From assembly GCA_947471565.1 (NCBI GenBank), contig CANIVT010000011.1:1-64000 (forward strand): a DNA stretch of 64,000 nucleotides, read 5' to 3'. This stretch comes from Spartobacteria bacterium (lineage in GTDB: Bacteria; Verrucomicrobiota; Verrucomicrobiia; Chthoniobacterales; UBA6821). A model generated the notes under the pieces. It saw nothing but the letters and a program-made list of their open reading frames with translations, ran no database searches and was not told where the DNA came from. Of this stretch, positions 1 to 64,000 are shown piece by piece (positions within the stretch are counted from its first letter, which is position 1; each line of letters starts with the position of its first letter). The translations under genes were made by a program, and so were the position numbers.

Positions 1-624
1 ATTGTGGAGGTTCCCTATCGCTCCAAGCTGATCGCCACCCAGCGGTGGGAGTGTCTGAAACAGTCGGGCTTTCACGGAGAGAGTCCGGAGATGTCGATTG
101 AAATTCCCTCCGCGAAGCAGGCCTCAGCAGTGGCCAAGGCAGGAGGCGAGGGTGGATGGATGCATGTGAGCCCCTTTACCACGGAGAACTACAAGGAACT
201 GCCCGAGGCCCAGTTGGTGGATCTACTGAACCAGTTGGACGGTCGTTTCGGCGCACAGAGGATCATCCTGAGTTGTTCGGCTAGCGCGCGGGAGAAGGCC
301 AAGATGCAGACGCTGTTGCCGCAATTGGATTTTAAGCCATGGCGGGTTTTTTCAGGGGAGCTCGATCTCCTCGAGTTAGCCGCGCTTGTGCAGCGGGCTG
401 CCGTCCATCTTGGTGGCGACTCCGGTGGTCTCCATGTGGCTTGGATGACGGGAGTGCCAACCGTGACGTGGTTCCGCGAGTATGAGGGAAGGCCCGACTG
501 GCAGCCCCTAGGCGATCGTCACCGATCCTTCGTGGGAGTGCGTCAGGAAAACGGAATCACCGGGATCGACAATGTGGAGATTCTCAGCGCGGTTGGGGTC
601 TTTCTGAATCAAGAGCGCTCATAG
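1..624 (+). CDS. Glycosyltransferase family 9 protein, C-terminal part
   Basis: The frame is open from the first base of the window, so the N-terminal part lies outside and the GTG at 4 is probably internal. The visible 207 residues match the C-terminal half of family 9 glycosyltransferases, the heptosyltransferase group, which transfer sugars such as heptose to lipopolysaccharide core at the inner membrane. The supporting motif is LGGDSGGLHVAWMTGVP at about residues 138-154, equivalent to the family's ND-SG-MH-A nucleotide-sugar binding segment. The acceptor and sugar cannot be told from this fragment. A second GT9 domain occurs in the fusion gene at 16800-18740. Confidence 0.8.
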   Translation: MVEVPYRSKLIATQRWECLKQSGFHGESPEMSIEIPSAKQASAVAKAGGEGGWMHVSPFTTENYKELPEAQLVDLLNQLDGRFGAQRIILSCSASAREKAKMQTLLPQLDFKPWRVFSGELDLLELAALVQRAAVHLGGDSGGLHVAWMTGVPTVTWFREYEGRPDWQPLGDRHRSFVGVRQENGITGIDNVEILSAVGVFLNQERS

Positions 625-736
625 ACCCCAGTGATAAAGTGACGATTTCGTCACAATTGGCTATGGGGCAGCGATTTTCTACGACAAGCTTGGCAAGCAT
701 TCCCTCCCCATGCAGTATCTGCATCCTAATCCCTCT

Positions 737-1129
737 ATGAAAAAGGCCTTTGGATTTTTGCTTTTGGCAAGCGCTCTCCTTTTTCCGGGTTGCTCCTCTG
801 TGGAGTATAACTCGACCAATGCACCACGCATGGTTGTCGTGGTGGAACGGACACCTTTCTTCCACAACGGGCCGGCCCAAGGCAACGGCCCTGATCTTTC
901 CCTGGTCAAGGGGGATGTTGTCGAAGTGATCCGCAAGGAAATTGGTTATAGCTTTGTCCGTATCGAGGATGGGCAGAACGGCTATGTGGCCAATGAAGCG
1001 CTGCATCTTGCTCCCACCCCAAATCAACCGGTCTCCCAGCCTGCTCCTTCTGTCTCAAAACCATCCCCGACGCCGGAGTCCAAGACCGGCTCCACCAATC
1101 AGGCCGTCAAGCCGACCTTCAGGTATTGA
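737..1129 (+). CDS. Small lipoprotein with SH3-like domain
   Basis: Encodes about 130 residues. I choose the ATG at 737 over one nine codons upstream because it puts the basic MKK directly before a hydrophobic stretch and a lipobox (LFPGC) with the lipidated cysteine at residue 19. Residues about 32-88 resemble a bacterial SH3 fold, with the typical ending of a glycine, an aromatic, a valine-arginine stretch and GYV. The last 40 residues are rich in proline, serine and threonine, like a flexible linker. It is likely an envelope lipoprotein that contacts peptidoglycan or another protein. No specific function can be assigned. Confidence 0.65.
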   Translation: MKKAFGFLLLASALLFPGCSSVEYNSTNAPRMVVVVERTPFFHNGPAQGNGPDLSLVKGDVVEVIRKEIGYSFVRIEDGQNGYVANEALHLAPTPNQPVSQPAPSVSKPSPTPESKTGSTNQAVKPTFRY

Positions 1130-1147
1130 GGAAGGGTGTTGGTCGAG

Positions 1148-1180
1148 GTTGAAAAGTTAGAAAGTGAAAGGTTAAAAAGT
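1148..1180 (+). repeat. GTTAAAAA-type micro-tandem repeat
   Basis: Four imperfect units of 7-8 bases (GTTGAAAA, GTTAGAAA, GTGAAAG, GTTAAAAA) follow the lipoprotein stop codon. The same unit recurs in gaps at about 3.2, 3.4, 14.8, 14.9, 16.7, 16.8 and 35.6 kb, in both orientations. Confidence 0.7.
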
Positions 1181-1300
1181 GCCGAGGGATGCGGTGGAAG
1201 AGTCTCAGTGCTGACTCGGTTGTGATGTCATTTCCTCCCAGAAGCCGTGGTGCCCGGGCATCCTTTGCTGGGTTGTCCGCGCCCATTACCAGATGTCTGG

Positions 1301-1327
1301 TTCAGGTTTCAGCTTTCAAGTTTCAGT
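1301..1327 (+). repeat. TTTCARS heptad repeat
   Basis: Four imperfect seven-base units (TTCAGG, TTTCAGC, TTTCAAG, TTTCAGT) lie just past the 3' end of the minus-strand TPR gene. It is a second micro-tandem family in the same gap as the GTTAAAAA repeat. Confidence 0.6.
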
Positions 1328-1340
1328 CTTTCCTACCCCC

Positions 1341-2639
1341 TTACCTCTCCGCTCCCCCGGTGAGTGATTCGTCGAGGTCGGTCAATTCCTTCCACTTTGC
1401 CTTGAAGTCCTTCAGGTAGCGCTGGTCCTGCCATTCACTCATGGTGCGTCGCAGGGTAAGAATCTTGGAGATCTTCTCCCTGAGCGAATTGTGGATCTCG
1501 CCGAGAAAACGCAGTGCCGCTGCGTCGCGGTCCCACAGCACCGCGTAGGACTGGATAAAATCTTGCGCGTACGAAAGTTCGGAACGGTCGTTTGGATGCC
1601 AGACATCCGGCGGCGGCAGGGTTAGGTCCAGCAAGAGCGGGGCGATGTGGAGATTCTTTAGCATGCCAGCTTGGTAAGCCTCGCTGGATTCCTCTTCCTC
1701 GCCGGCTTTCCAAAGGGCGAGACCTTTTCCGAAAAGCAGGGATGGCTCGCAGTAATCGCCGGGATAGGAACGATCGTACTCGCCAAGACTCTTGAGAGCT
1801 TTGGAATCCTCCTCTCCCAGCAGATGGACGAGTGGAATGAGGAAGCGTACCCCCTGGTTGTCACGAGGGTTGAGGTTGAGGATTTTTCGGAGATCGCTCG
1901 CCGTTTCGGCGAAGCGGCCTCCATGCCACTCGGTCATCGCCCGACCGTAGAGGGCGCGTAGGTAGGGGCGGGTCTCCGGATCCTCCCACCACTCCGGGGA
2001 TTCCCCCCGCCATCGACGCTCCTCGCGGTCAATCACCTCCTGATAGCCGCGTCGGCATTCGTTCCATCGGCCTGCTTGATAGTCAGCATCGGCCAACTCG
2101 ATCCGTGCCGAGACACATTCGGAATCCTGTTCGATTGCTTTGCGGAGGCAAGCGGTTCGCTTGACTTGGGATTTCACCCGTCGTGCCGAGAATACTAGTC
2201 CTCGAGCGACCAGATCGGGTGGATGATGGCCTTCACCACGCAGGCGTTGGGCAATACGGTATCCGACCTGACGCAACTCCTCGGGGCGAATCGAGGGAAA
2301 GGATCCAAAAGAAATTTCGAGTCGGCAATCGATCCCGAAACTCCGCCAGGCCTCGGTGTCCCAGTCATCACTCTCGGCGATCGTCAGACGATCGGGCGTG
2401 CCATGCTCGTCGAAGAGGCGCCCGAGCAGTTGCTCGGCTCTCGGTTGGTCGAGTTCCTCCATGAGCTCGGGTGGGCAGAGCGGTTTGCCCGAGGCAGTGG
2501 TCACCAGTAAGCAGGTCGGGAGATAATAGAAACCCTCGGAGGGGAGTGTTTCCGGCCCCGTTTTGAGGGGGACAGGCTCCTCCAGATCTAGCCAGAGAAG
2601 CCGCCAGCTATTGCGGGCACTGTCGAGCGGTTGGATCAT
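1341..2639 (-). CDS. TPR-containing protein, function unknown
   Basis: Encodes 432 residues without a signal peptide or clear membrane segment, so probably cytoplasmic. The middle (about residues 165-340) shows degenerate tetratricopeptide helices, for example around AIEQDSECVSARIELADADY and DLRKILNLNPRDNQGV. The first 150 residues match nothing I recognise. Its ATG overlaps the stop of the exonuclease gene at 2636-3184 by 4 bases, so the two are translationally coupled. TPR repeats suggest a protein-binding scaffold, perhaps for that nuclease; this rests only on coupling. Confidence 0.6.
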   Translation of the reverse strand: MIQPLDSARNSWRLLWLDLEEPVPLKTGPETLPSEGFYYLPTCLLVTTASGKPLCPPELMEELDQPRAEQLLGRLFDEHGTPDRLTIAESDDWDTEAWRSFGIDCRLEISFGSFPSIRPEELRQVGYRIAQRLRGEGHHPPDLVARGLVFSARRVKSQVKRTACLRKAIEQDSECVSARIELADADYQAGRWNECRRGYQEVIDREERRWRGESPEWWEDPETRPYLRALYGRAMTEWHGGRFAETASDLRKILNLNPRDNQGVRFLIPLVHLLGEEDSKALKSLGEYDRSYPGDYCEPSLLFGKGLALWKAGEEEESSEAYQAGMLKNLHIAPLLLDLTLPPPDVWHPNDRSELSYAQDFIQSYAVLWDRDAAALRFLGEIHNSLREKISKILTLRRTMSEWQDQRYLKDFKAKWKELTDLDESLTGGAER

Positions 2640-3184
2640 GGCAGGGAGACCTTCAGCGTCTGTCTGCGGCCAAAGCGGTCGGTGTAGTGGAGCTCTCCGT
2701 GAGTTACTGCATACTCGTGGACCATCCGGGTGACCTTCACGTCAAAGCAGCAATACTCGGCGATCTCCATCATCTTCCCCTCGCGCCACCAGCGGATCGC
2801 ATCGAGACCATCGCCAGTCTTACCGATGCCAAGCGTGGCCTGGGCAACCGAGTCGAGCGAAAGACGGTGCCCTGCCGCCTGCTCCACTACTTCGAGAAGA
2901 TCGAGCGTTGGCAGGTGGTGGGGGAGATCGAGGATGGTGTAGCCCATCAGCACCTCGTAGTCGAAGCGGCGGCTGTTATAGCCGACCACCAAATCAGCCC
3001 GTGTAAGCAGATCGATGAGCTCGTTGGTCCGCTTTTCTGGGAAAATCTCGTAAGCTCCCGTTCCTGTGCTGTAGGTGACCCCGAGAGAGATCCCCATGTC
3101 GGCCTTTTTATCCCATCCTCCGACGTCATTGGCCGTACGCTGGGTTTCCAAATCGAAATAGACGATGTTCTGCGGGGCAGGCAT
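2636..3184 (-). CDS. DEDDy-type 3'-5' exonuclease (RNase H-like, YprB-like)
   Basis: Encodes a 182-residue single-domain protein of the RNase H-like exonuclease fold. The four acidic positions are visible: D11 and E13 in YFDLET, D75 in SRRFDYEVL, and D148 preceded by Y144 in the YxxxD arrangement of the DEDDy subgroup. Such enzymes bind two metal ions and remove nucleotides from 3' ends of RNA or DNA. The length fits stand-alone YprB-type ribonuclease H-like proteins. It is the first gene of a two-gene minus-strand operon with the TPR gene. DNA versus RNA preference cannot be read from the sequence. Confidence 0.75.
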   Translation of the reverse strand: MPAPQNIVYFDLETQRTANDVGGWDKKADMGISLGVTYSTGTGAYEIFPEKRTNELIDLLTRADLVVGYNSRRFDYEVLMGYTILDLPHHLPTLDLLEVVEQAAGHRLSLDSVAQATLGIGKTGDGLDAIRWWREGKMMEIAEYCCFDVKVTRMVHEYAVTHGELHYTDRFGRRQTLKVSLP

Positions 3185-3208
3185 GGAACGCTGACGCTAT
3201 CGCATCTA

Positions 3209-3260
3209 GGTAAAAAGTTAAAACGGTTAAAAAGTTAGAACGTTAAACAGGTTAGAATCG
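3209..3260 (+). repeat. GTTAAAAA-type micro-tandem repeat
   Basis: Five or six imperfect 7-9-base units (GTTAAAAC, GGTTAAAAA, GTTAGAAC, GTTAAAC, GGTTAGAAT) run in a row. An inverted counterpart lies at 3407-3435, so the 10-base words GTTAAAAAGT and ACTTTTTAAC could pair across about 190 bases. Confidence 0.75.
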
Positions 3261-3305
3261 TAACAAAGCCTCCAAACAAAGACTGATCTCCATTTTCGAT
3301 TAAAG

Positions 3306-3332
3306 CTTTTGTGTTTTTGTGCCTCTTGTGGC
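3306..3332 (+). repeat. TTTTTGTG-type repeat ending in TTGTGGCC
   Basis: Three imperfect 8-9-base units ending in GTG (CTTTTGTG, TTTTTGTG, CCTCTTGTG) are followed by GCC. A related copy in the opposite orientation is at 14881-14900. Confidence 0.65.
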
Positions 3333-3406
3333 CATTCATTTTCTTAAAAAGGTCTGGATTCTTTCAATGGATTGCAGACCAACCCCGGGAAGCTTTTCAG
3401 ATCCAT

Positions 3407-3435
3407 GTAACCCTTTTAACACTTCACTTTTTAAC
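3407..3435 (-). repeat. Inverted GTTAAAAA-type repeat
   Basis: Read on the minus strand this is GTTAAAAAGTG, AAGTGTTAAAAGG and GTTAC, facing the plus-strand copy at 3209-3260. Confidence 0.65.
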
Positions 3436-3494
3436 GCTCAGCAACAACATTTTCCTTGGCATATAGAGATATTTACCCTACTAACTAACTCTTT

Positions 3495-3713
3495 ATGGCA
3501 AAAGAAGAAGCAATCACCACGGAAGGCGTCGTTGTCGAGGTGCTGCCTGGAACCATGTTCCGCGTAGAGCTCGGAAACGGCCATGTGGTGCTGGCCCATA
3601 TATCAGGAAAAATGCGCAAGCATTTCATCCGAATCGTTCCTGGAGACAAGGTAACGGTGGAGATGTCGCCCTACGACCTGAGCAAGGCCCGCATCACCTT
3701 CCGTACCGCGTAA
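3495..3713 (+). CDS. infA: Translation initiation factor IF-1
   Basis: Encodes 72 residues, the standard IF-1 length, forming one S1-like OB-fold. IF-1 binds the 30S A site and works with IF-2 and IF-3 in start-codon selection. Diagnostic segments are the N-terminal MAKEEAI, the central [13 protein letters not shown] and the C-terminal [10 protein letters not shown]. It stands apart from ribosomal protein genes and is followed 68 bases later by a DNA-binding protein gene on the same strand. Confidence in the identity is high. Confidence 0.97.
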
Positions 3714-3781
3714 GCAATCACCCCGATTGCCGATTACCTAAACCCTATCACCTATCAACCAATTCCTTAACACATACCATC

Positions 3782-4306
3782 ATGACCATCCCTGACGCAC
3801 TGACCCTCAAGAAGGCGATGAAGATCGCCGTCAAAATCGAGAAGCTCCAGCAGAAGCTCCACGAGCTTCTCGGCGCCACCCTTGAGCTCCCGCCTGCCAC
3901 TGTTACCATGACGTCGCAGCTCGTGGAGCTTTCCACTGCTCCTCGTCGCCGCGGACGTCCTCCAGGCAGCGGCCGCAAGGTCCGCGAGGCGGGTGAAGGT
4001 GGTTCGCCGCTCGCCGGGCGCCCTCGTCCCCGTTCGGCATCCGGCCCTCTGGCCCCCGCCGTCGTGAAAGTTCTCGAGCGCTACAATCGCCCCATGAAGG
4101 TCACTGAGATCCTGATCGGCCTTGAGCAGGATGGCTATCAGTGGACCGCCAAGAATCCCAAGCAGACCCTTTATGTCCGTGTCGGCAAGCTCGCCGGAGT
4201 CAAGAAGGCCGGCGAAGGCCTCTATGTGGCGGAAGCCGTGGCCGGCGCCGCATTCGGGATCGTTCCTGAGACGGTCGCCCCCGTTGCCGAGCCTGCCTCG
4301 TTCTAA
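3782..4306 (+). CDS. AT-hook and HARE-HTH domain DNA-binding protein
   Basis: The 174-residue product has three parts. Residues 8-31 form a basic amphipathic helix likely to be a coiled coil (LKKAMKIAVKIEKLQQKLHE). Residues 55-66 hold an AT-hook (RRRGRPPGSGRK), which binds the minor groove of AT-rich DNA, and a second GRPRPR lies at 79-84. Residues about 88-150 resemble the HARE-HTH winged helix of RNA polymerase delta and chromatin-linked proteins, with VVKVLERYNRPMKVTEI and a final GEGLYVA. A nucleoid-associated or transcription-modulating role is likely. It follows infA closely and may be cotranscribed. No exact named family is known to me. Confidence 0.65.
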   Translation: MTIPDALTLKKAMKIAVKIEKLQQKLHELLGATLELPPATVTMTSQLVELSTAPRRRGRPPGSGRKVREAGEGGSPLAGRPRPRSASGPLAPAVVKVLERYNRPMKVTEILIGLEQDGYQWTAKNPKQTLYVRVGKLAGVKKAGEGLYVAEAVAGAAFGIVPETVAPVAEPASF

Positions 4307-4339
4307 GAAAACCCGGAATCCGGCAGTCCAGCTCCCTGC

Positions 4340-6259
4340 ATGAGCGGCCGGATCAACGCACCGAACCTCGCCTCCCTTTTCCGGGAGGCGGGTGATCGGT
4401 GGGGCGATAAGCCCGCCTTTGCGACCCGTCAATCCGACGGGTCGTTTTGTACCGTCACCTATCGTGCGTGGCGTGACCGCGCACTCGATCTCGCAGAGGC
4501 CCTGATCGAGTTGGGCATCGAAGCCTGCGCCCATATTGCGATCCTCTCCGACAACCGCTTCGAGTGGATTCTGGCCGATGCAGCGATCCTTTTTTGCGGT
4601 GCCGCCGACGTGCCGCGTGCCGCTGACATCACTCCTGCCGAGATCAGGTACATCCTTGGGCACGCCGATGTCGGCGTGGTCTTCGTTGAGAATGACGCCG
4701 TGCTTGCCAAGGTGGAGTCGCTCCTATCTGCCCTTCCGGGAATCCGTCATCTCATCGTGATGGATGCCGCGTGGCAGCCGATGGGGCAAGATGAACGAAT
4801 CCTTCGCCTCTCCGAGTTGGAGCAGCGTGGAGCCTTTCTCAGGAAGGGAGGGAGCCGCTTGGCCGAGGAACGCATCGCCGGGGTGCTCCCTGAAGATCTC
4901 TTCACCATCATCTACACTTCGGGGACGACCGGAACACCCAAGGGGGTCCAACTTACCCACGCCGCGATGGCCTCGCAGGTGAGGAATCTCCCCTTTGATC
5001 TGACCCCTTCCGATCGCTCTCTCTCGATTCTTCCTGTCTGGCACAGTTTCGAGCGGGTCTTTGAAGTCATCTCGATCGCGGCGGGCCTCGAGACCTGCTA
5101 CACCACGCTCCGCCATCTGGGGGAAGATCTCAAGACCGTCCGCCCGACGATCATGGCCTCTGCGCCTCGGCTCTGGGAGGGGCTCTACCAGCGTGTGATG
5201 TCGGGAGTTCAGAAGGCTCCTCCGCTGCGTCGAGGACTCTTCCGGGCGGCCCGTTACTCGGCTCATTCTGTGCGGAAGGCACGATACTTTTTCACCAGGC
5301 AGGAGCTTGATCTCACGGGGCGTAGCACGATTGCTTCGGCTTTCCTGGTTCTGCGGCATGCGTTCACTTGGCTCTTTCTGATCCTTCCCTCCCTCCTTTT
5401 CGACCAAATCATCCTTTCAAAGCTTCGTTCCGCCGTGGGTGGACGTCTCCGGGGAACGATCTCGGGAGGAGGGGCCCTGCCTCCCCATGTCGATGCCTTC
5501 TTCAACGATATCGGCATCCCAGTGCTGGAGGGATATGGCCTCACGGAGAGTTGTCCGGTACTGGCCGTCCGGACTTGGGAGAAACTCGTAATCGGAACGG
5601 TGGGACCGGCCTTTCCCGAGACGGAGATCCGCATCGTTGATCCCGCCACTGGGAGAATTCTCTATCCCGATTCCGCGCGCCATGATCTGGGGCGAGGTCT
5701 CCGAGGCGAGATCCACGCCAAGGGACCTCAGATCATGAAAGGCTACTACAAGGATCCCGAGTCCACGGCCCGCGTCCTGCGGGACGGATGGCTCGCCACC
5801 GGTGATCTTGGAGTGATGACCTTCAACGACTGTCTGAAAATTGTCGGCCGCTGCAAGGAGACCATTGTTCTCTTGGGAGGGGAAAATGTGGAACCCCTCC
5901 CAATCGAGTCCAAGTTGCTCGAATCTCCCCTCATCGATCAGTGCATGGTCGTCGGCCAGGATCAGAAGCACTTGGGCGTGCTCATCGTTCCTTCCGTGGG
6001 GGGCTTTGTCGCCGCAGGGGTTACTGCACCTGATAGCACCGCCCTGGCGGCACACCCCGAGGCACGGGAGCTGATCCAGTCGGAGATCCGCCGTCTGATC
6101 TGTGGGGAAACTGGCTTCAAGCCGTTCGAGCGACTTGCAGCCCTGGAACTCATCGGCAAATCCTTCGAAGTCGGGGACGAGTTGACCATGACCTTTAAAC
6201 TCCGCCGCCACGTGATCACCGAGAAATACGCCGGCCAGATTGCAGAGATGTTCCGTTAG
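4340..6259 (+). CDS. Long-chain fatty acid--CoA ligase (AMP-forming)
   Basis: Encodes 639 residues of the ANL adenylating superfamily. The AMP-binding loop YTSGTTGTPKG lies at 192-202; further on are GYGLTESCPV and the hinge region TGDLGVMTFNDCLKIVGRCKETIVLLGGENVEP-type motif, here split over A7 and A8. A hydrophobic stretch at about 330-365 (FLVLRHAFTWLFLILPSLLF) suggests membrane association, typical of FAA1-like long-chain acyl-CoA synthetases. It would activate fatty acids with ATP and CoA for lipid synthesis or oxidation. Chain-length preference is not visible. It starts 33 bases after the AT-hook gene. Confidence 0.85.
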   Translation: MSGRINAPNLASLFREAGDRWGDKPAFATRQSDGSFCTVTYRAWRDRALDLAEALIELGIEACAHIAILSDNRFEWILADAAILFCGAADVPRAADITPAEIRYILGHADVGVVFVENDAVLAKVESLLSALPGIRHLIVMDAAWQPMGQDERILRLSELEQRGAFLRKGGSRLAEERIAGVLPEDLFTIIYTSGTTGTPKGVQLTHAAMASQVRNLPFDLTPSDRSLSILPVWHSFERVFEVISIAAGLETCYTTLRHLGEDLKTVRPTIMASAPRLWEGLYQRVMSGVQKAPPLRRGLFRAARYSAHSVRKARYFFTRQELDLTGRSTIASAFLVLRHAFTWLFLILPSLLFDQIILSKLRSAVGGRLRGTISGGGALPPHVDAFFNDIGIPVLEGYGLTESCPVLAVRTWEKLVIGTVGPAFPETEIRIVDPATGRILYPDSARHDLGRGLRGEIHAKGPQIMKGYYKDPESTARVLRDGWLATGDLGVMTFNDCLKIVGRCKETIVLLGGENVEPLPIESKLLESPLIDQCMVVGQDQKHLGVLIVPSVGGFVAAGVTAPDSTALAAHPEARELIQSEIRRLICGETGFKPFERLAALELIGKSFEVGDELTMTFKLRRHVITEKYAGQIAEMFR

Positions 6260-6322
6260 GAAACGGCTTCTCTTGCCTGTCCGCTTGTCACGGCGGAGTC
6301 AGACCCGCATACTGCATGGACG

Positions 6323-7195
6323 ATGCAGATCTATATCGACGGCGCTTTTTATCCCGAGGCCGAGGCAAAGGTTTCGGTGTTCGATCACGGCCTTCTCTAC
6401 GGGGACGGGGTCTTCGAGGGAATTCGTTTTTACAGTGGCAAGGTCTTCCGTCTCGAGGAGCACATCGAGCGACTCTATAAGTCGGCTGCCGCCATCAACA
6501 TGGTGATCCCTTTTGATCGTGCCGCGATGACGGAAGCGCTGCTCGAAACAATCCGTCGCAACGAACTCAAGGACGGCTACATCCGCCTCGTCGTGACCCG
6601 CGGGAAGGGGAATCTCGGGCTGAGCCCGGAGCATTGTCCGAAGCCGACGGTCATCATCATCGCTGCAAAGATCACCCTCTATCCTGCCGAGAGCTACGAG
6701 AAGGGACTCAAGGTCGTGACCTGCTCGACCCGGAGGATCGCCCACGGGGCGCTGAGCCCGATGGTGAAGTCGCTGAATTACCTCAACAACATCATGGCCA
6801 AGATCGAGGCCACCCATGCCGGAGCCGGTGAGGGTTTGATGCTCAACGAGCAGGGGCTCGTGGCCGAATGTACGGGGGACAACATCTTCCTCGTGAGCGG
6901 CGGAAAAATCACCACCCCTCCGATCTCTTCTGGGGCGCTGGCCGGAGTCACCCGCGCGGTGGCGATCGAGATCGCCCGTGAGTTCGGCTTCGAGATTTCA
7001 GAGCCTCAGATGACGCGCTATGACATCTATACGGCCGACGAGTGTTTCCTGACCGGAACGGCGGCCGAGATTATTCCTGCCGTGGAACTCGACAAGCGTC
7101 CCATCGGGGATGGAAAGCCCGGCCCGGTAACCCGCCGTCTGATTGCGCGGTTCCGAGAGTTGACACAGACGGAGGGTACACCGATCTATCCCTGA
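6323..7195 (+). CDS. ilvE: Branched-chain amino acid aminotransferase
   Basis: Encodes 290 residues of the class IV PLP-dependent aminotransferases. The signature HGLLYGDGVFEGIR lies near residue 26 and the Schiff-base lysine is in MVKSLNYLNNIMAKIEA near residue 150. The enzyme moves the amino group between leucine, isoleucine or valine and 2-oxoglutarate in the cytosol. Length and motifs match the shorter IlvE form; a D-amino-acid transaminase of the same fold is possible but the KSLNYLNN motif favours IlvE. Its stop lies one base before the mcsA start, so it may be cotranscribed with the mcsA-mcsB-clpC block. Confidence 0.88.
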   Translation: MQIYIDGAFYPEAEAKVSVFDHGLLYGDGVFEGIRFYSGKVFRLEEHIERLYKSAAAINMVIPFDRAAMTEALLETIRRNELKDGYIRLVVTRGKGNLGLSPEHCPKPTVIIIAAKITLYPAESYEKGLKVVTCSTRRIAHGALSPMVKSLNYLNNIMAKIEATHAGAGEGLMLNEQGLVAECTGDNIFLVSGGKITTPPISSGALAGVTRAVAIEIAREFGFEISEPQMTRYDIYTADECFLTGTAAEIIPAVELDKRPIGDGKPGPVTRRLIARFRELTQTEGTPIYP

Positions 7196-7196
7196 C

Positions 7197-7778
7197 ATGT
7201 TCTGCGACGTCTGCAAATCCAAGGAGGCCACCGTCTTCCTCACGCAGATCATCGAGGGGAAGATGCAGAAGGTGAATCTCTGCGAGGGATGCTCTAAGGA
7301 GAAAGGGGTCAATGATCCCACCGGTTTCGCGTTGGCCGACTTGCTGCTTGGCCTTGGTGCCGCGCAGGAAATCGAAAAGAACCCGGCCGGGATTCGATGC
7401 CCTGTCTGCGGTTTCTCGCAGGCTGATTTCAAGAAAACCGGCCGCCTTGGCTGTAGTGCCTGCTATGACACTTTTGCCGAGGGGCTCTCCGGAATGCTCA
7501 AGAACATGCATCGGGGCCTTGTCCACACAGGCAAGGTTCCGGCGCGTCTCGCCGTTTCACGCCGCCGCAATCAGGAGTTGTCAAAATTGCGAGAGGAACT
7601 CGACCGCGCTGTGACCGCGGAACAGTTCGAGGAAGCCGCCGGTCTCCGCGATCGGATCCGTCGTCTCGAGAACGAGGTGGACGAACAGGTGCTGCAGGAG
7701 CCTCCGGTGAACCGGATCGCCGAACTCTCTGCCGGAGAAGCTGAACCGCTTGTCCCTAAGCCCCGCAAAAACCCCTAA
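7197..7778 (+). CDS. mcsA: McsA, zinc-binding activator of the arginine kinase McsB
   Basis: Encodes 193 residues. Four CxxC pairs mark two zinc-binding modules: CDVC and CEGC within the first 35 residues, and CPVC and CSAC in the middle. The C-terminal part holds a UVR-type helical hairpin (LREELDRAVTAEQFEEAAGLRD). In Bacillus, McsA stimulates McsB, which phosphorylates arginines on damaged proteins for ClpC. The order mcsA, mcsB, clpC is the same here, but no ctsR repressor gene precedes it; ilvE does instead. The start abuts the ilvE stop. Confidence 0.92.
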   Translation: MFCDVCKSKEATVFLTQIIEGKMQKVNLCEGCSKEKGVNDPTGFALADLLLGLGAAQEIEKNPAGIRCPVCGFSQADFKKTGRLGCSACYDTFAEGLSGMLKNMHRGLVHTGKVPARLAVSRRRNQELSKLREELDRAVTAEQFEEAAGLRDRIRRLENEVDEQVLQEPPVNRIAELSAGEAEPLVPKPRKNP

Positions 7779-7795
7779 ATCGCCCTGAATCCGCC

Positions 7796-8923
7796 GTGAA
7801 ACTCTCACGCATCATCGCCAATACCGGAGAATGGCTCAGCGGCTCAGGACCTCATGACCAGATCGTCGTGAGCAGCCGCGTCCGTCTCGCGCGCAACCTC
7901 AAAGGAAAACCTTTCCCTGGCTGGGCCAAGAAGGCCGAACGCGTTGCCGTGCTCGACGAGATCCGATCTGCGGTCGAGGGACTTCCGGAGATGGAGAATT
8001 CCTTCTCAGAGAGGCTTGAGGATCTCTCTCCGCTTGAGAAACAGGTCCTCATGGAGCGCCACCTCATCAGCCGTGAGCATGCGGCACGAGGGGCTGGAAG
8101 TGCCGTGGTGATGAATCCCGAGCAGACACTCAGCTTCATGATCAACGAGGAGGATCATCTCCGGATGCAGGCGATCCGCGCCGGACTTCAGCTTGAGGAG
8201 GTCTATGCGATGATCAACCGCACCGACTCGGAGCTCGAGGAGACGCTCGACTTCGCGTTCCATGACGAACTCGGCTATCTCACCGCCTGCCCCACGAATG
8301 TCGGCACGGGAATGCGTGCGAGCGCCATGATGCACCTGCCGGGCCTTGTCATGTCAGAACAGGTGAACAAGATCATCAACTCGGTGAACAAGATCGGACT
8401 CGCCGTCCGTGGTCTCCACGGCGAGGGGACCGAGGCGATGGGGAATCTTTTCCAAGTCTCCAATCAAACCACGCTCGGTGAGACCGAGGAGGAGATCATC
8501 GCCCGACTGAACCGCGTCATCTCCCAGATCCTTGAGCACGAGCAGAACGCCCGACAGATCCTGCTCCAGCAGCGGGCCGAGACTCTGCTTGATCAGATCG
8601 GCCGGGCCTACGGCATTCTCTGCCACGCCCATTCGATCACCTCCAAGGAGGCGCTTAACCTTCTCTCCTTCATCAAGATGGGAGTGGATCTCAGCCTCTT
8701 CCCATGCAAGTCCCGCCTGCAGGTGGACGAACTCTTCATCGAGACCCAACCGGCCCATCTCCAGAAAGGCCTCCATGCCGCCAAGATGGGGGCGGAAGAA
8801 CGCGATTCCTTGCGCGCGGCCCTGATCCGCGCGAAACTAAAGCTGATGCCTGAACCCGAAATCGGGAAGATCCCGACCAACGGCTTTGGCAACGACAGCC
8901 CGTCCACGGGCGAGCAATCATGA
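7796..8923 (+). CDS. mcsB: Protein-arginine kinase McsB
   Basis: Encodes 375 residues from a GTG start. It belongs to the phosphagen (guanido) kinase fold. Visible motifs are SSRVRLARN (26-34), the catalytic NEEDH (117-121), CPTNVGTGMRAS (165-176) and RGLHGEGTEAMGNLFQVSNQ (205-224). RDSLRA at 336-341 matches the RDxxRA motif that, in Bacillus McsB, binds phosphoarginine allosterically. The kinase tags arginines on misfolded proteins for ClpCP. Its stop overlaps the clpC start by 4 bases. Length is close to the 363 residues of the Bacillus enzyme. Confidence 0.94.
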   Translation: MKLSRIIANTGEWLSGSGPHDQIVVSSRVRLARNLKGKPFPGWAKKAERVAVLDEIRSAVEGLPEMENSFSERLEDLSPLEKQVLMERHLISREHAARGAGSAVVMNPEQTLSFMINEEDHLRMQAIRAGLQLEEVYAMINRTDSELEETLDFAFHDELGYLTACPTNVGTGMRASAMMHLPGLVMSEQVNKIINSVNKIGLAVRGLHGEGTEAMGNLFQVSNQTTLGETEEEIIARLNRVISQILEHEQNARQILLQQRAETLLDQIGRAYGILCHAHSITSKEALNLLSFIKMGVDLSLFPCKSRLQVDELFIETQPAHLQKGLHAAKMGAEERDSLRAALIRAKLKLMPEPEIGKIPTNGFGNDSPSTGEQS

Positions 8924-11436
8924 TGAACAATTTCACGCCCCGCGCTCAGCAGGTTCTGGCCCTTTCCCGCAAGGAGGCCGACCGCTTCAACCATAACTAT
9001 GTCGGCACCGAGCATCTCCTGCTCGGCCTGATCAAGCTCGGCCAAGGGGTCGCGGTGAATGTCCTCCAGAAGATGGGGCTCGACTTAGAGACCGTCCGTC
9101 AGGAAGTCGAGAAGCAGGTCGGCTCCGGCCAGGAGAACAAGATGGCCGGCAATATCCCCTACACGCCCCGCGTGAAGAAGGTCCTCGCCCTCGCCGGAAA
9201 GGAGGCAAAGGCCCTGCAGCATTCCTATGTCGGTACCGAGCACATCCTGCTCGGACTGCTTCGCGAGGGGGAGGGTGTCGCAGCCCAGGTCCTTCGCAAT
9301 CTTGAGGTCGACCTCGACCGCACCCGCAACGAGGTCCTCAAGGAACTCGACCCGAACTTCACCCCCTCCGACGAGGAGGAGGGAGAAATCCCCGAGGGGC
9401 AGGAAGGAGAGGAAGCTGCTGCCGGAAGCGGTCCCGCACGCAAGGAGGCAAAGACCCCCGCCCTCAAGGCCTTTGGACGCGATCTCACCGAGAGCGCCCG
9501 CAAGGGGGAACTCGATCCTGTCATCGGCCGTGCCGACGAGATTGAGCGCGTCATCCAGATTCTCTGCCGCCGTAGCAAGAACAATCCGGTCCTCATCGGC
9601 GAGGCCGGCGTCGGCAAGACCGCCATCGCTGAGGGCCTCGCGCAGGAGATCGTCTCGGGCAACGTCCCCGAACTGCTCGCCGACAAGCGCGTCATCACCC
9701 TCGACCTCGCCCTCATGGTGGCGGGTACGAAATACCGCGGTCAGTTCGAGGAGAGGATCAAGGCGGTCATGGACGAGATCCGCAAGAACAAGAACATCAT
9801 CCTCTTCATCGACGAGCTCCACACGATTGTCGGGGCCGGCTCGGCCGAGGGGGCCATGGATGCTTCCAATATCATCAAGCCGGCCCTCAGCCGCGGCGAA
9901 CTCCAGTGCATCGGCGCGACGACGCTCAACGAATACCGCAAGCACATCGAGAAGGATTCCGCGCTTGAGCGCCGCTTCCAGTCGGTCAAGGTCGAGGCTC
10001 CCTCCGTCGAGGATACCGTCCTCATTCTCAAGGGCCTTCGTCCCAAGTACGAGGCGCACCACAAGGCTGTCATCACCGATGTCGCCCTCGAGGCCGCCGC
10101 CAAGCTCTCGGACCGCTACCTCACCGGCCGCTTCCTGCCTGACAAGGCGATCGACGTCATGGATGAGGCGGGTTCCCGCGCCCGCATCGGCGCGATGACC
10201 AAGCCTCCGGCCACCAAGGACCTCGAAGCCGAGATCGACCGGATCCGCAGCGAGAAAGAAGCCGCGATCAAGGCCCAGGATTTTGAAAAGGCCGCCGCCC
10301 TCCGTGATGACGAGAAGCAGGCCAAGGACCGCCTCGAGGAGACCCTTGCCACCTGGCGCAAGGAGCGCGACGAGCGCGAGGTCATCGTCGACGAGGAGGC
10401 GATCATGCACGTCCTCTCCAAGTGGACCGGCGTTCCGCTCACCCGCATGGAGCAGAAGGAGACCGCCAAGCTCCTCGCCATGGAGGACGAGCTGAAGAAG
10501 AAAGTCATCGGACAAGACGAGGCGGTCACCGCCATCAGTAAGGCCCTGCGCCGTTCCCGCGCCGACCTCAAGGATCCTCGCCGCCCCATCGGTTCGTTCA
10601 TCTTCCTCGGCCCTACCGGCGTCGGAAAGACCTTCCTCGCTCGCTCGCTCGCCGAGTTCATGTTCGGCGACCCCGACGCGCTCATCCAGATCGACATGTC
10701 GGAGTACATGGAGAAGTTCACCTCTTCACGGCTCATCGGATCGCCTCCGGGCTATGTCGGCCATGAGGAGGGGGGGCAGCTTTCCGAGGCGGTCCGCCGC
10801 CGTCCTTACTCGGTCGTCCTCTTCGACGAAATCGAGAAAGCCCATCCCGACGTCATGCATCTCCTGCTCCAGATCCTGGAGGAGGGGACAGTCACCGATA
10901 GCCTCGGTCGTAAGATCGACTTCAGGAACACGATCATCATCCTCACCTCCAATGTCGGGGCAGAGCTGATCAAGAAGCAGACCACGCTCGGCTTCGGCGC
11001 GCCCAAGCACGACGAGGGCTACGACACCATGCAGGGCAAGATCCTCGAGGAGACGAAGCGCGTCTTCAAACCCGAGTTCCTGAACCGCCTCGACGACATC
11101 ATCGTCTTTCACACGCTCTCCAAGGAGATGCTCACCCGCATCGTCGATCTCGAGGTGGCCAAGGTCATCGCCCGGATCCGGGACAAGGAGATTGCCATCA
11201 CCCTCGATCAGGCCGCCCATGAGTTTCTCATCGAGAAAGGATATGACCCGACTTACGGGGCGCGCCCGATGCGCCGCGCCGTCGAGCGTTATCTCGAGGA
11301 TCCGATGGCCGAGGAGATCCTTCGCGGATCGTTCAAGGCCGGTGACCAGGTCGACGTGACACGTGACGGGGAGAAGCTTACCTTCAAGGTCGCTGCCGGT
11401 AAGCCTTCGGCAAAGGCGAAGAAGGCCAAGGGCTGA
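8920..11436 (+). CDS. clpC: ClpC-type AAA+ unfoldase
   Basis: Encodes 838 residues with full ClpC architecture. Two N-domain repeats each contain [10 protein letters not shown]; the glutamates at 31 and 107 correspond to the phosphoarginine-binding positions known in Bacillus ClpC. The first AAA module has Walker A GEAGVGKT and Walker B LFIDELHT; the middle domain carries a UVR-like helix ([18 protein letters not shown]); the second AAA module has GPTGVGKT. It unfolds substrates and feeds them to ClpP, which is not in this window. It overlaps mcsB by 4 bases and can start at either of two adjacent ATGs (8920 or 8923). Confidence 0.95.
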
Positions 11437-11463
11437 TCCTTCGCTACATCCCTCCTCGGGCGC

Positions 11464-12474
11464 ATGTCCTTGCACGCTACGCCCGGGTCGAAAAACACCG
11501 AGGAGCACCTTAAGCGCTCCGTCTCGGAATTTCTCAGGCCCGGCCCTCCCCCTTTGCTCACCGAGCAGAGTGTCGGGGAAGCCCTCAACAGCATTCGCTC
11601 TACCGGTCTGGAGGAGCGCATCTTTTATTTCTACGTCGTTGATCCAGAGGGACGTCTTTCCGGTGTTGTGCCTGCCAGAAAACTGCTCACCGAGCCGCTG
11701 GAACGAAGGATCGGCGAGGTGATGGTGCCGAGGGTCCTCTCGCTTCCCGAGGGGGCCACTCTGCTGGAGGCATGCGAGTGTTTTATCCTCCACAAGTTCC
11801 TGGCAATTCCCGTCGTCGATGGGAAAAAACAGCTCTTGGGGATCGTCGATGTCAGCCTCTTCACCGACGAGGTCATGGAACTGAGCACCGGTGGTAACAA
11901 CGACCAACTCTTCCAGACCATCGGTATCCATATCCAGGAACTGCAGCACGCATCGCCCGTGCGTGCGTTCCGAGTCCGCTTCCCTTGGCTTGCCGCGACT
12001 GTTTCCGGAGGAATCCTCTGTGCGGTCCTGGCAGGCGCCTTTGAAGCAACCTTGCAGCAGAAGGTGGTTCTTGCCGTGTTCATGGCACTCGTTCTTGGTC
12101 TGGGTGAGGCTGTTGCCGCCCAGTCGCTGGCCCTGACAGTCCAATCTCTTCCCGTGAGTCGGGTGCGTTGGAAATGGTTGCGTGTGAAGCTGCAGCGCGA
12201 AGCCGTCACGGCCGGTCTGCTTGGTCTCCTTGCCGGAAGCGCCGTGGCCCTGATGGTCGGGTTGATCTGGCGTGATCTGCCCGCCGCCTTGTCAATAGGT
12301 GGCAGCGTGATCGTCTCGATACTCATGGCCGCTCTCCTCGGCATCCTTGTCCCCGTGATCCTTCGTATCGTCCGTTGGGATCCCAAGATCGCGGCAGGGC
12401 CGATCACGCTCGCGGCAGCGGATCTGTTTACCGTGACCTGTTATCTCGTCACCGCCCGCCTCGTACTTGGGTAG
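11464..12474 (+). CDS. MgtE-like divalent cation channel with CBS pair
   Basis: Encodes 336 residues. Residues about 25-140 form a tandem CBS pair; residues about 170-336 contain five hydrophobic helices resembling the MgtE pore. The conserved end DPKIAAGPITLAAADL keeps the MgtE DPA--AGP---T--D pattern. Two departures stand out: the acidic N-domain of MgtE is absent, and the usual GGN-G-Q motif of the second helix reads GLGEAVAAQS. It probably moves Mg2+ or a related cation across the inner membrane, gated by CBS ligands. It follows clpC by 27 bases and may share its transcript. Confidence 0.7.
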   Translation: MSLHATPGSKNTEEHLKRSVSEFLRPGPPPLLTEQSVGEALNSIRSTGLEERIFYFYVVDPEGRLSGVVPARKLLTEPLERRIGEVMVPRVLSLPEGATLLEACECFILHKFLAIPVVDGKKQLLGIVDVSLFTDEVMELSTGGNNDQLFQTIGIHIQELQHASPVRAFRVRFPWLAATVSGGILCAVLAGAFEATLQQKVVLAVFMALVLGLGEAVAAQSLALTVQSLPVSRVRWKWLRVKLQREAVTAGLLGLLAGSAVALMVGLIWRDLPAALSIGGSVIVSILMAALLGILVPVILRIVRWDPKIAAGPITLAAADLFTVTCYLVTARLVLG

Positions 12475-12580
12475 GCTTGGGATTTTAGGATGGACGGGTC
12501 AATCCTTCAGAGTCTTTAGTAAAAATCATTGCGAAAGATTCACTTTTGATTTTGGGTCTTCTTTCGAGCAAATAATAATC

Positions 12581-14530
12581 ATGCCATCCGATAATCCTAC
12601 TCGGAGAGAGTTTGTTCGCATTTCCAGTGGTTTTTTTCTAAGCGGTCTAATGCCTTCACTTTTACAGGGGGAGGTCGAGAAGAAATCGGTTTTTCCAATG
12701 ATCCTGCTTGAAGCAGAGCAATTTTCCGATCTTGGCGGGTGGGATGTTGACCAGCAGTCGATGGATCAGATGGGATCGGCCTATCTACTGGCGCATGGAC
12801 TCGGGGTGCCTGTCAGGGATGCCGTCACCAAGGTAAGCATTGCCTCGCCGGGATCCTATCGGGTTTGGGTGAGGACTCGGGATTGGGTTGCTCCATGGAA
12901 ATCGCCCGGGGCCCCGGGGAAGTTTCAACTCCTCGTTAATGCCAAACCGCTCCCCGTGATCTTCGGTACCGAAGGTGCCGATTGGCACTGGCAGGACGGG
13001 GGAATCGTTGATCTTGGAGGAGATACAACCGTCGCCCTGCACGATCTTACGGGATTCGAGGGGCGCTGTGATGCCGTGCTCTTTAGTAAAGATCTGGCCT
13101 TCATCCCGCCCAATGAACTCAAGGAGCTCACCACCTTCCGGCGCAGTTTGCTTGGACTTGGAGAAGAACCCGAGGAAGGTGGACGATATGATCTGGTAGT
13201 TGTGGGCGGGGGAATTGCAGGCACGTGCGCGGCACTCTCTGCCGCCCGTAACGGGTTAAAAGTTGCATTGGTTCAAGATAGGCCTGTTCTTGGCGGTAAC
13301 GGCAGTTCCGAGGTCAGAGTCTGGCCGGAAGGTCACACGAACCTGGAGCCATTTCCCCATGTCGGAGACATAGTGAAGGAGATTGTACCTGATAAATTTC
13401 CGGGGAGTGGCAATGCAAGGAACGGTTCCGTTTACCAGGATGCCCGCAAGGCGGCCGCGGTTCATGCCGAACCGCGGATCACCCTTCTTGCCGATCAGCG
13501 GGCCATCGGCGTCGGGGTGAAGGGGAACGCCATCCGTTCCGTTGTTGTTCAGCACACGCACACTGGACGTCGGGCAAGGCTGGAGGGGGTTCTGTTCGCC
13601 GATTGTACCGGTGATGCGACGGTGGGATTTCTCGCAGGGGCTGACTACGAGATGTCCAGGGAAGGTCACCAAGGGATGTCGAATCTCTGGAATGTCATGG
13701 ATGCATCCGATCCCAAACAGCGACTCCAGTGCGAATGCAAGGACAAGACCGCCCTGGCCATGGCCTGTGAATCCGGGGATACCCCACAACCTTTTCCACG
13801 GTGTCCCTGGGCCATCGACCTTTCCGAAAAACCCTTCCCGGGACGCAAAGGGTTCAAGGGGCAATGGGGCGGCAAGAATGATTTGGATAACCTTGGCGGC
13901 TGGTTTTGGGAAAGCGGTTTCGACAGGGATCCCGTCGCTGACGTGGAACGCATCCGTGACCAGAATCTCCGGGCGATGTACGGGGCCTGGGATGCATTAA
14001 AGAACGTCGATCATCTCTATCCCAATCATAGGATTGGTTGGGCCGCCTTCATTGCAGGCAAAAGGGAGTCACGGCGGCTTCTCGGAGACGTGATTCTGAA
14101 GCCGGAGGATTTTCTCAGCAACAAGGTCTACGACGACGGCTGTTTCCCCTGCAGTTGGCATATCGACGTTCACGGGCCTGATTCCGGTTTCTCGGATGGA
14201 TTCAAGGGAGATGAGTTCATCTCTAGGGCAACTTCGGGAAAGGGTTATGCTTACAAGGGTCCTTATTGGGCCCCTTATCGGTGCCTTTACAGCCGCAACA
14301 TCAGTAACCTCTTCATGGCGGGTCGAGACATAAGCGTCACCCACGAAGGGTTGGGACCCGTGCGTGTCATGCGGACCTGCGGCATGATGGGGGAAATTGT
14401 GGGTAAGGCCGCTGCGATTTGCATTCAGAGGGGTACGACGCCGCGCGGCGTTTACGAGCAGTACCTTACCCAACTCAGGGAGATGATGTCCCGATCCGGC
14501 GCAATTCGGAAACAAATGATGGACTCCTGA
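12581..14530 (+). CDS. Secreted FAD-dependent oxidoreductase with N-terminal jelly-roll-like domain
   Basis: I start at 12581, where the product (649 residues) opens with a twin-arginine-like signal (RREFVRISSGFFLSG); the longer frame from 12467 overlaps the previous gene. Residues about 30-160 resemble a beta-sandwich sugar-binding domain. The FAD_oxidored catalytic part begins with the dinucleotide motif VVGGGIAGTCAALSAARNG and ends with MAGRDISVTHEGLGPVRVM. This family is frequent in Planctomycetes, Verrucomicrobia and Bacteroidetes, but substrates are mostly unknown. It stands alone, with codon use a little more AT-rich than its neighbours, so it may have been acquired. Confidence 0.75.
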   Translation: MPSDNPTRREFVRISSGFFLSGLMPSLLQGEVEKKSVFPMILLEAEQFSDLGGWDVDQQSMDQMGSAYLLAHGLGVPVRDAVTKVSIASPGSYRVWVRTRDWVAPWKSPGAPGKFQLLVNAKPLPVIFGTEGADWHWQDGGIVDLGGDTTVALHDLTGFEGRCDAVLFSKDLAFIPPNELKELTTFRRSLLGLGEEPEEGGRYDLVVVGGGIAGTCAALSAARNGLKVALVQDRPVLGGNGSSEVRVWPEGHTNLEPFPHVGDIVKEIVPDKFPGSGNARNGSVYQDARKAAAVHAEPRITLLADQRAIGVGVKGNAIRSVVVQHTHTGRRARLEGVLFADCTGDATVGFLAGADYEMSREGHQGMSNLWNVMDASDPKQRLQCECKDKTALAMACESGDTPQPFPRCPWAIDLSEKPFPGRKGFKGQWGGKNDLDNLGGWFWESGFDRDPVADVERIRDQNLRAMYGAWDALKNVDHLYPNHRIGWAAFIAGKRESRRLLGDVILKPEDFLSNKVYDDGCFPCSWHIDVHGPDSGFSDGFKGDEFISRATSGKGYAYKGPYWAPYRCLYSRNISNLFMAGRDISVTHEGLGPVRVMRTCGMMGEIVGKAAAICIQRGTTPRGVYEQYLTQLREMMSRSGAIRKQMMDS

Positions 14531-14571
14531 AGCAAGCGGCTGCAGAAACCCTTTGGATTGATCTGCTACTT

Positions 14572-14657
14572 GGGTGAAGGCGTTGTTGCCCTGCGCTTGC
14601 AGTATGTCTCATACAGCTACGCTTGGCCGCCTAGCCCCACATCGAAAAGTCCTACGC
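14572..14657 (+). repeat. Dispersed hairpin element, copy 1
   Basis: Contains the perfect stem-loop GTATG-TCT-CATAC at 14602-14614, followed by GCTTGGCCGCCTAGCCCCACATCGAAAAGTCCTACGC-type text that aligns with copies at 32735-32814 and 45460-45563. Shared words include GTCTCAT, CGCTTG, GGCCGCCT and ATC-AAA--TCCT-CG. The flanks of the stem (GCGCTTGCA and AGCTACGC) can also pair imperfectly. Confidence 0.7.
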
Positions 14658-14710
14658 TTGGTGCCGGCTGCTCTCTCCAAGTTTGCGAACCTGCTGGCAT
14701 ACTTCAAACC

Positions 14711-14739
14711 CTCTGCGTTCTCCGCGCCTCTGCGCGAGG
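14711..14739 (+). repeat. CTCTGCGY octamer repeat
   Basis: Three units (CTCTGCGT, CTCCGCGC, CTCTGCGC) are followed by GAGG. The same octamer family occurs at 29301-29316 (inverted), 29404-29427 and 33729-33752. Confidence 0.75.
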
Positions 14740-14807
14740 TTCTGATCTTTTCCTAAAAGCCTAAACCCAGAATTTGCATTAGAAACTGGGATCCGAGCAG
14801 GAAAGGT

Positions 14808-14845
14808 GGGTTAAAAGGGTTAGAACCGTTACAAAGTTACAACGT
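14808..14845 (+). repeat. GTTAAAAA-type micro-tandem repeat
   Basis: Four units (GGTTAAAAG, GGTTAGAACC, GTTACAAA, GTTACAAC) face an inverted set at 14936-14975. Confidence 0.65.
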
Positions 14846-14880
14846 GGGGATGTGGGCCAGCTGACTGGCGGAAGCAGATC

Positions 14881-14900
14881 GCCACAAGAAGCACAAGAAG
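14881..14900 (-). repeat. TTTTTGTG-type repeat, inverted copy
   Basis: GCCACAAGAAGCACAAGAAG is two nine-base units, related to the reverse complement of the repeat at 3306-3332. Confidence 0.6.
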
Positions 14901-14935
14901 GGTGGCATTCCCGATTCACTCTGTTTCGATTCAGT

Positions 14936-14975
14936 CCCTTTTTAACTCTCTAACGTTTTCACGTTTTTTAACTCC
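14936..14975 (-). repeat. Inverted GTTAAAAA-type repeat
   Basis: On the minus strand the units read AGTTAAAAAAC, GTGAAAAC, GTTAGAGA and GTTAAAAAGG. Confidence 0.65.
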
Positions 14976-15089
14976 TGACGTACACACCAACCGGGTGAAG
15001 TGTCCAAATCTGTGAAATCCACCCTATCGCCAAATTTGGAAAAAAACCGCTAATAGCCTTCAGTCTAAATGGCTAAACACCTACCGCAG

Positions 15090-16709
15090 TCAGGAGGTAA
15101 GTGCTTCACGCTCATTGCCCACTGCTCCCACCCGTTCCAAGAAGTCATCGTAGCCGCCGAGGTGAGTGGTCACCTTCCCGTCCTTCACATGGAGAACTTT
15201 GGTTGCGAGTTTACGGATGAAGTGGACGTCGTGGCTGATGAAGACGAGCGTCCCCTCGTAGGCCCCGAGCGCGAGGATCAGCGACTCAACGGTGTGAATG
15301 TCGAGGTGTGTCGTCGGCTCATCCATCAGCAGGAGGTTCGGAGGATCGACGAGGAATTTTACCAGGTTGAGTCGGGTCTTCTCGCCGCCGCTCAGGACGG
15401 CCGTCTTCTTGTAGATGTCGTCCTTGCGGAAGAGGAAAGAGCCGAGGATTCCACGTGCGTCGTTCTCAGAGAGTTCTCCGTTGGAGGCGCGCACTTCGTC
15501 GAGGATCGACTTGTTGGGATCCAGCGTGGCGGCACGATGCTGGCTGAAGTAGCCGATCTTGGCATTCGGTCCCTCGATGCGTTTCCCCTGCTGGAACTCC
15601 AGCACTCCGGCGAGGATCTTGAGCAGGGTTGATTTACCGGCACCATTGGGCCCGACAAGCACGGTCCTCTCGTCCTTCTCGATCGTCAGATCGAGCCCTG
15701 AGTAGACTTTCCGTTCTCCCTGCGAGCTTGGGTAGGCCATGTGGATTCCCTCGAGGATCACGGCGCGCTGGCCACCGCGGGGCGGTGCCGGGATCTGGAA
15801 GCGGAACGGTTTGCGGGGAGGCATCGGTTTCTCGATGAGCTCCATGCGCTCGATCTGCTTGAGCTTGCTCATGGCCTGGGAAGCCTTGGAGGCGACCTGA
15901 CGGAAGCGGTCATAGAACTCACGCAGGTCGGCAATTTCCTTCTGCTGGTTCTTGTAGGCGGCGTTCTGACGATCGTATCGGGCCTCACGTTCTGCGAGGA
16001 AGTCGGTGTAGTTCCCCGCGTAGGAGTAAAAACGTCCCTCGGAGATCTCGTAGACCTTCTGGATGATCTCATCCATGAACTGACGATCGTGGGAGATCAG
16101 AAGGACAGCGCCGGGATAGTTCTTGAGGTAGTTTTGCAGCCAGAGAAGGGAGACGAGATCGAGGTGGTTGGTCGGCTCATCGAGTAGGAGCAGGTCCGGC
16201 TCCATCACGAGTAGGCGGGCGAGGTGAGCGCGCATGACCCATCCACCGCTCAGTTCCTTGGCCTTACGCTCAAAGTCCTCCTGCTTGTAGCCGAGTCCAA
16301 CCAGGATCTTCTTGGCCTTGGCCTCGACCTTGGGATCGCTCAGGGCGGCGTGCTTGGAACTGGCCTCGGAGTATTCCGGAGAATCGACCGTGCCGGCCTC
16401 CTCATGCTTACGGAGTTGTTCCTCAAGTGCTGGAAGTTCCCCTGCGCGGCCGGTCGCCACATCGAGAACGGTTTCCTCTCCGGTGGCCTCGCCTTCCTGG
16501 GCGAGGTGGCCGATCATTGTCCATTCGTCGCGTTCGATGGTCCCGGCGTCCGGTTCGTCCTTTTTGAGAAGCAGGGAAAAGAGGGTCGACTTACCGGCGC
16601 CGTTCGGGCCGACAAGGGCGACGCGCTCACCGTAATTGACCTGCAGGTCGGCCTCCTCAAAAAGAGTACGGCCGCCGATGGTTTTCTTGAGTTTGCGGAT
16701 GCTTAGCAT
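15090..16709 (-). CDS. ABC-F family ATPase
   Basis: Encodes 539 residues with two ABC nucleotide-binding domains and no membrane segment, the ABC-F layout. Both Walker A motifs read GPNGAGKST; signatures are LSGGWVMRAHLARLL and LSGGEKTRLNLVKFL; Walker B motifs are LLLLDEPTNHLD and LLLMDEPTTHLD. The linker between domains (about residues 230-310) is charged and helical, as in ribosome-acting members. ABC-F proteins bind the ribosomal E site and relieve stalls or affect antibiotic response. I cannot place it in a named subgroup. The gap upstream of its start is filled by inverted GTTAAAAA repeats. Confidence 0.88.
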   Translation of the reverse strand: MLSIRKLKKTIGGRTLFEEADLQVNYGERVALVGPNGAGKSTLFSLLLKKDEPDAGTIERDEWTMIGHLAQEGEATGEETVLDVATGRAGELPALEEQLRKHEEAGTVDSPEYSEASSKHAALSDPKVEAKAKKILVGLGYKQEDFERKAKELSGGWVMRAHLARLLVMEPDLLLLDEPTNHLDLVSLLWLQNYLKNYPGAVLLISHDRQFMDEIIQKVYEISEGRFYSYAGNYTDFLAEREARYDRQNAAYKNQQKEIADLREFYDRFRQVASKASQAMSKLKQIERMELIEKPMPPRKPFRFQIPAPPRGGQRAVILEGIHMAYPSSQGERKVYSGLDLTIEKDERTVLVGPNGAGKSTLLKILAGVLEFQQGKRIEGPNAKIGYFSQHRAATLDPNKSILDEVRASNGELSENDARGILGSFLFRKDDIYKKTAVLSGGEKTRLNLVKFLVDPPNLLLMDEPTTHLDIHTVESLILALGAYEGTLVFISHDVHFIRKLATKVLHVKDGKVTTHLGGYDDFLERVGAVGNEREALTS

Positions 16710-16721
16710 GGGAAATGGGGC

Positions 16722-16819
16722 GGTTTAGAAGGTGAAAATGTTAGAAAGGTTAAAAATGTTAAAAAGTGAGGAATGTAAAGAGGAGGACGTTGTAACGTTT
16801 CAACTTTTTAACGATTCAA
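16722..16819. repeat. Inverted pair of GTTAAAAA-type repeats
   Basis: Forward units run at 16722-16767 and reverse units at 16792-16819. GTTAAAAAGT at 16758-16767 and ACTTTTTAAC at 16803-16812 are perfect complements separated by 35 bases. The right arm overlaps the end of the fusion gene and supplies its stop codon. The element lies upstream of the ABC-F start and downstream of the fusion gene, so it might act as a transcript end or processing signal. Confidence 0.7.
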
Positions 16820-18740
16820 CCTCCCGCAGTGCTTCCTGCACTGCGGAAGCCACCATCTTCACGGTGATTTCGTTCATGCAGCGGAAGTCGATGGGGCAGG
16901 TGCGCAAGTAGCAGGGGCTGCACTCGACTTTCCGGCGAAGAATCCGGTGCGGGGGTGTGGTCTCCCCCACGGGGCCGGTAAGGGACGGTTCGGTGGAGCC
17001 AAAGATCGCAACGACCGGGATGCCGAGCAGATCACCCAGGTGCATGGTGCCGGTGTCGTTGGTCAGGAGAAGGTGACACTGCTTCAGTTCGGCGATGAGC
17101 TCCGGCAGGGTGGTCTTGCCACAGAGGTTCTCCACGTTGCCGGGGAAGTCTTTCGCGAGTTGCTCCCCCAGCGAGGCTTCTTTGGCCGTGCCGACGATGA
17201 CCCAGGTCAGGGTGTGTTCGGCGGCGATCTTCTCCATAACCGCGCGGTAACGCTCCAGGGGCCAGCGCTTGGCTGGACCATATTCCGCGCCGGGGCAGAG
17301 GCCGATCCGCAGTGGTCCCGGCGGCGTGGTGCGCACACGAGGTATCGGGAGGGCTGTCTCAGGACCGCCGAGACGGCGAACCGCAGAGAGCAGGGCCTGA
17401 GTCTGATGGATTGTGGGATGGAGTTGACGTGGAAGCGGAACGGTCCGGGTCAGGAGTCGTTTGGCCCGGTGCGTTTCGAGGGCAAGCCGCATCGGGATGC
17501 AGGCAAGCCAAACTTCCAGGGCGCTGCGCCACGAGTTGGGGAGCAGGAAGGCGACCTCGTATTCCCCGGATGCCTTGATCAGACGGGCAACCTTCCAGGG
17601 GGAGGAGTCGGGCGGGATTTCGAGGACGGAGGAGACCTCCTTCACCTCACGCCAGATGGGGGCGAGCTTGGAGGGTGAGAGGATGGTGATGTGCAGGTCG
17701 GGGCGACCCAGCTTCATTGCCTGAATCGCCGGCACCGCCATGCAGGCATCGCCGAGCCAGTTGGAGGAGCGGATGAGAATCCGGAATGGCTGAAGTTCGG
17801 AAGAATCCATCCCCGCCGGGAGATGAATGCCACGTTTGAAGTGAAGCAGGAGAAAATCAGGGACGAAATTTTTCCACCTGTTGTGAACCCAGAACCAGTC
17901 CGCCGGCGAGTGCCTGATCTCGGATTCAAGGAGATGACTGAGATCCATCGTGATCTCGGCAATGGTGCGGCCCTCGGTGGGCACCGGTTCGCTGGTTTTG
18001 ATCTCCCAGCGTGCCAACCCGATGGTCCTGACGCTCACCATGGCGAGAAGGGCTCCCGTGCGTTGGGCGAGGCTCGCCGCAAGAGGAGACGTGGAGGCGA
18101 TCTTTCCGAAGAGGGGCATCCAGATGCCTGCCCCGCCGGCATGCTGGTCGGTGAGGACACCCACAACGCCCCCTTTCTTGAGAAGGTCGCTCGCCCCCTG
18201 CATCCCCTTCTTCTTGTCGAACGTGAAGACGCCGCGACTGCGGCGGTCACGATTGACCAGATCGTCCATGAGTGGGTTGCGGATCGCTTGGTAGACACAG
18301 CCGGCCTTGCGCGGCTTCACGAATTCCGCGATCTGGGCGTTGATCTCCCAGTTGCCGTAATGACTGAGCGCGGCGACGGTGCCTCGTTCCCCGGTCTTTT
18401 GTCCGACGATCCAATCCTCCCAGGCCTGCTCGTTGTCAAAGCGGAGACGGGAGAGGAGCTTCTTCTCGCTGAGTGCCGGGATCTTGACGGAACAGAGGAG
18501 ATTTGCTCCGAGGCAGGCAAAGTGCTTTCGGACCAAGGTTGCGGCCTGCCTGTTGTCCAGTCCCTCACTCCCGCTCCCAAAGGCAATGCGGAGATTCCGT
18601 TTGGCGAGACGGCGGTAGCCGGGCAGAATCATCCAGATCACGAGTCCGATGAGCTGTCCCAGCACGAAGCAGACGGTGATGGGCAGCAATCGGATGAACG
18701 AGACCACCCCGAGAGCCAGCAGGTAAATCAGACGATCCAT
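16800..18740 (-). CDS. Fusion of LpxL/HtrB-like acyltransferase and heptosyltransferase (GT9)
   Basis: From the ATG at 18740 the product has 646 residues. I prefer this start because MDRLIYLLALGVVSFIRLLP matches the usual beginning of LpxL-type enzymes; longer starts run deeper into purK. Residues 1-310 carry an N-terminal membrane anchor and the acyltransferase motif HYGNWE (127-132). Residues about 319-646 are a WaaF-like GT9 domain beginning RILIRSSNWLGDACMAVPA, with TNDTGTMHLGDLLGIPV near the end and a cysteine-rich CSPCYLRTCP. One protein thus joins lipid A acylation and inner-core heptose transfer. The last residues SLKS and the stop derive from a repeat. Confidence 0.85.
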   Translation of the reverse strand: MDRLIYLLALGVVSFIRLLPITVCFVLGQLIGLVIWMILPGYRRLAKRNLRIAFGSGSEGLDNRQAATLVRKHFACLGANLLCSVKIPALSEKKLLSRLRFDNEQAWEDWIVGQKTGERGTVAALSHYGNWEINAQIAEFVKPRKAGCVYQAIRNPLMDDLVNRDRRSRGVFTFDKKKGMQGASDLLKKGGVVGVLTDQHAGGAGIWMPLFGKIASTSPLAASLAQRTGALLAMVSVRTIGLARWEIKTSEPVPTEGRTIAEITMDLSHLLESEIRHSPADWFWVHNRWKNFVPDFLLLHFKRGIHLPAGMDSSELQPFRILIRSSNWLGDACMAVPAIQAMKLGRPDLHITILSPSKLAPIWREVKEVSSVLEIPPDSSPWKVARLIKASGEYEVAFLLPNSWRSALEVWLACIPMRLALETHRAKRLLTRTVPLPRQLHPTIHQTQALLSAVRRLGGPETALPIPRVRTTPPGPLRIGLCPGAEYGPAKRWPLERYRAVMEKIAAEHTLTWVIVGTAKEASLGEQLAKDFPGNVENLCGKTTLPELIAELKQCHLLLTNDTGTMHLGDLLGIPVVAIFGSTEPSLTGPVGETTPPHRILRRKVECSPCYLRTCPIDFRCMNEITVKMVASAVQEALREVESLKS

Positions 18741-18741
18741 G
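18738..18741. promoter_or_regulatory. Overlapping divergent start codons (CATG)
   Basis: The palindrome CATG gives the minus-strand start (CAT, 18738-18740) of the fusion gene and the plus-strand start (ATG, 18739-18741) of purK. In the purK frame a stop lies at 18724-18726 and no other standard start exists between, so its start is fixed. Each promoter must then lie inside the other gene, unless transcripts arise further away. Confidence 0.6.
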
Positions 18742-19923
18742 AGCAAAAGCGAAGAAAAGCACGCTAGCGGCCCGGCGGCCCTCCCGGAAGGGAAAAGCCC
18801 GGTCTTTCCTCCCGGCTCCTCCATCGGGATCCTGGGAAGCGGCCAACTCGGTCGGATGTCGGCCATGGCCGCCAAGGCGATGGGCTACAAGGTCATGATC
18901 TTCGACACGGTGAAAGATGGCCCGGCCTCCTCCTGCGCCGACCTCACCATCGTGGCCCCGTTTGACGATACCGATGCGCTGGCCCGTTTCGCGATGACGA
19001 TCGACGTGGCCACGGTGGAATTCGAAAACATCCCGGTCGAGGCGCTCGAATTCCTCGAGGAACGCGTCCCTGTCCATCCCTCCTCCTCTGTCGTGCGGAT
19101 CTGCCAGGACCGGGTGCTGGAGAAGGAATTCCTGCGCGACAACGGTTTTCCTGTGGCCCCGTTCCGTGTCGTCACCTCGGCGGCGGAGTTGGCCTCGGCC
19201 CTTGGCGCACTGGCCGCCCCCTCGATCCTCAAGACGGCCGTCCTCGGCTATGACGGGAAGGGGCAGATCAGTGTGTCGCCGGGCGATGATGCCGAGATTG
19301 TGTGGGCGATGCTTGGTGCGCCTCGGGCCGTGCTCGAAAAGAGAATCTCCTTTGAGTCGGAGGCCTCGGTAATCTGTGCCCGGAATGCGACCGGCTCCCT
19401 CTGTTACCCGGTGCAGGCGAACGTTCATCGCAATGGCATTCTCGACACGACGGTCGCCCCCGCTCCCCTGCCTCCGGAAGTCTGCGAACGTGCCCAGGCG
19501 GTCGCCACGGGAATCGCCGAAAAGCTCGGGGTGATCGGCCTGATCACCGTGGAGTTGTTCGTCCTTCCCGACGGCTCGCTGGTTGTGAACGAACTGGCTC
19601 CAAGGCCCCACAATTCCGGTCACCACACCATCGAGACGGCGATGACCACTCAGTTTGCCCAGCATATCCGGGCTGTCTGCGGACTGCCGTTGGGCCCTGT
19701 CGATCTGCGCGCGCCCGGCGTGATGGTCAACCTGTTGGGGGATCTCTGGAGCGGAGGGGAGCCCGACTGGGAAGTCCTGTTCCGGGAGCCGGGATGTTTT
19801 CTCCACCTCTATGGCAAGGAGGAGGCAAAGCCGGGCCGAAAGATGGGCCATGCTACCCTGCTCGGAACGGCGCCGCGTGCCGTGGAGCAGGTGCTCAAGC
19901 TCAGGGACCGGGTAGTCCGCTGA
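18739..19923 (+). CDS. purK: 5-(carboxyamino)imidazole ribonucleotide synthase
   Basis: Encodes 394 residues of the ATP-grasp superfamily. PurK uses ATP and bicarbonate to carboxylate 5-aminoimidazole ribonucleotide in purine synthesis. Diagnostic segments are IGILGSGQLGRM near the N terminus, VEFENIPVEALEF, the ATP-grasp KTAVLGYDGKGQ, and VNELAPRPHNSGHHTIE. The start gives about 27 extra residues before the core compared with usual PurK proteins. The partner purE is not adjacent. The start codon overlaps that of the divergent fusion gene. Confidence 0.93.
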   Translation: MSKSEEKHASGPAALPEGKSPVFPPGSSIGILGSGQLGRMSAMAAKAMGYKVMIFDTVKDGPASSCADLTIVAPFDDTDALARFAMTIDVATVEFENIPVEALEFLEERVPVHPSSSVVRICQDRVLEKEFLRDNGFPVAPFRVVTSAAELASALGALAAPSILKTAVLGYDGKGQISVSPGDDAEIVWAMLGAPRAVLEKRISFESEASVICARNATGSLCYPVQANVHRNGILDTTVAPAPLPPEVCERAQAVATGIAEKLGVIGLITVELFVLPDGSLVVNELAPRPHNSGHHTIETAMTTQFAQHIRAVCGLPLGPVDLRAPGVMVNLLGDLWSGGEPDWEVLFREPGCFLHLYGKEEAKPGRKMGHATLLGTAPRAVEQVLKLRDRVVR

Positions 19924-20049
19924 TCGCCAAAGAGAGAAATTTTGAACGAGTCCGTTTACCGCTTGTCTCTATTCCTGCAACAGCCTATCCAAACGGCGCG
20001 AAGCCCCTTCTGACCACACCATCCTTTTTTCAACCAACCACCTGATTCC

Positions 20050-21039
20050 ATGAACCCGTCCGTCCAAGAACTCGATCGCCGCGTCCAAGAGACCAGCACC
20101 TGGGTCCGCCCCCTCACTCAGGAAATGAGCCGTGTCGTTGTCGGCCAGCAGGGGCTCGTCCGCAGTCTGCTTATCGGTCTGCTCGGCAACGGCCACGTCC
20201 TGTTGGAGGGCGTGCCTGGCCTGGCCAAGACCCTCACTGTCCGCACCCTTTCTTCCTGCATCCACGCGGACTTCGCCCGAATCCAGTTCACGCCGGACCT
20301 CCTCCCTGCCGACCTCGTCGGCACCCTGATCTACAATCCGCGTGAGGGGGTCTTCACCACCCGCAAGGGACCGATCTTCGCCAACCTCATCCTGGCCGAT
20401 GAGATCAACCGCGCTCCTGCCAAGGTCCAGAGCGCGCTGCTCGAGGCGATGCAAGAGCGCCAGGTGACTATCGGCGAGGAGACCTTCAAGCTACCCGATC
20501 CCTTCCTCGTGCTCGCCACGCAGAACCCGCTCGAGCAGGAGGGAACCTACCCGCTCCCCGAGGCACAACTCGACCGCTTCATGCTCAAGGTTGTGGTCGG
20601 CTACCCGACCCGTAGCGAGGAACGCTCGATCCTCGATGCCATGGCGACCTCCTCGCCTAGGCTCGACGTCTCTCCGCTGGTGACGACGCAGCAGGTCCTC
20701 GACGCCCGCCAGGTCGTGAATGCGATCTACGTCGATGACCGCGTGAAGGACTACATCGTCGACTTGGTCTGGGCGACCCGCGAACCGGCCAACTACAACC
20801 TGAAGCTCGAGGGACTCATCCGTTACGGCGCTTCGCCGCGAGCCACGATCAACCTCACGCTCGCCGCCAAGGCCCATGCTTTCCTGAATGGCCGCGGCTA
20901 CGTCACCCCGCACGACGTCAAGTCGATCGGGACCGAGGTACTCCGCCACCGCGTGGCCGTCAGCTACGAGGCCGAGGCGCAGTCGATCGACTCGGAGGAG
21001 ATCGTCCGGCGCGTCTTCGAGGGACTGCCGGTCCCGTGA
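20050..21039 (+). CDS. MoxR-type AAA+ ATPase
   Basis: Encodes 329 residues. Walker A GVPGLAKT is at 54-61 and Walker B LADEINRAPAK follows, with sensor segment ATQNPLEQEGTYPLPEAQLDRF; all are hallmarks of MoxR ATPases, which work with VWA-domain partners as chaperones for membrane or metal-bound complexes. It leads an eight-gene plus-strand cluster with DUF58, DUF4381, two VWA proteins, BatD and BatE, matching the Bat aerotolerance arrangement of Bacteroides and spirochetes. The DUF58 start lies 53 bases downstream of its stop. Confidence 0.9.
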   Translation: MNPSVQELDRRVQETSTWVRPLTQEMSRVVVGQQGLVRSLLIGLLGNGHVLLEGVPGLAKTLTVRTLSSCIHADFARIQFTPDLLPADLVGTLIYNPREGVFTTRKGPIFANLILADEINRAPAKVQSALLEAMQERQVTIGEETFKLPDPFLVLATQNPLEQEGTYPLPEAQLDRFMLKVVVGYPTRSEERSILDAMATSSPRLDVSPLVTTQQVLDARQVVNAIYVDDRVKDYIVDLVWATREPANYNLKLEGLIRYGASPRATINLTLAAKAHAFLNGRGYVTPHDVKSIGTEVLRHRVAVSYEAEAQSIDSEEIVRRVFEGLPVP

Positions 21040-21092
21040 TCAGCGGGGTCGGGCCGAAGCCCCACCCCTTGTCCCGTGCCCATTTCCGACCG

Positions 21093-21977
21093 ATGAACGA
21101 TCCCAAAGAGATCCTTCGCAAGATCCGGCGCCTCGAACTGCGCACGCGCCGGCTCGTGGAGTCTTCGTTTGCCGGTCAATACCAGAGCGTCTTCAAGGGG
21201 CGCGGGATGAATTTCGAGGAGGTTCGTCCCTACTCGCCGGGCGACGAGATCCGCTCGATCGACTGGAATGTCACCGCCCGTACCGGCGAGCCCTACATCA
21301 AGAAATTCACCGAGGAGCGGGAGATGACGGTGATGATCCTCCTTGATGTCAGTGCTTCCGGAAATTTCGGCAGCGTTGAGGAGAGCAAGCGTGAGATGGC
21401 CGCCGAGATCGCGGCGATCCTGGCTTTCAGCGCGATTCACAACAACGACAAGGTCGGCCTGCTTCTTTTCAGCGACCGCGTGGAGCTCTTCATCCCTCCA
21501 AAGAAGGGACGCCATCACATCCTGCGCCTCATCCGGGAGATGCTCTATTTCGAGCCCGTGGGTCGTGGCACCGATCTCTCCGGAGCCCTGGAATATCTGA
21601 ACAAGGTGGTTACCCGCCGTTCCCTCCTGTTCTTGGTTTCCGATTTCCTGTCGCCCGATTTCTCGAGACCACTCACCGTCACCGCCAAGCGTCATGACAC
21701 AGTGGCTCTCCGTGTGGTCGATCCCGCCGAGGAGACTCTGCCCGATGTCGGTGTTGTTCTTCTCGAGGATCCCGAAACGGGCGAACAGATCGAGGTGGAT
21801 ACCTCGAGGCGCTCGATTTCCCGGAGCTACGCAAAACATGCGGAGGACCGCCTTCGCGACCTCGGTCGACTCTTTGGAGCACGCGGTATCGACCTTCTGG
21901 AACTCCACACCGACCGGGATTATCTCCCGGTTCTGCGCGGGTTCTTCGAGCGGCGCGGAAGGAGGTTGGCGGCATGA
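21093..21977 (+). CDS. DUF58 domain protein with VWA-like fold
   Basis: I start at 21093 (MNDPKEILRKIRRLELRTRR), the usual DUF58 beginning, giving 294 residues; an upstream ATG at 21036 overlaps moxR but adds nothing conserved. Core motifs are GRGMNFEEVRPYSPGDEIRSIDW and a metal-site DVSAS inside the VWA-like fold. DUF58 proteins usually follow moxR and are thought to be its partners. No membrane segment is visible. The 3' end overlaps the next gene by 4 bases. Confidence 0.85.
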   Translation: MNDPKEILRKIRRLELRTRRLVESSFAGQYQSVFKGRGMNFEEVRPYSPGDEIRSIDWNVTARTGEPYIKKFTEEREMTVMILLDVSASGNFGSVEESKREMAAEIAAILAFSAIHNNDKVGLLLFSDRVELFIPPKKGRHHILRLIREMLYFEPVGRGTDLSGALEYLNKVVTRRSLLFLVSDFLSPDFSRPLTVTAKRHDTVALRVVDPAEETLPDVGVVLLEDPETGEQIEVDTSRRSISRSYAKHAEDRLRDLGRLFGARGIDLLELHTDRDYLPVLRGFFERRGRRLAA

Positions 21978-22636
21978 CCAATGCGGCGACACAGCCCGGC
22001 GTCAGCTTCGGTCCCGGTGCTGCCGGAATGCCTTCCGTTCCCGGTGGCCTCCCCAGCATGGGGGGCATGGGAGCGGCACCCACGCCGGCCCCCATCCATG
22101 ACATCGTCGGCCCGCTTCCCTTTTTCTCGGGCCCGCTCTGGGTGATTGTCCTGATCTTTATCCTTGTTGCTCTTGCGGGCGGGGCGCTCTGGTGGTTCGC
22201 GGGGCGCAGAAAGGAACAAAAACTTACCCCCCGCGAGTCGGCCCTACGCGATCTGGAGCGTCTCCGCGCGAACCTCACGGGCGGTACTGATCAAGAATTC
22301 GGAGCGGGGGTCTCCGATGTGCTCCGTCGATTCCTGGGCGAGGCCCTCGGGCTTGCCGCACCGCGCCAGACCACCGAGGAGTTCCTGGAATCGCTGCATG
22401 GATCCCTGCGCTTCCTCCCTGCCGAGCAGGAGGCGCTGGCCACGTTCCTTCACCAATCCGATTTCCTGAAGTATGCCCGGGGTGAGTCCACTCCCGAGCA
22501 GAGGGAATCCCTGATTGTGGCTGCCGAGTCCTTTGTCCGCAGCGGCGAGCAGCAGACAAACAATGAAGCGAAGAAGGCAAAGACGGATGTGTCGGCGGTT
22601 ACGACCCCAGCTCCCACTCCGAAGGAGGCCGCATGA
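21974..22636 (+). CDS. DUF4381-like membrane protein of the Bat cluster
   Basis: Encodes 220 residues. A glycine- and proline-rich N terminus of about 45 residues leads to one membrane helix near 55-76 (LWVIVLIFILVALAGGALWWF) and a charged cytosolic helical domain with RESALRDLERLRANL. This layout fits DUF4381 proteins, common between DUF58 and BatA genes. It overlaps both neighbours by 4 bases. Its molecular job is unknown; position suggests a structural part of the MoxR/VWA membrane assembly. Confidence 0.7.
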   Translation: MTNAATQPGVSFGPGAAGMPSVPGGLPSMGGMGAAPTPAPIHDIVGPLPFFSGPLWVIVLIFILVALAGGALWWFAGRRKEQKLTPRESALRDLERLRANLTGGTDQEFGAGVSDVLRRFLGEALGLAAPRQTTEEFLESLHGSLRFLPAEQEALATFLHQSDFLKYARGESTPEQRESLIVAAESFVRSGEQQTNNEAKKAKTDVSAVTTPAPTPKEAA

Positions 22637-23667
22637 GCATCACTCCCCTGATCGCCGTTGGGACAACCTTTTCTTTTGTCCATCCATGGTTGTTGCTCCT
22701 TTTGCTGGCCCTGCCCGTGCTGGCGCTATTGCGGGGTAAGATCGGCGGGACGCCGGGTATTCTCTTCTCCTCCACCAAGTTGGTGATGGCCGTGGGCAAG
22801 CGCCGCCGTTCCCGCGCCGGGGCCGTTCTGGCCTCCTTGCTTTACGGCGCGATGGCCTGCCTGATCGTGGCGTTGGCCCGTCCCCAACTTGGAAGGACTC
22901 TGGAACGGATCCAAGCCAGCGGTGTCGATATCATGCTGGTGCTCGACGTCTCGGGATCGATGATGGCCGAGGACTATACGATCGGTTCCTCCCGTGTGAA
23001 CCGCATCGACGCGGTAAAGCGGGTCACCCAGCAGTTCATCGAGGCACGTCCCAATGACCGCATCGGCATCATCGCCTTCGCGGGACGCCCTTATCTCGTG
23101 AGTCCGCTGACGCTCGACCATGAATGGCTCATTCGCAATCTCGACCGTGTCCAACTCGGCCTCGTCGAGGATGGCACGGCGATCGGGTCGGCGCTGGCCT
23201 CCGCCGTGTCACGCCTCAAGGATCGAGATTCCAAGACCAAGCTGATTGTGCTCCTGACCGACGGGGCCAACAACGCCGGCAAGGTCCTCCCGCTCACCTC
23301 CGCAGAGGCGGCGAAGGCTCTTGGGATGAAAATCTACACGGTCGGAGCAGGGAGCGACGGCCCCGTTCCCGTTCCCGTGGGAAAGGACATGTTCGGCAAG
23401 ACGGTCTACCGCAAGATGGTTTTTGACTTCGACGAAAAGCTGCTCGATCAGATCGCGAAGATCGGAGAGGGAAAATATTTCCGTGCGGCCGACACCGACA
23501 CGATGGACAAGACCTTCCGCGAGATCGACCGGATGGAGAAGACCAAGATCGAGGTCGAGAAAAGTGCCGACTACCGCGATCTGTTCCCCCTTCTTCTTGT
23601 GCTCGGCGTAATGCTTCTAGGAGCTGAAGCCGTCCTCTCTCAGACCATTTGGCGCAGACTTCCATGA
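22633..23667 (+). CDS. batA: BatA-like VWA domain membrane protein
   Basis: Encodes 344 residues. Two N-terminal membrane helices (about 17-33 and 62-82) are followed by a VWA domain whose MIDAS motif DVSGS is at 104-108, with GTAIGSALASAVSRL and LLTDGANNAG as later parts of the metal site. A C-terminal helix (LLLVLGVMLLGAEAVL) anchors the end. BatA proteins form an envelope complex with BatB, linked in Bacteroides to oxygen tolerance. The stop overlaps the next gene at ATGA. Confidence 0.85.
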   Translation: MSITPLIAVGTTFSFVHPWLLLLLLALPVLALLRGKIGGTPGILFSSTKLVMAVGKRRRSRAGAVLASLLYGAMACLIVALARPQLGRTLERIQASGVDIMLVLDVSGSMMAEDYTIGSSRVNRIDAVKRVTQQFIEARPNDRIGIIAFAGRPYLVSPLTLDHEWLIRNLDRVQLGLVEDGTAIGSALASAVSRLKDRDSKTKLIVLLTDGANNAGKVLPLTSAEAAKALGMKIYTVGAGSDGPVPVPVGKDMFGKTVYRKMVFDFDEKLLDQIAKIGEGKYFRAADTDTMDKTFREIDRMEKTKIEVEKSADYRDLFPLLLVLGVMLLGAEAVLSQTIWRRLP

Positions 23668-25853
23668 ACCTCTTCCTGATGACCGCCGCATCCGACCGGC
23701 TAACCTTCGGGTCACCGGGTTGGTTCTGGGCATTGCTTCTGATCGCTCCGTTGATCTGGTTCTATGTCGACGCCGCCCGCCGTCGCGAGGCCCTGCTCTC
23801 CCGCATCGTCGCACCGAGGCTCCAGAAGCAGCTCACGGGTCAGGTCAGCCACCTCAAGAGGAACCTGCGCACGTCTTTCCTGCTGGGATCCGTTCTGCTG
23901 ACGATCGTGTCACTGGCCAAACCGCGCTATGGATACCGCGAGGAAACCATCATGACCAAGGGACGTGACGTGATTCTGGCCATCGATGTCTCCCGCAGCA
24001 TGCTGGCGACCGATACCGCGCCAAACCGTCTCGGCCGCGCCAAGCTTATCTCCCAGGATCTGCTCGACCTGCTTCGGGGCGACCGTGTCGGGCTTATCGC
24101 CTTTGCCGGCTCGGCCTTTCTTCAGGCCCCTCTGACCATGGACAAGGGAGCGGTGCTCAACTCGATCCGCGATCTCGACACCAATACGATTCCCAAGGGG
24201 GGGACCGATATCGCCGCCGCGATCCGGATGGCGATTGCGGCTTTCGGCAAGGGTGAGGGGGCGACCCGTGCCCTGGTGCTCATGACCGACGGCGACGATC
24301 TCGAGGAGAGTGCTGTCGAGGCAGCCAAACAGGCCGAAGCTGCTGGGATACGGATTTTCACAATCGGATTCGGTTCCGCTGCCGGATCGCTGATCCCGAT
24401 CAGGACGGAGGAGGGTCGCAATGATTTTGTCCGCGACGAAAGCGGTAATCCGGTGAATTCCAAGCTCGACGTGCCGCGCCTGACCGAGATTGCACAGGCT
24501 ACAGGCGGATTTTATCTTCCCTACGGTCAGGATGCGGCCAAGGCAATTTTCAACAAGGGAATCCTCCCGCTCGAGGAACAGGTGGGAGGAACCCTCACCG
24601 GGCGCAAACCGATCGAGCGCTATGCCTGGCCGGTTGCCGCCGCGCTTCTTCTGCTGGCGTTGCGTTCCGTGCTGGGTGAGGGGCGTCGCGCCCCGAAGGT
24701 GCCTGCCGCCGCCGCGATGCTCGCGCTTCTGCTGGCCGGCGTCCCGCTGCATGCCTCCGGACTGAATGATTACCAGCAGGGAAATTACCAGGGGGCGCTG
24801 CAGGATTTTGAAAAGCGGCTCAAGTCCGGCGAGACGATTCCCGAGGTGAAATTCGACGCAGGCGCTGCTGCCTACAAGGCGGGCGATTTCCAGAAGGCAG
24901 CCGGATACTTCTCGGAGGCGATGACCGCGACCAAGCCGAAGGTCCGTGATGCCGCCACCTACAACCTGGCCAACTCCCTTGTCCGTGCCGGTGAGGCTGC
25001 CAAGGAAAACGACGCCAAGCTCTCCGATTGGAAGAATGCCCTCCAGCACTACGAGACCGTCATCAAGACCGATCCGATGAACGGCAAGGCCAAGGAGAAC
25101 CGGGATATCGTCAAAAAACTGATCGAGGACCTCAAGAAGCAGCAACAGCAGAAGAACCAGAACAAAGATCAAAAAGACGACAAGAATCAGAAGGATCAGA
25201 AAAACGACAAGGACAACAAGGACCAGAGCAAGAGCGACCAATCGCAGGGCGGCGGTAACGGGCAAAAGGATTCCAAGGACAAGAAAGACTCCAAGGATCA
25301 GAACAAGTCCCAGGATCAAAAGGGCCAGCAGGGAGACAACAAAGACCAGCAGAACAAAGACCAGCAAAAGAATCCCGATCAGAAAGATCAGAAGGGAGGG
25401 CAGGATCAGAAGCAGAATCCCTCTTCCCAAGGGCAGGGTTCACCGACGCCCACGCCCACCCCGACGCCTTCCCCGGATCAGGGCAAGGGGGAGGGATCCA
25501 AGGATCAGAACAAGCCCCAGAATCAGAAAGGGCAGAATCAACAGGACCAGCAATCCCAGCAGCCTCAAAACGGACAGCAGGGCAACCAACAGCAGCAACC
25601 CGGCGCCCAGGGAGGTCAGCCCACCCCGACTCCCTCACCCACGCCCGGAAAGCAGGGGTCCCTCGGCGGGGGTCAGCAGGGTGAGAAAAAAGAGCAGCAA
25701 CCCGCCCAAGCTGCCGAAGCCGAGGAGTCCAAGGATGGAGGCATGACCCCCTCGCAGGCCCGCGCCCTTCTGAACTCGGTCAAGGACGAGGAGGCTCATG
25801 TCACCGAGCAGCAAAAGAACCGCGCGGTGGAACAGCCGCTCCGCGACTGGTAG
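23664..25853 (+). CDS. BatB/BatC fusion: VWA domain, TPR repeats, hydrophilic tail
   Basis: From the ATG at 23664 (overlapping the batA stop) the product has 729 residues. Residues 1-85 contain two membrane helices; 87-255 form a VWA domain with MIDAS DVSRS at 108-112 and GTDIAAAIRMAI; a third hydrophobic stretch follows near 315-365. Residues about 365-485 are TPR repeats as in BatC (LNDYQQGNYQGALQDFEKRL). From about 490 the chain is mostly lysine, aspartate, glutamine, asparagine, serine and proline. BatB and BatC are often separate genes. The tail is probably disordered. Confidence 0.85.
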   Translation: MNLFLMTAASDRLTFGSPGWFWALLLIAPLIWFYVDAARRREALLSRIVAPRLQKQLTGQVSHLKRNLRTSFLLGSVLLTIVSLAKPRYGYREETIMTKGRDVILAIDVSRSMLATDTAPNRLGRAKLISQDLLDLLRGDRVGLIAFAGSAFLQAPLTMDKGAVLNSIRDLDTNTIPKGGTDIAAAIRMAIAAFGKGEGATRALVLMTDGDDLEESAVEAAKQAEAAGIRIFTIGFGSAAGSLIPIRTEEGRNDFVRDESGNPVNSKLDVPRLTEIAQATGGFYLPYGQDAAKAIFNKGILPLEEQVGGTLTGRKPIERYAWPVAAALLLLALRSVLGEGRRAPKVPAAAAMLALLLAGVPLHASGLNDYQQGNYQGALQDFEKRLKSGETIPEVKFDAGAAAYKAGDFQKAAGYFSEAMTATKPKVRDAATYNLANSLVRAGEAAKENDAKLSDWKNALQHYETVIKTDPMNGKAKENRDIVKKLIEDLKKQQQQKNQNKDQKDDKNQKDQKNDKDNKDQSKSDQSQGGGNGQKDSKDKKDSKDQNKSQDQKGQQGDNKDQQNKDQQKNPDQKDQKGGQDQKQNPSSQGQGSPTPTPTPTPSPDQGKGEGSKDQNKPQNQKGQNQQDQQSQQPQNGQQGNQQQQPGAQGGQPTPTPSPTPGKQGSLGGGQQGEKKEQQPAQAAEAEESKDGGMTPSQARALLNSVKDEEAHVTEQQKNRAVEQPLRDW
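25135..25690 (+). repeat. Low-complexity coding repeat (K/D/Q/N-rich)
   Basis: Within the batB/C fusion about 185 codons are dominated by AAG, GAC, CAG and AAC in short repeated words such as KDQKD, NKDQ and PTPTPTP. The stretch holds few hydrophobic residues and would be disordered. Repeat length could vary between strains by slippage. Confidence 0.75.
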
Positions 25854-25865
25854 AATCTTTGCTCC

Positions 25866-27704
25866 ATGAATCTTTACCCGCTCCATTGCCTCGGGCGCCG
25901 TCTTCTCGCGGTCGCGGCGTTGCTTGCAGCGGGGATCTCTTCCCTCGGCGCCGCCGACGTCTCGGTCACCGCGGTGATGTCGCGTCCCGAGATCAGCGCC
26001 GGGGAAATGGCCGAACTGCAGATCAAGGTGACCGGCGCACAGCAGGCCGATGTTCCCCAGCAGATCGCCGTCGATGGGCTTCAGGTGCGCCTCACCGGGC
26101 AGTCCACTCAGGTGCAGATGGTGAACTTCAAGGTCTCCTCCTCGGTCGTCTACAGCTACATCGTGATGCCGCTGCGCACGGGAAACTTTGCAATCCCCGG
26201 CGTGACGGTCACGGCGGATGGACGCCAGTTTCGCACCGCCCCCCTTCAGTTCTCGGTCGCCGACACGCGGGCCGCCCCAACCCCAGCGGTCCAGCAACCC
26301 GCCCAGTCGGCCCCGCCCCCGTTCCCGGGACTCCAGCCACCCCCGCGCCGTTCCCGTCCGGCGCCGCAGCGTATCGATGAATCCCGTTTGGCCTTCGGGG
26401 AGATCAGCTGTCCCAAGAAAGCGATCTTTGCCGGGGAGGTGGTCCCCGTGGAGATCCGGTATTACTTCGATGCCAACTACCAGGTGCAGGTTCGGGGCAA
26501 GGTCGACTTCGGCGGTGAGGGGATCGTCGCCGAACGCTTCCCGGATCCCAAGGAAAGCCGCGAGGAGCGCGACGGCACCACCTACAATGTCCTGACCTTC
26601 CGCACCCTGCTCTCGGCGGTGAAACCGGGCACGATCGACGTTCCACCCGCCAAGCTGGATTGTCAGGTTCAGGTGCCCGGGGGTGCTCCTCCGGGATTTG
26701 ATGACCCGATCTTCCGGCAATTGATGGGTGGCCAGTCACCCTTCATGCAGGCGCGCGATCTTCAGGTAAAGACGACCCCACTCCATCTCGACATCCTGCC
26801 GTTGCCCAAGGAGGGTCGCCCGGCTTCTTTCTCCGGTGCCGTCGGCCAGTTTGACATCGACGCGCTGGTTTCCAATCCCAAGCCCGCGCCCGGCGATCCG
26901 GCGACGCTCTCGGTCAAGATCGGCGGCAAGGGCAACTTCAAGGGAATGGGTGCTCCCGTGCTCACCGAGGACGAGGGGTGGAGGAGTTACCCGCCGACCG
27001 ACAAGTTCGATAGCTCCGACGAGCTCTCCTACAGCGGGGTGAAGTCGTTTGATTTTACTCTCATCGCCCAAGTGCCGAAGACATCCTCGCCCGGCGCGGA
27101 GTTCTCCTACTTCGATCCGACCACGGCGAAGTATGTCACCCTTACGACCAAGCCTCTTGCGCTGCAAGCCTCGCCCGGAGCGGCTTCCAATCCCGCCATG
27201 GCTCCCGATGCCTCTGCGGGGGCGGGAGAGAGCAAGAGCCCTGCCAAGACATCCGGTGCAGAGCGTCAGCAGGTGAAGCAGGGTGATCCCGTTCTCGGCA
27301 TCTCACTCCGATCGTGGAAGACGCCACTGATCCGGAGCGAATTCGTGATCGCTACCCTGGCGATGCTGACGGCCGCAGTCGCCTTGCTGGGGATCCTCTG
27401 GTACCGTCATCTCCAGGCACATGGCGGAAGCGCCCGTGCCCGCCGCCGCAGGATGATCGCCGAGCTCCTCGCCTCCGTGCGATCCGAAAGCCTCGATGCC
27501 ACCGCCACCTTCGAGGCCGCCCTTGGTTATCTGGAATTGGCCATCCCTGAATCAGAGGAGCGCCAGGCGCTGATCGACTCACTCACCGAGCGCCGCGATC
27601 AGCTCAAATACGGTGCCGGGGGCACCCGTCCGCTCGATTCCGCCGAACGTGCGGAGATCCTTGCAGTGCTTACGGACCTGACCGCAAAAGCTTCCCGCTC
27701 ATGA
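25866..27704 (+). CDS. batD: BatD-like oxygen tolerance protein
   Basis: Encodes 612 residues. A signal peptide (about 1-29, ending SLGAAD) is followed by tandem beta-sandwich domains; the first includes VSVTAVMSRPEISAGEMAEL, typical of BatD. A proline-rich segment lies near 135-165. One membrane helix near 490 (FVIATLAMLTAAVALLGILW) places the large N-terminal part outside the inner membrane and a helical tail inside. BatD is the usual partner of BatA and BatB. It overlaps batE by 4 bases. Confidence 0.82.
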   Translation: MNLYPLHCLGRRLLAVAALLAAGISSLGAADVSVTAVMSRPEISAGEMAELQIKVTGAQQADVPQQIAVDGLQVRLTGQSTQVQMVNFKVSSSVVYSYIVMPLRTGNFAIPGVTVTADGRQFRTAPLQFSVADTRAAPTPAVQQPAQSAPPPFPGLQPPPRRSRPAPQRIDESRLAFGEISCPKKAIFAGEVVPVEIRYYFDANYQVQVRGKVDFGGEGIVAERFPDPKESREERDGTTYNVLTFRTLLSAVKPGTIDVPPAKLDCQVQVPGGAPPGFDDPIFRQLMGGQSPFMQARDLQVKTTPLHLDILPLPKEGRPASFSGAVGQFDIDALVSNPKPAPGDPATLSVKIGGKGNFKGMGAPVLTEDEGWRSYPPTDKFDSSDELSYSGVKSFDFTLIAQVPKTSSPGAEFSYFDPTTAKYVTLTTKPLALQASPGAASNPAMAPDASAGAGESKSPAKTSGAERQQVKQGDPVLGISLRSWKTPLIRSEFVIATLAMLTAAVALLGILWYRHLQAHGGSARARRRRMIAELLASVRSESLDATATFEAALGYLELAIPESEERQALIDSLTERRDQLKYGAGGTRPLDSAERAEILAVLTDLTAKASRS

Positions 27705-28480
27705 GACGATTCCTTTCCCTCCTAGGTTTGGTTGCCGCCATCGGGCTTTCCTCTCTGCATGCCGACACAGCCTCGCAAGCGCAGGCTGCATCCGAGTCCC
27801 TGCGCTCGGGACATCCCCTCGACGCGGCTTCACGCTATAGGACTCTACTCACCGATCCCCTTTTCCGGGCGGCAGGCTCACCGGAGCTTTGGTACAATCT
27901 CGGGTTGGCCCAGGAAAAGAGCGCCGATGCGGCCGGTGCTTCCCTGGCGTTCCGTAGAGCCCTTCTGCTCGATCCGACCTTCACTCCCGCGCGTCGACAG
28001 TTGGAAACGGTACTCGGCACTCTTGGTCTGCCCGCTCCGTCGGGATGGCACGAGTCGGTGCGGCAGGCACTCCATCCCGAGTTGTTGATTGTGACCGGTT
28101 CGATCGTTGGCTGGGTGGGAGTCTTTGGACTCATCCTTTTGATCTTCCTGGCATCCCGGCGGAAGCTGTTGATCGCCATGGTGATCGCGCTCGTGATTCT
28201 GGGACATGGAGCGGCCGTGCTCGGCACACTGGTTGATTCCAGGCGTGTGGCGGCCGACAAGGCCGTGGTGACCGCCAAGAAAGCACCCGTTCTCCATGCC
28301 ACGCCCGCCGACAGCGGAACTCCGGGAGGGACCCTGACTCCGGGGCTACTCGTCAGCGTGCTGTCCCGGAACGGCGCATGGTGGTATGTCTCAGGTGGTC
28401 CCGGCCTCACAGGATGGATTCCCTCAGACACCCTCACCCCACTGCTTCCCGCCGGTTCCTCTTCTGCTGGGGGATCCTAA
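27701..28480 (+). CDS. batE: BatE-like TPR protein with SH3-like end
   Basis: Encodes 259 residues: a signal peptide ending LHADT, a TPR pair (about 38-95, with ELWYNLGLAQEKSADAAGAS), two adjacent membrane helices (about 130-180) and a C-terminal SH3-like domain (WWYVSGGPGLTGWIP). This is the normal BatE order. Its 3' end overlaps the next gene by 67 bases if the start at 28414 is right. Confidence 0.78.
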   Translation: MRRFLSLLGLVAAIGLSSLHADTASQAQAASESLRSGHPLDAASRYRTLLTDPLFRAAGSPELWYNLGLAQEKSADAAGASLAFRRALLLDPTFTPARRQLETVLGTLGLPAPSGWHESVRQALHPELLIVTGSIVGWVGVFGLILLIFLASRRKLLIAMVIALVILGHGAAVLGTLVDSRRVAADKAVVTAKKAPVLHATPADSGTPGGTLTPGLLVSVLSRNGAWWYVSGGPGLTGWIPSDTLTPLLPAGSSSAGGS

Positions 28481-29274
28481 GTTTTCTTATCGTCCAGGCG
28501 CTTCCCACGCTTTGGGCGGCGGAGAGTCCCTACGCAGCTTGGGAAAAGTCGCTGACGCCTCCTGCGGTCGTCCCCTTTCCTACTCTCACGCCTTTCAGGG
28601 CTGTTTACCGATTTGGTTGGGAGGGGATCCCTGCGGGAGGGGCTGTGGTCGAGGTCTCAAAAAGTTCCTCGCCGGGATGCCTGAGGATTCGTGCCGAAGG
28701 GGGACCGAACTCCCTCATCCGGAAACTCTGGAACTATCATGCAAGCTATCTCGGAGAGGCGGGTGACAACGGGCAGGTTCCCTCGTGGTTTCGGATGGAT
28801 GAGGAGGTGGGGAAGGGTGATCTGATCAGCGAGGCCTCCTTCACCGAGGGAGTTGCTCTTTCGTGCCATCGGCTTGTTTCCGAGGAAAAGCCATGGAAGG
28901 TGACCCGGCTACCGGGAGTCTGTGATCTTTTCGCAGCGATGCTCGCCATCCGGAGCCAACCTCTCCACGACGGAGACCGTCTTCTGCTCACCATCTTCCC
29001 CGATCAGAATCCCTACTTGGTCGATCTGAGGGTGGAGGGTAGGGAAATTCTACGAATCGGGGAGAGGAAGATACCGTCCGTCCGGTTCAGAATCGGAATC
29101 CAAACCGTGGCAACGACCGGTTCGGAGATCGGCCGTCTGGCCCCGCATAAAAAGTTTCGTACCGGCCGCGTCTGGATCACCGATGACGCACGCCGACTGC
29201 CGCTGAAGGCCGAGGTCGACGTCTTCATCGGCTCAGTCTTCGCGGAGTTGGCCAAGGTCAGCCCTTCACTCTGA
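28414..29274 (+). CDS. DUF3108-like secreted protein
   Basis: I choose the ATG at 28414 (286 residues), which yields a basic n-region, a hydrophobic core (FLFCWGILSFLIVQALP) and a signal cleavage site near AA-ES. The mature part has the DUF3108 look, opening with FRAVYRFGWEGIPAGGAVVEV, and is probably a beta-rich periplasmic protein. It overlaps batE in another frame and ends the Bat cluster. No function is known to me. Confidence 0.65.
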   Translation: MDSLRHPHPTASRRFLFCWGILSFLIVQALPTLWAAESPYAAWEKSLTPPAVVPFPTLTPFRAVYRFGWEGIPAGGAVVEVSKSSSPGCLRIRAEGGPNSLIRKLWNYHASYLGEAGDNGQVPSWFRMDEEVGKGDLISEASFTEGVALSCHRLVSEEKPWKVTRLPGVCDLFAAMLAIRSQPLHDGDRLLLTIFPDQNPYLVDLRVEGREILRIGERKIPSVRFRIGIQTVATTGSEIGRLAPHKKFRTGRVWITDDARRLPLKAEVDVFIGSVFAELAKVSPSL

Positions 29275-29300
29275 GGGTGGAGAAAATCTGGAAAAGTTCC

Positions 29301-29427
29301 CGCAGAGGCGCAGAGGAAAAAACGGCACCATTGGGTGGCGGATGAGGAGGACCGAAAAGAAAAATGGGTTCGGATGAAATCAGCCTCCCTCATCATTTCT
29401 CTTCTCTGCGTCTCCGCGTCTCAGCGC
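29301..29427. repeat. Inverted pair of CTCTGCGY octamer repeats
   Basis: CGCAGAGG occurs twice exactly at 29301-29316; about 90 bases later CTCTGCGT, CTCCGCGT and CTCAGCGC lie at 29404-29427. The arms are in opposite orientation and lie between the converging DUF3108 and pckG genes, where a transcript end is expected. No T-run follows either arm. Confidence 0.7.
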
Positions 29428-29447
29428 GAGATTCTCTTCGGGCTATT

Positions 29448-31292
29448 TCAGAGCCTCGAGATGAGCAACTCGCGCTGGAAGATGAGTTCCTTGGGCAGGT
29501 GGCTGTAGAGCTTCATGAAGAGCTCGTCTTGGAGGACCAGTTCACGGTGCCACTCGGTCGGGTCGATCTTCTGGAGTTCCTCAAAGGCCTCCGGGGTGAT
29601 CTTTGACTCGAGGCCGGTCATGTCGAGGTCCTTGTACTCGGGGACCCATCCGATCGAGGTCTCCAGCGCATGGGCACCGCGCTGGCAGCGCTGCACGATC
29701 CACTTGAGCACGCGCATGTTGTCACCGAATCCCGGCCAGAGGAACTTGCCCTCGGCGCTCTTGCGGAACCAGTTCACATGGAAGATGCGCGGGACATACT
29801 TCACAGACTTCTTCATCTCGAGCCAGTGGGCGAAGTAGTCACCCATGTCGTAGCCGCAGAACGGAAGCATCGCCATCGGGTCGCGGCGGACCTGGCCGAT
29901 CGTGCCGGCCGCCGCGGCGGTCATCTCGGATCCGACCGTGGCGCCGAGGTAGACACCATGGACCCAGTTGAAGGCCTGGAAGATGAGCGGCATCGTCGTG
30001 GCGCGGCGTCCTCCGAAGACCATCGCGCTAATCGGGACGCCGGCGGGATTCTCCCAGTCGGGGTCGATGATGGGACAGTTCCGCGCGGGGGCGGTGAAGC
30101 GGCTGTTGGGATGGCTTGAGAGGACTAGCTTGCCCTCGGCGTCGGTCTGACCTGGCTTCCAGTCGTTCCCCTTCCAGTCGATGAGATGAGCTGGGGGTTC
30201 CTTGGTCATCCCCTCCCACCAGATGTCGCCGTCGTCGGTCAGGCCGACGTTGGTGAAGATGGTGTCGCGCTTGATGGAATCCATCGCCATCGGGTTGCTG
30301 TCGTACGAGGTGCCGGGCGCCACGCCGAAGAATCCCGCCTCGGGGTTGATCGCACGCAGGTGACCGTCGGGTCCCGGCTTGATCCAGGCGATGTCGTCGC
30401 CGACGCAGGAAACCTCCCAACCCTCCTTGCGGAGTTTCTCCGGCGGGATGATCATGGCAAAGTTGGTCTTGCCGCAGGCGCTCGGAAAAGCGGCCGTGAC
30501 GTAGGTCTTCTCCCCCTTGGGATCCTTCACGCCGAGGATCAGCATGTGCTCGGCCATCCATCCCTCGTCGCGACCCATCACCGAGGCGATACGCAGGGCG
30601 AAGCACTTCTTGCCGAGCAGGGCATTGCCCCCGTATCCCGAGCCGTAGCTCATGATGAGACGCTCCTCGGGGAAGTGGGTGATGTAGGTGTTCTCCGGAT
30701 CGCAGGGCCAGGCCACGTCATTGACGCCAGCGGTGAGGGGCATGCCCACGGAGTGGAGGCACTTCACGAACTGCCCCGTCCTCTTGATCTCGGTGTAAAC
30801 GGCCGAGCCCATGCGGGTCATGATGCGCATGTTGGCCACGACGTAGGGACTGTCGGAGAGTTCGATGCCGTACTGGGCGATAGGGGAGCCGATCGGCCCC
30901 ATGCAGAAGGGGACGACATAGAGGGTGCGACCCTTCATGCAGCCCTGGAAGAGGCCGCTGAGCTTGGCCTTCATGATGGAGGGTTCGCGCCAGTTGTTGG
31001 TCGGACCGGCATCCTTCTTGGACTTGCAGCAGATGAAGGTGCGCTCCTCGACGCGGGCGACATCCTTCGGATTGCTGCGGACGAGGATCGAGTTCGGGCG
31101 CTTTTCGGCGTTGAGGCGGAGGGCGGCGCCGGAGGAGACCATGAGTTCGCGCATCGCCTGGTCCTCGGCCTCGGATCCGTCGCACCAGTGAATGGCGGCG
31201 GGTGTGGTCAGATCGGCGAATTCCTGAACCCAGGAAAGAACTTCAGGAAGGTCGGGCTGACTGCCCGTGACCGGTGTATTTGTCGTGTTCAT
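29448..31292 (-). CDS. pckG: Phosphoenolpyruvate carboxykinase (GTP)
   Basis: Encodes 614 residues from an ATG at 31292, preceded by AAGGATCC as a plausible ribosome site; an upstream ATG at 31334 is less likely. The GTP class is shown by FPSACGKTN at 269-277 with the reactive cysteine, plus [16 protein letters not shown]. The enzyme makes PEP and CO2 from oxaloacetate and GTP, the first gluconeogenic step, which suits growth on amino or organic acids. It stands alone, converging on the Bat cluster. Confidence 0.96.
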
Positions 31293-31402
31293 GGATCCTT
31301 TTTGATCCTTTTTGGGCATCCCTTCAAGAGGCATCGGGTAAGCGTTCCAATTAGGCTTTCGGAGCTTTCAGGCATCATGGCGTCGGTGCTATACGTACAG
31401 GA

Positions 31403-31876
31403 ATGCATCCTGTCGCCGATCCCAGTCTAGACTCGCTCTCCCGACTCCTGCAGCTCTCCATCTCGCCTGTCGTGCTGATTTCCGCGGTAGGGCTGCTTCT
31501 TCTCTCGGTGACCAACAGGCTCGGTCGGGCCATCGATCGCTCCAGGGCTTTGGTGAAAGATTTGGAACGGGATCATTCCACCCCGCCGCATGAAGAGTCC
31601 CGCGATCTTGATCAGCTCCGTATCATCGTGAGGAGAGCTGGATTCCTGAGAGTTTCCGTCGGCCTTCTGGTCGGTGCGGTTTTCTGCTCCTGCCTGATGA
31701 TTCTATCCCTTTTTCTAAGGGGATTCACCGGATCCTTGATGGAAACCGCGGTAGAAACACTGTTACTCATCAATTTACTCTGTCTGCTGGGCGGTGTTGG
31801 TTTCCTGTTTGCCGACATCGTGCTTTCTCTGAAGGCCCTCCATCTTGAGGTTGCCCGCCACCTCGGGAACGGCTGA
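31403..31876 (+). CDS. DUF2721 family membrane protein
   Basis: Encodes 157 residues. Three hydrophobic helices are visible: near 17-37 (ISPVVLISAVGLLLLSV), 85-107 and 117-140. The first is followed by TNRLGRAIDRSRAL, the conserved DUF2721 segment. Function is unknown. It is divergent from pckG, with 110 bases between the two starts. Confidence 0.75.
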   Translation: MHPVADPSLDSLSRLLQLSISPVVLISAVGLLLLSVTNRLGRAIDRSRALVKDLERDHSTPPHEESRDLDQLRIIVRRAGFLRVSVGLLVGAVFCSCLMILSLFLRGFTGSLMETAVETLLLINLLCLLGGVGFLFADIVLSLKALHLEVARHLGNG

Positions 31877-31930
31877 GACGCCGGAACGCGCCCCACTCCA
31901 AAAAGAGAAGAAAGGAAAGACGGATTCCGG

Positions 31931-31958
31931 ATGACAAAGTCCGTCCGTGGGCTAGAAT
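31931..31958 (+). promoter_or_regulatory. Possible sigma70-type promoter of the YccA gene
   Basis: ATGACA (31931-31936), a 16-base spacer and TAGAAT (31953-31958) resemble TTGACA and TATAAT. Transcription would then start almost at the ATG at 31968, giving a very short leader. Confidence 0.35.
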
Positions 31959-31967
31959 AAAGAAATT

Positions 31968-32711
31968 ATGGCATCCAATCCCGTCCTCGAGCGCGCAGAC
32001 TTCGATATCGTTCCCGGTTCCTCCGGGGTGATGACCCTCCGCGGCACCGTCAACAAGTCCGCCATCCTCCTGATTCTGACCATCGTCGCCGCCGCCTACA
32101 CTTGGACGGCCACCCGCGGGGGCTACGCCACCGCCGGCATGGGCTACACGATGGTCGGTGCGATCCTCGGCTTCATCCTGGCGCTCGTCACCACGTTCAA
32201 GCAGTCCTGGGCACCCGTTACGGCACCGGCCTACGCGCTCTGCGAGGGGCTCTTTGTCGGCGGCATCTCCGCCATGTACGAGGCTAAGACGGGAGGTATC
32301 ACCATCCAGGCTGTCATGCTCACCTTCGGTACTTTTGCCGGGATGCTTTTTCTCTTTCAGGGGAACATCCTCCGCGCCACGCCGATGTTCATGAAGGTCG
32401 TCATCGGGGCCACCCTCGGGATCTTTGTGACCTACCTGCTCGGCATGGTCCTCTCCCTCTTTCACATCAATGGCCTCAATAACGCCATCTTCGGGTCAGG
32501 CCAGTTTGGGATCATCTTCAGTGTCGCGGTTGTCATCATCGCTGCCCTGAACCTCATCATTGATTTTGAGTTCATCAAGCAGGCCTCCGATTCCGGCTCT
32601 GCCCCCAAGTACATGGAGTGGTATGGCGCCTTTGGACTGCTGGTGACGGTGGTCTGGCTTTATATTTCGATCTTACGCCTCCTTGCCAATCTCAACGGCA
32701 ACAACCGGTAG
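31968..32711 (+). CDS. Bax inhibitor-1/YccA-like membrane protein
   Basis: Encodes 247 residues with about seven membrane helices starting near residue 30. The N-terminal MTLRGTVNKSAILL, the segment YALCEGLFVGGISAMYE and the C-terminal half with NLIIDFEFIKQ are typical of the YccA branch of the Bax inhibitor-1 family. Some family members leak calcium or interact with FtsH, but the bacterial role is unsettled. It is a single gene followed by a repeat-filled gap. Confidence 0.85.
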   Translation: MASNPVLERADFDIVPGSSGVMTLRGTVNKSAILLILTIVAAAYTWTATRGGYATAGMGYTMVGAILGFILALVTTFKQSWAPVTAPAYALCEGLFVGGISAMYEAKTGGITIQAVMLTFGTFAGMLFLFQGNILRATPMFMKVVIGATLGIFVTYLLGMVLSLFHINGLNNAIFGSGQFGIIFSVAVVIIAALNLIIDFEFIKQASDSGSAPKYMEWYGAFGLLVTVVWLYISILRLLANLNGNNR

Positions 32712-32734
32712 GAATCTCGATCTTGGCGGATAAC

Positions 32735-32814
32735 TGCGTTGGCCTACGGTCGCCGTAGGATGACTACGGCATCCCTTGGCCGCCTTGCTCCCCATCCAAG
32801 CTTGCGATTCCTAC
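32735..32814 (+). repeat. Dispersed hairpin element, copy 3
   Basis: Aligns with copies at 14572-14657 and 45460-45563 through GATG, CTTGGCCGCCT, CCCATCCAA and TCCTAC. It has a perfect stem CCTACGG-TCG-CCGTAGG (32743-32759) and an alternative, mutually exclusive stem CCGTAG-GATGA-CTACGG (32753-32769). GGATG and CATCC (32758-32774) pair as in copy 2 but with a seven-base loop. Confidence 0.65.
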
Positions 32815-32842
32815 TGGAATTCCAAGCGCGGCAACCAAACTT

Positions 32843-32867
32843 CCAAGCCTTTGATTAAAGGCTTTGG
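32843..32867 (+). other. Palindrome downstream of the YccA gene
   Basis: CCAAGCCTTT, GATT and AAAGGCTTTGG form a 10-base-pair stem with one bulged T. No T-run follows, so it is a weak terminator candidate at best; it may also be part of the repeat-rich gap. Confidence 0.45.
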
Positions 32868-33005
32868 ATGCGTTTATTGACCTGGATTGAGTCTTTTTAC
32901 TCCTCTCTGAAAATGGAGTGATGCGCCATTAATCAATCAGGGGTCGTTGAACTCCCTTGGAATTCCTCTTGAAAACCGTGTGCCGATAAGGCATCCTTTA
33001 AGAGG

Positions 33006-33293
33006 ATGCGTTTTGAATGGGATCCCGAGAAGAATGAACTCCTCAAATCCACCCGGGGTGTCTCCTTTGAGGATGTTGTCGTCCATCTCGGGCTCGGGGA
33101 TCTCTGGAGGATCGCGGATCATCCCGATCAGGCGCGCTATCCCGGACAGAAGCTCTTCTTCGTTATTGTGGAGGAGTACATCCACATCGTTCCCCATGAG
33201 GAGCGGGGGGATATTATCTGGCTGATTACCATTATTCCAAGCCGCAAGGCGACCCGAGACTATCTGGAGGAACAACACGATGAAACTGACTAA
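33006..33293 (+). CDS. BrnT-like toxin (DUF497)
   Basis: Encodes 95 residues of the BrnT/DUF497 family, a RelE-fold group of ribonuclease toxins. Family marks are the opening MRFEWDPEKNE, the GVSFEDV segment and the closing IIPSRKATRDYLEE. It precedes its presumed antitoxin and overlaps it by 14 bases, as in brnTA operons. The purine-rich AGAGG directly touches the ATG, leaving no normal ribosome-site spacing, so translation may be weak. An 8-base palindrome GGAATTCC at 32959-32966 could be part of an operator. Confidence 0.75.
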   Translation: MRFEWDPEKNELLKSTRGVSFEDVVVHLGLGDLWRIADHPDQARYPGQKLFFVIVEEYIHIVPHEERGDIIWLITIIPSRKATRDYLEEQHDETD

Positions 33294-33549
33294 GGAAGAG
33301 AAAGAGATCGAGTCCCTGTATCAGGAGGGAAAGATCGTCGCGCGGAAGCCCGGCAAGTCGATGCTGAGGAAGTTGGCCACATCGGCTGACCTGACATTCC
33401 GCAAGGATCGCCGGATCAATATCCGGCTTTCTGAGCATGACATGGTCGGGATCCAGCGCGTGGCGGCTTCCAAGGGAGTTCCCTACCAGACACTCATCTC
33501 TGGACTGATCCATCAGTTTGTGGAGGGGGATCTGGTGCAGAAGGCATAA
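33280..33549 (+). CDS. CopG/BrnA-type antitoxin
   Basis: Encodes 89 residues. The C-terminal half (about 45-85) is a ribbon-helix-helix segment, RINIRLSEHDMVGIQRVAA followed by GVPYQTLISGLIHQFVEG, which in BrnA-type antitoxins dimerises and binds the operon promoter. The basic N-terminal part is likely the toxin-binding or linker region. It overlaps the toxin gene by 14 bases and would repress the pair together with the toxin. Confidence 0.75.
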   Translation: MKLTKEEKEIESLYQEGKIVARKPGKSMLRKLATSADLTFRKDRRINIRLSEHDMVGIQRVAASKGVPYQTLISGLIHQFVEGDLVQKA

Positions 33550-33691
33550 CCGAGCGCCTCGACCAGTCGGGCCTTGCTTCCCAGTGTGACCTGTCACCTG
33601 ATTCCTCTCTTTCAGAGTTGATGGCAATTGCCTCTAGGCAAGCCGCCCAAGCGGACCCCTGCGCGGTGGCGGACTTCATCCCGGTTTTTCG

Positions 33692-33709
33692 AGCGACTTT
33701 CCAGTCGCT
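33692..33709 (+). other. Perfect hairpin AGCGACT-TTCC-AGTCGCT
   Basis: A seven-base-pair stem with a TTCC loop lies downstream of the toxin-antitoxin pair and upstream of nuoH. It is not followed by a T-run. It may help separate the transcripts or belong to a dispersed element. Confidence 0.5.
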
Positions 33710-33728
33710 TGGTTCCTGATTCAAAAAT

Positions 33729-33752
33729 CTCTGCGCCTCTGCGCCTCGGCGG
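33729..33752 (+). repeat. CTCTGCGY octamer repeat
   Basis: Three units in exact 8-base register: CTCTGCGC, CTCTGCGC and CTCGGCGG, followed by GAG. It ends 73 bases before the nuoH start. Confidence 0.75.
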
Positions 33753-33825
33753 GAGTCTTCTTCAGCGGCGCCTCTTCCACTTTTTCCCCATTGCGTCTCG
33801 ACAGAGGGACGGGGGGAGGTAGCAT

Positions 33826-35046
33826 GTGACCTTTCCGATTTTCGCCGACCGCATGGACACCGCCCTGATCCTTCACTTCCTGACCACCCCGTGGGTGTTC
33901 CTCCTTTGGACGACGTTCCTGAAGTCCTTCATCTTCCTCAATCTCACCATCATCGTCGTTTCGGTGACGGTCTTTGCCGAGCGCAAGGTCAGCGCCTTCA
34001 TCCAGGATCGCACCGGTCCGAACCGCGTCGGTCTTCCCCTGACTCTTCTGGGTGCCAAGAAGGATCCTTTCCTCTGGGGGCTCGGCCAGATGGTCGCTGA
34101 CCCGATCAAGCTCCTGACCAAGGAAAACTTCGTCCCTGGTGGCGTGAATAAGCTCTACTTCTGGCTCGCACCCAAGCTCGTGATGATCCCGCCGATCCTT
34201 GTGCTGGCGGTCCTGCCCTTCGGGAGCAGCCTCTTCGGTGTCGAGATGACGATCGCCAACCTGAACATCGGCGTCCTCTACATTTTTGCGATCGCCTCGC
34301 TCAGCGTCTACGGCATCACGCTCGCCGGGTGGGCCTCGAACTCCAAGTTCCCGTTCCTCGGCGGTATCCGTTCCTCCTCCCAGATGATCTCCTACGAGCT
34401 TTCGCTCGGACTTTCGATCATCCCGGTCTTCATGATCTGCGGGTCGCTAAATCTGAACGAGATCATCGACTGGCAAGTGAAGAACGGCTGGCTCGTCTCC
34501 CCTTGGTGGCCGAAGGGTTTCTCGATCCATGATCTTCTCCATCCGGCCGCGATCCTCCACAGCTTCATCGCCGGGGTGAGTCTCCAGCGCATTCTGCTCT
34601 GGATCCCACTGATGATCTCCTTCCTCATTTTCCTGGTCTCGATCTTTGCCGAGACAAATCGTCTCCCCTTTGATCTTCCCGAGGCGGAGCAGGAACTCGT
34701 CGGTGGCTACCACACCGAGTATGCCTCGATGAATTTCGCCCTCTTCTTCCTTGGCGAATATGCCGCGATGTTTGCCGGCTCAGGCGCGATTGTTTCCCTC
34801 TTCCTCGGTGGCTGGAGTTGCCCGCTCATTCCGGACGGCTCGCAGGGCTGGTTCTGGGGCCTCGTGAACATCGGTGTCTTCTTTGTGAAGGTCTCCCTGA
34901 TGCTGCTCTTCATGATCTGGGTGCGCTGGACCCTGCCCCGCTTCCGCTATGACCAGCTCATGAAGCTCGGCTGGCTGGGCTTCTTCCCGGTCGCCCTCTT
35001 CAACATCTTCCTGACAGCCCTCATCCTCGCCTTCGTGCGCAACTGA
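33826..35046 (+). CDS. nuoH: NADH-quinone oxidoreductase subunit H
   Basis: Encodes 406 residues from a GTG start at 33826, chosen because GGGGGAGGT ends five bases upstream; an ATG at 33853 is the alternative. NuoH is the membrane subunit next to the quinone site. Signature segments are AERKVSAFIQDRTGPNRVG and the later FAETNRLPFDLPEAEQELVGG. About eight to nine membrane helices are visible. It begins a run of nuoH-I-J-K-L-M-N; NuoA-G are not upstream, a toxin-antitoxin pair is. Confidence 0.95.
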   Translation: MTFPIFADRMDTALILHFLTTPWVFLLWTTFLKSFIFLNLTIIVVSVTVFAERKVSAFIQDRTGPNRVGLPLTLLGAKKDPFLWGLGQMVADPIKLLTKENFVPGGVNKLYFWLAPKLVMIPPILVLAVLPFGSSLFGVEMTIANLNIGVLYIFAIASLSVYGITLAGWASNSKFPFLGGIRSSSQMISYELSLGLSIIPVFMICGSLNLNEIIDWQVKNGWLVSPWWPKGFSIHDLLHPAAILHSFIAGVSLQRILLWIPLMISFLIFLVSIFAETNRLPFDLPEAEQELVGGYHTEYASMNFALFFLGEYAAMFAGSGAIVSLFLGGWSCPLIPDGSQGWFWGLVNIGVFFVKVSLMLLFMIWVRWTLPRFRYDQLMKLGWLGFFPVALFNIFLTALILAFVRN

Positions 35047-35054
35047 TCAAACCC

Positions 35055-35585
35055 ATGGCCATCGTCGTCGAACGCCCCAAGCTCACTCTCGCGGAGAAAT
35101 TCTATCTTCCCTCGATCATCGCGGGGCTTGCCATCACCTGGAAGCACCTGAAGCGCGCGATCTTCAACAAGGGGATCGTCACGATGCAGTATCCCGAGGA
35201 GAAGTGGGATGCCAACCTGCCCGAGTGGTACCGCGGCGCCCCGACCCTCGTCACCGACGAGCATGGACGGGAAAAGTGCGTCTCCTGCCAGCTGTGCGAG
35301 TTCATCTGCCCGCCCCGCGCCATTACCATCAAGCCGGGCGAAATCCCCGAAAACGACAAGTGGCGCAAGGTGGAGAAGCGCCCCCAGGAGTTCGACATCG
35401 ACATGGCCCGATGCATCTACTGCGGACTCTGCGAGGAGGTCTGCCCGGAGGAGGCGATCTTCCTTCGCAAGGACTATTCCATCACCGGCCTCAATCGCGC
35501 CGAGATGGTCCACGACAAGGAGACCCTCTACAAACTCGGCGGCGTCAAGTCGGGCCTCACCTTCAAGTGGAACGAATTAAAGTGA
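35055..35585 (+). CDS. nuoI: NADH-quinone oxidoreductase subunit I
   Basis: Encodes 176 residues with two 4Fe-4S motifs, CVSCQLCEFICP and CIYCGLCEEVCP, which hold clusters N6a and N6b on the path to quinone. The N terminus carries the amphipathic segment that docks to NuoH. It starts 8 bases after nuoH. The following gap to nuoJ is 113 bases and contains two micro-tandem repeats. Confidence 0.96.
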   Translation: MAIVVERPKLTLAEKFYLPSIIAGLAITWKHLKRAIFNKGIVTMQYPEEKWDANLPEWYRGAPTLVTDEHGREKCVSCQLCEFICPPRAITIKPGEIPENDKWRKVEKRPQEFDIDMARCIYCGLCEEVCPEEAIFLRKDYSITGLNRAEMVHDKETLYKLGGVKSGLTFKWNELK

Positions 35586-35613
35586 TAATTTGAAGAGGTT
35601 GACATGTTGAACC

Positions 35614-35686
35614 GTTAAAAAGTTAAAAAGTTAAAAAACAGAGACCAGCTTCCCTTTACTGTTCCTTCATCATTCATCCCTCATCC
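35614..35686 (+). repeat. GTTAAAAA and TTCATCC repeats inside the nuo operon
   Basis: GTTAAAAA occurs three times in perfect register at 35614-35637. Downstream TTCATCA, TTCATCC and CTCATCC form a seven-base repeat at 35666-35686. Both lie between nuoI and nuoJ. Confidence 0.75.
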
Positions 35687-35698
35687 TTTCCGCCCTTC

Positions 35699-36202
35699 AT
35701 GCTCCTCACTGCCTTCTGGTTCTTCGCCTCGCTGATGATCCTTTTCGGATTGAGCGTCGTGCTGCTCCGCAATCCCGTCTCCTGCGCGATGTCGCTGGTC
35801 CTTTGTTTCATTAGCCTCGCGGCCCTGTTCGTGACGCTCGACGCGACCTTCATCGGTATCATTCAGGTACTCGTTTACGCGGGTGCGGTCATGGTGCTCT
35901 TCCTCTTCATCATCATGCTCCTCGATCTGAAGGCTGAGAAGAGCCGCCGACTCAATGTCGGAGCGACCCTCGGCGGCACCCTTGTGGTGTGTGGTTTCCT
36001 CGCCCTGCTGGTGCGTGTGATCCACTCCCTCCCCGCCCTTTCCAAGCCGCTTCCGGAACTTCCCGCCTCACAGGCCTCGGACGTGAAGATGATCGGCTTC
36101 ACCCTGTTCCACTCCTTTGGCCTTCCCTTTGAGGTGGTCGGCGTCCTCCTGCTCTCGGCCACCGTGGGAGTCGTCGTCCTAAGCCGCAAAACTCTCCGCT
36201 GA
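35699..36202 (+). CDS. nuoJ: NADH-quinone oxidoreductase subunit J
   Basis: Encodes 167 residues with five membrane helices. The conserved third-helix segment [20 protein letters not shown] is present. NuoJ is part of the link between the quinone site and the antiporter-like subunits. It follows nuoI after a repeat-containing gap and is 7 bases from nuoK. Confidence 0.92.
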
Positions 36203-36209
36203 TCTCACC

Positions 36210-36530
36210 ATGACGCCGACCCTAGCCAACTACCTGATCGCCAGCGGCCTCCTGTTCTCGGTTGGTCTGGCCGGCGTGCTGCTCCGCCGCAGCATCATCA
36301 TTATTTTCATGAGCCTTGAGCTCATGCTCAGTGCCGCGAATCTCTCGCTTGTCGCTTTCTCCCGCTACGGACTGGTATCCGGACACCAGAACTTCAACGC
36401 TCAGGTCTTGGTTTTCTTCATCATTACCGTGGCCGCCGCCGAGGTGGCCGTGGGTCTCGCGATCATCGTCTCGCTCTTCCGGGCCCGCCAGACCACCCAC
36501 GTCGAGGATCTCGACACCCTGAAATTCTAA
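36210..36530 (+). CDS. nuoK: NADH-quinone oxidoreductase subunit K
   Basis: Encodes 106 residues with three helices, the standard size. Both membrane glutamates used in proton transfer are present, in [13 protein letters not shown] and [12 protein letters not shown]. It is 13 bases from nuoL. Confidence 0.94.
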
Positions 36531-36543
36531 GAAGTCACAGCCG

Positions 36544-38364
36544 ATGAATCTCTCTACTGTCGCCTGGATCACGCTGCTCGCGCCGCTCGGCGCCGCGGCC
36601 CTGATCCTGCTGGTCACCCGCACCAACCGAGCCGCTGCCTCAGGCCTGGCCATCCTTTCCGCGCTGATCGCTCTCGTCGGCGGGTGGACGCTTTTCCTCA
36701 ACCACGCCGAGGGGATCTACCAGGGCTTCAACTGGATTGATTTCGGGAAGGACTTTTCCATTCCCTTCGCCTTGGCGCTTGATCCGCTGAGCCGCACGAT
36801 GCTGGTGGTGGTGACGACGATCTCACCCCTTGTTTTCATCTATTCCCTCGGGTACATGAAGGAGGAGGAGGGCTTCTGGCGCTTCTTTGCGGGCCTCGCG
36901 ATCTTCCTCTTCTCGATGCTTGGCATCGTCCTGGCCAACAACCTGGTGATGATGTTCATCTTCTGGGAACTCGTCGGTGTCAGTTCCTACATCCTCATCG
37001 GTCACTATTACGGAAAGCCCTCCGCGGCCGATGCAGCGAAGCAGGCCTTTCTGGTCAACAGGATCGGCGACTTCGGCTTCATGCTAGGCATCCTGCTCTT
37101 CTGGGTGGCCACGGGTACCTTCGATTTCTCCGGTGTGAACGATTCGGCCGAACTCTTCAAGGCCCACCCGACGCTCCTGGCCGTTTCCTGCGTCCTCATC
37201 TTCTGCGGCACGGTCGGAAAATCGGCCCAGTTCCCACTCCATGTCTGGCTTCCCAATTCGATGGAAGGCCCGACCCCGGTCTCCTCGCTCCTCCACGCCG
37301 CCACCATGGTGGCGGCCGGCGTCTATCTGCTGGCCCGCATCTTCCCGATCCTCTCAGCCTCTCCCGACGCCTGCGAGATCGTTGCCTGGACCGGTGCGAT
37401 CACCGCGCTCGGAGCCGGCATCCTCGCGACCCAGCAGGATGACATCAAGGGGATCCTCGCCTACTCCACGATCTCCCAGCTCGGCTACATGGTGACCGGC
37501 GCCGGTCTCGCCATCTCGGCGGCTCTGCCGATGTTCCACCTCTTCACGCACGCCTTCTTCAAGTGCCTCCTCTTCCTCACGGCCGGTTCGGTCATTCTTG
37601 GGATGCACCATGAGCAGAACATCTGGGAGATGGGCGGCCTCCGGAAAAAGATGCCCGTCACCTTCCTCACCTACCTCTGCGGCATGCTGGCGCTCTCGGG
37701 TTGCTTCTTCTTCAGTGGCCACTACTCCAAGGATCTGATCATGGCCTGCGCATGGGAGCATCACCGCGGCATCTTCTGGGTGGTCGTGATCGCCGCCGCG
37801 CTCACCCCCTTCTACATGACCCGTCAGGCGCTGGTGGTCTTCTTCGGCAAGCCCCGCTCGGAGCATGCCGAGCATGCCCACGAGTCGCCGCTCGTCATGA
37901 TCGTCCCGCTCATCCTGCTCGCGATCCCTGCCGTTTGCGCCGGATATGCCCCTGTGGAGCACTACTTCTTCCATTCCGTCGGCAGCCTCACCGAGCCCGA
38001 GGTGCCGCACTTTGTTGAACTCGTGTTCGGCGCGGCCTTCGTCATCGGAATCCTCGCGGCCTTCGTGATCTATCGGGGTGCACCGGCCAAGGATCCGATC
38101 CGTATCCCGGCTTTCCATAACCGCTTCTACATCGACGATTTCTACTTCTGGATCGTCCGTGTGATCCAAGGCGGCTTTGCGAAGCTCTGCTCCTTTATCG
38201 ACCGCTGGTTCATCGACGGCATCCTTGTCCGTGGCAGCGCGACGGTCGTCTGGACCATCGGATTCGCCCTTCGTTTCCTTCAGGTCGGCAATATCCAGGC
38301 CTACGCCCTTTTCTTCGCCGCCGGCGTGGTCGGGCTTCTCTACCTGCTGCTGACCATCCACTAA
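36544..38364 (+). CDS. nuoL: NADH-quinone oxidoreductase subunit L
   Basis: Encodes 606 residues of the antiporter-like proton channel family. Typical are MMFIFWELVGVSSYILIG, the lysine-bearing VGKSAQFPLHVWLPNSMEGP, and HAATMVAAGVYLL. The C-terminal part holds the lateral helix and final membrane segment that clamp NuoM and NuoN. It sits between nuoK and nuoM with short spacers. Confidence 0.95.
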   Translation: MNLSTVAWITLLAPLGAAALILLVTRTNRAAASGLAILSALIALVGGWTLFLNHAEGIYQGFNWIDFGKDFSIPFALALDPLSRTMLVVVTTISPLVFIYSLGYMKEEEGFWRFFAGLAIFLFSMLGIVLANNLVMMFIFWELVGVSSYILIGHYYGKPSAADAAKQAFLVNRIGDFGFMLGILLFWVATGTFDFSGVNDSAELFKAHPTLLAVSCVLIFCGTVGKSAQFPLHVWLPNSMEGPTPVSSLLHAATMVAAGVYLLARIFPILSASPDACEIVAWTGAITALGAGILATQQDDIKGILAYSTISQLGYMVTGAGLAISAALPMFHLFTHAFFKCLLFLTAGSVILGMHHEQNIWEMGGLRKKMPVTFLTYLCGMLALSGCFFFSGHYSKDLIMACAWEHHRGIFWVVVIAAALTPFYMTRQALVVFFGKPRSEHAEHAHESPLVMIVPLILLAIPAVCAGYAPVEHYFFHSVGSLTEPEVPHFVELVFGAAFVIGILAAFVIYRGAPAKDPIRIPAFHNRFYIDDFYFWIVRVIQGGFAKLCSFIDRWFIDGILVRGSATVVWTIGFALRFLQVGNIQAYALFFAAGVVGLLYLLLTIH

Positions 38365-38391
38365 GACCCCAGAGACGACGCCTTTCCCGAC

Positions 38392-39837
38392 ATGAGCCTC
38401 CTGCTGATTCTCACGATCGTCCTGCCGCTCGCGGCTTCCCTCCTCATCATGGCGGGTGCCGACCCGCGCCGCACCTCCCTGGTTGCCGCGGTCGTCAACC
38501 TCGCCTTCTCGCTGGTCCTCTTTTTCGGCTATGACCGCACGGCCGGAGGGTGGCAGTTCCTCTCGGAGTGGAAGATCCTGCCCAAGCTCGGGATCAACAT
38601 GACCCTCGGGGCCGACGGCCTGACACTTGTCATGATCCTGTTGGCGACTCTTGTCACGGTCTCCGCACTCTGGGTCGCGCCCAAGGTCGAGAAATACAAC
38701 GGCCTGTACCATGTCTCCCTGCTCTTCATCTCGGCCGGCGTGATCGGTGCCTTTGCCTCGCTCGACGTCCTCTTCCTTTACTCCTTCCACGAACTGGCCC
38801 TGATCCCGACCTTCCTGATGATCGGTATCTGGGGAACGGGTGACCGCCAGGCCGCCGCCTGGAAGGCGACGATCTACCTCGGACTCGGCAGCTTCGTCCT
38901 GTTGATCGGCCTCATCGCCCTCTACATCAGCATCCCCTCGGGTCACCGTACCCTCGATCTCCGGGAGCTGGACCAGCTCGCCACCTCCGGTGTGCTGCAT
39001 CCCTCGGCCCTGATTTATCTTCTCCTGCTGGTCGGCTTCGGATCGCTGGTTTCGCTCTTTCCCTTGCACTCCTGGGCCCCCGGAGCCTATGCCTGTGCGC
39101 CCCCTCCCGCTGCGATGCTCCACGCAGGGGTCCTCAAGAAGTTCGGCCTCTACGGGTTGATCCGGATCGCCCTGCCGCTCTTCCCCGAGGCGATGCACGA
39201 GCTCAACGGGCTTCTCCTCCTGCTGGTCGTCGGCAACATCCTTTACATCGGATACGTCACCGTTTCGCAGAAGCGTCTCGACTGGACCATCGGCTACTCG
39301 AGCGTGATGCACATGGGTTACATTTTTCTGGGACTCGCCTCGCTGAACATGATCGGCGTGAGCGGTGCGGCCCTCTTGATGTTTGCCCATGGTCTCTCGG
39401 TGGCCGCCGCCTTTGCCCTTTGCGGTGAGATCCGCCGCCGGACGGGTACTCTCGAGTATTCGGAACTCGGAGGTATCGCCCGCACCGCGCCGGTTCTCGC
39501 TCTTCTCTTCGGTTTCGCCACCATGGCTTCGTTGGGTCTGCCCGGCTTCGCCAACTTTGCAGGCGAGGTCCTCGTGTTCTTCGGAGCCACTGCCGCCGGT
39601 TCCGTCATGGTGATCCCTGTGATCGTCGCCGTCTGGGGCGTGGTGATCTCCGCGATCTACATGCTGCGTGCCTACCGCAATGTCTTCTGGGGTCCGGTCG
39701 TCCAGCGCTGGGAGTCGGTCGCCGACATCGCCAGCGGTGCCAAGTGGGCCGTGATCCTTCTCCTCCTGCCGCTCATGATCGCCGGATTCTATCCGCAGTT
39801 CATCCTCAAGATGGCCGGCACCGCCCTTCCCCACTAA
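38392..39837 (+). CDS. nuoM: NADH-quinone oxidoreductase subunit M
   Basis: Encodes 481 residues of the same antiporter-like family as NuoL and NuoN. Supporting segments are LFLYSFHELALIPTFLMIG, with the key glutamate of the fifth helix, and SLFPLHSWAPGAYACAP. About fourteen membrane helices are expected. It is the middle proton channel of the membrane arm. Confidence 0.95.
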   Translation: MSLLLILTIVLPLAASLLIMAGADPRRTSLVAAVVNLAFSLVLFFGYDRTAGGWQFLSEWKILPKLGINMTLGADGLTLVMILLATLVTVSALWVAPKVEKYNGLYHVSLLFISAGVIGAFASLDVLFLYSFHELALIPTFLMIGIWGTGDRQAAAWKATIYLGLGSFVLLIGLIALYISIPSGHRTLDLRELDQLATSGVLHPSALIYLLLLVGFGSLVSLFPLHSWAPGAYACAPPPAAMLHAGVLKKFGLYGLIRIALPLFPEAMHELNGLLLLLVVGNILYIGYVTVSQKRLDWTIGYSSVMHMGYIFLGLASLNMIGVSGAALLMFAHGLSVAAAFALCGEIRRRTGTLEYSELGGIARTAPVLALLFGFATMASLGLPGFANFAGEVLVFFGATAAGSVMVIPVIVAVWGVVISAIYMLRAYRNVFWGPVVQRWESVADIASGAKWAVILLLLPLMIAGFYPQFILKMAGTALPH

Positions 39838-39850
39838 TCGTCCGACACCC

Positions 39851-41293
39851 GTGAACACGCTTTATCTGGAAATCGCAGTCGTCGTCCTCGGCATCATCCT
39901 GCTGATGGTGGAGTCCTACTCCGCCTCTGCCAACAAGGCCCGCCTCGCCTGGATCGGTGCCATCGGTCTTTTTGGAGTTCTGCTTCTGAGCTTTATTCCC
40001 CAGCATGCTCCCGCGCCGGGATCTCCCGCCGCCGCCTTTATCACCTCCGATCTGCTCTCGGTCTTCTTCGTACGGTTGATCCTCGCCGCCACGATTGTCT
40101 TCCTGCTGACAGTTCCCTCGTTCTTCCCTGCTCTCAGGATTTCCCTTCCCGCCGAGCGAGAGGGGGGTGGGCTTGGTGAGTTTGCGATCCTGCCCATCTT
40201 CGTCTGCGCTGGTCTCATGTGGATGGTTTCCGCCGTCGACTTCATCATGATCTTCGTGTCGCTGGAGCTTGCCACGATCACCCTTTACATTTTGGCCACC
40301 TACCTCCGGCAGAACACAGCCTCGCTTGAGTCGGGCACGAAGTTCCTGATCCTCGGTGCGCTCTCCACGGGATTCATCGTTTACGGCATTTCCTGGCTTT
40401 TCGGCACCACGGGCACCACCAATCTCCTGGCTCTGCCCTCCGCCATCGCCGCCCTCCCCGAGGCTGCGGTGACTCCGCTTCTCTTTGGCATCGGAATGAT
40501 TCTCGTCGCACTGAGTTTCAAGATCTCCGCCTTCCCTTTCCAGTTCTGGGTTCCAGACGTCTATCAGGGTGCACCGACTCCGGTGACCTCTTACCTCTCG
40601 GTCGCCTCCAAGGCCGCCGGTTTTGTGGTGCTGATCCGTCTGCTCGGAGCTCTCTGGGCCATCCCGGCGGTTTCCCATCAGATCCATGCGGTGATCACCT
40701 TGCTCGCTGCACTCACGCTGATCTTTGGAAATTTTGCGGCCATTCCGCAGACCAACATGAAGAGACTGCTCGGCTACTCGAGTGTCGCTCATGCCGGATA
40801 CCTGCTGATGGCGGTCGCGAGCCTCAGTTCCAAAATGGCGGTTCCTGCGATCGGTTTCTACTTCGCCGGCTATCTGGCCATGACGATGCTCTCCTTCGTG
40901 GTGTTGCAGGTCGTCTCCGAGGCGACCGGCGGCGACGAGATCTCCCGATTCAACGGCCTCGGTCGTCGTTCCCCGCTGCTTGCAGGTGCCATGCTCTTGG
41001 CCGCCGCTTCCCTCGCCGGCATCCCATTCACCGCTGGCTTCATCGGAAAGCTGCTCGTCTTTGAGGTGGCCCTGAAGCAGGGGCATTACGGATTGGTGGC
41101 GCTCGGTTGCGTTACGGTTGCCGCCGGCTTCTACTACTATTTCAAGGTGATCCGCGCCATGTATTGGCAGCAACCCGCCGAGGAGACCTCGATCGCCGTG
41201 CCCGGTGCCCTGAGGTTCCTGATCGCCGTGCTCGGTGCCGCCATCATTGCCTTTGGCGTCTATCCTGCCCCGATCCTCGCGGCACTGCGGTAA
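39851..41293 (+). CDS. nuoN: NADH-quinone oxidoreductase subunit N
   Basis: Encodes 480 residues from a GTG start, 13 bases after nuoM. NuoN motifs include FIMIFVSLELATITLYIL, with the channel glutamate, and SAFPFQFWVPDVYQGAPTP. It is the proton channel next to NuoK and usually ends the nuo operon, as here. A GC-rich inverted sequence (GGGGG and CCCCC arms, about 41303-41322) follows the stop but lacks a T-run. Confidence 0.95.
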   Translation: MNTLYLEIAVVVLGIILLMVESYSASANKARLAWIGAIGLFGVLLLSFIPQHAPAPGSPAAAFITSDLLSVFFVRLILAATIVFLLTVPSFFPALRISLPAEREGGGLGEFAILPIFVCAGLMWMVSAVDFIMIFVSLELATITLYILATYLRQNTASLESGTKFLILGALSTGFIVYGISWLFGTTGTTNLLALPSAIAALPEAAVTPLLFGIGMILVALSFKISAFPFQFWVPDVYQGAPTPVTSYLSVASKAAGFVVLIRLLGALWAIPAVSHQIHAVITLLAALTLIFGNFAAIPQTNMKRLLGYSSVAHAGYLLMAVASLSSKMAVPAIGFYFAGYLAMTMLSFVVLQVVSEATGGDEISRFNGLGRRSPLLAGAMLLAAASLAGIPFTAGFIGKLLVFEVALKQGHYGLVALGCVTVAAGFYYYFKVIRAMYWQQPAEETSIAVPGALRFLIAVLGAAIIAFGVYPAPILAALR

Positions 41294-41333
41294 ACCGTGA
41301 TGGGGGATCCCCTGGGCCCCCGTCTGCATTCCG

Positions 41334-42401
41334 ATGAGTAGGCTCTCCCGTCTTTCCCTGCGGGGTTTCCGCTGCTTCGAATCTCTCGAATATGAGCCTG
41401 GGCCACGACTCAGTTTCCTAACCGGGCCCAATGCCCGTGGGAAAACCTCCATCCTCGAGGCCGCCTGCATGCTGCTGCGGCTTCGCTCCCCCCGGACCTC
41501 GGAGAACCGCGAGATGGTCCGCTTCGGTGGTGAAGCCTTTGCCCTGGAGGGAATGTTCGGAGAGACGCGGCTCTCGATCACCTGCACGCCACCTACCCGG
41601 GTGCTGAAGCTCGACGGGGTGGTGCAGGCCAAGCCCTCGGAGTATCTGGTCCAGGGTCGGATCGTCTGGTTTGGAAGCGAGGATCTGCTGTTGGTCAACG
41701 GGCCGGCCGAGCGCAGAAGGAAGCTGCTCGACAGCGCGGGACTGCAGCTTGCCGGTGTTGGGATGACGGATGCCATCTCTTATGCCCGGAATCTCAAGAA
41801 CTACGAGCGAGCTCTGCGATCCAGAAATCTGCTCCTGCGGGAGGGGAAGCCGCGCGCGCAGATCGAGGCCTACGACATCCCCCTCTCTGAATCCGGGGAT
41901 TGCCTGCTCGAGTCCCGTGACGCCCTCGTCAGAGCACTCGCACCTCTTGCTTCTGAGGCCTGCAGGGCGATCTCCGGCGAATCTCTGGAGATTTCCTACC
42001 TGCCTGGAGCATCACGACCGATGAAGGAGGCCCTGGAGGTGAGCCGCTCGGAGGAAATCCGTCTTCGTCAGACACGTGTGGGTCCCCAGCGGGATGATCT
42101 TGGGCTCCAGTTGGACGGAATTCCTGCGGGATCATTCGCCTCGGAGGGGCAGAGGCGCACCATAGCGCTTGCGCTCAAGCTGGCTGTTGCGGGGCTGCTG
42201 ACAAGGATCAACGGGGTCGCGCCTCTCCTGCTGCTCGATGATATTTTTGGAGAACTTGATCCCGGACGCCGGGACGCCTTGCTGGCCGGGATGCCCTCCG
42301 ATGCGCAGGCCATTCTCACCACTGCCGATCTGGGGGGCATCGTTCTTCCCTCTGATTCGCAGGTTCACCGGTTCGGGGAGAGTGGGTTGGAAGCTGCCTG
42401 A
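41334..42401 (+). CDS. recF: DNA replication and repair protein RecF
   Basis: Encodes 355 residues, the usual RecF length. The Walker A loop GPNARGKT is at 31-38, with alanine where most RecF proteins have glycine; the ABC signature region is SEGQRRTIALALKLA and Walker B is LLLLDDIFGELDP. RecF binds gapped DNA and helps load RecA with RecO and RecR. The gene is not beside dnaA, dnaN or gyrB, unlike many bacteria, but follows nuoN by 40 bases on the same strand. Confidence 0.92.
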   Translation: MSRLSRLSLRGFRCFESLEYEPGPRLSFLTGPNARGKTSILEAACMLLRLRSPRTSENREMVRFGGEAFALEGMFGETRLSITCTPPTRVLKLDGVVQAKPSEYLVQGRIVWFGSEDLLLVNGPAERRRKLLDSAGLQLAGVGMTDAISYARNLKNYERALRSRNLLLREGKPRAQIEAYDIPLSESGDCLLESRDALVRALAPLASEACRAISGESLEISYLPGASRPMKEALEVSRSEEIRLRQTRVGPQRDDLGLQLDGIPAGSFASEGQRRTIALALKLAVAGLLTRINGVAPLLLLDDIFGELDPGRRDALLAGMPSDAQAILTTADLGGIVLPSDSQVHRFGESGLEAA

Positions 42402-42454
42402 AACGATGAGCGGACTTTCCCCGTCTCAGGTTTTGCCGTAGGGAAGAAGCAGGC

Positions 42455-44269
42455 ATGTCGATCTATCTCCGTACCCTCCGGTATTTCAGCGCCTTTTCGG
42501 GCCAGACTCTGGTCGCCGTTGTGCTGATGTCATTCGGAATCGGGCTGAATCTGCTCAAGCCCTGGCCGTTCAAATACATCGTTGATGGTATTCTCGATAC
42601 CTCGCACGGGACTGCCAGTGCCCACGAGACGGTGACTCGCTGGCTCGGTTGGACCTCACCCATCGGGGGCGCTGCGACGCTTTGCGTGGCGATGGGTGTG
42701 ATCGCCTTCCTCTCGGGATTGACCAACCACTTCTCCAATATCTTGCTCATCAAGATTGGATTGAAGGCACTCCTGCATCTCCGCACCCAGCTCTACACGG
42801 TGCTGAATGCCCTGCCCCTGCAGTTCCACGACGCACGCCGCAGCAGCGACTCCTCCTTCCGTGTTGCCTACGATTCCCAGTCGATCCAGACCATCTATAA
42901 CAGGGGATTCGCCACGATCTTCGGCGCTGTCGTCACCCTGGTGAGTGCGCTGGTCATCATGCTTCGTATGAACTGGCAACTGACTGTGGTTTCCCTGCTT
43001 GTCCTGCCTCCCGTGGTCTGGTCGATCCGTCACTTCGGCGACCGGATCCGGAAGGAGTCGACGACCATCCAGGAGCGTGAGAGCGACCTGCTCGCCACGG
43101 TTCAGGAGGGAATCGGATCAATCCGCATGGTGCAGGCGTTCGGGCGGGAATCGTTCGAGGTGAACCAGTTTGTCCGCCATGCCACGCGGAGCCTCGAGGC
43201 GAACTTCCGGATGAACATTACCTCGAGCCGCAGTGCCCTGGTGGTGAGCACCTTGATGGCCCTCGGATCGGCGGCGATGTACGGCGTCGGATCGGCACAG
43301 GTACTCCGAGGGGCGCTCAGCCTCGGTGATCTACTGGTCTTTGTGGCCTATCTCGCCACGCTCTACCAACCGATCGAGCAACTCACCTACACGGCCTGGG
43401 CACTCGAGGGTGCGGCGGCCGGAGCCCAACGCTGCTTCGAGATCATTGACCGGGAGGAGGAGACTAAGGATGCCCCCGGAGCCGTCGATCTCCCTGCTGT
43501 GCGTGGAGAGATCACGATGGCGGGCGTCTCCTTCGCCTATGATCCCAAGGCTCCGGTGCTGACCGGTGTCGATCTTGCAGTTGCTCCCGGAGAGACCGTG
43601 GCCTTCGTTGGAGGAACGGGAGCCGGGAAGAGCACGATGCTGAGCCTGGTTCCCCGATTCTATGATCCTTCCGCCGGCATCGTCCGCATTGATGGCCATG
43701 ACCTGCGCTCGGTCACGAAGGCCTCCCTCCGGGCACAGATCGGAATGGTCCTGCAGGATACTCTCCTCTTTTCCAGCAGCATCCGGGAGAACATCGCCTA
43801 CGGCCGGGAAGGGGCTTCCGAAGAGGAGATCATCCAGGCCGCTAAGCGGGCGCAGGCGTATGATTTCATCATGGCCCAGCCTCAGGGCTTCGACACCCCG
43901 GTCGGGGAGAGGGGAGGGCACCTGAGTGTCGGTCAGCGCCAGCGCCTGGGCATTGCCCGCGCCTTCCTCAAGGATGCCCCGATCCTGTTGCTCGACGAGC
44001 CAACCTCGGCCCTCGACCCCTCGACCGAGAAGGCGATCATGACGACGATCGCAGAACTGATGAAGGGGCGCACCACACTCATCATCACCCACCGCCTCTC
44101 GACGGTTCACCGGTTGGGCCGGATCGTTCTGCTGGAGAACGGCCGGATCGCCGAACAGGGAACCGGCCCCGAACTGCTCGCCGCCGGCGGTTCCTATGCA
44201 CGCCTCTATGAGGCCGCCGGACATACGTCCGGAGCGACAGTTGGTCACAAACAGGAGAACCCTTCATGA
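42455..44269 (+). CDS. ABC exporter, MsbA-like half-transporter
   Basis: Encodes 604 residues: an exporter membrane domain with six helices (about 1-320) fused to an ATPase domain (about 345-590). The latter has Walker A GGTGAGKST, signature LSVGQRQRLGIARAF and Walker B ILLLDEPTSALD. This layout fits homodimeric lipid, polysaccharide or drug exporters such as MsbA. Because two glycosyltransferase-like genes follow, the first overlapping by 4 bases, export of a glycosylated lipid or glycan is the best guess. Confidence 0.85.
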   Translation: MSIYLRTLRYFSAFSGQTLVAVVLMSFGIGLNLLKPWPFKYIVDGILDTSHGTASAHETVTRWLGWTSPIGGAATLCVAMGVIAFLSGLTNHFSNILLIKIGLKALLHLRTQLYTVLNALPLQFHDARRSSDSSFRVAYDSQSIQTIYNRGFATIFGAVVTLVSALVIMLRMNWQLTVVSLLVLPPVVWSIRHFGDRIRKESTTIQERESDLLATVQEGIGSIRMVQAFGRESFEVNQFVRHATRSLEANFRMNITSSRSALVVSTLMALGSAAMYGVGSAQVLRGALSLGDLLVFVAYLATLYQPIEQLTYTAWALEGAAAGAQRCFEIIDREEETKDAPGAVDLPAVRGEITMAGVSFAYDPKAPVLTGVDLAVAPGETVAFVGGTGAGKSTMLSLVPRFYDPSAGIVRIDGHDLRSVTKASLRAQIGMVLQDTLLFSSSIRENIAYGREGASEEEIIQAAKRAQAYDFIMAQPQGFDTPVGERGGHLSVGQRQRLGIARAFLKDAPILLLDEPTSALDPSTEKAIMTTIAELMKGRTTLIITHRLSTVHRLGRIVLLENGRIAEQGTGPELLAAGGSYARLYEAAGHTSGATVGHKQENPS

Positions 44270-45459
44270 AACGCAAAAAGATCATCGTCTTGGGATTCAT
44301 GGGCGGCATGCCCATCGCCGGGGTCATCTGGCAGCACATCCATTACATCGTCGGCCTCCAGCGTCTCGGTCATGAGGTCTACTACATCGAAGACACGCTG
44401 AATTATCCCTACGATCCTGTCGCCTTCAACATCTCCGACGACTGTTCCTACGCGGCCCGGACGCTCGGTCGGCTTGCCAAGGAGCACGGCTTCGAGGGGC
44501 GCTGGGGTTATTGCGCCCGCTTCAAGGATCCGATCCAGAGTACGGGGATGAGCCTTGAGCAGATCCGGACCCTCTACCGAGAGGCAGATTGCGCGCTCAA
44601 TATCTGCGGGTCGCACGACTTGAATGACGACCTTCGAACGATCCGTCACCTGATCTATGTCGAGAGCGATCCCGGCGTCGAGCAGATCAAGATCGACCAA
44701 CAAATCGATGGAGAAGAATCGGAAACGATCGATTACCTCAAGGAGCACCGCCACCTCTTCACTTTCGGTGAAAACATAGGCACCCCGTCCTTTGCTGTCC
44801 CCACCCACGGCTTCGAGTGGCTCCCGACCCGCCAACCTGTGGTCACCGACCTCTGGTGCCCGACTCCCGAAGCCCCCGCACCTGCAGCGGAGAAACTCTT
44901 CACCACGATCTGCAACTGGTCCACAAGTGGCAAAAAGGATATCGAGTGGCGCGGCTCCAATTACCTCTGGAGCAAGTCGCTCGAGTTTCTGAAATTCATC
45001 GAGGCACCGAAGCGCTCCGGTGAGCCCTTCGAGATGGCGACAGACATCAAGAAGGAGGAGGAACTGGCCCTCTTTGAGAAAAATGACTGGCGACTCGTGC
45101 TGCCCCATGATCTGAGCGTCGACTGGAACGGATATCGGGATTACATCAGCAACTCGAAGGGTGAGTTCACCTGTGCCAAGGACCAGTACGTGCGCCTCAA
45201 CACCGGTTGGTTCAGCGACCGTACTGCCTGCTATCTCGCGGCCGGACGTCCGGTGATCACCCAGGAGACCGGCTTTACCGCCCACTACGGCGGCAAGGAG
45301 GGGTTGCTCGCCTTCTCCACGATGGAGGAGATCACCGAGGCTGTCGCCTCCATCCGTGCCGATTACAAGAAGCATAGCCGTGCCGCACTCGCGATCGCCC
45401 GGGAAATCTTTGAGGCGGAGAAAGTGTTGCAGTCACTCCTCGATCGTGCCGGAGTTTGA
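44266..45459 (+). CDS. Glycosyltransferase-like protein (paralogue A)
   Basis: Encodes 397 residues without signal peptide. It opens with a beta-strand and loop, IIVLGFMGGMPIAGVIWQ, then GLQRLGHEVYYIED, like the N-terminal Rossmann domain of GT-B enzymes. The C-terminal part has FTCAKDQYVRLNTGWFSDR and AAGRPVITQETGF, similar to CgeB-like glycosyltransferases. It shares its layout and several motifs with the gene at 45619-46809. Donor and acceptor are unknown. It is translationally coupled to the ABC exporter. Confidence 0.65.
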   Translation: MKRKKIIVLGFMGGMPIAGVIWQHIHYIVGLQRLGHEVYYIEDTLNYPYDPVAFNISDDCSYAARTLGRLAKEHGFEGRWGYCARFKDPIQSTGMSLEQIRTLYREADCALNICGSHDLNDDLRTIRHLIYVESDPGVEQIKIDQQIDGEESETIDYLKEHRHLFTFGENIGTPSFAVPTHGFEWLPTRQPVVTDLWCPTPEAPAPAAEKLFTTICNWSTSGKKDIEWRGSNYLWSKSLEFLKFIEAPKRSGEPFEMATDIKKEEELALFEKNDWRLVLPHDLSVDWNGYRDYISNSKGEFTCAKDQYVRLNTGWFSDRTACYLAAGRPVITQETGFTAHYGGKEGLLAFSTMEEITEAVASIRADYKKHSRAALAIAREIFEAEKVLQSLLDRAGV

Positions 45460-45563
45460 TGAAGGATTGTTCTTTTGGCGCGTCACATCGTTCTTCTGCA
45501 CTCGCAGGATGTCTCATCCAGCATCGCTTGAAGGCCTTGCGCTGCATCCAAAACTCCTGCGCC
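45460..45563 (+). repeat. Dispersed hairpin element, copy 2
   Basis: Contains the stem GGATG-TCT-CATCC at 45507-45519. Compared with copy 1 (GTATG-TCT-CATAC) both sides of the second base pair changed (T-A to G-C), so pairing is kept. Following text (CAGCATCGCTTG, GGCCTTGC, GCATCCAAAACTCCTGCGC) aligns with copies 1 and 3. A 23-base A-run phrase at 45583-45605 matches 18 of 23 bases at 15040-15062. Confidence 0.7.
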
Positions 45564-45618
45564 TTGACATCTTTGTTTCCTTAAAAAAACGCCCGATAAC
45601 CTTCACAAGACCGACGAC

Positions 45619-46809
45619 TTGAGCCCTCGACCCTCGACTCTCGACCCTCGACTTGGCAAACCTCCCGTCTTTGTCGGGTGCGGATTTGCCGCGAAATACC
45701 CTGAGGGAGGCGGAAACTTTTCCGTACCGCTCCAGTACCTGACGGGACTCAAGCGGATGGGGCGTCGCGGTGTCTGGCTTGAGGTGATGCAATCCTCAGG
45801 GAATCCGAAACGCGATGCTTTCTGTGTGCGTTCCTTTCAGCGATGCATGGCGCTCTACGGGCTGGAGTACTGCCTGCTGCTGCGTCCTTCCCAGGAGCAG
45901 AGGGGCCCCGAGGAGCACCATCCCCGCGGGATAAAAGCCTTTGGAATGAAGGTTTCCGAACTCGAGGAATTGGCTCCTCATTCGCTCCTGTTGAACCTGA
46001 GCTACTCGGTGAAGCCGCCGCTTGGCAATCTCTTCGGCCGCCGCCTGCTCTGCAGTCTTGATCCGACCGAGGTTCTCTACTGGATGGACCAGATGGAGAT
46101 GGGGCAGTCCTCCCATGACGAGTTCTGGTCGATAGGGCTCTGCATGGATCGGATCGATACCCGTCTTCCCAAGCCGGTCGTTCCGTGGAAAAGCTACTTT
46201 CCGCTCGTCGACACGGAACTGCTCCAGCCGCAACCACGTCCTGCCGGACGCCCCCGTTTCACCACCATCGGCCAATGGTACTGGGATGGGAACATCATGA
46301 TAGGCGGCGAGTGGCGGGACTACTCGAAGCAGGCTGCCTTCGCCCCTTACATGGATCTGCCAAAGCAAGTGACCGGGGCGACCTTCGAACTGGCGATGAA
46401 CCTTTCAGAGGATGATCCTGAACGGGTGCGTCTCCGATCACTCGGGTGGAAGGTATCCGTGCCCCATGCCCTCACGCGGACCCCTGCCGCCTACTACCGC
46501 TATCTGGCCGGCGCGACAGCCGAGTTCACCGCTGTGAAGCTCGAGGCCCTGATGGGAAGCGGATGGTTGAGCGACCGCGCCGCCGCTTTCCTCTCGCTCG
46601 GGCGACCGGTGGTGACTGAGCCGACGGGGGCGGAACAGTTTCTCCCCGAGGAATCGGGGATGCTCTTTGTGCGCGATCTGGAGGAGGCCGCCGAGGCGTC
46701 GCGCCGCGTCCTCTCGGACTGGCCGGCACTTTCCAATGCCGCCCGCTCAACGGCGGTGGAGTGCTTTGACTCGGTGAGGAACCTGAAGCTTCTGCTCGGG
46801 GATTCCTGA
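45619..46809 (+). CDS. Glycosyltransferase-like protein (paralogue B)
   Basis: Encodes 396 residues. The only in-frame start before the conserved core is a TTG at 45619, and the next eleven codons are made by a CCCTCGA repeat, so the N terminus (MSPRPSTLDPRL) is probably repeat-derived. The core begins PPVFVGCGF. C-terminal motifs EFTAVKLEALMGSGWLSDR and LGRPVVTEPTGAEQF align with paralogue A. Length is nearly equal, pointing to an old duplication. The donor and acceptor are unknown; an envelope glycan role is inferred from the exporter upstream. Confidence 0.6.
   Translation: MSPRPSTLDPRLGKPPVFVGCGFAAKYPEGGGNFSVPLQYLTGLKRMGRRGVWLEVMQSSGNPKRDAFCVRSFQRCMALYGLEYCLLLRPSQEQRGPEEHHPRGIKAFGMKVSELEELAPHSLLLNLSYSVKPPLGNLFGRRLLCSLDPTEVLYWMDQMEMGQSSHDEFWSIGLCMDRIDTRLPKPVVPWKSYFPLVDTELLQPQPRPAGRPRFTTIGQWYWDGNIMIGGEWRDYSKQAAFAPYMDLPKQVTGATFELAMNLSEDDPERVRLRSLGWKVSVPHALTRTPAAYYRYLAGATAEFTAVKLEALMGSGWLSDRAAAFLSLGRPVVTEPTGAEQFLPEESGMLFVRDLEEAAEASRRVLSDWPALSNAARSTAVECFDSVRNLKLLLGDS
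45624..45651 (+). repeat. CCCTCGA heptad repeat at the start of a coding frame
   Basis: Four units in exact 7-base register: CCCTCGA, CCCTCGA, CTCTCGA, CCCTCGA. It begins 5 bases after the first base of the TTG start and is translated as the N-terminal extension of paralogue B. Confidence 0.75.
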
Positions 46810-46815
46810 ACCGGA

Positions 46816-47448
46816 TCAGGGTGTTGGCGAAGAGTCCCGATAGGACCGCTCCTTCGGGTCAGTGAGCGTCCATTCCTGTTCCAGTACCGGGGTGTTGGTT
46901 CCGTCGATGCGGTAGACCCAGAGATGATGGAACGGCACATGGACCGTGGGCTGACGCTTGGGGCTAAAGGTGCCGGTCACCGCGCACCAGAGTCGGCCAT
47001 CCTTCCACTCGGAGGCGCGCAGGGCGGCCTTGTCGACTCGGCTGAGGAAACTGCCGTGCCGTCTCTCGACCTCCGCTCTGAGTTTTGCCCCGTCTGGATC
47101 TCGCAGAGGAGTGACCGATCTGCCCGAGGGATCGAGATGGAAGACCCGCAGTTGATCGCCGGCGTCTCCCGGCATGTCGTTCAGTGCCAGAAAGCGGGAA
47201 TCACCGCTCCAAAGAGCCGTGGTCGCCCCCAGCGGGGAAATCCATTCGTAGAGTACTTTCCCCCCTGGGGAGCAGATTGACAGCGTCTTCCTGGCTTCGC
47301 CCCGTTCCCCTGATTCCGCACGCTCTCGGCGCAGGAGGAATTTGCCGTCGGGTGATCGGGACAGCAGCGTGGTTTCCTGAGCCTGCATCGTGCACAGCGT
47401 AACCAGGGTAAGGATCGTCAAGATCATGAGGGGCTGGTCTTTGGGCAT
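46816..47448 (-). CDS. Small secreted protein, function unknown
   Basis: Encodes 210 residues with a short signal peptide (LMILTILTLVTLCTMQAQE). The mature part has SPDGKFLLRRER, ALWSGDSRFLALNDM and CSPGGKVLYEW, resembling two or three blades of a WD40-like or TolB-like beta propeller, too few for a closed ring. The stop lies 6 bases from the converging glycosyltransferase. No family name can be given. Confidence 0.5.
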   Translation of the reverse strand: MPKDQPLMILTILTLVTLCTMQAQETTLLSRSPDGKFLLRRERAESGERGEARKTLSICSPGGKVLYEWISPLGATTALWSGDSRFLALNDMPGDAGDQLRVFHLDPSGRSVTPLRDPDGAKLRAEVERRHGSFLSRVDKAALRASEWKDGRLWCAVTGTFSPKRQPTVHVPFHHLWVYRIDGTNTPVLEQEWTLTDPKERSYRDSSPTP

Positions 47449-47560
47449 GGCTTGAATCTATCCAAGGAAGGATCATCGCGACAAAGGAACTTCCTCGGGG
47501 AGGTCTGTCTCGATGCTTGCTTTGGAGGGCATTTTTCTTCAAGAAAAGTGGCTCCGCCCC

Positions 47561-48682
47561 ATGAAAAGACTCCCTCTTGCCTTTGCAGGGGTCATGCTGA
47601 TTACCCCCATGATTCACGCAGCCACCTCCATCAGCGCAAAATCCTTCGGTACCACCACGGAGGTTCAGAAGGTGACGCAGTACACCCTGACCAACGACAA
47701 GGGTGCCTCTGTCTCGATCATTAATTACGGAGGTATCGTCACTTCGCTGAAGGTCCCTGACAGGAATGGCAAGTTCGCCGACGTGGTACTGGGATTCAAA
47801 ACCCTTTCCGACTACGAAAAGAAGAGCCCATACTTCGGCTGTCTGGTGGGCCGTTACGGGAACCGGATCGCGAAGGGGGAGTTCACCCTCGACGGCCACA
47901 CTTACCGCCTTGCCCCCAATAACAACGGACAGTCCCTTCACGGCGGACTCAAGGGATTCGACAAGGTCATTTGGAACGCCGTGCCCGCGATGACCGGACA
48001 GGGCCCCTCTCTCAAGCTGACCTACGTCAGCAAGGACGGAGAGGAGGGATACCCAGGAAATCTTTCCGTCACCGCCACCTACACGCTCACGAACAAAAAC
48101 GAATTGAAGCTCGTTTTCCGCGCCAAGACCGACAAGGCGACCATCGTGAATCTCACCCACCACAGTTACTTTAACCTGGCGGGTCAGGGGAGCGGCGACG
48201 TTCTTGGACATGTCGTGACAATCCACGCCGACAAATACACCCCGGTCGACAAAGTCCTGATCCCGACCGGCAAACTTGCCTCCGTGAAGGGAACGCCCTT
48301 TGACTTCCGAAAGCCCACCCCCATCGGAGCGCGCATCAACATGGAGGATCCGCAACTGAAGAACGGTGGCGGATACGATCACAACTGGGTCATCGACAAG
48401 CTGCCCGGACATCTCGGATTGGCCGCCAAAGTCGAGGAACCGAAGAGCGGCCGGGTGATGGAGGTGATCTCGACCGAACCTGGCGTTCAGTTCTATTCCG
48501 GCAACTTTCTCGACGGCACCCTTGTCGGGAAGGGAGGCAAGGTTTATGGATTCCGCAACGGCTTCTGCTTCGAGCCCCAGCATTTCCCCGATTCGCCCAA
48601 CCGCAAGAACTTCCCCTCGACCGTGCTCAGGCCCGGGGAAACCTATAAAAACACGATTATTTTCAAGTTTTCGGCGGAATAG
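47561..48682 (+). CDS. galM: Aldose 1-epimerase, exported form
   Basis: From the ATG at 47561 the product has 373 residues and begins with a signal peptide (MKRLPLAFAGVMLITPMIHA), so the enzyme probably acts in the periplasm. Mutarotases interconvert alpha and beta anomers of sugars such as galactose or arabinose. Family segments are INYGGIVTSLKVPDRNG, GRYGNRIAKGEFTLDG, LTHHSYFNLAG and the C-terminal EPQHFPDSPN. It lies just upstream of the arabinose genes, fitting a role in making the anomer used by the transporter or isomerase. Confidence 0.9.
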   Translation: MKRLPLAFAGVMLITPMIHAATSISAKSFGTTTEVQKVTQYTLTNDKGASVSIINYGGIVTSLKVPDRNGKFADVVLGFKTLSDYEKKSPYFGCLVGRYGNRIAKGEFTLDGHTYRLAPNNNGQSLHGGLKGFDKVIWNAVPAMTGQGPSLKLTYVSKDGEEGYPGNLSVTATYTLTNKNELKLVFRAKTDKATIVNLTHHSYFNLAGQGSGDVLGHVVTIHADKYTPVDKVLIPTGKLASVKGTPFDFRKPTPIGARINMEDPQLKNGGGYDHNWVIDKLPGHLGLAAKVEEPKSGRVMEVISTEPGVQFYSGNFLDGTLVGKGGKVYGFRNGFCFEPQHFPDSPNRKNFPSTVLRPGETYKNTIIFKFSAE

Positions 48683-48970
48683 ATAGACAACCTTCGTCTT
48701 GGGCCTGACCCGGAATGATAGGCACTCCCTCTTTCTAAATGCCTCCGATGATTGTGGCTTTTGGGGATAAGAACGGTATGTCCTCCTTGTCCTGATAATC
48801 TGGCTTAGAAACACCTCGAAGCAAGCTCGCCCCGAGATGTCGTTTTGCTGGCGCATGCGGCCCCATTCCTGGTGACTGGATGCATTTTATTCGCTTGGAA
48901 CCCGACATTATTGCCAAGAAAACATCACCTTGTCCCAATTCACCCATAAGCCATAGTCAAAAAACTACTT
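48683..48970. other. Leader region of the arabinose locus
   Basis: These 288 bases separate the epimerase gene from the GH51 gene and probably carry a promoter. I found no clear -35/-10 pair, no long palindrome typical of a LacI- or AraR-type operator, no recognisable riboswitch and none of the repeat families seen elsewhere. Confidence 0.4.
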
Positions 48971-50980
48971 ATGAACATTCAAGTTGTCGTGATCCTCTGT
49001 TTGCTCAGCACTTCGAGCCTATTTGCCGAGGAATCCACCAATGTGGCTACCAAGGCATCGGAGTCTCTACCGGCAAAGCTACTCATCGACTTGAAAGGAC
49101 CTGCCAAGAAATTCTCTCCGACGTTTGCGGGACTTATGACTGAGGAAATTAATCATTCCTATGACGGCGGACTCTATGCCGAACTTATCCGCAATCGCGT
49201 CTTTCGGGACAATGAGACGAACGTGGAGGCCTGGTCGCTGACGGTTCCCTCCAATGCTTTTGCCTCCATGGGGGTGACTGATCGGTATCCCCTCACCGAC
49301 AAGCTTCCGAAATCACTCGACGTGGTGATTTCGAAAGTCGATTCCAACCAACCCGTGATGGTATCCAACGAGGGGTTCTGGGGCATCCCCGTCAAGCCTA
49401 ACACAACCTATAACGTCTCCTTCTACGCCAAGGGTAACAATGTCTGGGAAAAAAAGAAGGGGGATCCCGATCCGATAACCTTCCGTGTCCCTCTGACCAT
49501 TTCCCTACAAAGCAATGATGGCACCAAGGTCCATGCCTCCGCGACGACTCCTCCTTTAACCGGTGGCTGGCAGAAGTTCGAACTGACCCTCAAGACAGGA
49601 AGTGAGATGAGTGCCTCAAAGGAGAACAAATTCGTCATCTCCGCCGCGGCAACCGGCGCATTCCGCCTCAGCCTGGTCTCCCTCTTCCCCCCCACCTACA
49701 AGAACCGCATCAACGGCAACCGCACCGACCTGATGGAGAAGTTGGCCGGACTCCATCCCAAATTCCTGCGTTTTCCCGGGGGCAACTTCCTCGAGGGGGA
49801 CAATCTCTCCGACCGCTACGACTGGAAGCAAACTAGGGGGCCGCTGGAGTTTCGTTCCGGTCACCCCGGTTGCTGGAGATACCGTTCCAGCGACGGCCTG
49901 GGCCTACTGGAGTTCATGGGATGGTGCGAGGATCTCGGCATGGAGCCCGTGCTGGCCGTCTATGCGGGATACTCACTCAAGCAGCAACCGGTGGCCGCAG
50001 GCCCCCTGCTCGAACCATATGTTCAGGATGCACTGGATGAGATCGAGTATCTCACCGCCGACGCAAAGACCACGCATTGGGGGGCTATTCGCGCCAGAGA
50101 CGGACATCCCGAACCGTTCCGGCTCAAGTATGTGGAGATAGGAAACGAGGACCAGTTCGACAAGAGCGGAAGTTACGAAGGCCGCTATGCTCAGTTCCAT
50201 GACGCAATCAAGGCGCGCTATCCCGACCTGCAGTTGATTGCCACGGCCGGGGTGAAGACCCGTAAGCCTGATGTGATTGATGATCATTTCTACAGGCCGA
50301 CCGAGTGGTTTGTGAAGGAGTTCTCGCACTACGACAAGACAGACCGCAATGGGCCAAAAATCTTTGTAGGTGAATGGGCGACAATGAAAAAACCCGCTTG
50401 GATAACCAAAGGGGTTGGGCGCCCGAATACCCCCACCCTTGATGAAGCATTGGGAGATGCCGCCTGGATGTGTGCCATGGAGAGGAACTCGGATCTTATT
50501 GTGATGCAGTGTTATGCGCCGCTCCTGACCAATGAAAATCCCGAGGCCACCCAATGGAAACCCAACCTCATCGGGTACGATGCTCTCCACAGTTATGTCT
50601 CACCCTCCTGGCATGCCCAGCACCTCTTCAACACCCATCGTGGTGACGAGGTGCTGACGGCATCCTGGGAGAAAGAGGACCCCGCCAATCCGCTTCCCTA
50701 TTCCGTGACCCGGGACAAAGCCAAGGGCCTCCTGCACATCAAACTGGTCAACACCTCGGCATCACCCCGCGAGGTGACGATCGATCTCGGCAAGGAGACC
50801 AAGACGGCATCCAAGGCTTCTCTGATCACGCTCACCTCCAAGGATCCTCAGACAGCCAATTCCCTGCAGAATCCGGATGCCGTCAAGCCCGTCACCGGAT
50901 CGATCCAGGGAACCTCCTCCGGATTCCCGGTGACCGTCCCGCCCAATGCCCTCGTGATCATCACCCTCAAACTGAAATGA
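48971..50980 (+). CDS. Alpha-L-arabinofuranosidase, GH51 type
   Basis: Encodes 669 residues. A signal peptide (MNIQVVVILCLLSTSSLFAE) exports it. Residues about 85-240 form a carbohydrate-binding-like beta-sandwich; the catalytic barrel follows with FLRFPGGNFLEG, the acid/base E393 in VEIGNEDQ and the nucleophile E468 in IFVGEWAT. GH51 retaining enzymes release alpha-L-arabinose from arabinan and arabinoxylan. The stop overlaps araB by 4 bases, which ties this secreted enzyme to cytosolic arabinose metabolism. Confidence 0.9.
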   Translation: MNIQVVVILCLLSTSSLFAEESTNVATKASESLPAKLLIDLKGPAKKFSPTFAGLMTEEINHSYDGGLYAELIRNRVFRDNETNVEAWSLTVPSNAFASMGVTDRYPLTDKLPKSLDVVISKVDSNQPVMVSNEGFWGIPVKPNTTYNVSFYAKGNNVWEKKKGDPDPITFRVPLTISLQSNDGTKVHASATTPPLTGGWQKFELTLKTGSEMSASKENKFVISAAATGAFRLSLVSLFPPTYKNRINGNRTDLMEKLAGLHPKFLRFPGGNFLEGDNLSDRYDWKQTRGPLEFRSGHPGCWRYRSSDGLGLLEFMGWCEDLGMEPVLAVYAGYSLKQQPVAAGPLLEPYVQDALDEIEYLTADAKTTHWGAIRARDGHPEPFRLKYVEIGNEDQFDKSGSYEGRYAQFHDAIKARYPDLQLIATAGVKTRKPDVIDDHFYRPTEWFVKEFSHYDKTDRNGPKIFVGEWATMKKPAWITKGVGRPNTPTLDEALGDAAWMCAMERNSDLIVMQCYAPLLTNENPEATQWKPNLIGYDALHSYVSPSWHAQHLFNTHRGDEVLTASWEKEDPANPLPYSVTRDKAKGLLHIKLVNTSASPREVTIDLGKETKTASKASLITLTSKDPQTANSLQNPDAVKPVTGSIQGTSSGFPVTVPPNALVIITLKLK

Positions 50981-52680
50981 AACGATCCCGTTCCCCGAAA
51001 GAGAATTCCCGTTCCTTCACCCTAGGCATCGACTACGGCACCAACTCCGTCCGTGCCCTCGTCGTGCGCTGCCATGACGGCAAGGAATTCGGCAGTACCG
51101 TCTTTAACTATCCCAGCGGAAGCCAGGGCATCCTTCTTGATCCCAAGGATCATCACCTGGCTCGCCAGCATCCCGGCGATTATCTGCTTGGGCTTGAGAA
51201 ATCGGTGAAGGGGGCGCTCGCCGCGGCCTCGAAACAACCGGGATTCTTGGCTGAAAGGGTCATCGGACTCGGCGTCGACACCACCGGATCGAGCCCGATC
51301 CCCGTGGACCGCAGGAATCGCGCGCTGGCGCAGGATCCGAAGTGGAAAAAGAATCTTCATGCCCAATGCTGGCTCTGGAAGGATCATACCTCGTGGGAGG
51401 AAGCGGCTCGCATCACCGAACTCGCCTCGAAGCACCGCCCCGACTACATCGCCAAATGCGGCAACACCTACTCCTCCGAATGGTGGTGGAGCAAGATCTG
51501 GCACTGTCTCAAGGTCGCACCGAAGGTCTTTGACGCCGCCTATTCCTGGGTTGAGTTGGCCGACTGGATTCCCTCCGTCCTTGCCGGGGTGGAGGATCCG
51601 CTGGAGGTGAAGCGTGGTATCTGCGCCGCAGGCCACAAGGCCCTCTACAGCGACGAATGGGGAGGCCTTCCCGACAAGAAGTTCCTTGCGATGCTTCATC
51701 CCAAGCTCGCCTCCCTGCGCGATCGCCTCTACGCGAAAGCCCACGATGCCACCGAATCAGCCGGCTCCGTCAGTGCGGCCTGGGCGAAAAAGCTCGGGCT
51801 CCCGGCCGGCATCCCGATCGCCATCGGAGAGTTCGACGTGCATTACGGGGCCATTGCCTGCGGCGTCTCCGAAGGGACGCTTGTCAAAGTCATCGGCACC
51901 TCCACCTGCGACTGCGCGGTGGTCCCGATGACCAAAAAAGTGGCCGATATCCCGGGGATCTGCGGTATCGTCCCCGGTGCCATCCTCCCCGGTTACTTCG
52001 GGGTCGAGGCGGGTCAGTCCGCCGTCGGCGACATCTTCAAGTGGTGGGTCGAGGGGATCCTCGGCGACCCGTCGCTCCATTCCTCGCTGACCAAAGAGGC
52101 AACGAGACTGAGCCCGGGCCAAAGCGGACTTCTCGCCCTGGACTGGCACAATGGCAACCGCACCATTTTGGTCGATCCGCTCCTCACCGGCGGGATCATC
52201 GGCCAGACCCTGCACACCACCCGTGCCGAGATCTACCGTGCACTCATCGAGGCGACGGCCTTCGGTGCCCGCGCCATCATCGAGAGGATCCGCGAGTACG
52301 GCGTCCCCGTGAAGCGCGTCGTCTGCGCCGGCGGCATTGCCGAGAAGAATCCCCTACTCATGCAGATCTATGCCGACATCACCGGATGCACGATGCAGGT
52401 GGCGGGATCGAGTCAGGCCTGCGCCCTCGGATCGGCCATCTCGGCCTCCGTCCTTGCGGGTGCCCACAAGGATTTCCAAACCGCCCAGAAGGCGATGGTG
52501 AAGATCAAGCCCGGTGCCTACACGCCGAACGGCGCGGCCAGCAAAACTTACGACCGCCTCTATGCCATCTACCGCACGCTCCACGATTCACTCGGCGGCG
52601 TCGACCGCAAGGCCGACCTCTCGCGCGTGATGAAGGACCTTCTTTCCATCCAAGCCGCGAACCGCACCCTCAAATCCTGA
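50977..52680 (+). CDS. araB: Ribulokinase
   Basis: Encodes 567 residues of the FGGY kinase family. The N-terminal phosphate loop is LGIDYGTNSVRALVV; the metal and substrate region includes GEFDVHYGAIACGVSEG; the C-terminal ATP part has VVCAGGIAEKNPLLMQIYAD. It phosphorylates L-ribulose to L-ribulose 5-phosphate in the cytosol. Overlap with the GH51 gene and 21 bases to araA indicate one operon. Length matches AraB. Confidence 0.94.
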   Translation: MKRSRSPKENSRSFTLGIDYGTNSVRALVVRCHDGKEFGSTVFNYPSGSQGILLDPKDHHLARQHPGDYLLGLEKSVKGALAAASKQPGFLAERVIGLGVDTTGSSPIPVDRRNRALAQDPKWKKNLHAQCWLWKDHTSWEEAARITELASKHRPDYIAKCGNTYSSEWWWSKIWHCLKVAPKVFDAAYSWVELADWIPSVLAGVEDPLEVKRGICAAGHKALYSDEWGGLPDKKFLAMLHPKLASLRDRLYAKAHDATESAGSVSAAWAKKLGLPAGIPIAIGEFDVHYGAIACGVSEGTLVKVIGTSTCDCAVVPMTKKVADIPGICGIVPGAILPGYFGVEAGQSAVGDIFKWWVEGILGDPSLHSSLTKEATRLSPGQSGLLALDWHNGNRTILVDPLLTGGIIGQTLHTTRAEIYRALIEATAFGARAIIERIREYGVPVKRVVCAGGIAEKNPLLMQIYADITGCTMQVAGSSQACALGSAISASVLAGAHKDFQTAQKAMVKIKPGAYTPNGAASKTYDRLYAIYRTLHDSLGGVDRKADLSRVMKDLLSIQAANRTLKS

Positions 52681-52701
52681 ACCAATCGACCGATTCCATT
52701 C

Positions 52702-54216
52702 ATGAAAAACATGCCCGCCTCCGAAATCTGGTTTCTTACCGGCAGTCAGCACCTCTATGGCGAGGGGCCGCTCAAACAGGTCGCAGCCAACTCCAAGGCC
52801 ATCGTCGACCAACTCAACGCCTCCGGACGCCTCCCGCTCAGACTCGTCTTCAAGCCTGTCCTAACCCGTCCGGAGGAGATCCGCACCACCCTGCTCGAGG
52901 CCAACGGCGACGCGAACTGCGCCGGCGTCATCACCTGGTGCCACACCTTCTCCCCGTCAAAGATGTGGATCAACGGCCTGCTCCAGCTCCGCAAGCCCCT
53001 TCTCCACCTCGCTACGCAGTTCAACCAGGACCTGCCTTGGGCTGAGATCGACATGGACTTCATGAACCTGAACCAGGCCGCCCACGGCGACCGGGAACAC
53101 GGGTTCATCCACGCCCGCCTACGCCTGCCGCGCAAGGTGGTCGTCGGCCACTGGAGCGACACCGAGGTGCAGGACCGTGTTGCCGCCTGGATGCGCGTCA
53201 CGCGCGCCTGGGCCGACTGGCAGCGAGGTCGCTATGTCCGCTTCGGCGACAACATGCGCCAGGTCGCCGTCACCGACGGTGACAAGGTGGCGGCTGAGGC
53301 CCGCTTTGGCTTCTCGGTGAACACCCACGGGGTGGGTGATCTCGTCGCGGTGATGGAATCGGTCACCGATGCATCCATCGACGCCCTCTGTGCAGAATAC
53401 GACGAAACCTACGAGGTTGCCCTCGAGCTTCGTAAAGGAGGCGACCGACACGTCATCCTCCGCTACAACGCCCGGCAGGAACTCGGCCTCCGTGCATTTC
53501 TTCAGGAGGGTGGATTCACCGGATTCAGCGATACTTTTGAGGATCTGCACGGTCTCGCCCAACTGCCCGGCTTAGCCGTCCAGCGACTCATGGCCGATGG
53601 CTACGGCTTTGCCGGTGAAGGTGACTGGAAAACGGCCGCCGTCGTACGCGCCATGAAGGTGATCTCCCACGGTCTTCCCGGCGGAGCCTCGTTCATGGAG
53701 GACTACACCTACGAACTGAGCCCCTCGGGCTCACTCGTTCTCGGCTCCCACATGCTCGAGGTCTGCCCCTCCATCGCGGCAGGCAAACCCCGCCTCGAGG
53801 TGCATCCCCTCGGAATCGGTGGCAAGGCCGATCCGGCCCGGTTGGTCTTTGACGCGCGCCCCGGCGCAGCCGTCAATGTGGCCCTCATGGATCTTGGCAA
53901 CCGCTTCCGCTTCCTTGTCAACGAGGTCGATGCGATCAAGCCCCCGCATGATCTTCCCAAGCTCCCTGTGGCGCGTGCCGTCTGGACCTGTCGCCCCGAC
54001 TTCAAGACCGCCGTCGGCGCCTGGATCCAGGCTGGAGGCGCGCACCACACCGGCTACAGCTACGCGGTGACCACCGAGCATATCGAGGATCTCGCCGAGA
54101 TCGCGGGGATCGAAGTGGCGGTCATCGATGCGGAGACCCGGATCAGGGAATTCCGCCAGCAACTCCGCAACAACGAGATCTATTACCACATCGCGCCCGG
54201 GTTGGGTCGCATCTGA
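52702..54216 (+). CDS. araA: L-arabinose isomerase
   Basis: Encodes 504 residues, the usual AraA size. It converts L-arabinose to L-ribulose and needs a divalent metal. Diagnostic segments are [12 protein letters not shown] at the start, [18 protein letters not shown], the metal-site region [12 protein letters not shown] and [13 protein letters not shown] near the end. It lies between araB and the GH127 gene; no strong ribosome site precedes its ATG. Confidence 0.96.
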
Positions 54217-54244
54217 GTCCCTTCCCTCAATCTCTCCTAACAGC

Positions 54245-56230
54245 ATGAGCTTTCTGCCCGCCCTTCTTGTCTTGCTAGGGGCCGCCGCTGTCCTGCGGGC
54301 AGACGACCATCTTGCCGTTCAACAGCCCGCGGCTCCAGTAGCGCGGCCTTTTGCGCCGAAAGATGTGCGACTGCTGGATGGACCCTTCAAAAAAGCGATG
54401 GAAATCAACGGGAAATATATCCTGAGCATAGATCCCGATCGCCTCCTCCATACTTTTCGTCTGACCGCGGGACTCGCTTCGGTCGCGAAGCCTTTGGACG
54501 GTTGGGAGAATCCAAATTGCGGGCTACGCGGTCATTTCACAGGACATTACCTCTCGGCGTGCGCCCGGATGTACGAGTGCACCGGTGATCCCCGATACCG
54601 TGACAATGCAGAGAAGGTGATCGGCGGCATGGCGGAATGCCAGAAGGCAATCGGAACGGGTTATCTTTCGGCTTTCCCTGCTTCGGCTTTTGATATTTTG
54701 GAATCAAAATATTGGGGTGTCTGGGCCCCGTATTACACGATCCACAAAATCATGGCCGGCTTGCTCGATTGCCACGACGCTTTTGGTGATAAGCAGGCGA
54801 TCGCCATCGCAGAGTCGATGTCCGATTACTTTTCAAAAAGGATGTCCAGGCTCTCAAAGGAGCAAATCGATTCGGTTCTCCGCACAAACAGGCGTGCTCC
54901 GCAGAACGAATTCGGAGGAATGTCCGATGTGCTCCACCGGCTTTACTCAATTACCGGCCGAAAGTCTGATCTCCTGTTGGCCGATCTCTTCGACAGGCCT
55001 TGGATCGTCGATCGGATGGCCGGCAAAGACGACATGTTGGACAAGCTCCATGCCAACACACACATTCCTCAGGCAATCGGATGGTGGCAACACTACCTTG
55101 TGACAGGAGATGTTAAGTTCCGTGATGCCGCGCGGTTTTTTTGGGAGCAGGTTGCACGCCACCGTTCCTACATCGAGGGAGGCAATTCCAACGGAGAGCA
55201 TTTTTCCCCACTGGGTCAGGAGGCTCTCCAATTGGGGCCTGCCACATCGGAGACCTGCAATCTCCACAACATGCTCAAACTCACCCGGGCAATATTCCAA
55301 GACGTTCCGGATGCCGAACTCGGCGACTATTACGAGAAGGGCCTCTACAACCACATCCTTGGATCCATTGAACCTGAATCGGGGGCCACGATATATTACC
55401 TGTCTCTTCAACCCGGGGGATTCAAGGTCTATTCCGATCCGATGGAGAGTTTTTGGTGCTGCAACGGCACGGGCATGGAAAACCATGCCATGTACGGCGA
55501 TGGAATCTATTTTCATTCCGGGTCGCGACTTTGGGTGAATCTCTACATTGCCTCCGAATTGGACTGGCTCAAAAAGGGAGTCACTGTGCGTCAGGAGACG
55601 GCTTATCCTTCGGAGCAGGGATCGACCCTTGAGTTCCGCATTAAGGCACCGAGGGAATTGGAAATCAACCTTCGCATCCCAGCATGGGCAACCAACGGGG
55701 TTTCGGTTTTCATCAACGGAAACAAAATCTCCGGGATTCCCCGGCCCGGGAGTTTTTTACCCGTCAAGCGCATATGGAATGACGGCGATAGGCTGAGGAT
55801 TGACCTGCCCATGAGTCTAAGGACCTATCATGCATCCGACGATGCGAAGACAGTGGCATTCATGTACGGACCCGTTGTGCTGGCGGGTGAACTCGGCAGG
55901 GCAAATTATCCGCCAAGCGACCATGCCAAGAAACAACTGGAACTGGCCAAACTCCCGGTTCCGATGGTTCCTGCATTGGTCGATGTGGATCCTGACAAAT
56001 CCGGAGAATGGTTGCGTCCTGTAGCTGACACCCCACTTAACTTCCGTTCAGGGAACGCCACCCGTCCCGAAAACCTTGTCTTTTCACCTCTGAACTCAAT
56101 CCACCACCAACGGTACGTCGTCTACTGGAAATGCCTCACGGAAAAAGAATGGAAGGATGCCGAATGCAAACGACTCTCGCAGCAGTCTTCCCCTTTACCG
56201 GGTCCTGGTGGATCATCCACCCCTCACTGA
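54245..56230 (+). CDS. Beta-L-arabinofuranosidase, GH127/GH146 type
   Basis: From the ATG at 54245 the product has 661 residues with a signal peptide ending near VLRA-DD. The longer frame overlaps araA and is rejected. The zinc-thiolate site of this family is visible: E336 and C338 in SETCNLHN, and adjacent C405-C406 in ESFWCCNGTG, one cysteine acting as nucleophile; E318 in SNGEHF is a candidate acid/base. These enzymes remove beta-linked L-arabinofuranose, as found on plant extensins and in pectin. It is inserted between araA and araD and has more AT-rich codons than araA. Confidence 0.88.
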   Translation: MSFLPALLVLLGAAAVLRADDHLAVQQPAAPVARPFAPKDVRLLDGPFKKAMEINGKYILSIDPDRLLHTFRLTAGLASVAKPLDGWENPNCGLRGHFTGHYLSACARMYECTGDPRYRDNAEKVIGGMAECQKAIGTGYLSAFPASAFDILESKYWGVWAPYYTIHKIMAGLLDCHDAFGDKQAIAIAESMSDYFSKRMSRLSKEQIDSVLRTNRRAPQNEFGGMSDVLHRLYSITGRKSDLLLADLFDRPWIVDRMAGKDDMLDKLHANTHIPQAIGWWQHYLVTGDVKFRDAARFFWEQVARHRSYIEGGNSNGEHFSPLGQEALQLGPATSETCNLHNMLKLTRAIFQDVPDAELGDYYEKGLYNHILGSIEPESGATIYYLSLQPGGFKVYSDPMESFWCCNGTGMENHAMYGDGIYFHSGSRLWVNLYIASELDWLKKGVTVRQETAYPSEQGSTLEFRIKAPRELEINLRIPAWATNGVSVFINGNKISGIPRPGSFLPVKRIWNDGDRLRIDLPMSLRTYHASDDAKTVAFMYGPVVLAGELGRANYPPSDHAKKQLELAKLPVPMVPALVDVDPDKSGEWLRPVADTPLNFRSGNATRPENLVFSPLNSIHHQRYVVYWKCLTEKEWKDAECKRLSQQSSPLPGPGGSSTPH

Positions 56231-56273
56231 GTGTACGCATTCCTCCTCCCGTGCAAGCAATCAACCATGCCTT

Positions 56274-56966
56274 ATGAACCACCGCGACATCCGTGAATCG
56301 TGTTGCGAAGCCAATCGACTCCTTCCCGCGACTGGGCTCGTCGATCTGACTTTTGGCAATGTCAGCGTCCTCGACCGCTCGGCCGGCCTCTTCGCCATCA
56401 AGCCAAGCGGAGTCGACTACGCGGACCTTACGCCGGATCAGATCGTGATCGTCGATCTCGAAGGTAAGGTCGTGGAGGGAAGCCTCCGGCCCTCCTCCGA
56501 CACCCCGACCCACCGGTATCTCTATCGCGCCTTCGCGGGAATCTCCTCGGTTGTTCACACCCATTCGCGCAACGCCGTGGCCTTTGCCCAGGCACTCCGG
56601 CCCCTTCCCTGCCTCGGCACCACCCATGCCGATCATTTCCGGGGCGATGTCCCCGTCACGCGACACATGACACCTGCGGAAATCGGTGGTGACTACGAGT
56701 GGGAGACCGGCAAAGTCATTGCCGAGGCCTTTGGGAAAATTGATCCGCTCGAGGTCCCGGCGGTCCTCGTCGCGGGCCATGGCCCCTTTGCGTGGGGAGG
56801 CAGTGCCCCGAAGGCCGTGGAGTATGCTCTCGCTCTGGAAATCTGTTCCGAGATGGCCCTGAAGACACTATCCTTGGAATCTGCTATTGCCCAACTTCCG
56901 GAGCACCTCCGCGAGAAGCACTTTCAGCGCAAGCATGGCAGGAACGCTTACTACGGCCAGTCATGA
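56274..56966 (+). CDS. araD: L-ribulose-5-phosphate 4-epimerase
   Basis: From the ATG at 56274 the product has 230 residues. Metal ligands D76, H95, H97 (HTHS) and H169 (AGHG), and the catalytic D120 (THAD), fall at or near the numbering known for the E. coli enzyme. It converts L-ribulose 5-phosphate to D-xylulose 5-phosphate, which enters the pentose phosphate pathway. It completes the arabinose route begun by araA and araB, separated from them by the GH127 gene. Confidence 0.94.
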   Translation: MNHRDIRESCCEANRLLPATGLVDLTFGNVSVLDRSAGLFAIKPSGVDYADLTPDQIVIVDLEGKVVEGSLRPSSDTPTHRYLYRAFAGISSVVHTHSRNAVAFAQALRPLPCLGTTHADHFRGDVPVTRHMTPAEIGGDYEWETGKVIAEAFGKIDPLEVPAVLVAGHGPFAWGGSAPKAVEYALALEICSEMALKTLSLESAIAQLPEHLREKHFQRKHGRNAYYGQS

Positions 56967-57016
56967 TACCGATCTACATAACGACTTGGAAAGTTTGAGT
57001 CAAAAAATTCAAGCTG

Positions 57017-59836
57017 ATGAACATAAAATCGACCGTGAAGGTGATCCTCCTTCGCCTTTTTTGTTTCCTCTTACTTACGATATGTCTTCCGATCTTATCG
57101 GGAGCAACGGAAAAGTTGGATCCGGCTGTAACCGCCGGAGAACACAATGGCCCCCTGCCTCTACCCGGAGCGATCGAGGTGATAAACCTCGCTTCCGACG
57201 GTGACTGGACATTGAGTCGGGATGACGGGCCAAAACGCCCTATCAAGGTGCCCGGCGGTGGTTGGAATTCCGACCGGCAATTACCGCCTGTCCAGGTGAT
57301 GCACGATGTGCGGGACTTCGTCCGATATGAAAGGTCCATACGCATCCCGGAATCCGCGAAGGATCAGGCGGTGCAACTGCGATTCGGAGCCGTTGCGCAT
57401 GGTTGCGAGGTCTATCTCGACGGTAGAAAAGTCGGTGAACACCACGGTCCCCAGGTTCCTTTTACTGTCGATCTGACCGGGGTTGCCGTCCCGGGCAAGC
57501 AGCAAAACCTGGAGATCAAGGTATTCCATCGCAGACATTATCTGGCCAAGGATTCCCGCAAGACAGCGGAGGTTGCTGTGGGCTGGGACTTTCCCGACGG
57601 TGACGACGAGCTTTCCCGATCCGAGGCCAGGACCTGGTGCAACTGGCGCGGACAGTCGAAAGTTGCCTATGGGATTGCGCGGTCGATCGAGTTGGCCGTA
57701 CTGCCTGCGGTGCATGTGGAGGAAGTTTTCGTGCGCCCCTCGGTTTCCTCAAAACAACTCTCTTGCGATGTCTGGGTGCGGAATGATTGCGACAAGCCCA
57801 AGGATGTCACGCTCGGGGGGTACCTTTCCTCATGGAATCATCGGGACTGGCATTACCCTGCCGTCAAACCTGTCACGATGACCATTCCCGCACACTCCAC
57901 GGGAAAAATATCACTCCCCGCAATCGATTGGGATTTGGGCGAGGAGAGTTATTGGTGGCCCAATATCCCGTTCCGGGAGGACTATCTTGCACAACTTCAC
58001 TTTCTCAATCTTCAACTCAAGGAAGGAGATCGCCTTTTGCAGACGTATCCCCAGCGTTTCGGATTTGTGGAGCACGCGGAGGGACCGAAGTGCTACACCG
58101 TCAACGGAGTCCGTGTCACCGGGATCAGCGACGCCACTGCGGAGGGGCAGGTCAGCTGTCATGATAGCTACAACTCCCCTGCGTGGCTGCCCCCAACCGG
58201 TCCAGGTACCGGCGCTCCCGAGTCGTGGCGCCGCTACATGCGTATCGGCATCAATTCCAACCGACTCCACTGCTCACCGCCCACCGAATACATGCTGCAG
58301 ACTGCCGATGAACTGGGATTCATGCTGGTTCCGGAGGCCCCCATCTGGGGAAATGGGCTTAGCCGATACAATACGGCTTATACGCCGCGGACTTATCATG
58401 ACATGGGGCGTGCCTGCCGGAACCATCCGTCGGTGGCCCGTTATTCCCTGACAAACGAAGTCCGGGAAAGACGTGATGACAAGTGGCCTTGGCGTGCCGC
58501 CATCGACGACATGCGCGAGGTGGATGATCTTCATCCCTTGACCTTCGAACTTCACCGGTCGGGTAACGGACTGGTCGAGGGAATCCGGGGGGGGCATGCA
58601 TGGATCATGGAGCACTACGGCGATATCCATGAGAAAGTCGGATTGGGAAAAGGAATCCGGGGCATGGGAGAGCATTTCTGGCATACTGACATGGGGCTTT
58701 ACGCCGTAGGGATTCGTACTCTGCGCGTCAATGACTGGTGTTACATGTCGGGGTGGAGTTGGCTCAACTACTGGCCGAATTTCCTCCAGGGCATGGGCCA
58801 CGATTTGCACGCGTGGAAGGAGAATAATCACCCCGACCGGCACGATGGCGTTGATGGTTGGGGTTCCCCCATCGTCCGTTTTACCCAGCAAAGCTTGCAT
58901 CCCTACCTGGTCCAGGATCTTGGCGTGCTCGCGGAGAATCCCGGAGCTCCGGTGGAGGCGGGCAACAACGGGGAAATCAGGTGGCCGTATGACCTGCCCG
59001 TCTGCGTCGCCGGCAGCCCCGTTGAGCGTGTCGTCGAGGTCTTCAATGGTGGACTAAGGGGAAATTCTCTCTCTTTGCGCTGGATACCCCGATGGGACAG
59101 CCCCGACGGGCCCGTCGCGGCAACCGGAGGGGACATTCCGTGCACTATTGAACCCGGTTTCCATTCTCCCGTGAAAATAACATTCACCGCACCGCAGACC
59201 GGCGACCAGAATCCGGAAAGGACTCTTTGCCTGGTGCTTGAGTCACGCAAGGATGGAGAGGTTGTCTTTCGCGACGAGACATTGCGCCTCCGTGTGATGT
59301 CCCGGTCAGAGCGGTTCGCCTCCGCGATTTATCAAGGATCCGACGATTCAACTAAGGGAAGTTGGCGTGGCCGTTATGGCACCGAAGGACATGACCTAGC
59401 CGGGAAAGAGTGCGAGATGCCTAGTGCGCGGAAGTTTGCATGGTTGGATGGAAAGGTCTTCATCTACCAAAACGAAACGGAGGACCCCCGGGCCCTTCAG
59501 TTTTTCCAAAACGACACCCCCATCACACCGCACGATCGCGTCGAGGCATCCCGCTACGGCCGCCAAATCTCGCTTACCCTTGACGCAGGCGAGACACCTC
59601 GCCGATTAAGCCTCTATTTTGTGGATTGGGATCAAAAAAAACGGGTTCAGGAGATTGAGATTCAGGACGAGTCCTCATCCAAGATGCTGGACAAGAGGGT
59701 TATTTCCGATTTTTCCGGGGGATGTTACCAGAGTTGGAAAGTGAAGGGAAAAATCCGCATTGTGATTCGCAGAATTCGCGGTGATAACGCAACGGTAAGC
59801 GGAGTTTTCATCGATCAGGGGGCGTCTGAAAAATAA
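57017..59836 (+). CDS. Secreted glycoside hydrolase, GH2-like
   Basis: Encodes 939 residues with a long signal peptide (hydrophobic 10-28). Residues about 55-230 form a sugar-binding jelly roll, about 235-355 an immunoglobulin-like domain, then a barrel with acid/base candidate E481 in RYSLTNEVRER and nucleophile candidate E552 in GMGEHFWHTD. Further beta domains make up the last 300 residues. This is the GH2 layout (beta-galactosidase, glucuronidase, mannosidase), but sequence motifs are divergent. In this locus it could trim galactan or other side chains. Confidence 0.7.
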   Translation: MNIKSTVKVILLRLFCFLLLTICLPILSGATEKLDPAVTAGEHNGPLPLPGAIEVINLASDGDWTLSRDDGPKRPIKVPGGGWNSDRQLPPVQVMHDVRDFVRYERSIRIPESAKDQAVQLRFGAVAHGCEVYLDGRKVGEHHGPQVPFTVDLTGVAVPGKQQNLEIKVFHRRHYLAKDSRKTAEVAVGWDFPDGDDELSRSEARTWCNWRGQSKVAYGIARSIELAVLPAVHVEEVFVRPSVSSKQLSCDVWVRNDCDKPKDVTLGGYLSSWNHRDWHYPAVKPVTMTIPAHSTGKISLPAIDWDLGEESYWWPNIPFREDYLAQLHFLNLQLKEGDRLLQTYPQRFGFVEHAEGPKCYTVNGVRVTGISDATAEGQVSCHDSYNSPAWLPPTGPGTGAPESWRRYMRIGINSNRLHCSPPTEYMLQTADELGFMLVPEAPIWGNGLSRYNTAYTPRTYHDMGRACRNHPSVARYSLTNEVRERRDDKWPWRAAIDDMREVDDLHPLTFELHRSGNGLVEGIRGGHAWIMEHYGDIHEKVGLGKGIRGMGEHFWHTDMGLYAVGIRTLRVNDWCYMSGWSWLNYWPNFLQGMGHDLHAWKENNHPDRHDGVDGWGSPIVRFTQQSLHPYLVQDLGVLAENPGAPVEAGNNGEIRWPYDLPVCVAGSPVERVVEVFNGGLRGNSLSLRWIPRWDSPDGPVAATGGDIPCTIEPGFHSPVKITFTAPQTGDQNPERTLCLVLESRKDGEVVFRDETLRLRVMSRSERFASAIYQGSDDSTKGSWRGRYGTEGHDLAGKECEMPSARKFAWLDGKVFIYQNETEDPRALQFFQNDTPITPHDRVEASRYGRQISLTLDAGETPRRLSLYFVDWDQKKRVQEIEIQDESSSKMLDKRVISDFSGGCYQSWKVKGKIRIVIRRIRGDNATVSGVFIDQGASEK

Positions 59837-59841
59837 GGAAT

Positions 59842-59862
59842 GCCTTCCAAAGGCTTTCTTTT
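59842..59862 (+). terminator. Short hairpin with T-rich tail after the GH2 gene
   Basis: GCCTT-CCA-AAGGC is followed by TTTCTTTT six bases after the stop codon. The stem is only five base pairs, so this is a weak intrinsic terminator candidate separating the GH2 and symporter genes. Confidence 0.45.
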
Positions 59863-59913
59863 GATTGCTCCTCACGCGCCTCCTCCTAGAGTTTGATAAG
59901 CCTACCCCGCCCA

Positions 59914-61692
59914 ATGATGAACTCCACCCTAGGAACCCTCGACTGGATCGCCATCGGTGCCTATTTCGCCCTCCTTGCCGGAGTCGCGATCTGGGTCATC
60001 AACCAACGTGAAGACACCGCCCAGGATTACTTTCTGGCGGGTCGCAATCTCGGTTGGTGGGTGATCGGTGCCTCGATCTTCGCCTCCAACATCGGCTCCG
60101 AGCACATCGTTGGGTTGGCAGGATCCGGTGCCAAGGATGGTGTCGCCCTCGCGCACTACGAACTGCATGCATGGTGCCTTCTCGTGCTGGCCTGGGTCTT
60201 TGTTCCTTTCTACATGCGTTCGCAGGTCTTCACGATGCCCGAGTTCCTCGAGCGCCGATTCTCCGTCGGATCCCGTTACATCCTTTCGATTGTTTCGCTC
60301 ATTACCTTCATCCTCTCCAAAATCGCGGTGGGTATCTTTGCCGGCGGCGTTGTCTTCTCAACCCTGCTTCCCGAGTTGCATCTCAACATCGGCGGTGTCG
60401 AACTCAACAGCTTCTGGGTCGGTTCGATCCTTGTGATCGTCCTCACCGGTCTCTACACGATGATCGGCGGCATGCGCGCCGTGGCTTACAACGACGCCGT
60501 CCAGGTGACAGTCCTTATCGTGGGATCGGCCACGCTGACTGTGTATGGTCTGATCAAGCTCGGCGGATGGCATGAACTCAAAGCCATCTGCGGTTCGGAA
60601 ATGTTCAACCTCTGGAAGCCTATCGTGCCTGCGGGTCAGATCGCCACCTGGTCCCCCGTCCTTGAGAAGGCGGCCGACGGCCACATCGTGAAACAGGCTT
60701 GGTATTTCAACGGCGCCTTCCCCTGGCTCGGCATGGCGATCTGCGCCCCGGTCATCGGTCTCTGGTACTGGTGCACCGATCAGTACATCGTGCAGCGTGC
60801 CCTGGGCGCCCCGAACCAGAAGATCGCCCGCCAGGGAAGCATCTTTGCCGCCTTCCTGAAGCTTTTCCCCGTTTACCTTTTCATTATTCCTGGTCTGATC
60901 TGCTTCGCCCTCGCCAAGAGTGGAAAAATTCCCGAGCTCACGCACAGCTTCGAGGCCCAGGGCTCGCAGGGTGCCTTCCCGATGCTCGTGAAGGATCTTT
61001 TGCCCGCCGGTCTCCGTGGCCTGGTTGTCGCGGGCCTTCTTTCCGCCCTCATGGGTTCTCTCGCAGGTGTCTTCAACGCTTGTTCCACCCTATTCACTGT
61101 CGACATCTACGAGAAACTCCGCCCCAAAGCCTCGCAGAAGGAGATTGTCAACATGGGGCGGATCGCCACCGGTGTCATGGCCGTGATCGCCCTTCTATGG
61201 ATCCCGGTGATTCAGGGTGCCCATGGTCTCTACGAGTACCTTCAGGCGGTTCAGGGCTACATGGCCCCCCCGATTTTCGTGGTCTTTTTCCTCGGCGTTT
61301 TCTTCAAGCGACTCAACGCGCAGGGTTGTCTCTGGGCGATGATCATCGGATTCATTCTCGGTCTCTTCCGCATGGCGGTCGACACGCCGGTGACGATGGG
61401 GCTCGAGGGATTCAAGAACGGATATCCCGAGGGCTCGCTCTTCTGGATCGTGAACAACATCAACTTCCAGTATTTCAGCATCCTCATCACGATCGTCTCC
61501 GCAATCGTCATGGTGGTGGTCAGTAAGGCGACGGCCGAGCCGGACTACGCACGGATCAAGGGATTGACCTTCGCCACGACGAGTTCCGAGGACAAGGCCG
61601 AGACACGCGACAGCTGGGGCAGCGGTGAGGTTGCAGCCTCGGCCTTGGTGCTGGCGGTGATCGTCGGTGGCTATCTCTACTTCAGGGGCTGA
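59914..61692 (+). CDS. Sodium:solute symporter (SSS/SGLT family)
   Basis: From the ATG at 59914 (a second ATG follows directly) the product has about 592 residues and some fourteen membrane helices. Family marks are DYFLAGRNLGWWVIGASIFASNIGSEHIVGLAGSG near the start, split into the conserved helix-1 segment, and the later GLVVAGLLSALMGSLAGVFNA. Such proteins import sugars with sodium. Its position after arabinose and GH2 genes suggests L-arabinose or a related sugar as substrate. It converges on the oxidoreductase gene with a 7-base gap. Confidence 0.87.
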   Translation: MMNSTLGTLDWIAIGAYFALLAGVAIWVINQREDTAQDYFLAGRNLGWWVIGASIFASNIGSEHIVGLAGSGAKDGVALAHYELHAWCLLVLAWVFVPFYMRSQVFTMPEFLERRFSVGSRYILSIVSLITFILSKIAVGIFAGGVVFSTLLPELHLNIGGVELNSFWVGSILVIVLTGLYTMIGGMRAVAYNDAVQVTVLIVGSATLTVYGLIKLGGWHELKAICGSEMFNLWKPIVPAGQIATWSPVLEKAADGHIVKQAWYFNGAFPWLGMAICAPVIGLWYWCTDQYIVQRALGAPNQKIARQGSIFAAFLKLFPVYLFIIPGLICFALAKSGKIPELTHSFEAQGSQGAFPMLVKDLLPAGLRGLVVAGLLSALMGSLAGVFNACSTLFTVDIYEKLRPKASQKEIVNMGRIATGVMAVIALLWIPVIQGAHGLYEYLQAVQGYMAPPIFVVFFLGVFFKRLNAQGCLWAMIIGFILGLFRMAVDTPVTMGLEGFKNGYPEGSLFWIVNNINFQYFSILITIVSAIVMVVVSKATAEPDYARIKGLTFATTSSEDKAETRDSWGSGEVAASALVLAVIVGGYLYFRG

Positions 61693-61699
61693 TCGCTTT

Positions 61700-62728
61700 C
61701 TAATCGGCGTAGCTGACGCCTGCCTCGCGGAGCCAGGCATCCAGTACGGCGGCGTTGCCAAGGGAATCCTTCCAGCACATCTCGGGGGATTCCTTCTCTC
61801 CTGATGCCAAGGCACGACCGACTTCATCGATTTCGTGTGCGTAGAGATCGTCGTGGGGATCCGTGGCTATCTTTGTCGTGATCTCCCCCGAGCGGTATTG
61901 GGTGAGGCGCAGGAATGACTCCCCGTGGCGAACCGCCCAGGGAGATCCGACAGTGATGCTGCCGAGCTCACCCTCGATTCGGACGGCGTTCTCCCCCTTC
62001 AGTGCGACTCCGCTCTGCACCATGGCGATCAGACCATCCTCAAAGTGAAGCAGGGCGGCCGCGGTCAGGTCGGTTTTCTCCTGCGGTTCGAGCCGGGCAC
62101 AACCCTTCACTTGCAGGGGTTCGGCAAAGTGCCTGCCTGAGAGTTCCCCTGCGATCAGTCTCGACATCGAGACGCCGTAGCAACCGACGTCAAGAATCGA
62201 ACCTCCGCCTAGATCACGGGCATAGCGACGCTCCCGAGGATCATAGTTGGCGGCAGGATAACTGAAGGTGGCATGGATCATTCTCACGGGGCCGATGAGA
62301 TCCTTGCGGAGGGTTTCCCTCAGGAGCTTTGTCTGCGGATGGCAGCGGTACATGAAGGCCTCCATGAAAAAGACCCCGTTTGCTTGTGCAGCCGCCAGCA
62401 TCTCACGGAGTTCTGCGCTGTTCATGCCGGCCGGCTTTTCGCAGAGGATGGCTTTGCCGGCTTCGGCGCATCGGGTCGCCCATTCGCGGTGCATCGGATG
62501 GGGAGGCGCAATGTAGACCGCATCGATTTCGGGATCCATGATCAGTGATTCGTAATCCCCATGGGCCCTTGCCGGACCGAATTCCCGCGCGAATGCCTCC
62601 GCGGATGGAAGGGACCGGCTGCCCACGGCTGTGAGCACCCCGGTGACCGATTTCCTCAGTGAACCTGCGAACCGTCGGGCGATTCCTCCGGTGCTGAGGA
62701 TGCCCCAGCGGATTTTGGTCGTCTTCAT
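61700..62728 (-). CDS. Gfo/Idh/MocA family oxidoreductase
   Basis: Encodes 342 residues. The NAD(P)-binding start is RWGILSTGGIARRFAGSL and the catalytic lysine lies in LCEKPAGMN, the family's EKP motif. These enzymes oxidise or reduce sugars and inositols. The second half has GGGSILDVGCYGVSMSRL, common in members related to D-xylose or trans-dihydrodiol dehydrogenases. Orientation is opposite to the rest of the locus and divergent from the esterase. The substrate is not known. Confidence 0.82.
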   Translation of the reverse strand: MKTTKIRWGILSTGGIARRFAGSLRKSVTGVLTAVGSRSLPSAEAFAREFGPARAHGDYESLIMDPEIDAVYIAPPHPMHREWATRCAEAGKAILCEKPAGMNSAELREMLAAAQANGVFFMEAFMYRCHPQTKLLRETLRKDLIGPVRMIHATFSYPAANYDPRERRYARDLGGGSILDVGCYGVSMSRLIAGELSGRHFAEPLQVKGCARLEPQEKTDLTAAALLHFEDGLIAMVQSGVALKGENAVRIEGELGSITVGSPWAVRHGESFLRLTQYRSGEITTKIATDPHDDLYAHEIDEVGRALASGEKESPEMCWKDSLGNAAVLDAWLREAGVSYAD

Positions 62729-62802
62729 CCGGGTAAATGGGTTTCGGGGATGTTCAAGATAAGAAAAACACCGTAAGCTTATTTCTCGTTAAGAAAACCT
62801 TC

Positions 62803-64000
62803 ATGAACAAGCTTGTCTCCATCATAACACTCGTTGGTATCACCACGACACTCCGTGCGGAAGTCAGGCCGAATCCACTCTTTACCGATAATGCCGTACT
62901 TCAGCGCGGCATTGCAGTTCCTGTTTGGGGAACGGCCTCCGATGGGGAGAAGGTCACGGTGGAATTTTCCGGGCAGAAACTCTCAACCACTGCGGCCAAA
63001 GGGTTTTGGAACGTGCATCTCAAGGCGATGGAAGCTTCCACCAACCCTTCCACGATGACCATCACGGGGGCTACCAACAGATTGACACTTACGAACCTCC
63101 TCGTCGGCGAGGTCTGGATCTGCAGCGGCCAGTCCAATATGGAACGCCAGCTTGGTCCCAGAAAGGGACAGAAGCCGTTGGTGAACTGGGAGGCTGAAGT
63201 GGCTTCGGCGGATCACCCCCTGCTCCGTCACTTCCAAGTCAAGCAGGTGATTTCCACCAATCCTCTTTCAGAGGTCGTTGGCAAGTGGCAGGTCTGCACG
63301 CCGCAAACCGCTCCGAACTTCACTGCTGTCGGTTACTATTTCGGCCGTGATCTTCTGAAAGACCTGAAGGTTCCCGTCGGTCTTATCAACGTTTCCTGGG
63401 GAGGAACGCCCGCCGAAACATGGACAAGTCACGATATGCTGGCCACGAATCCGGTTTTGGCACCAATTCTGACGCGCCTGAGTAATGATGTGGCGACGTT
63501 TCATGACAGGTTGTCCAAGTACCAATCCGATGAACAGCGGTTGAAACAGGAATACACCAATGCCGTGGCGAAGGCGCTTTCGGAGTCAAAGCCCGCACCC
63601 CGTCCGCCCGTGCCCCCGCGTGACCCGATGACCTCGCAAAACAGCCCCTCCATGCTCTTTAACGGGATGCTCCACCCTGTCATTCCCTACGCCATGCGTG
63701 GGGTGATCTGGTATCAGGGAGAATCGAACAATGGTCGTGCCAGGGAGTATCGCGACCTTTTTCCTGCCATGATTTCCGATTGGCGTGCGCTCTGGGGAGA
63801 GGGCAATTTTCCGTTCCTCTACGTCCAGATAGCACCATTCAAGGGCCAGTCGCCCGAAATCCGGGAGGCTCAATTCATGACCCTTGCGAAGACCACCAAC
63901 ACCGCCATGACAGTGATCACCGATCATGGCGACGCCAATGACATTCATCCGGCGGAGAAGGAGCCGGTGGGGCAGCGACTGGAGCTTGCAGCCCGTGCCC
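62803..64000 (+). CDS. Sialate O-acetylesterase-like SGNH hydrolase, 3' end missing
   Basis: The frame is open from the ATG at 62803 to the window edge (399 complete codons). A signal peptide (about 1-19) precedes a beta-sandwich, then the esterase blocks: catalytic Ser in CSGQSN (S108), GVIWYQGESN, and a DIHP motif with candidate catalytic H382. This is the SASA/acetylxylan esterase family, which removes acetyl groups from sugars. In a plant-polysaccharide locus, deacetylation of pectin or xylan is more likely than of sialic acid. It is divergent from the oxidoreductase gene, 74 bases apart. Confidence 0.82.
   Translation, partial: MNKLVSIITLVGITTTLRAEVRPNPLFTDNAVLQRGIAVPVWGTASDGEKVTVEFSGQKLSTTAAKGFWNVHLKAMEASTNPSTMTITGATNRLTLTNLLVGEVWICSGQSNMERQLGPRKGQKPLVNWEAEVASADHPLLRHFQVKQVISTNPLSEVVGKWQVCTPQTAPNFTAVGYYFGRDLLKDLKVPVGLINVSWGGTPAETWTSHDMLATNPVLAPILTRLSNDVATFHDRLSKYQSDEQRLKQEYTNAVAKALSESKPAPRPPVPPRDPMTSQNSPSMLFNGMLHPVIPYAMRGVIWYQGESNNGRAREYRDLFPAMISDWRALWGEGNFPFLYVQIAPFKGQSPEIREAQFMTLAKTTNTAMTVITDHGDANDIHPAEKEPVGQRLELAARA

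Follow-up and report, generated by a model that had tools for sequence, protein, structure and literature searches.

The window, i.e., the whole stretch of DNA analysed here, consists of 64,000 nucleotides from a contig of a Spartobacteria bacterium, and carries on its reverse strand one open frame of 646 residues running from an ATG at position 18740 to a stop codon at 16800-16802 (Table 1). A preliminary description had recognized in this frame a single protein combining an acyltransferase and a heptosyltransferase domain, LpxL-like in its first half, where a HYGNWE motif occurs, and WaaF-like in its second half, with a junction free of frameshift or stop, and the present analysis agrees with it on all of these points. 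In the Pfam search of the 646-residue protein, PF03279 covers residues 6-290 (E 3.7e-36; 125.3 bits, above the gathering cut-off of 22.3) and PF01075 covers residues 391-616 (E 4.1e-32), the frame being unbroken between both domains. Among the NCBIfam models, TIGR02195 (heptosyltransferase II) matches residues 320-637 with 176.5 bits, above its curated cut-off of 134.6, whereas TIGR02193 (HepI) reaches 62 bits of 185.3. The LpxL-type models match the acyltransferase half, all below their curated cut-offs, e.g., the best of them, NF006270, with 115.7 bits of 248, and TIGR02207 with 78.7 bits of 297.8, so that this half is filed as LpxL-like and not as LpxL. Among solved structures, the sequence is nearest to E. 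coli WaaF (1psw), followed at a lower level by an acyltransferase from A. baumannii (5kn7). The start codons of the fusion gene and of a divergent purK gene share two bases (window 18739-18740). The divergent purK adjoins the fusion gene in many relatives, and no functional clue was found in the gene neighbourhood of the window organism and its relatives.

Table 1. Features of the fusion gene, with positions in the window
Feature	Position	Strand	Basis
Whole gene: LpxL-like acyltransferase and WaaF-type heptosyltransferase, 646 aa	16800..18740	-	Pfam/NCBIfam, conservation
Acyltransferase half, residues 1-290 (PF03279)	17871..18740	-	Pfam; model vs 5kn7 LpxM Z 26.6
HX4E catalytic motif HYGNWE, residues 127-132	18345..18362	-	Conservation; E. 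coli H132/E137 mutants (PMC6286764)
Inter-half linker, residues 291-318	17787..17870	-	Between PF03279 and TIGR02195 matches
GT9 N-lobe (acceptor side), residues 319-476	17313..17786	-	Model matches 1psw from residue 319
D331 (GT9 N-lobe), codon	17748-17750	-	
GT9 C-lobe (ADP-heptose side), residues 477-646	16803..17312	-	Pfam/NCBIfam; separate ORF in 5/6 sister-genus genomes
K491 (GT9 C-lobe), codon	17268-17270	-	
D562 (GT9 C-lobe), codon	17055-17057	-	

The AlphaFold2 model of the window protein was built from an alignment (A2) of 67 rows, P0001 and 66 others chosen from 126 listed rows, a pool from which Akkermansia, duplicates and three odd rows had been excluded; it displays a mean pLDDT of 94.1 and a pTM of 0.92. 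Its second half superposes on WaaF 1psw (Z 31.8, rmsd 2.7, 307 residues aligned) and its first half on LpxM 5kn7 (rmsd 3.9, 268 residues aligned). Residues H127, E132, R166 and D198 are invariant in A2. Over a larger set of 130 distinct fused rows, both H127 and E132 are kept in 129, the exception being a cut row, and D198 and Q199 in all 130. Mutation of the residues of E. coli LpxL that match the HX4E dyad is reported to lower the activity strongly (excerpts of PMC6286764), as is mutation of the E. coli WaaC residues that match the GT9 set (excerpts of PMC5713226). The window protein possesses D331, K491 and D562, which correspond to D13, K192 and D261 of E. coli WaaC, and its intact catalytic residues rule out a degenerate GT9 half. 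All four residues D331, K491, D562 and H567 occur in 114 of the 130 rows; the other 16 comprise nine Akkermansia rows, two short paralogues, four lobe-split forms and one row cut by a contig end. The complete set is also found in 17 of 20 rows added from other families of the class, the exceptions being two rows of the Akkermansia group and one short form. Two genomes (G053, G109) contain, besides a full fusion located elsewhere, a second fusion paralogue (L067, L068) made of the acyltransferase and the GT9 N-lobe only, which has lost the catalytic Asp. The GT9 half of the model is also matched by chains 7wff_a, 7f9o_6 and 9grx_1 of plant NDH-PSI supercomplexes (Z 19.7-21.0), which suggests that a heptosyltransferase-like subunit may be present in these supercomplexes.

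The genome of the window organism (2.28 Mb in 46 contigs, estimated 97% complete) contains two PF03279 matches, namely the fusion and a stand-alone LpxL-like gene located beside metG on contig C9, and three PF01075 matches, namely the fusion, a WaaC-like gene (TIGR02193 105.1 bits, under the cut-off) and a fragment at a contig end (window 4-624) whose nearest models are RfaQ/HepIII, with 33-34 bits. As neither of the two other GT9 matches looks like WaaF, one being closer to WaaC and the other to RfaQ, the PF01075 search of this genome, estimated 97% complete, yields no WaaF besides the fused copy; of the separate lpxL and waaF genes whose presence the preliminary description had left to be checked, a stand-alone LpxL-like gene thus exists and a separate waaF was not found. 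The lipid A and heptose pathways, whose absence would have spoken against the proposal, are represented by LpxC (E 5.0e-94) and by domain I of the heptose kinase HldE (340.5 bits, E 6.1e-102; the curated cut-off of 345 is narrowly missed).

Within the order (147 genomes, that of the window organism included), 123 genomes show the full-length fusion as a single match row, a full-length row being defined as extending from query residue 32 or earlier to residue 587 or later and counted by hand; six of these 123 rows contain one stop. In three other genomes (G036, G058, G086), two separate matches cover the two halves of a single frame, and the remaining 21 show contig-end breaks, partial or split forms, or no strong match, the latter in G037, G080, G085, G097, G106, G124 and G132 among the 147 genomes. 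The matches listed for 387 genomes of the phylum add full-length fusions from several other families of the class Verrucomicrobiia, and those lying outside the class are all stand-alone GT9 frames. In the best 80 loci of 514 relatives with public genomes, 79 are fused according to the profiles, Luteolibacter marinus being the only non-fused one. Holders of the fusion include Akkermansia muciniphila, Chthoniobacter flavus Ellin428, Brevifollis gellanilyticus NBRC 108608 and a Prosthecobacter MAG. As far as searched, the fusion belongs to this class and not to the PVC group at large; the domain order to be sought in other PVC genomes is shared by several families of the class. That two adjacent genes have been joined by an error of assembly or frame deserves virtually no credence: an unjoined arrangement does occur in the Akkermansia group, where the halves of G169 lie in overlapping separate frames, but the junction is conserved across the order and the joined form recurs in independent assemblies, including those of named strains such as Ellin428 and NBRC 108608, which refutes an assembly error at this place.

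Several loci call for a separate comment. The locus of G169 (L081) is split at the linker and not within the glycosyltransferase. In two 0.9-Mb single-contig genomes belonging to the order (G028 and G038; L037 and L038), the fusion is the only PF03279 protein. Large frames around stand-alone WaaF (L075, L076) were rejected as fusions, their N-terminal parts matching no Pfam family. The fusion on RFPR01000059.1 (L116), a MAG titled Proteobacteria bacterium, is identical to that of G003 from the genus of the window organism, and this title is probably wrong. Similarly, the loci L117, L136 and L144, from MAGs titled Akkermansia muciniphila, are only 27-29% identical to the query from Akkermansia and have their GT9 residues intact, and their names look wrong. 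A tree built from selected rows places the LpxL halves of the fusions apart from stand-alone LpxL (SH-aLRT 97), and in a second tree stand-alone WaaF falls between two clades of GT9 halves; both trees result from quick searches and contain long branches, and the fusion may have arisen once or twice. No paper describing a LpxL-WaaF fusion was found in a search confined to open-access papers.

Depending on the genome, the heptosyltransferase half occurs in distinct states, which track heptose synthesis as judged from HldE (scored by TIGR02198, a strong match being taken as E 1e-40 or better). HldE accompanies an intact or lobe-split GT9 half in all 19 genomes checked (G000, G001, G016, G018, G020, G028, G038, G203, G310, G328, G163, G183, G231, G270, G285, G313, G316, G434 and G460), and a short form with an N-lobe remnant in one of 17 (G408), the sixteen others being devoid of it (G189, G228, G282, G319, G356, G378, G381, G392, G400, G417, G431, G446, G454, G457, G465 and G512). 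It is also absent from G395, whose PF03279-type protein has no extension, and from five genomes without the fusion (G147, G218, G234, G345, G515). The decayed Akkermansia type is accompanied by HldE in five of six genomes (G166, G169, G195, G256 and G334, not G337). Throughout the order, HldE is found in 141 of the 147 genomes; against the trend, five of the six misses (G054, G075, G136, G137, G139) carry the fusion, four of these five being drafts less than 90% complete. The six short forms included in the LpxL tree constitute one group (SH-aLRT 87), so that the trend reflects few evolutionary events and not many. Three near-complete genomes of family f16 (G186, G198, G215) possess a stand-alone WaaF and no PF03279 match, HldE being present in G186, and their lipid A may be devoid of LpxL-type acylation.

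In the gut bacterium Akkermansia, the heptosyltransferase half has decayed: nine rows replace D331 by E, K491 by S or N and H567 by S or A, with D562 kept. The GT9 half of G256, from the Akkermansia group, scores 19 bits with TIGR02195 (cut-off 134.6), and the other GT9 gene of this genome is next to a gene for ADP-heptose epimerase (404.7 bits, cut-off 274.6). The Akkermansia half thus seems to be a non-catalytic pseudoenzyme, and its decay fits the inner core with one heptose reported for Akkermansia (excerpts of PMC13135019), i.e., the loss of the second transfer. Exactly one PF03279 match, at the fused locus, occurs in each of the 10 Akkermansia-group genomes examined, and therefore JFJHEM_01585 of A. 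muciniphila HW07, presented as a possible new acyltransferase with 23.7% identity to LpxL (PMC12527988), is probably the Akkermansia fusion protein; the excerpted account of this protein mentions neither a fusion nor a heptosyltransferase half.

Another state occurs in the sister genus g2. In five of its six genomes, the first frame stops after the GT9 N-lobe and the C-lobe is encoded by a second ORF of 184-237 residues, in which the conserved part begins near GAEYGPAKRWP. The split is due to an in-frame TAA in G021, whose acyltransferase part lies off the contig, and to a change of frame in G016, G017, G018 and G019; counted from the first stop, the first plausible starts are located at 22 (G016), 67 (G017), 161 (G018), -4 (G019) and 15 bases (G021). 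The sixth genome, G020, has both lobes joined by a long linker, and since it is closest to the split G017 and G018, either the split occurred twice or G020 has rejoined its lobes. A pseudogene as the cause of the split is disfavoured by the catalytic residues, kept on both ORFs, and by the dN/dS of the C-lobe ORFs (0.105/0.543, for the only pair well short of saturation). HldE is found in all six genomes, and we infer that g2 possesses a working two-chain heptosyltransferase, one lobe of which is carried by the acyltransferase.

In the short forms of a related clade, the donor-binding lobe has been lost and the acceptor-binding lobe kept. In a profile alignment (hhalign probability 92, E 6.7e-7), the extensions of 19 short forms fall on positions 11-158 of the GT9 half, which spans 342 positions. 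In the model of a short form, built from 18 sequences (pLDDT 85.8, pTM 0.84), the extension is folded into a Rossmann-like domain. Acyltransferases set aside, this domain is closest to 3tov, in the GT9 N-lobe (Z 10.9, rmsd 3.4, 138 residues aligned), followed by 1psw (Z 9.6) and WaaC 6dfe (Z 9.3), which are tied with other Rossmann folds. In the closest pair of short forms, dN/dS amounts to 0.067/0.296 for the extension and to 0.078/0.329 for the acyltransferase. Selection thus still acts on the remnant N-lobe after the loss of its partner, which suggests that this lobe serves the acyltransferase. Five genomes (G364, G395, G428, G449, G489) possess PF03279-type proteins with little or no extension and, if these are orthologues, the lobe is not always needed.

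For the window organism, the most probable reading, with a probability of about 0.7, is that of a bifunctional enzyme that would tie HepII transfer to the place where lipid A is acylated. Located at the inner membrane, the fused protein would acylate Kdo2-lipid IVA by its N-terminal half in the LpxL fashion, a separate WaaC-like enzyme would add the first heptose, and the C-terminal half would then transfer the second heptose from ADP-heptose in the WaaF fashion, the fusion holding the heptosyltransferase at the cytoplasmic face of the membrane, where lipid A is finished. Both activities, the exact substrates and the tethering are predicted from the sequence, and with this qualification the idea that lipid A acylation and inner-core heptose addition reside on one polypeptide is supported. 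The two halves had also been assigned to successive stages of LPS assembly, but their steps need not follow directly on each other, as in E. coli WaaC (HepI) acts between the LpxL and WaaF steps. The bifunctional reading has to accommodate the LpxL-type cut-offs, none of which is reached, the second LpxL-like gene of the genome, a WaaC-like gene under its own cut-off (105 of 185.3 bits), and the five fusion genomes of the order without a HldE match.

Two other explanations concern the GT9 half. It could use ADP-heptose at another step, HepI-like or for an outer-core heptose, in which case the fusion would not be of the LpxL-WaaF kind functionally. Such a role, which we regard as unlikely, would agree with the low score of the separate WaaC-like gene, and acceptor specificity is not given by sequence; it is opposed by the scores of the fused protein, above the cut-off for TIGR02195 and far below it for TIGR02193, and by Akkermansia, where one GT9 gene beside the ADP-heptose epimerase gene and a decayed fused half coincide with a single inner-core heptose (PMC13135019). 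It is still much less probable that the GT9 half of the window organism is already a non-catalytic structural or acceptor-binding part, as the Akkermansia versions and the single-lobe remnants of heptose-less relatives would suggest, because its catalytic residues are intact, as in most of the fused rows, and the only WaaF found in a genome with HldE is this fused copy.

In a further, tentative and rather doubtful reading, the lipid A acyltransferase would have taken over the acceptor-binding N-lobe of a heptosyltransferase for good, as a module recognizing Kdo/lipid A. In GT-B enzymes, the acceptor is bound by the N-lobe (excerpts of PMC5713226), and E. coli LpxL strongly prefers a Kdo-bearing lipid (excerpts of PMC6286764); the remnant lobe may play a role in Kdo recognition. 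If so, the N-lobe would be a subunit of the acyltransferase and not a leftover sequence, with four possible fates for the glycosyltransferase: active in the window organism, a pseudoenzyme in Akkermansia, a single lobe in the heptose-less relatives, and split in the sister genus, where the donor-binding lobe would dock from a second polypeptide.

The known enzymes of lipid A acylation are distinct from those that glycosylate the core, and here the two are joined in much of a bacterial class, the probiotic candidate Akkermansia muciniphila among its members. Since no PF03279 match other than the fused gene occurs in the Akkermansia-group genomes examined, a single gene, through its two halves, may account both for the acylation of lipid A and for the one-heptose core of this group. 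The graded series of active, pseudoenzyme, one-lobe and split forms offers a natural test of the retention of a lobe on an acyltransferase, and would allow the core heptose content to be predicted from sequence.

With respect to known systems, Alg13/Alg14 is a two-polypeptide GT-B glycosyltransferase, which g2, and not the window protein, resembles in having the two GT-B lobes on separate ORFs; it differs in belonging to another GT family, and the N-lobe of g2 is joined to a lipid A acyltransferase. The window protein shares with LpxL/LpxM (HtrB/MsbB, PF03279) the fold, the HX4E motif, the conserved R and D and the DQ motif, but stays below every LpxL-type equivalog cut-off and bears a second enzyme at its C-terminus. 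With WaaF (GT9, TIGR02195), it shares a score above the cut-off, the GT-B fold and the equivalents of D13, K192 and D261 of E. coli WaaC, but it is joined to an acyltransferase instead of being encoded by a free-standing gene.
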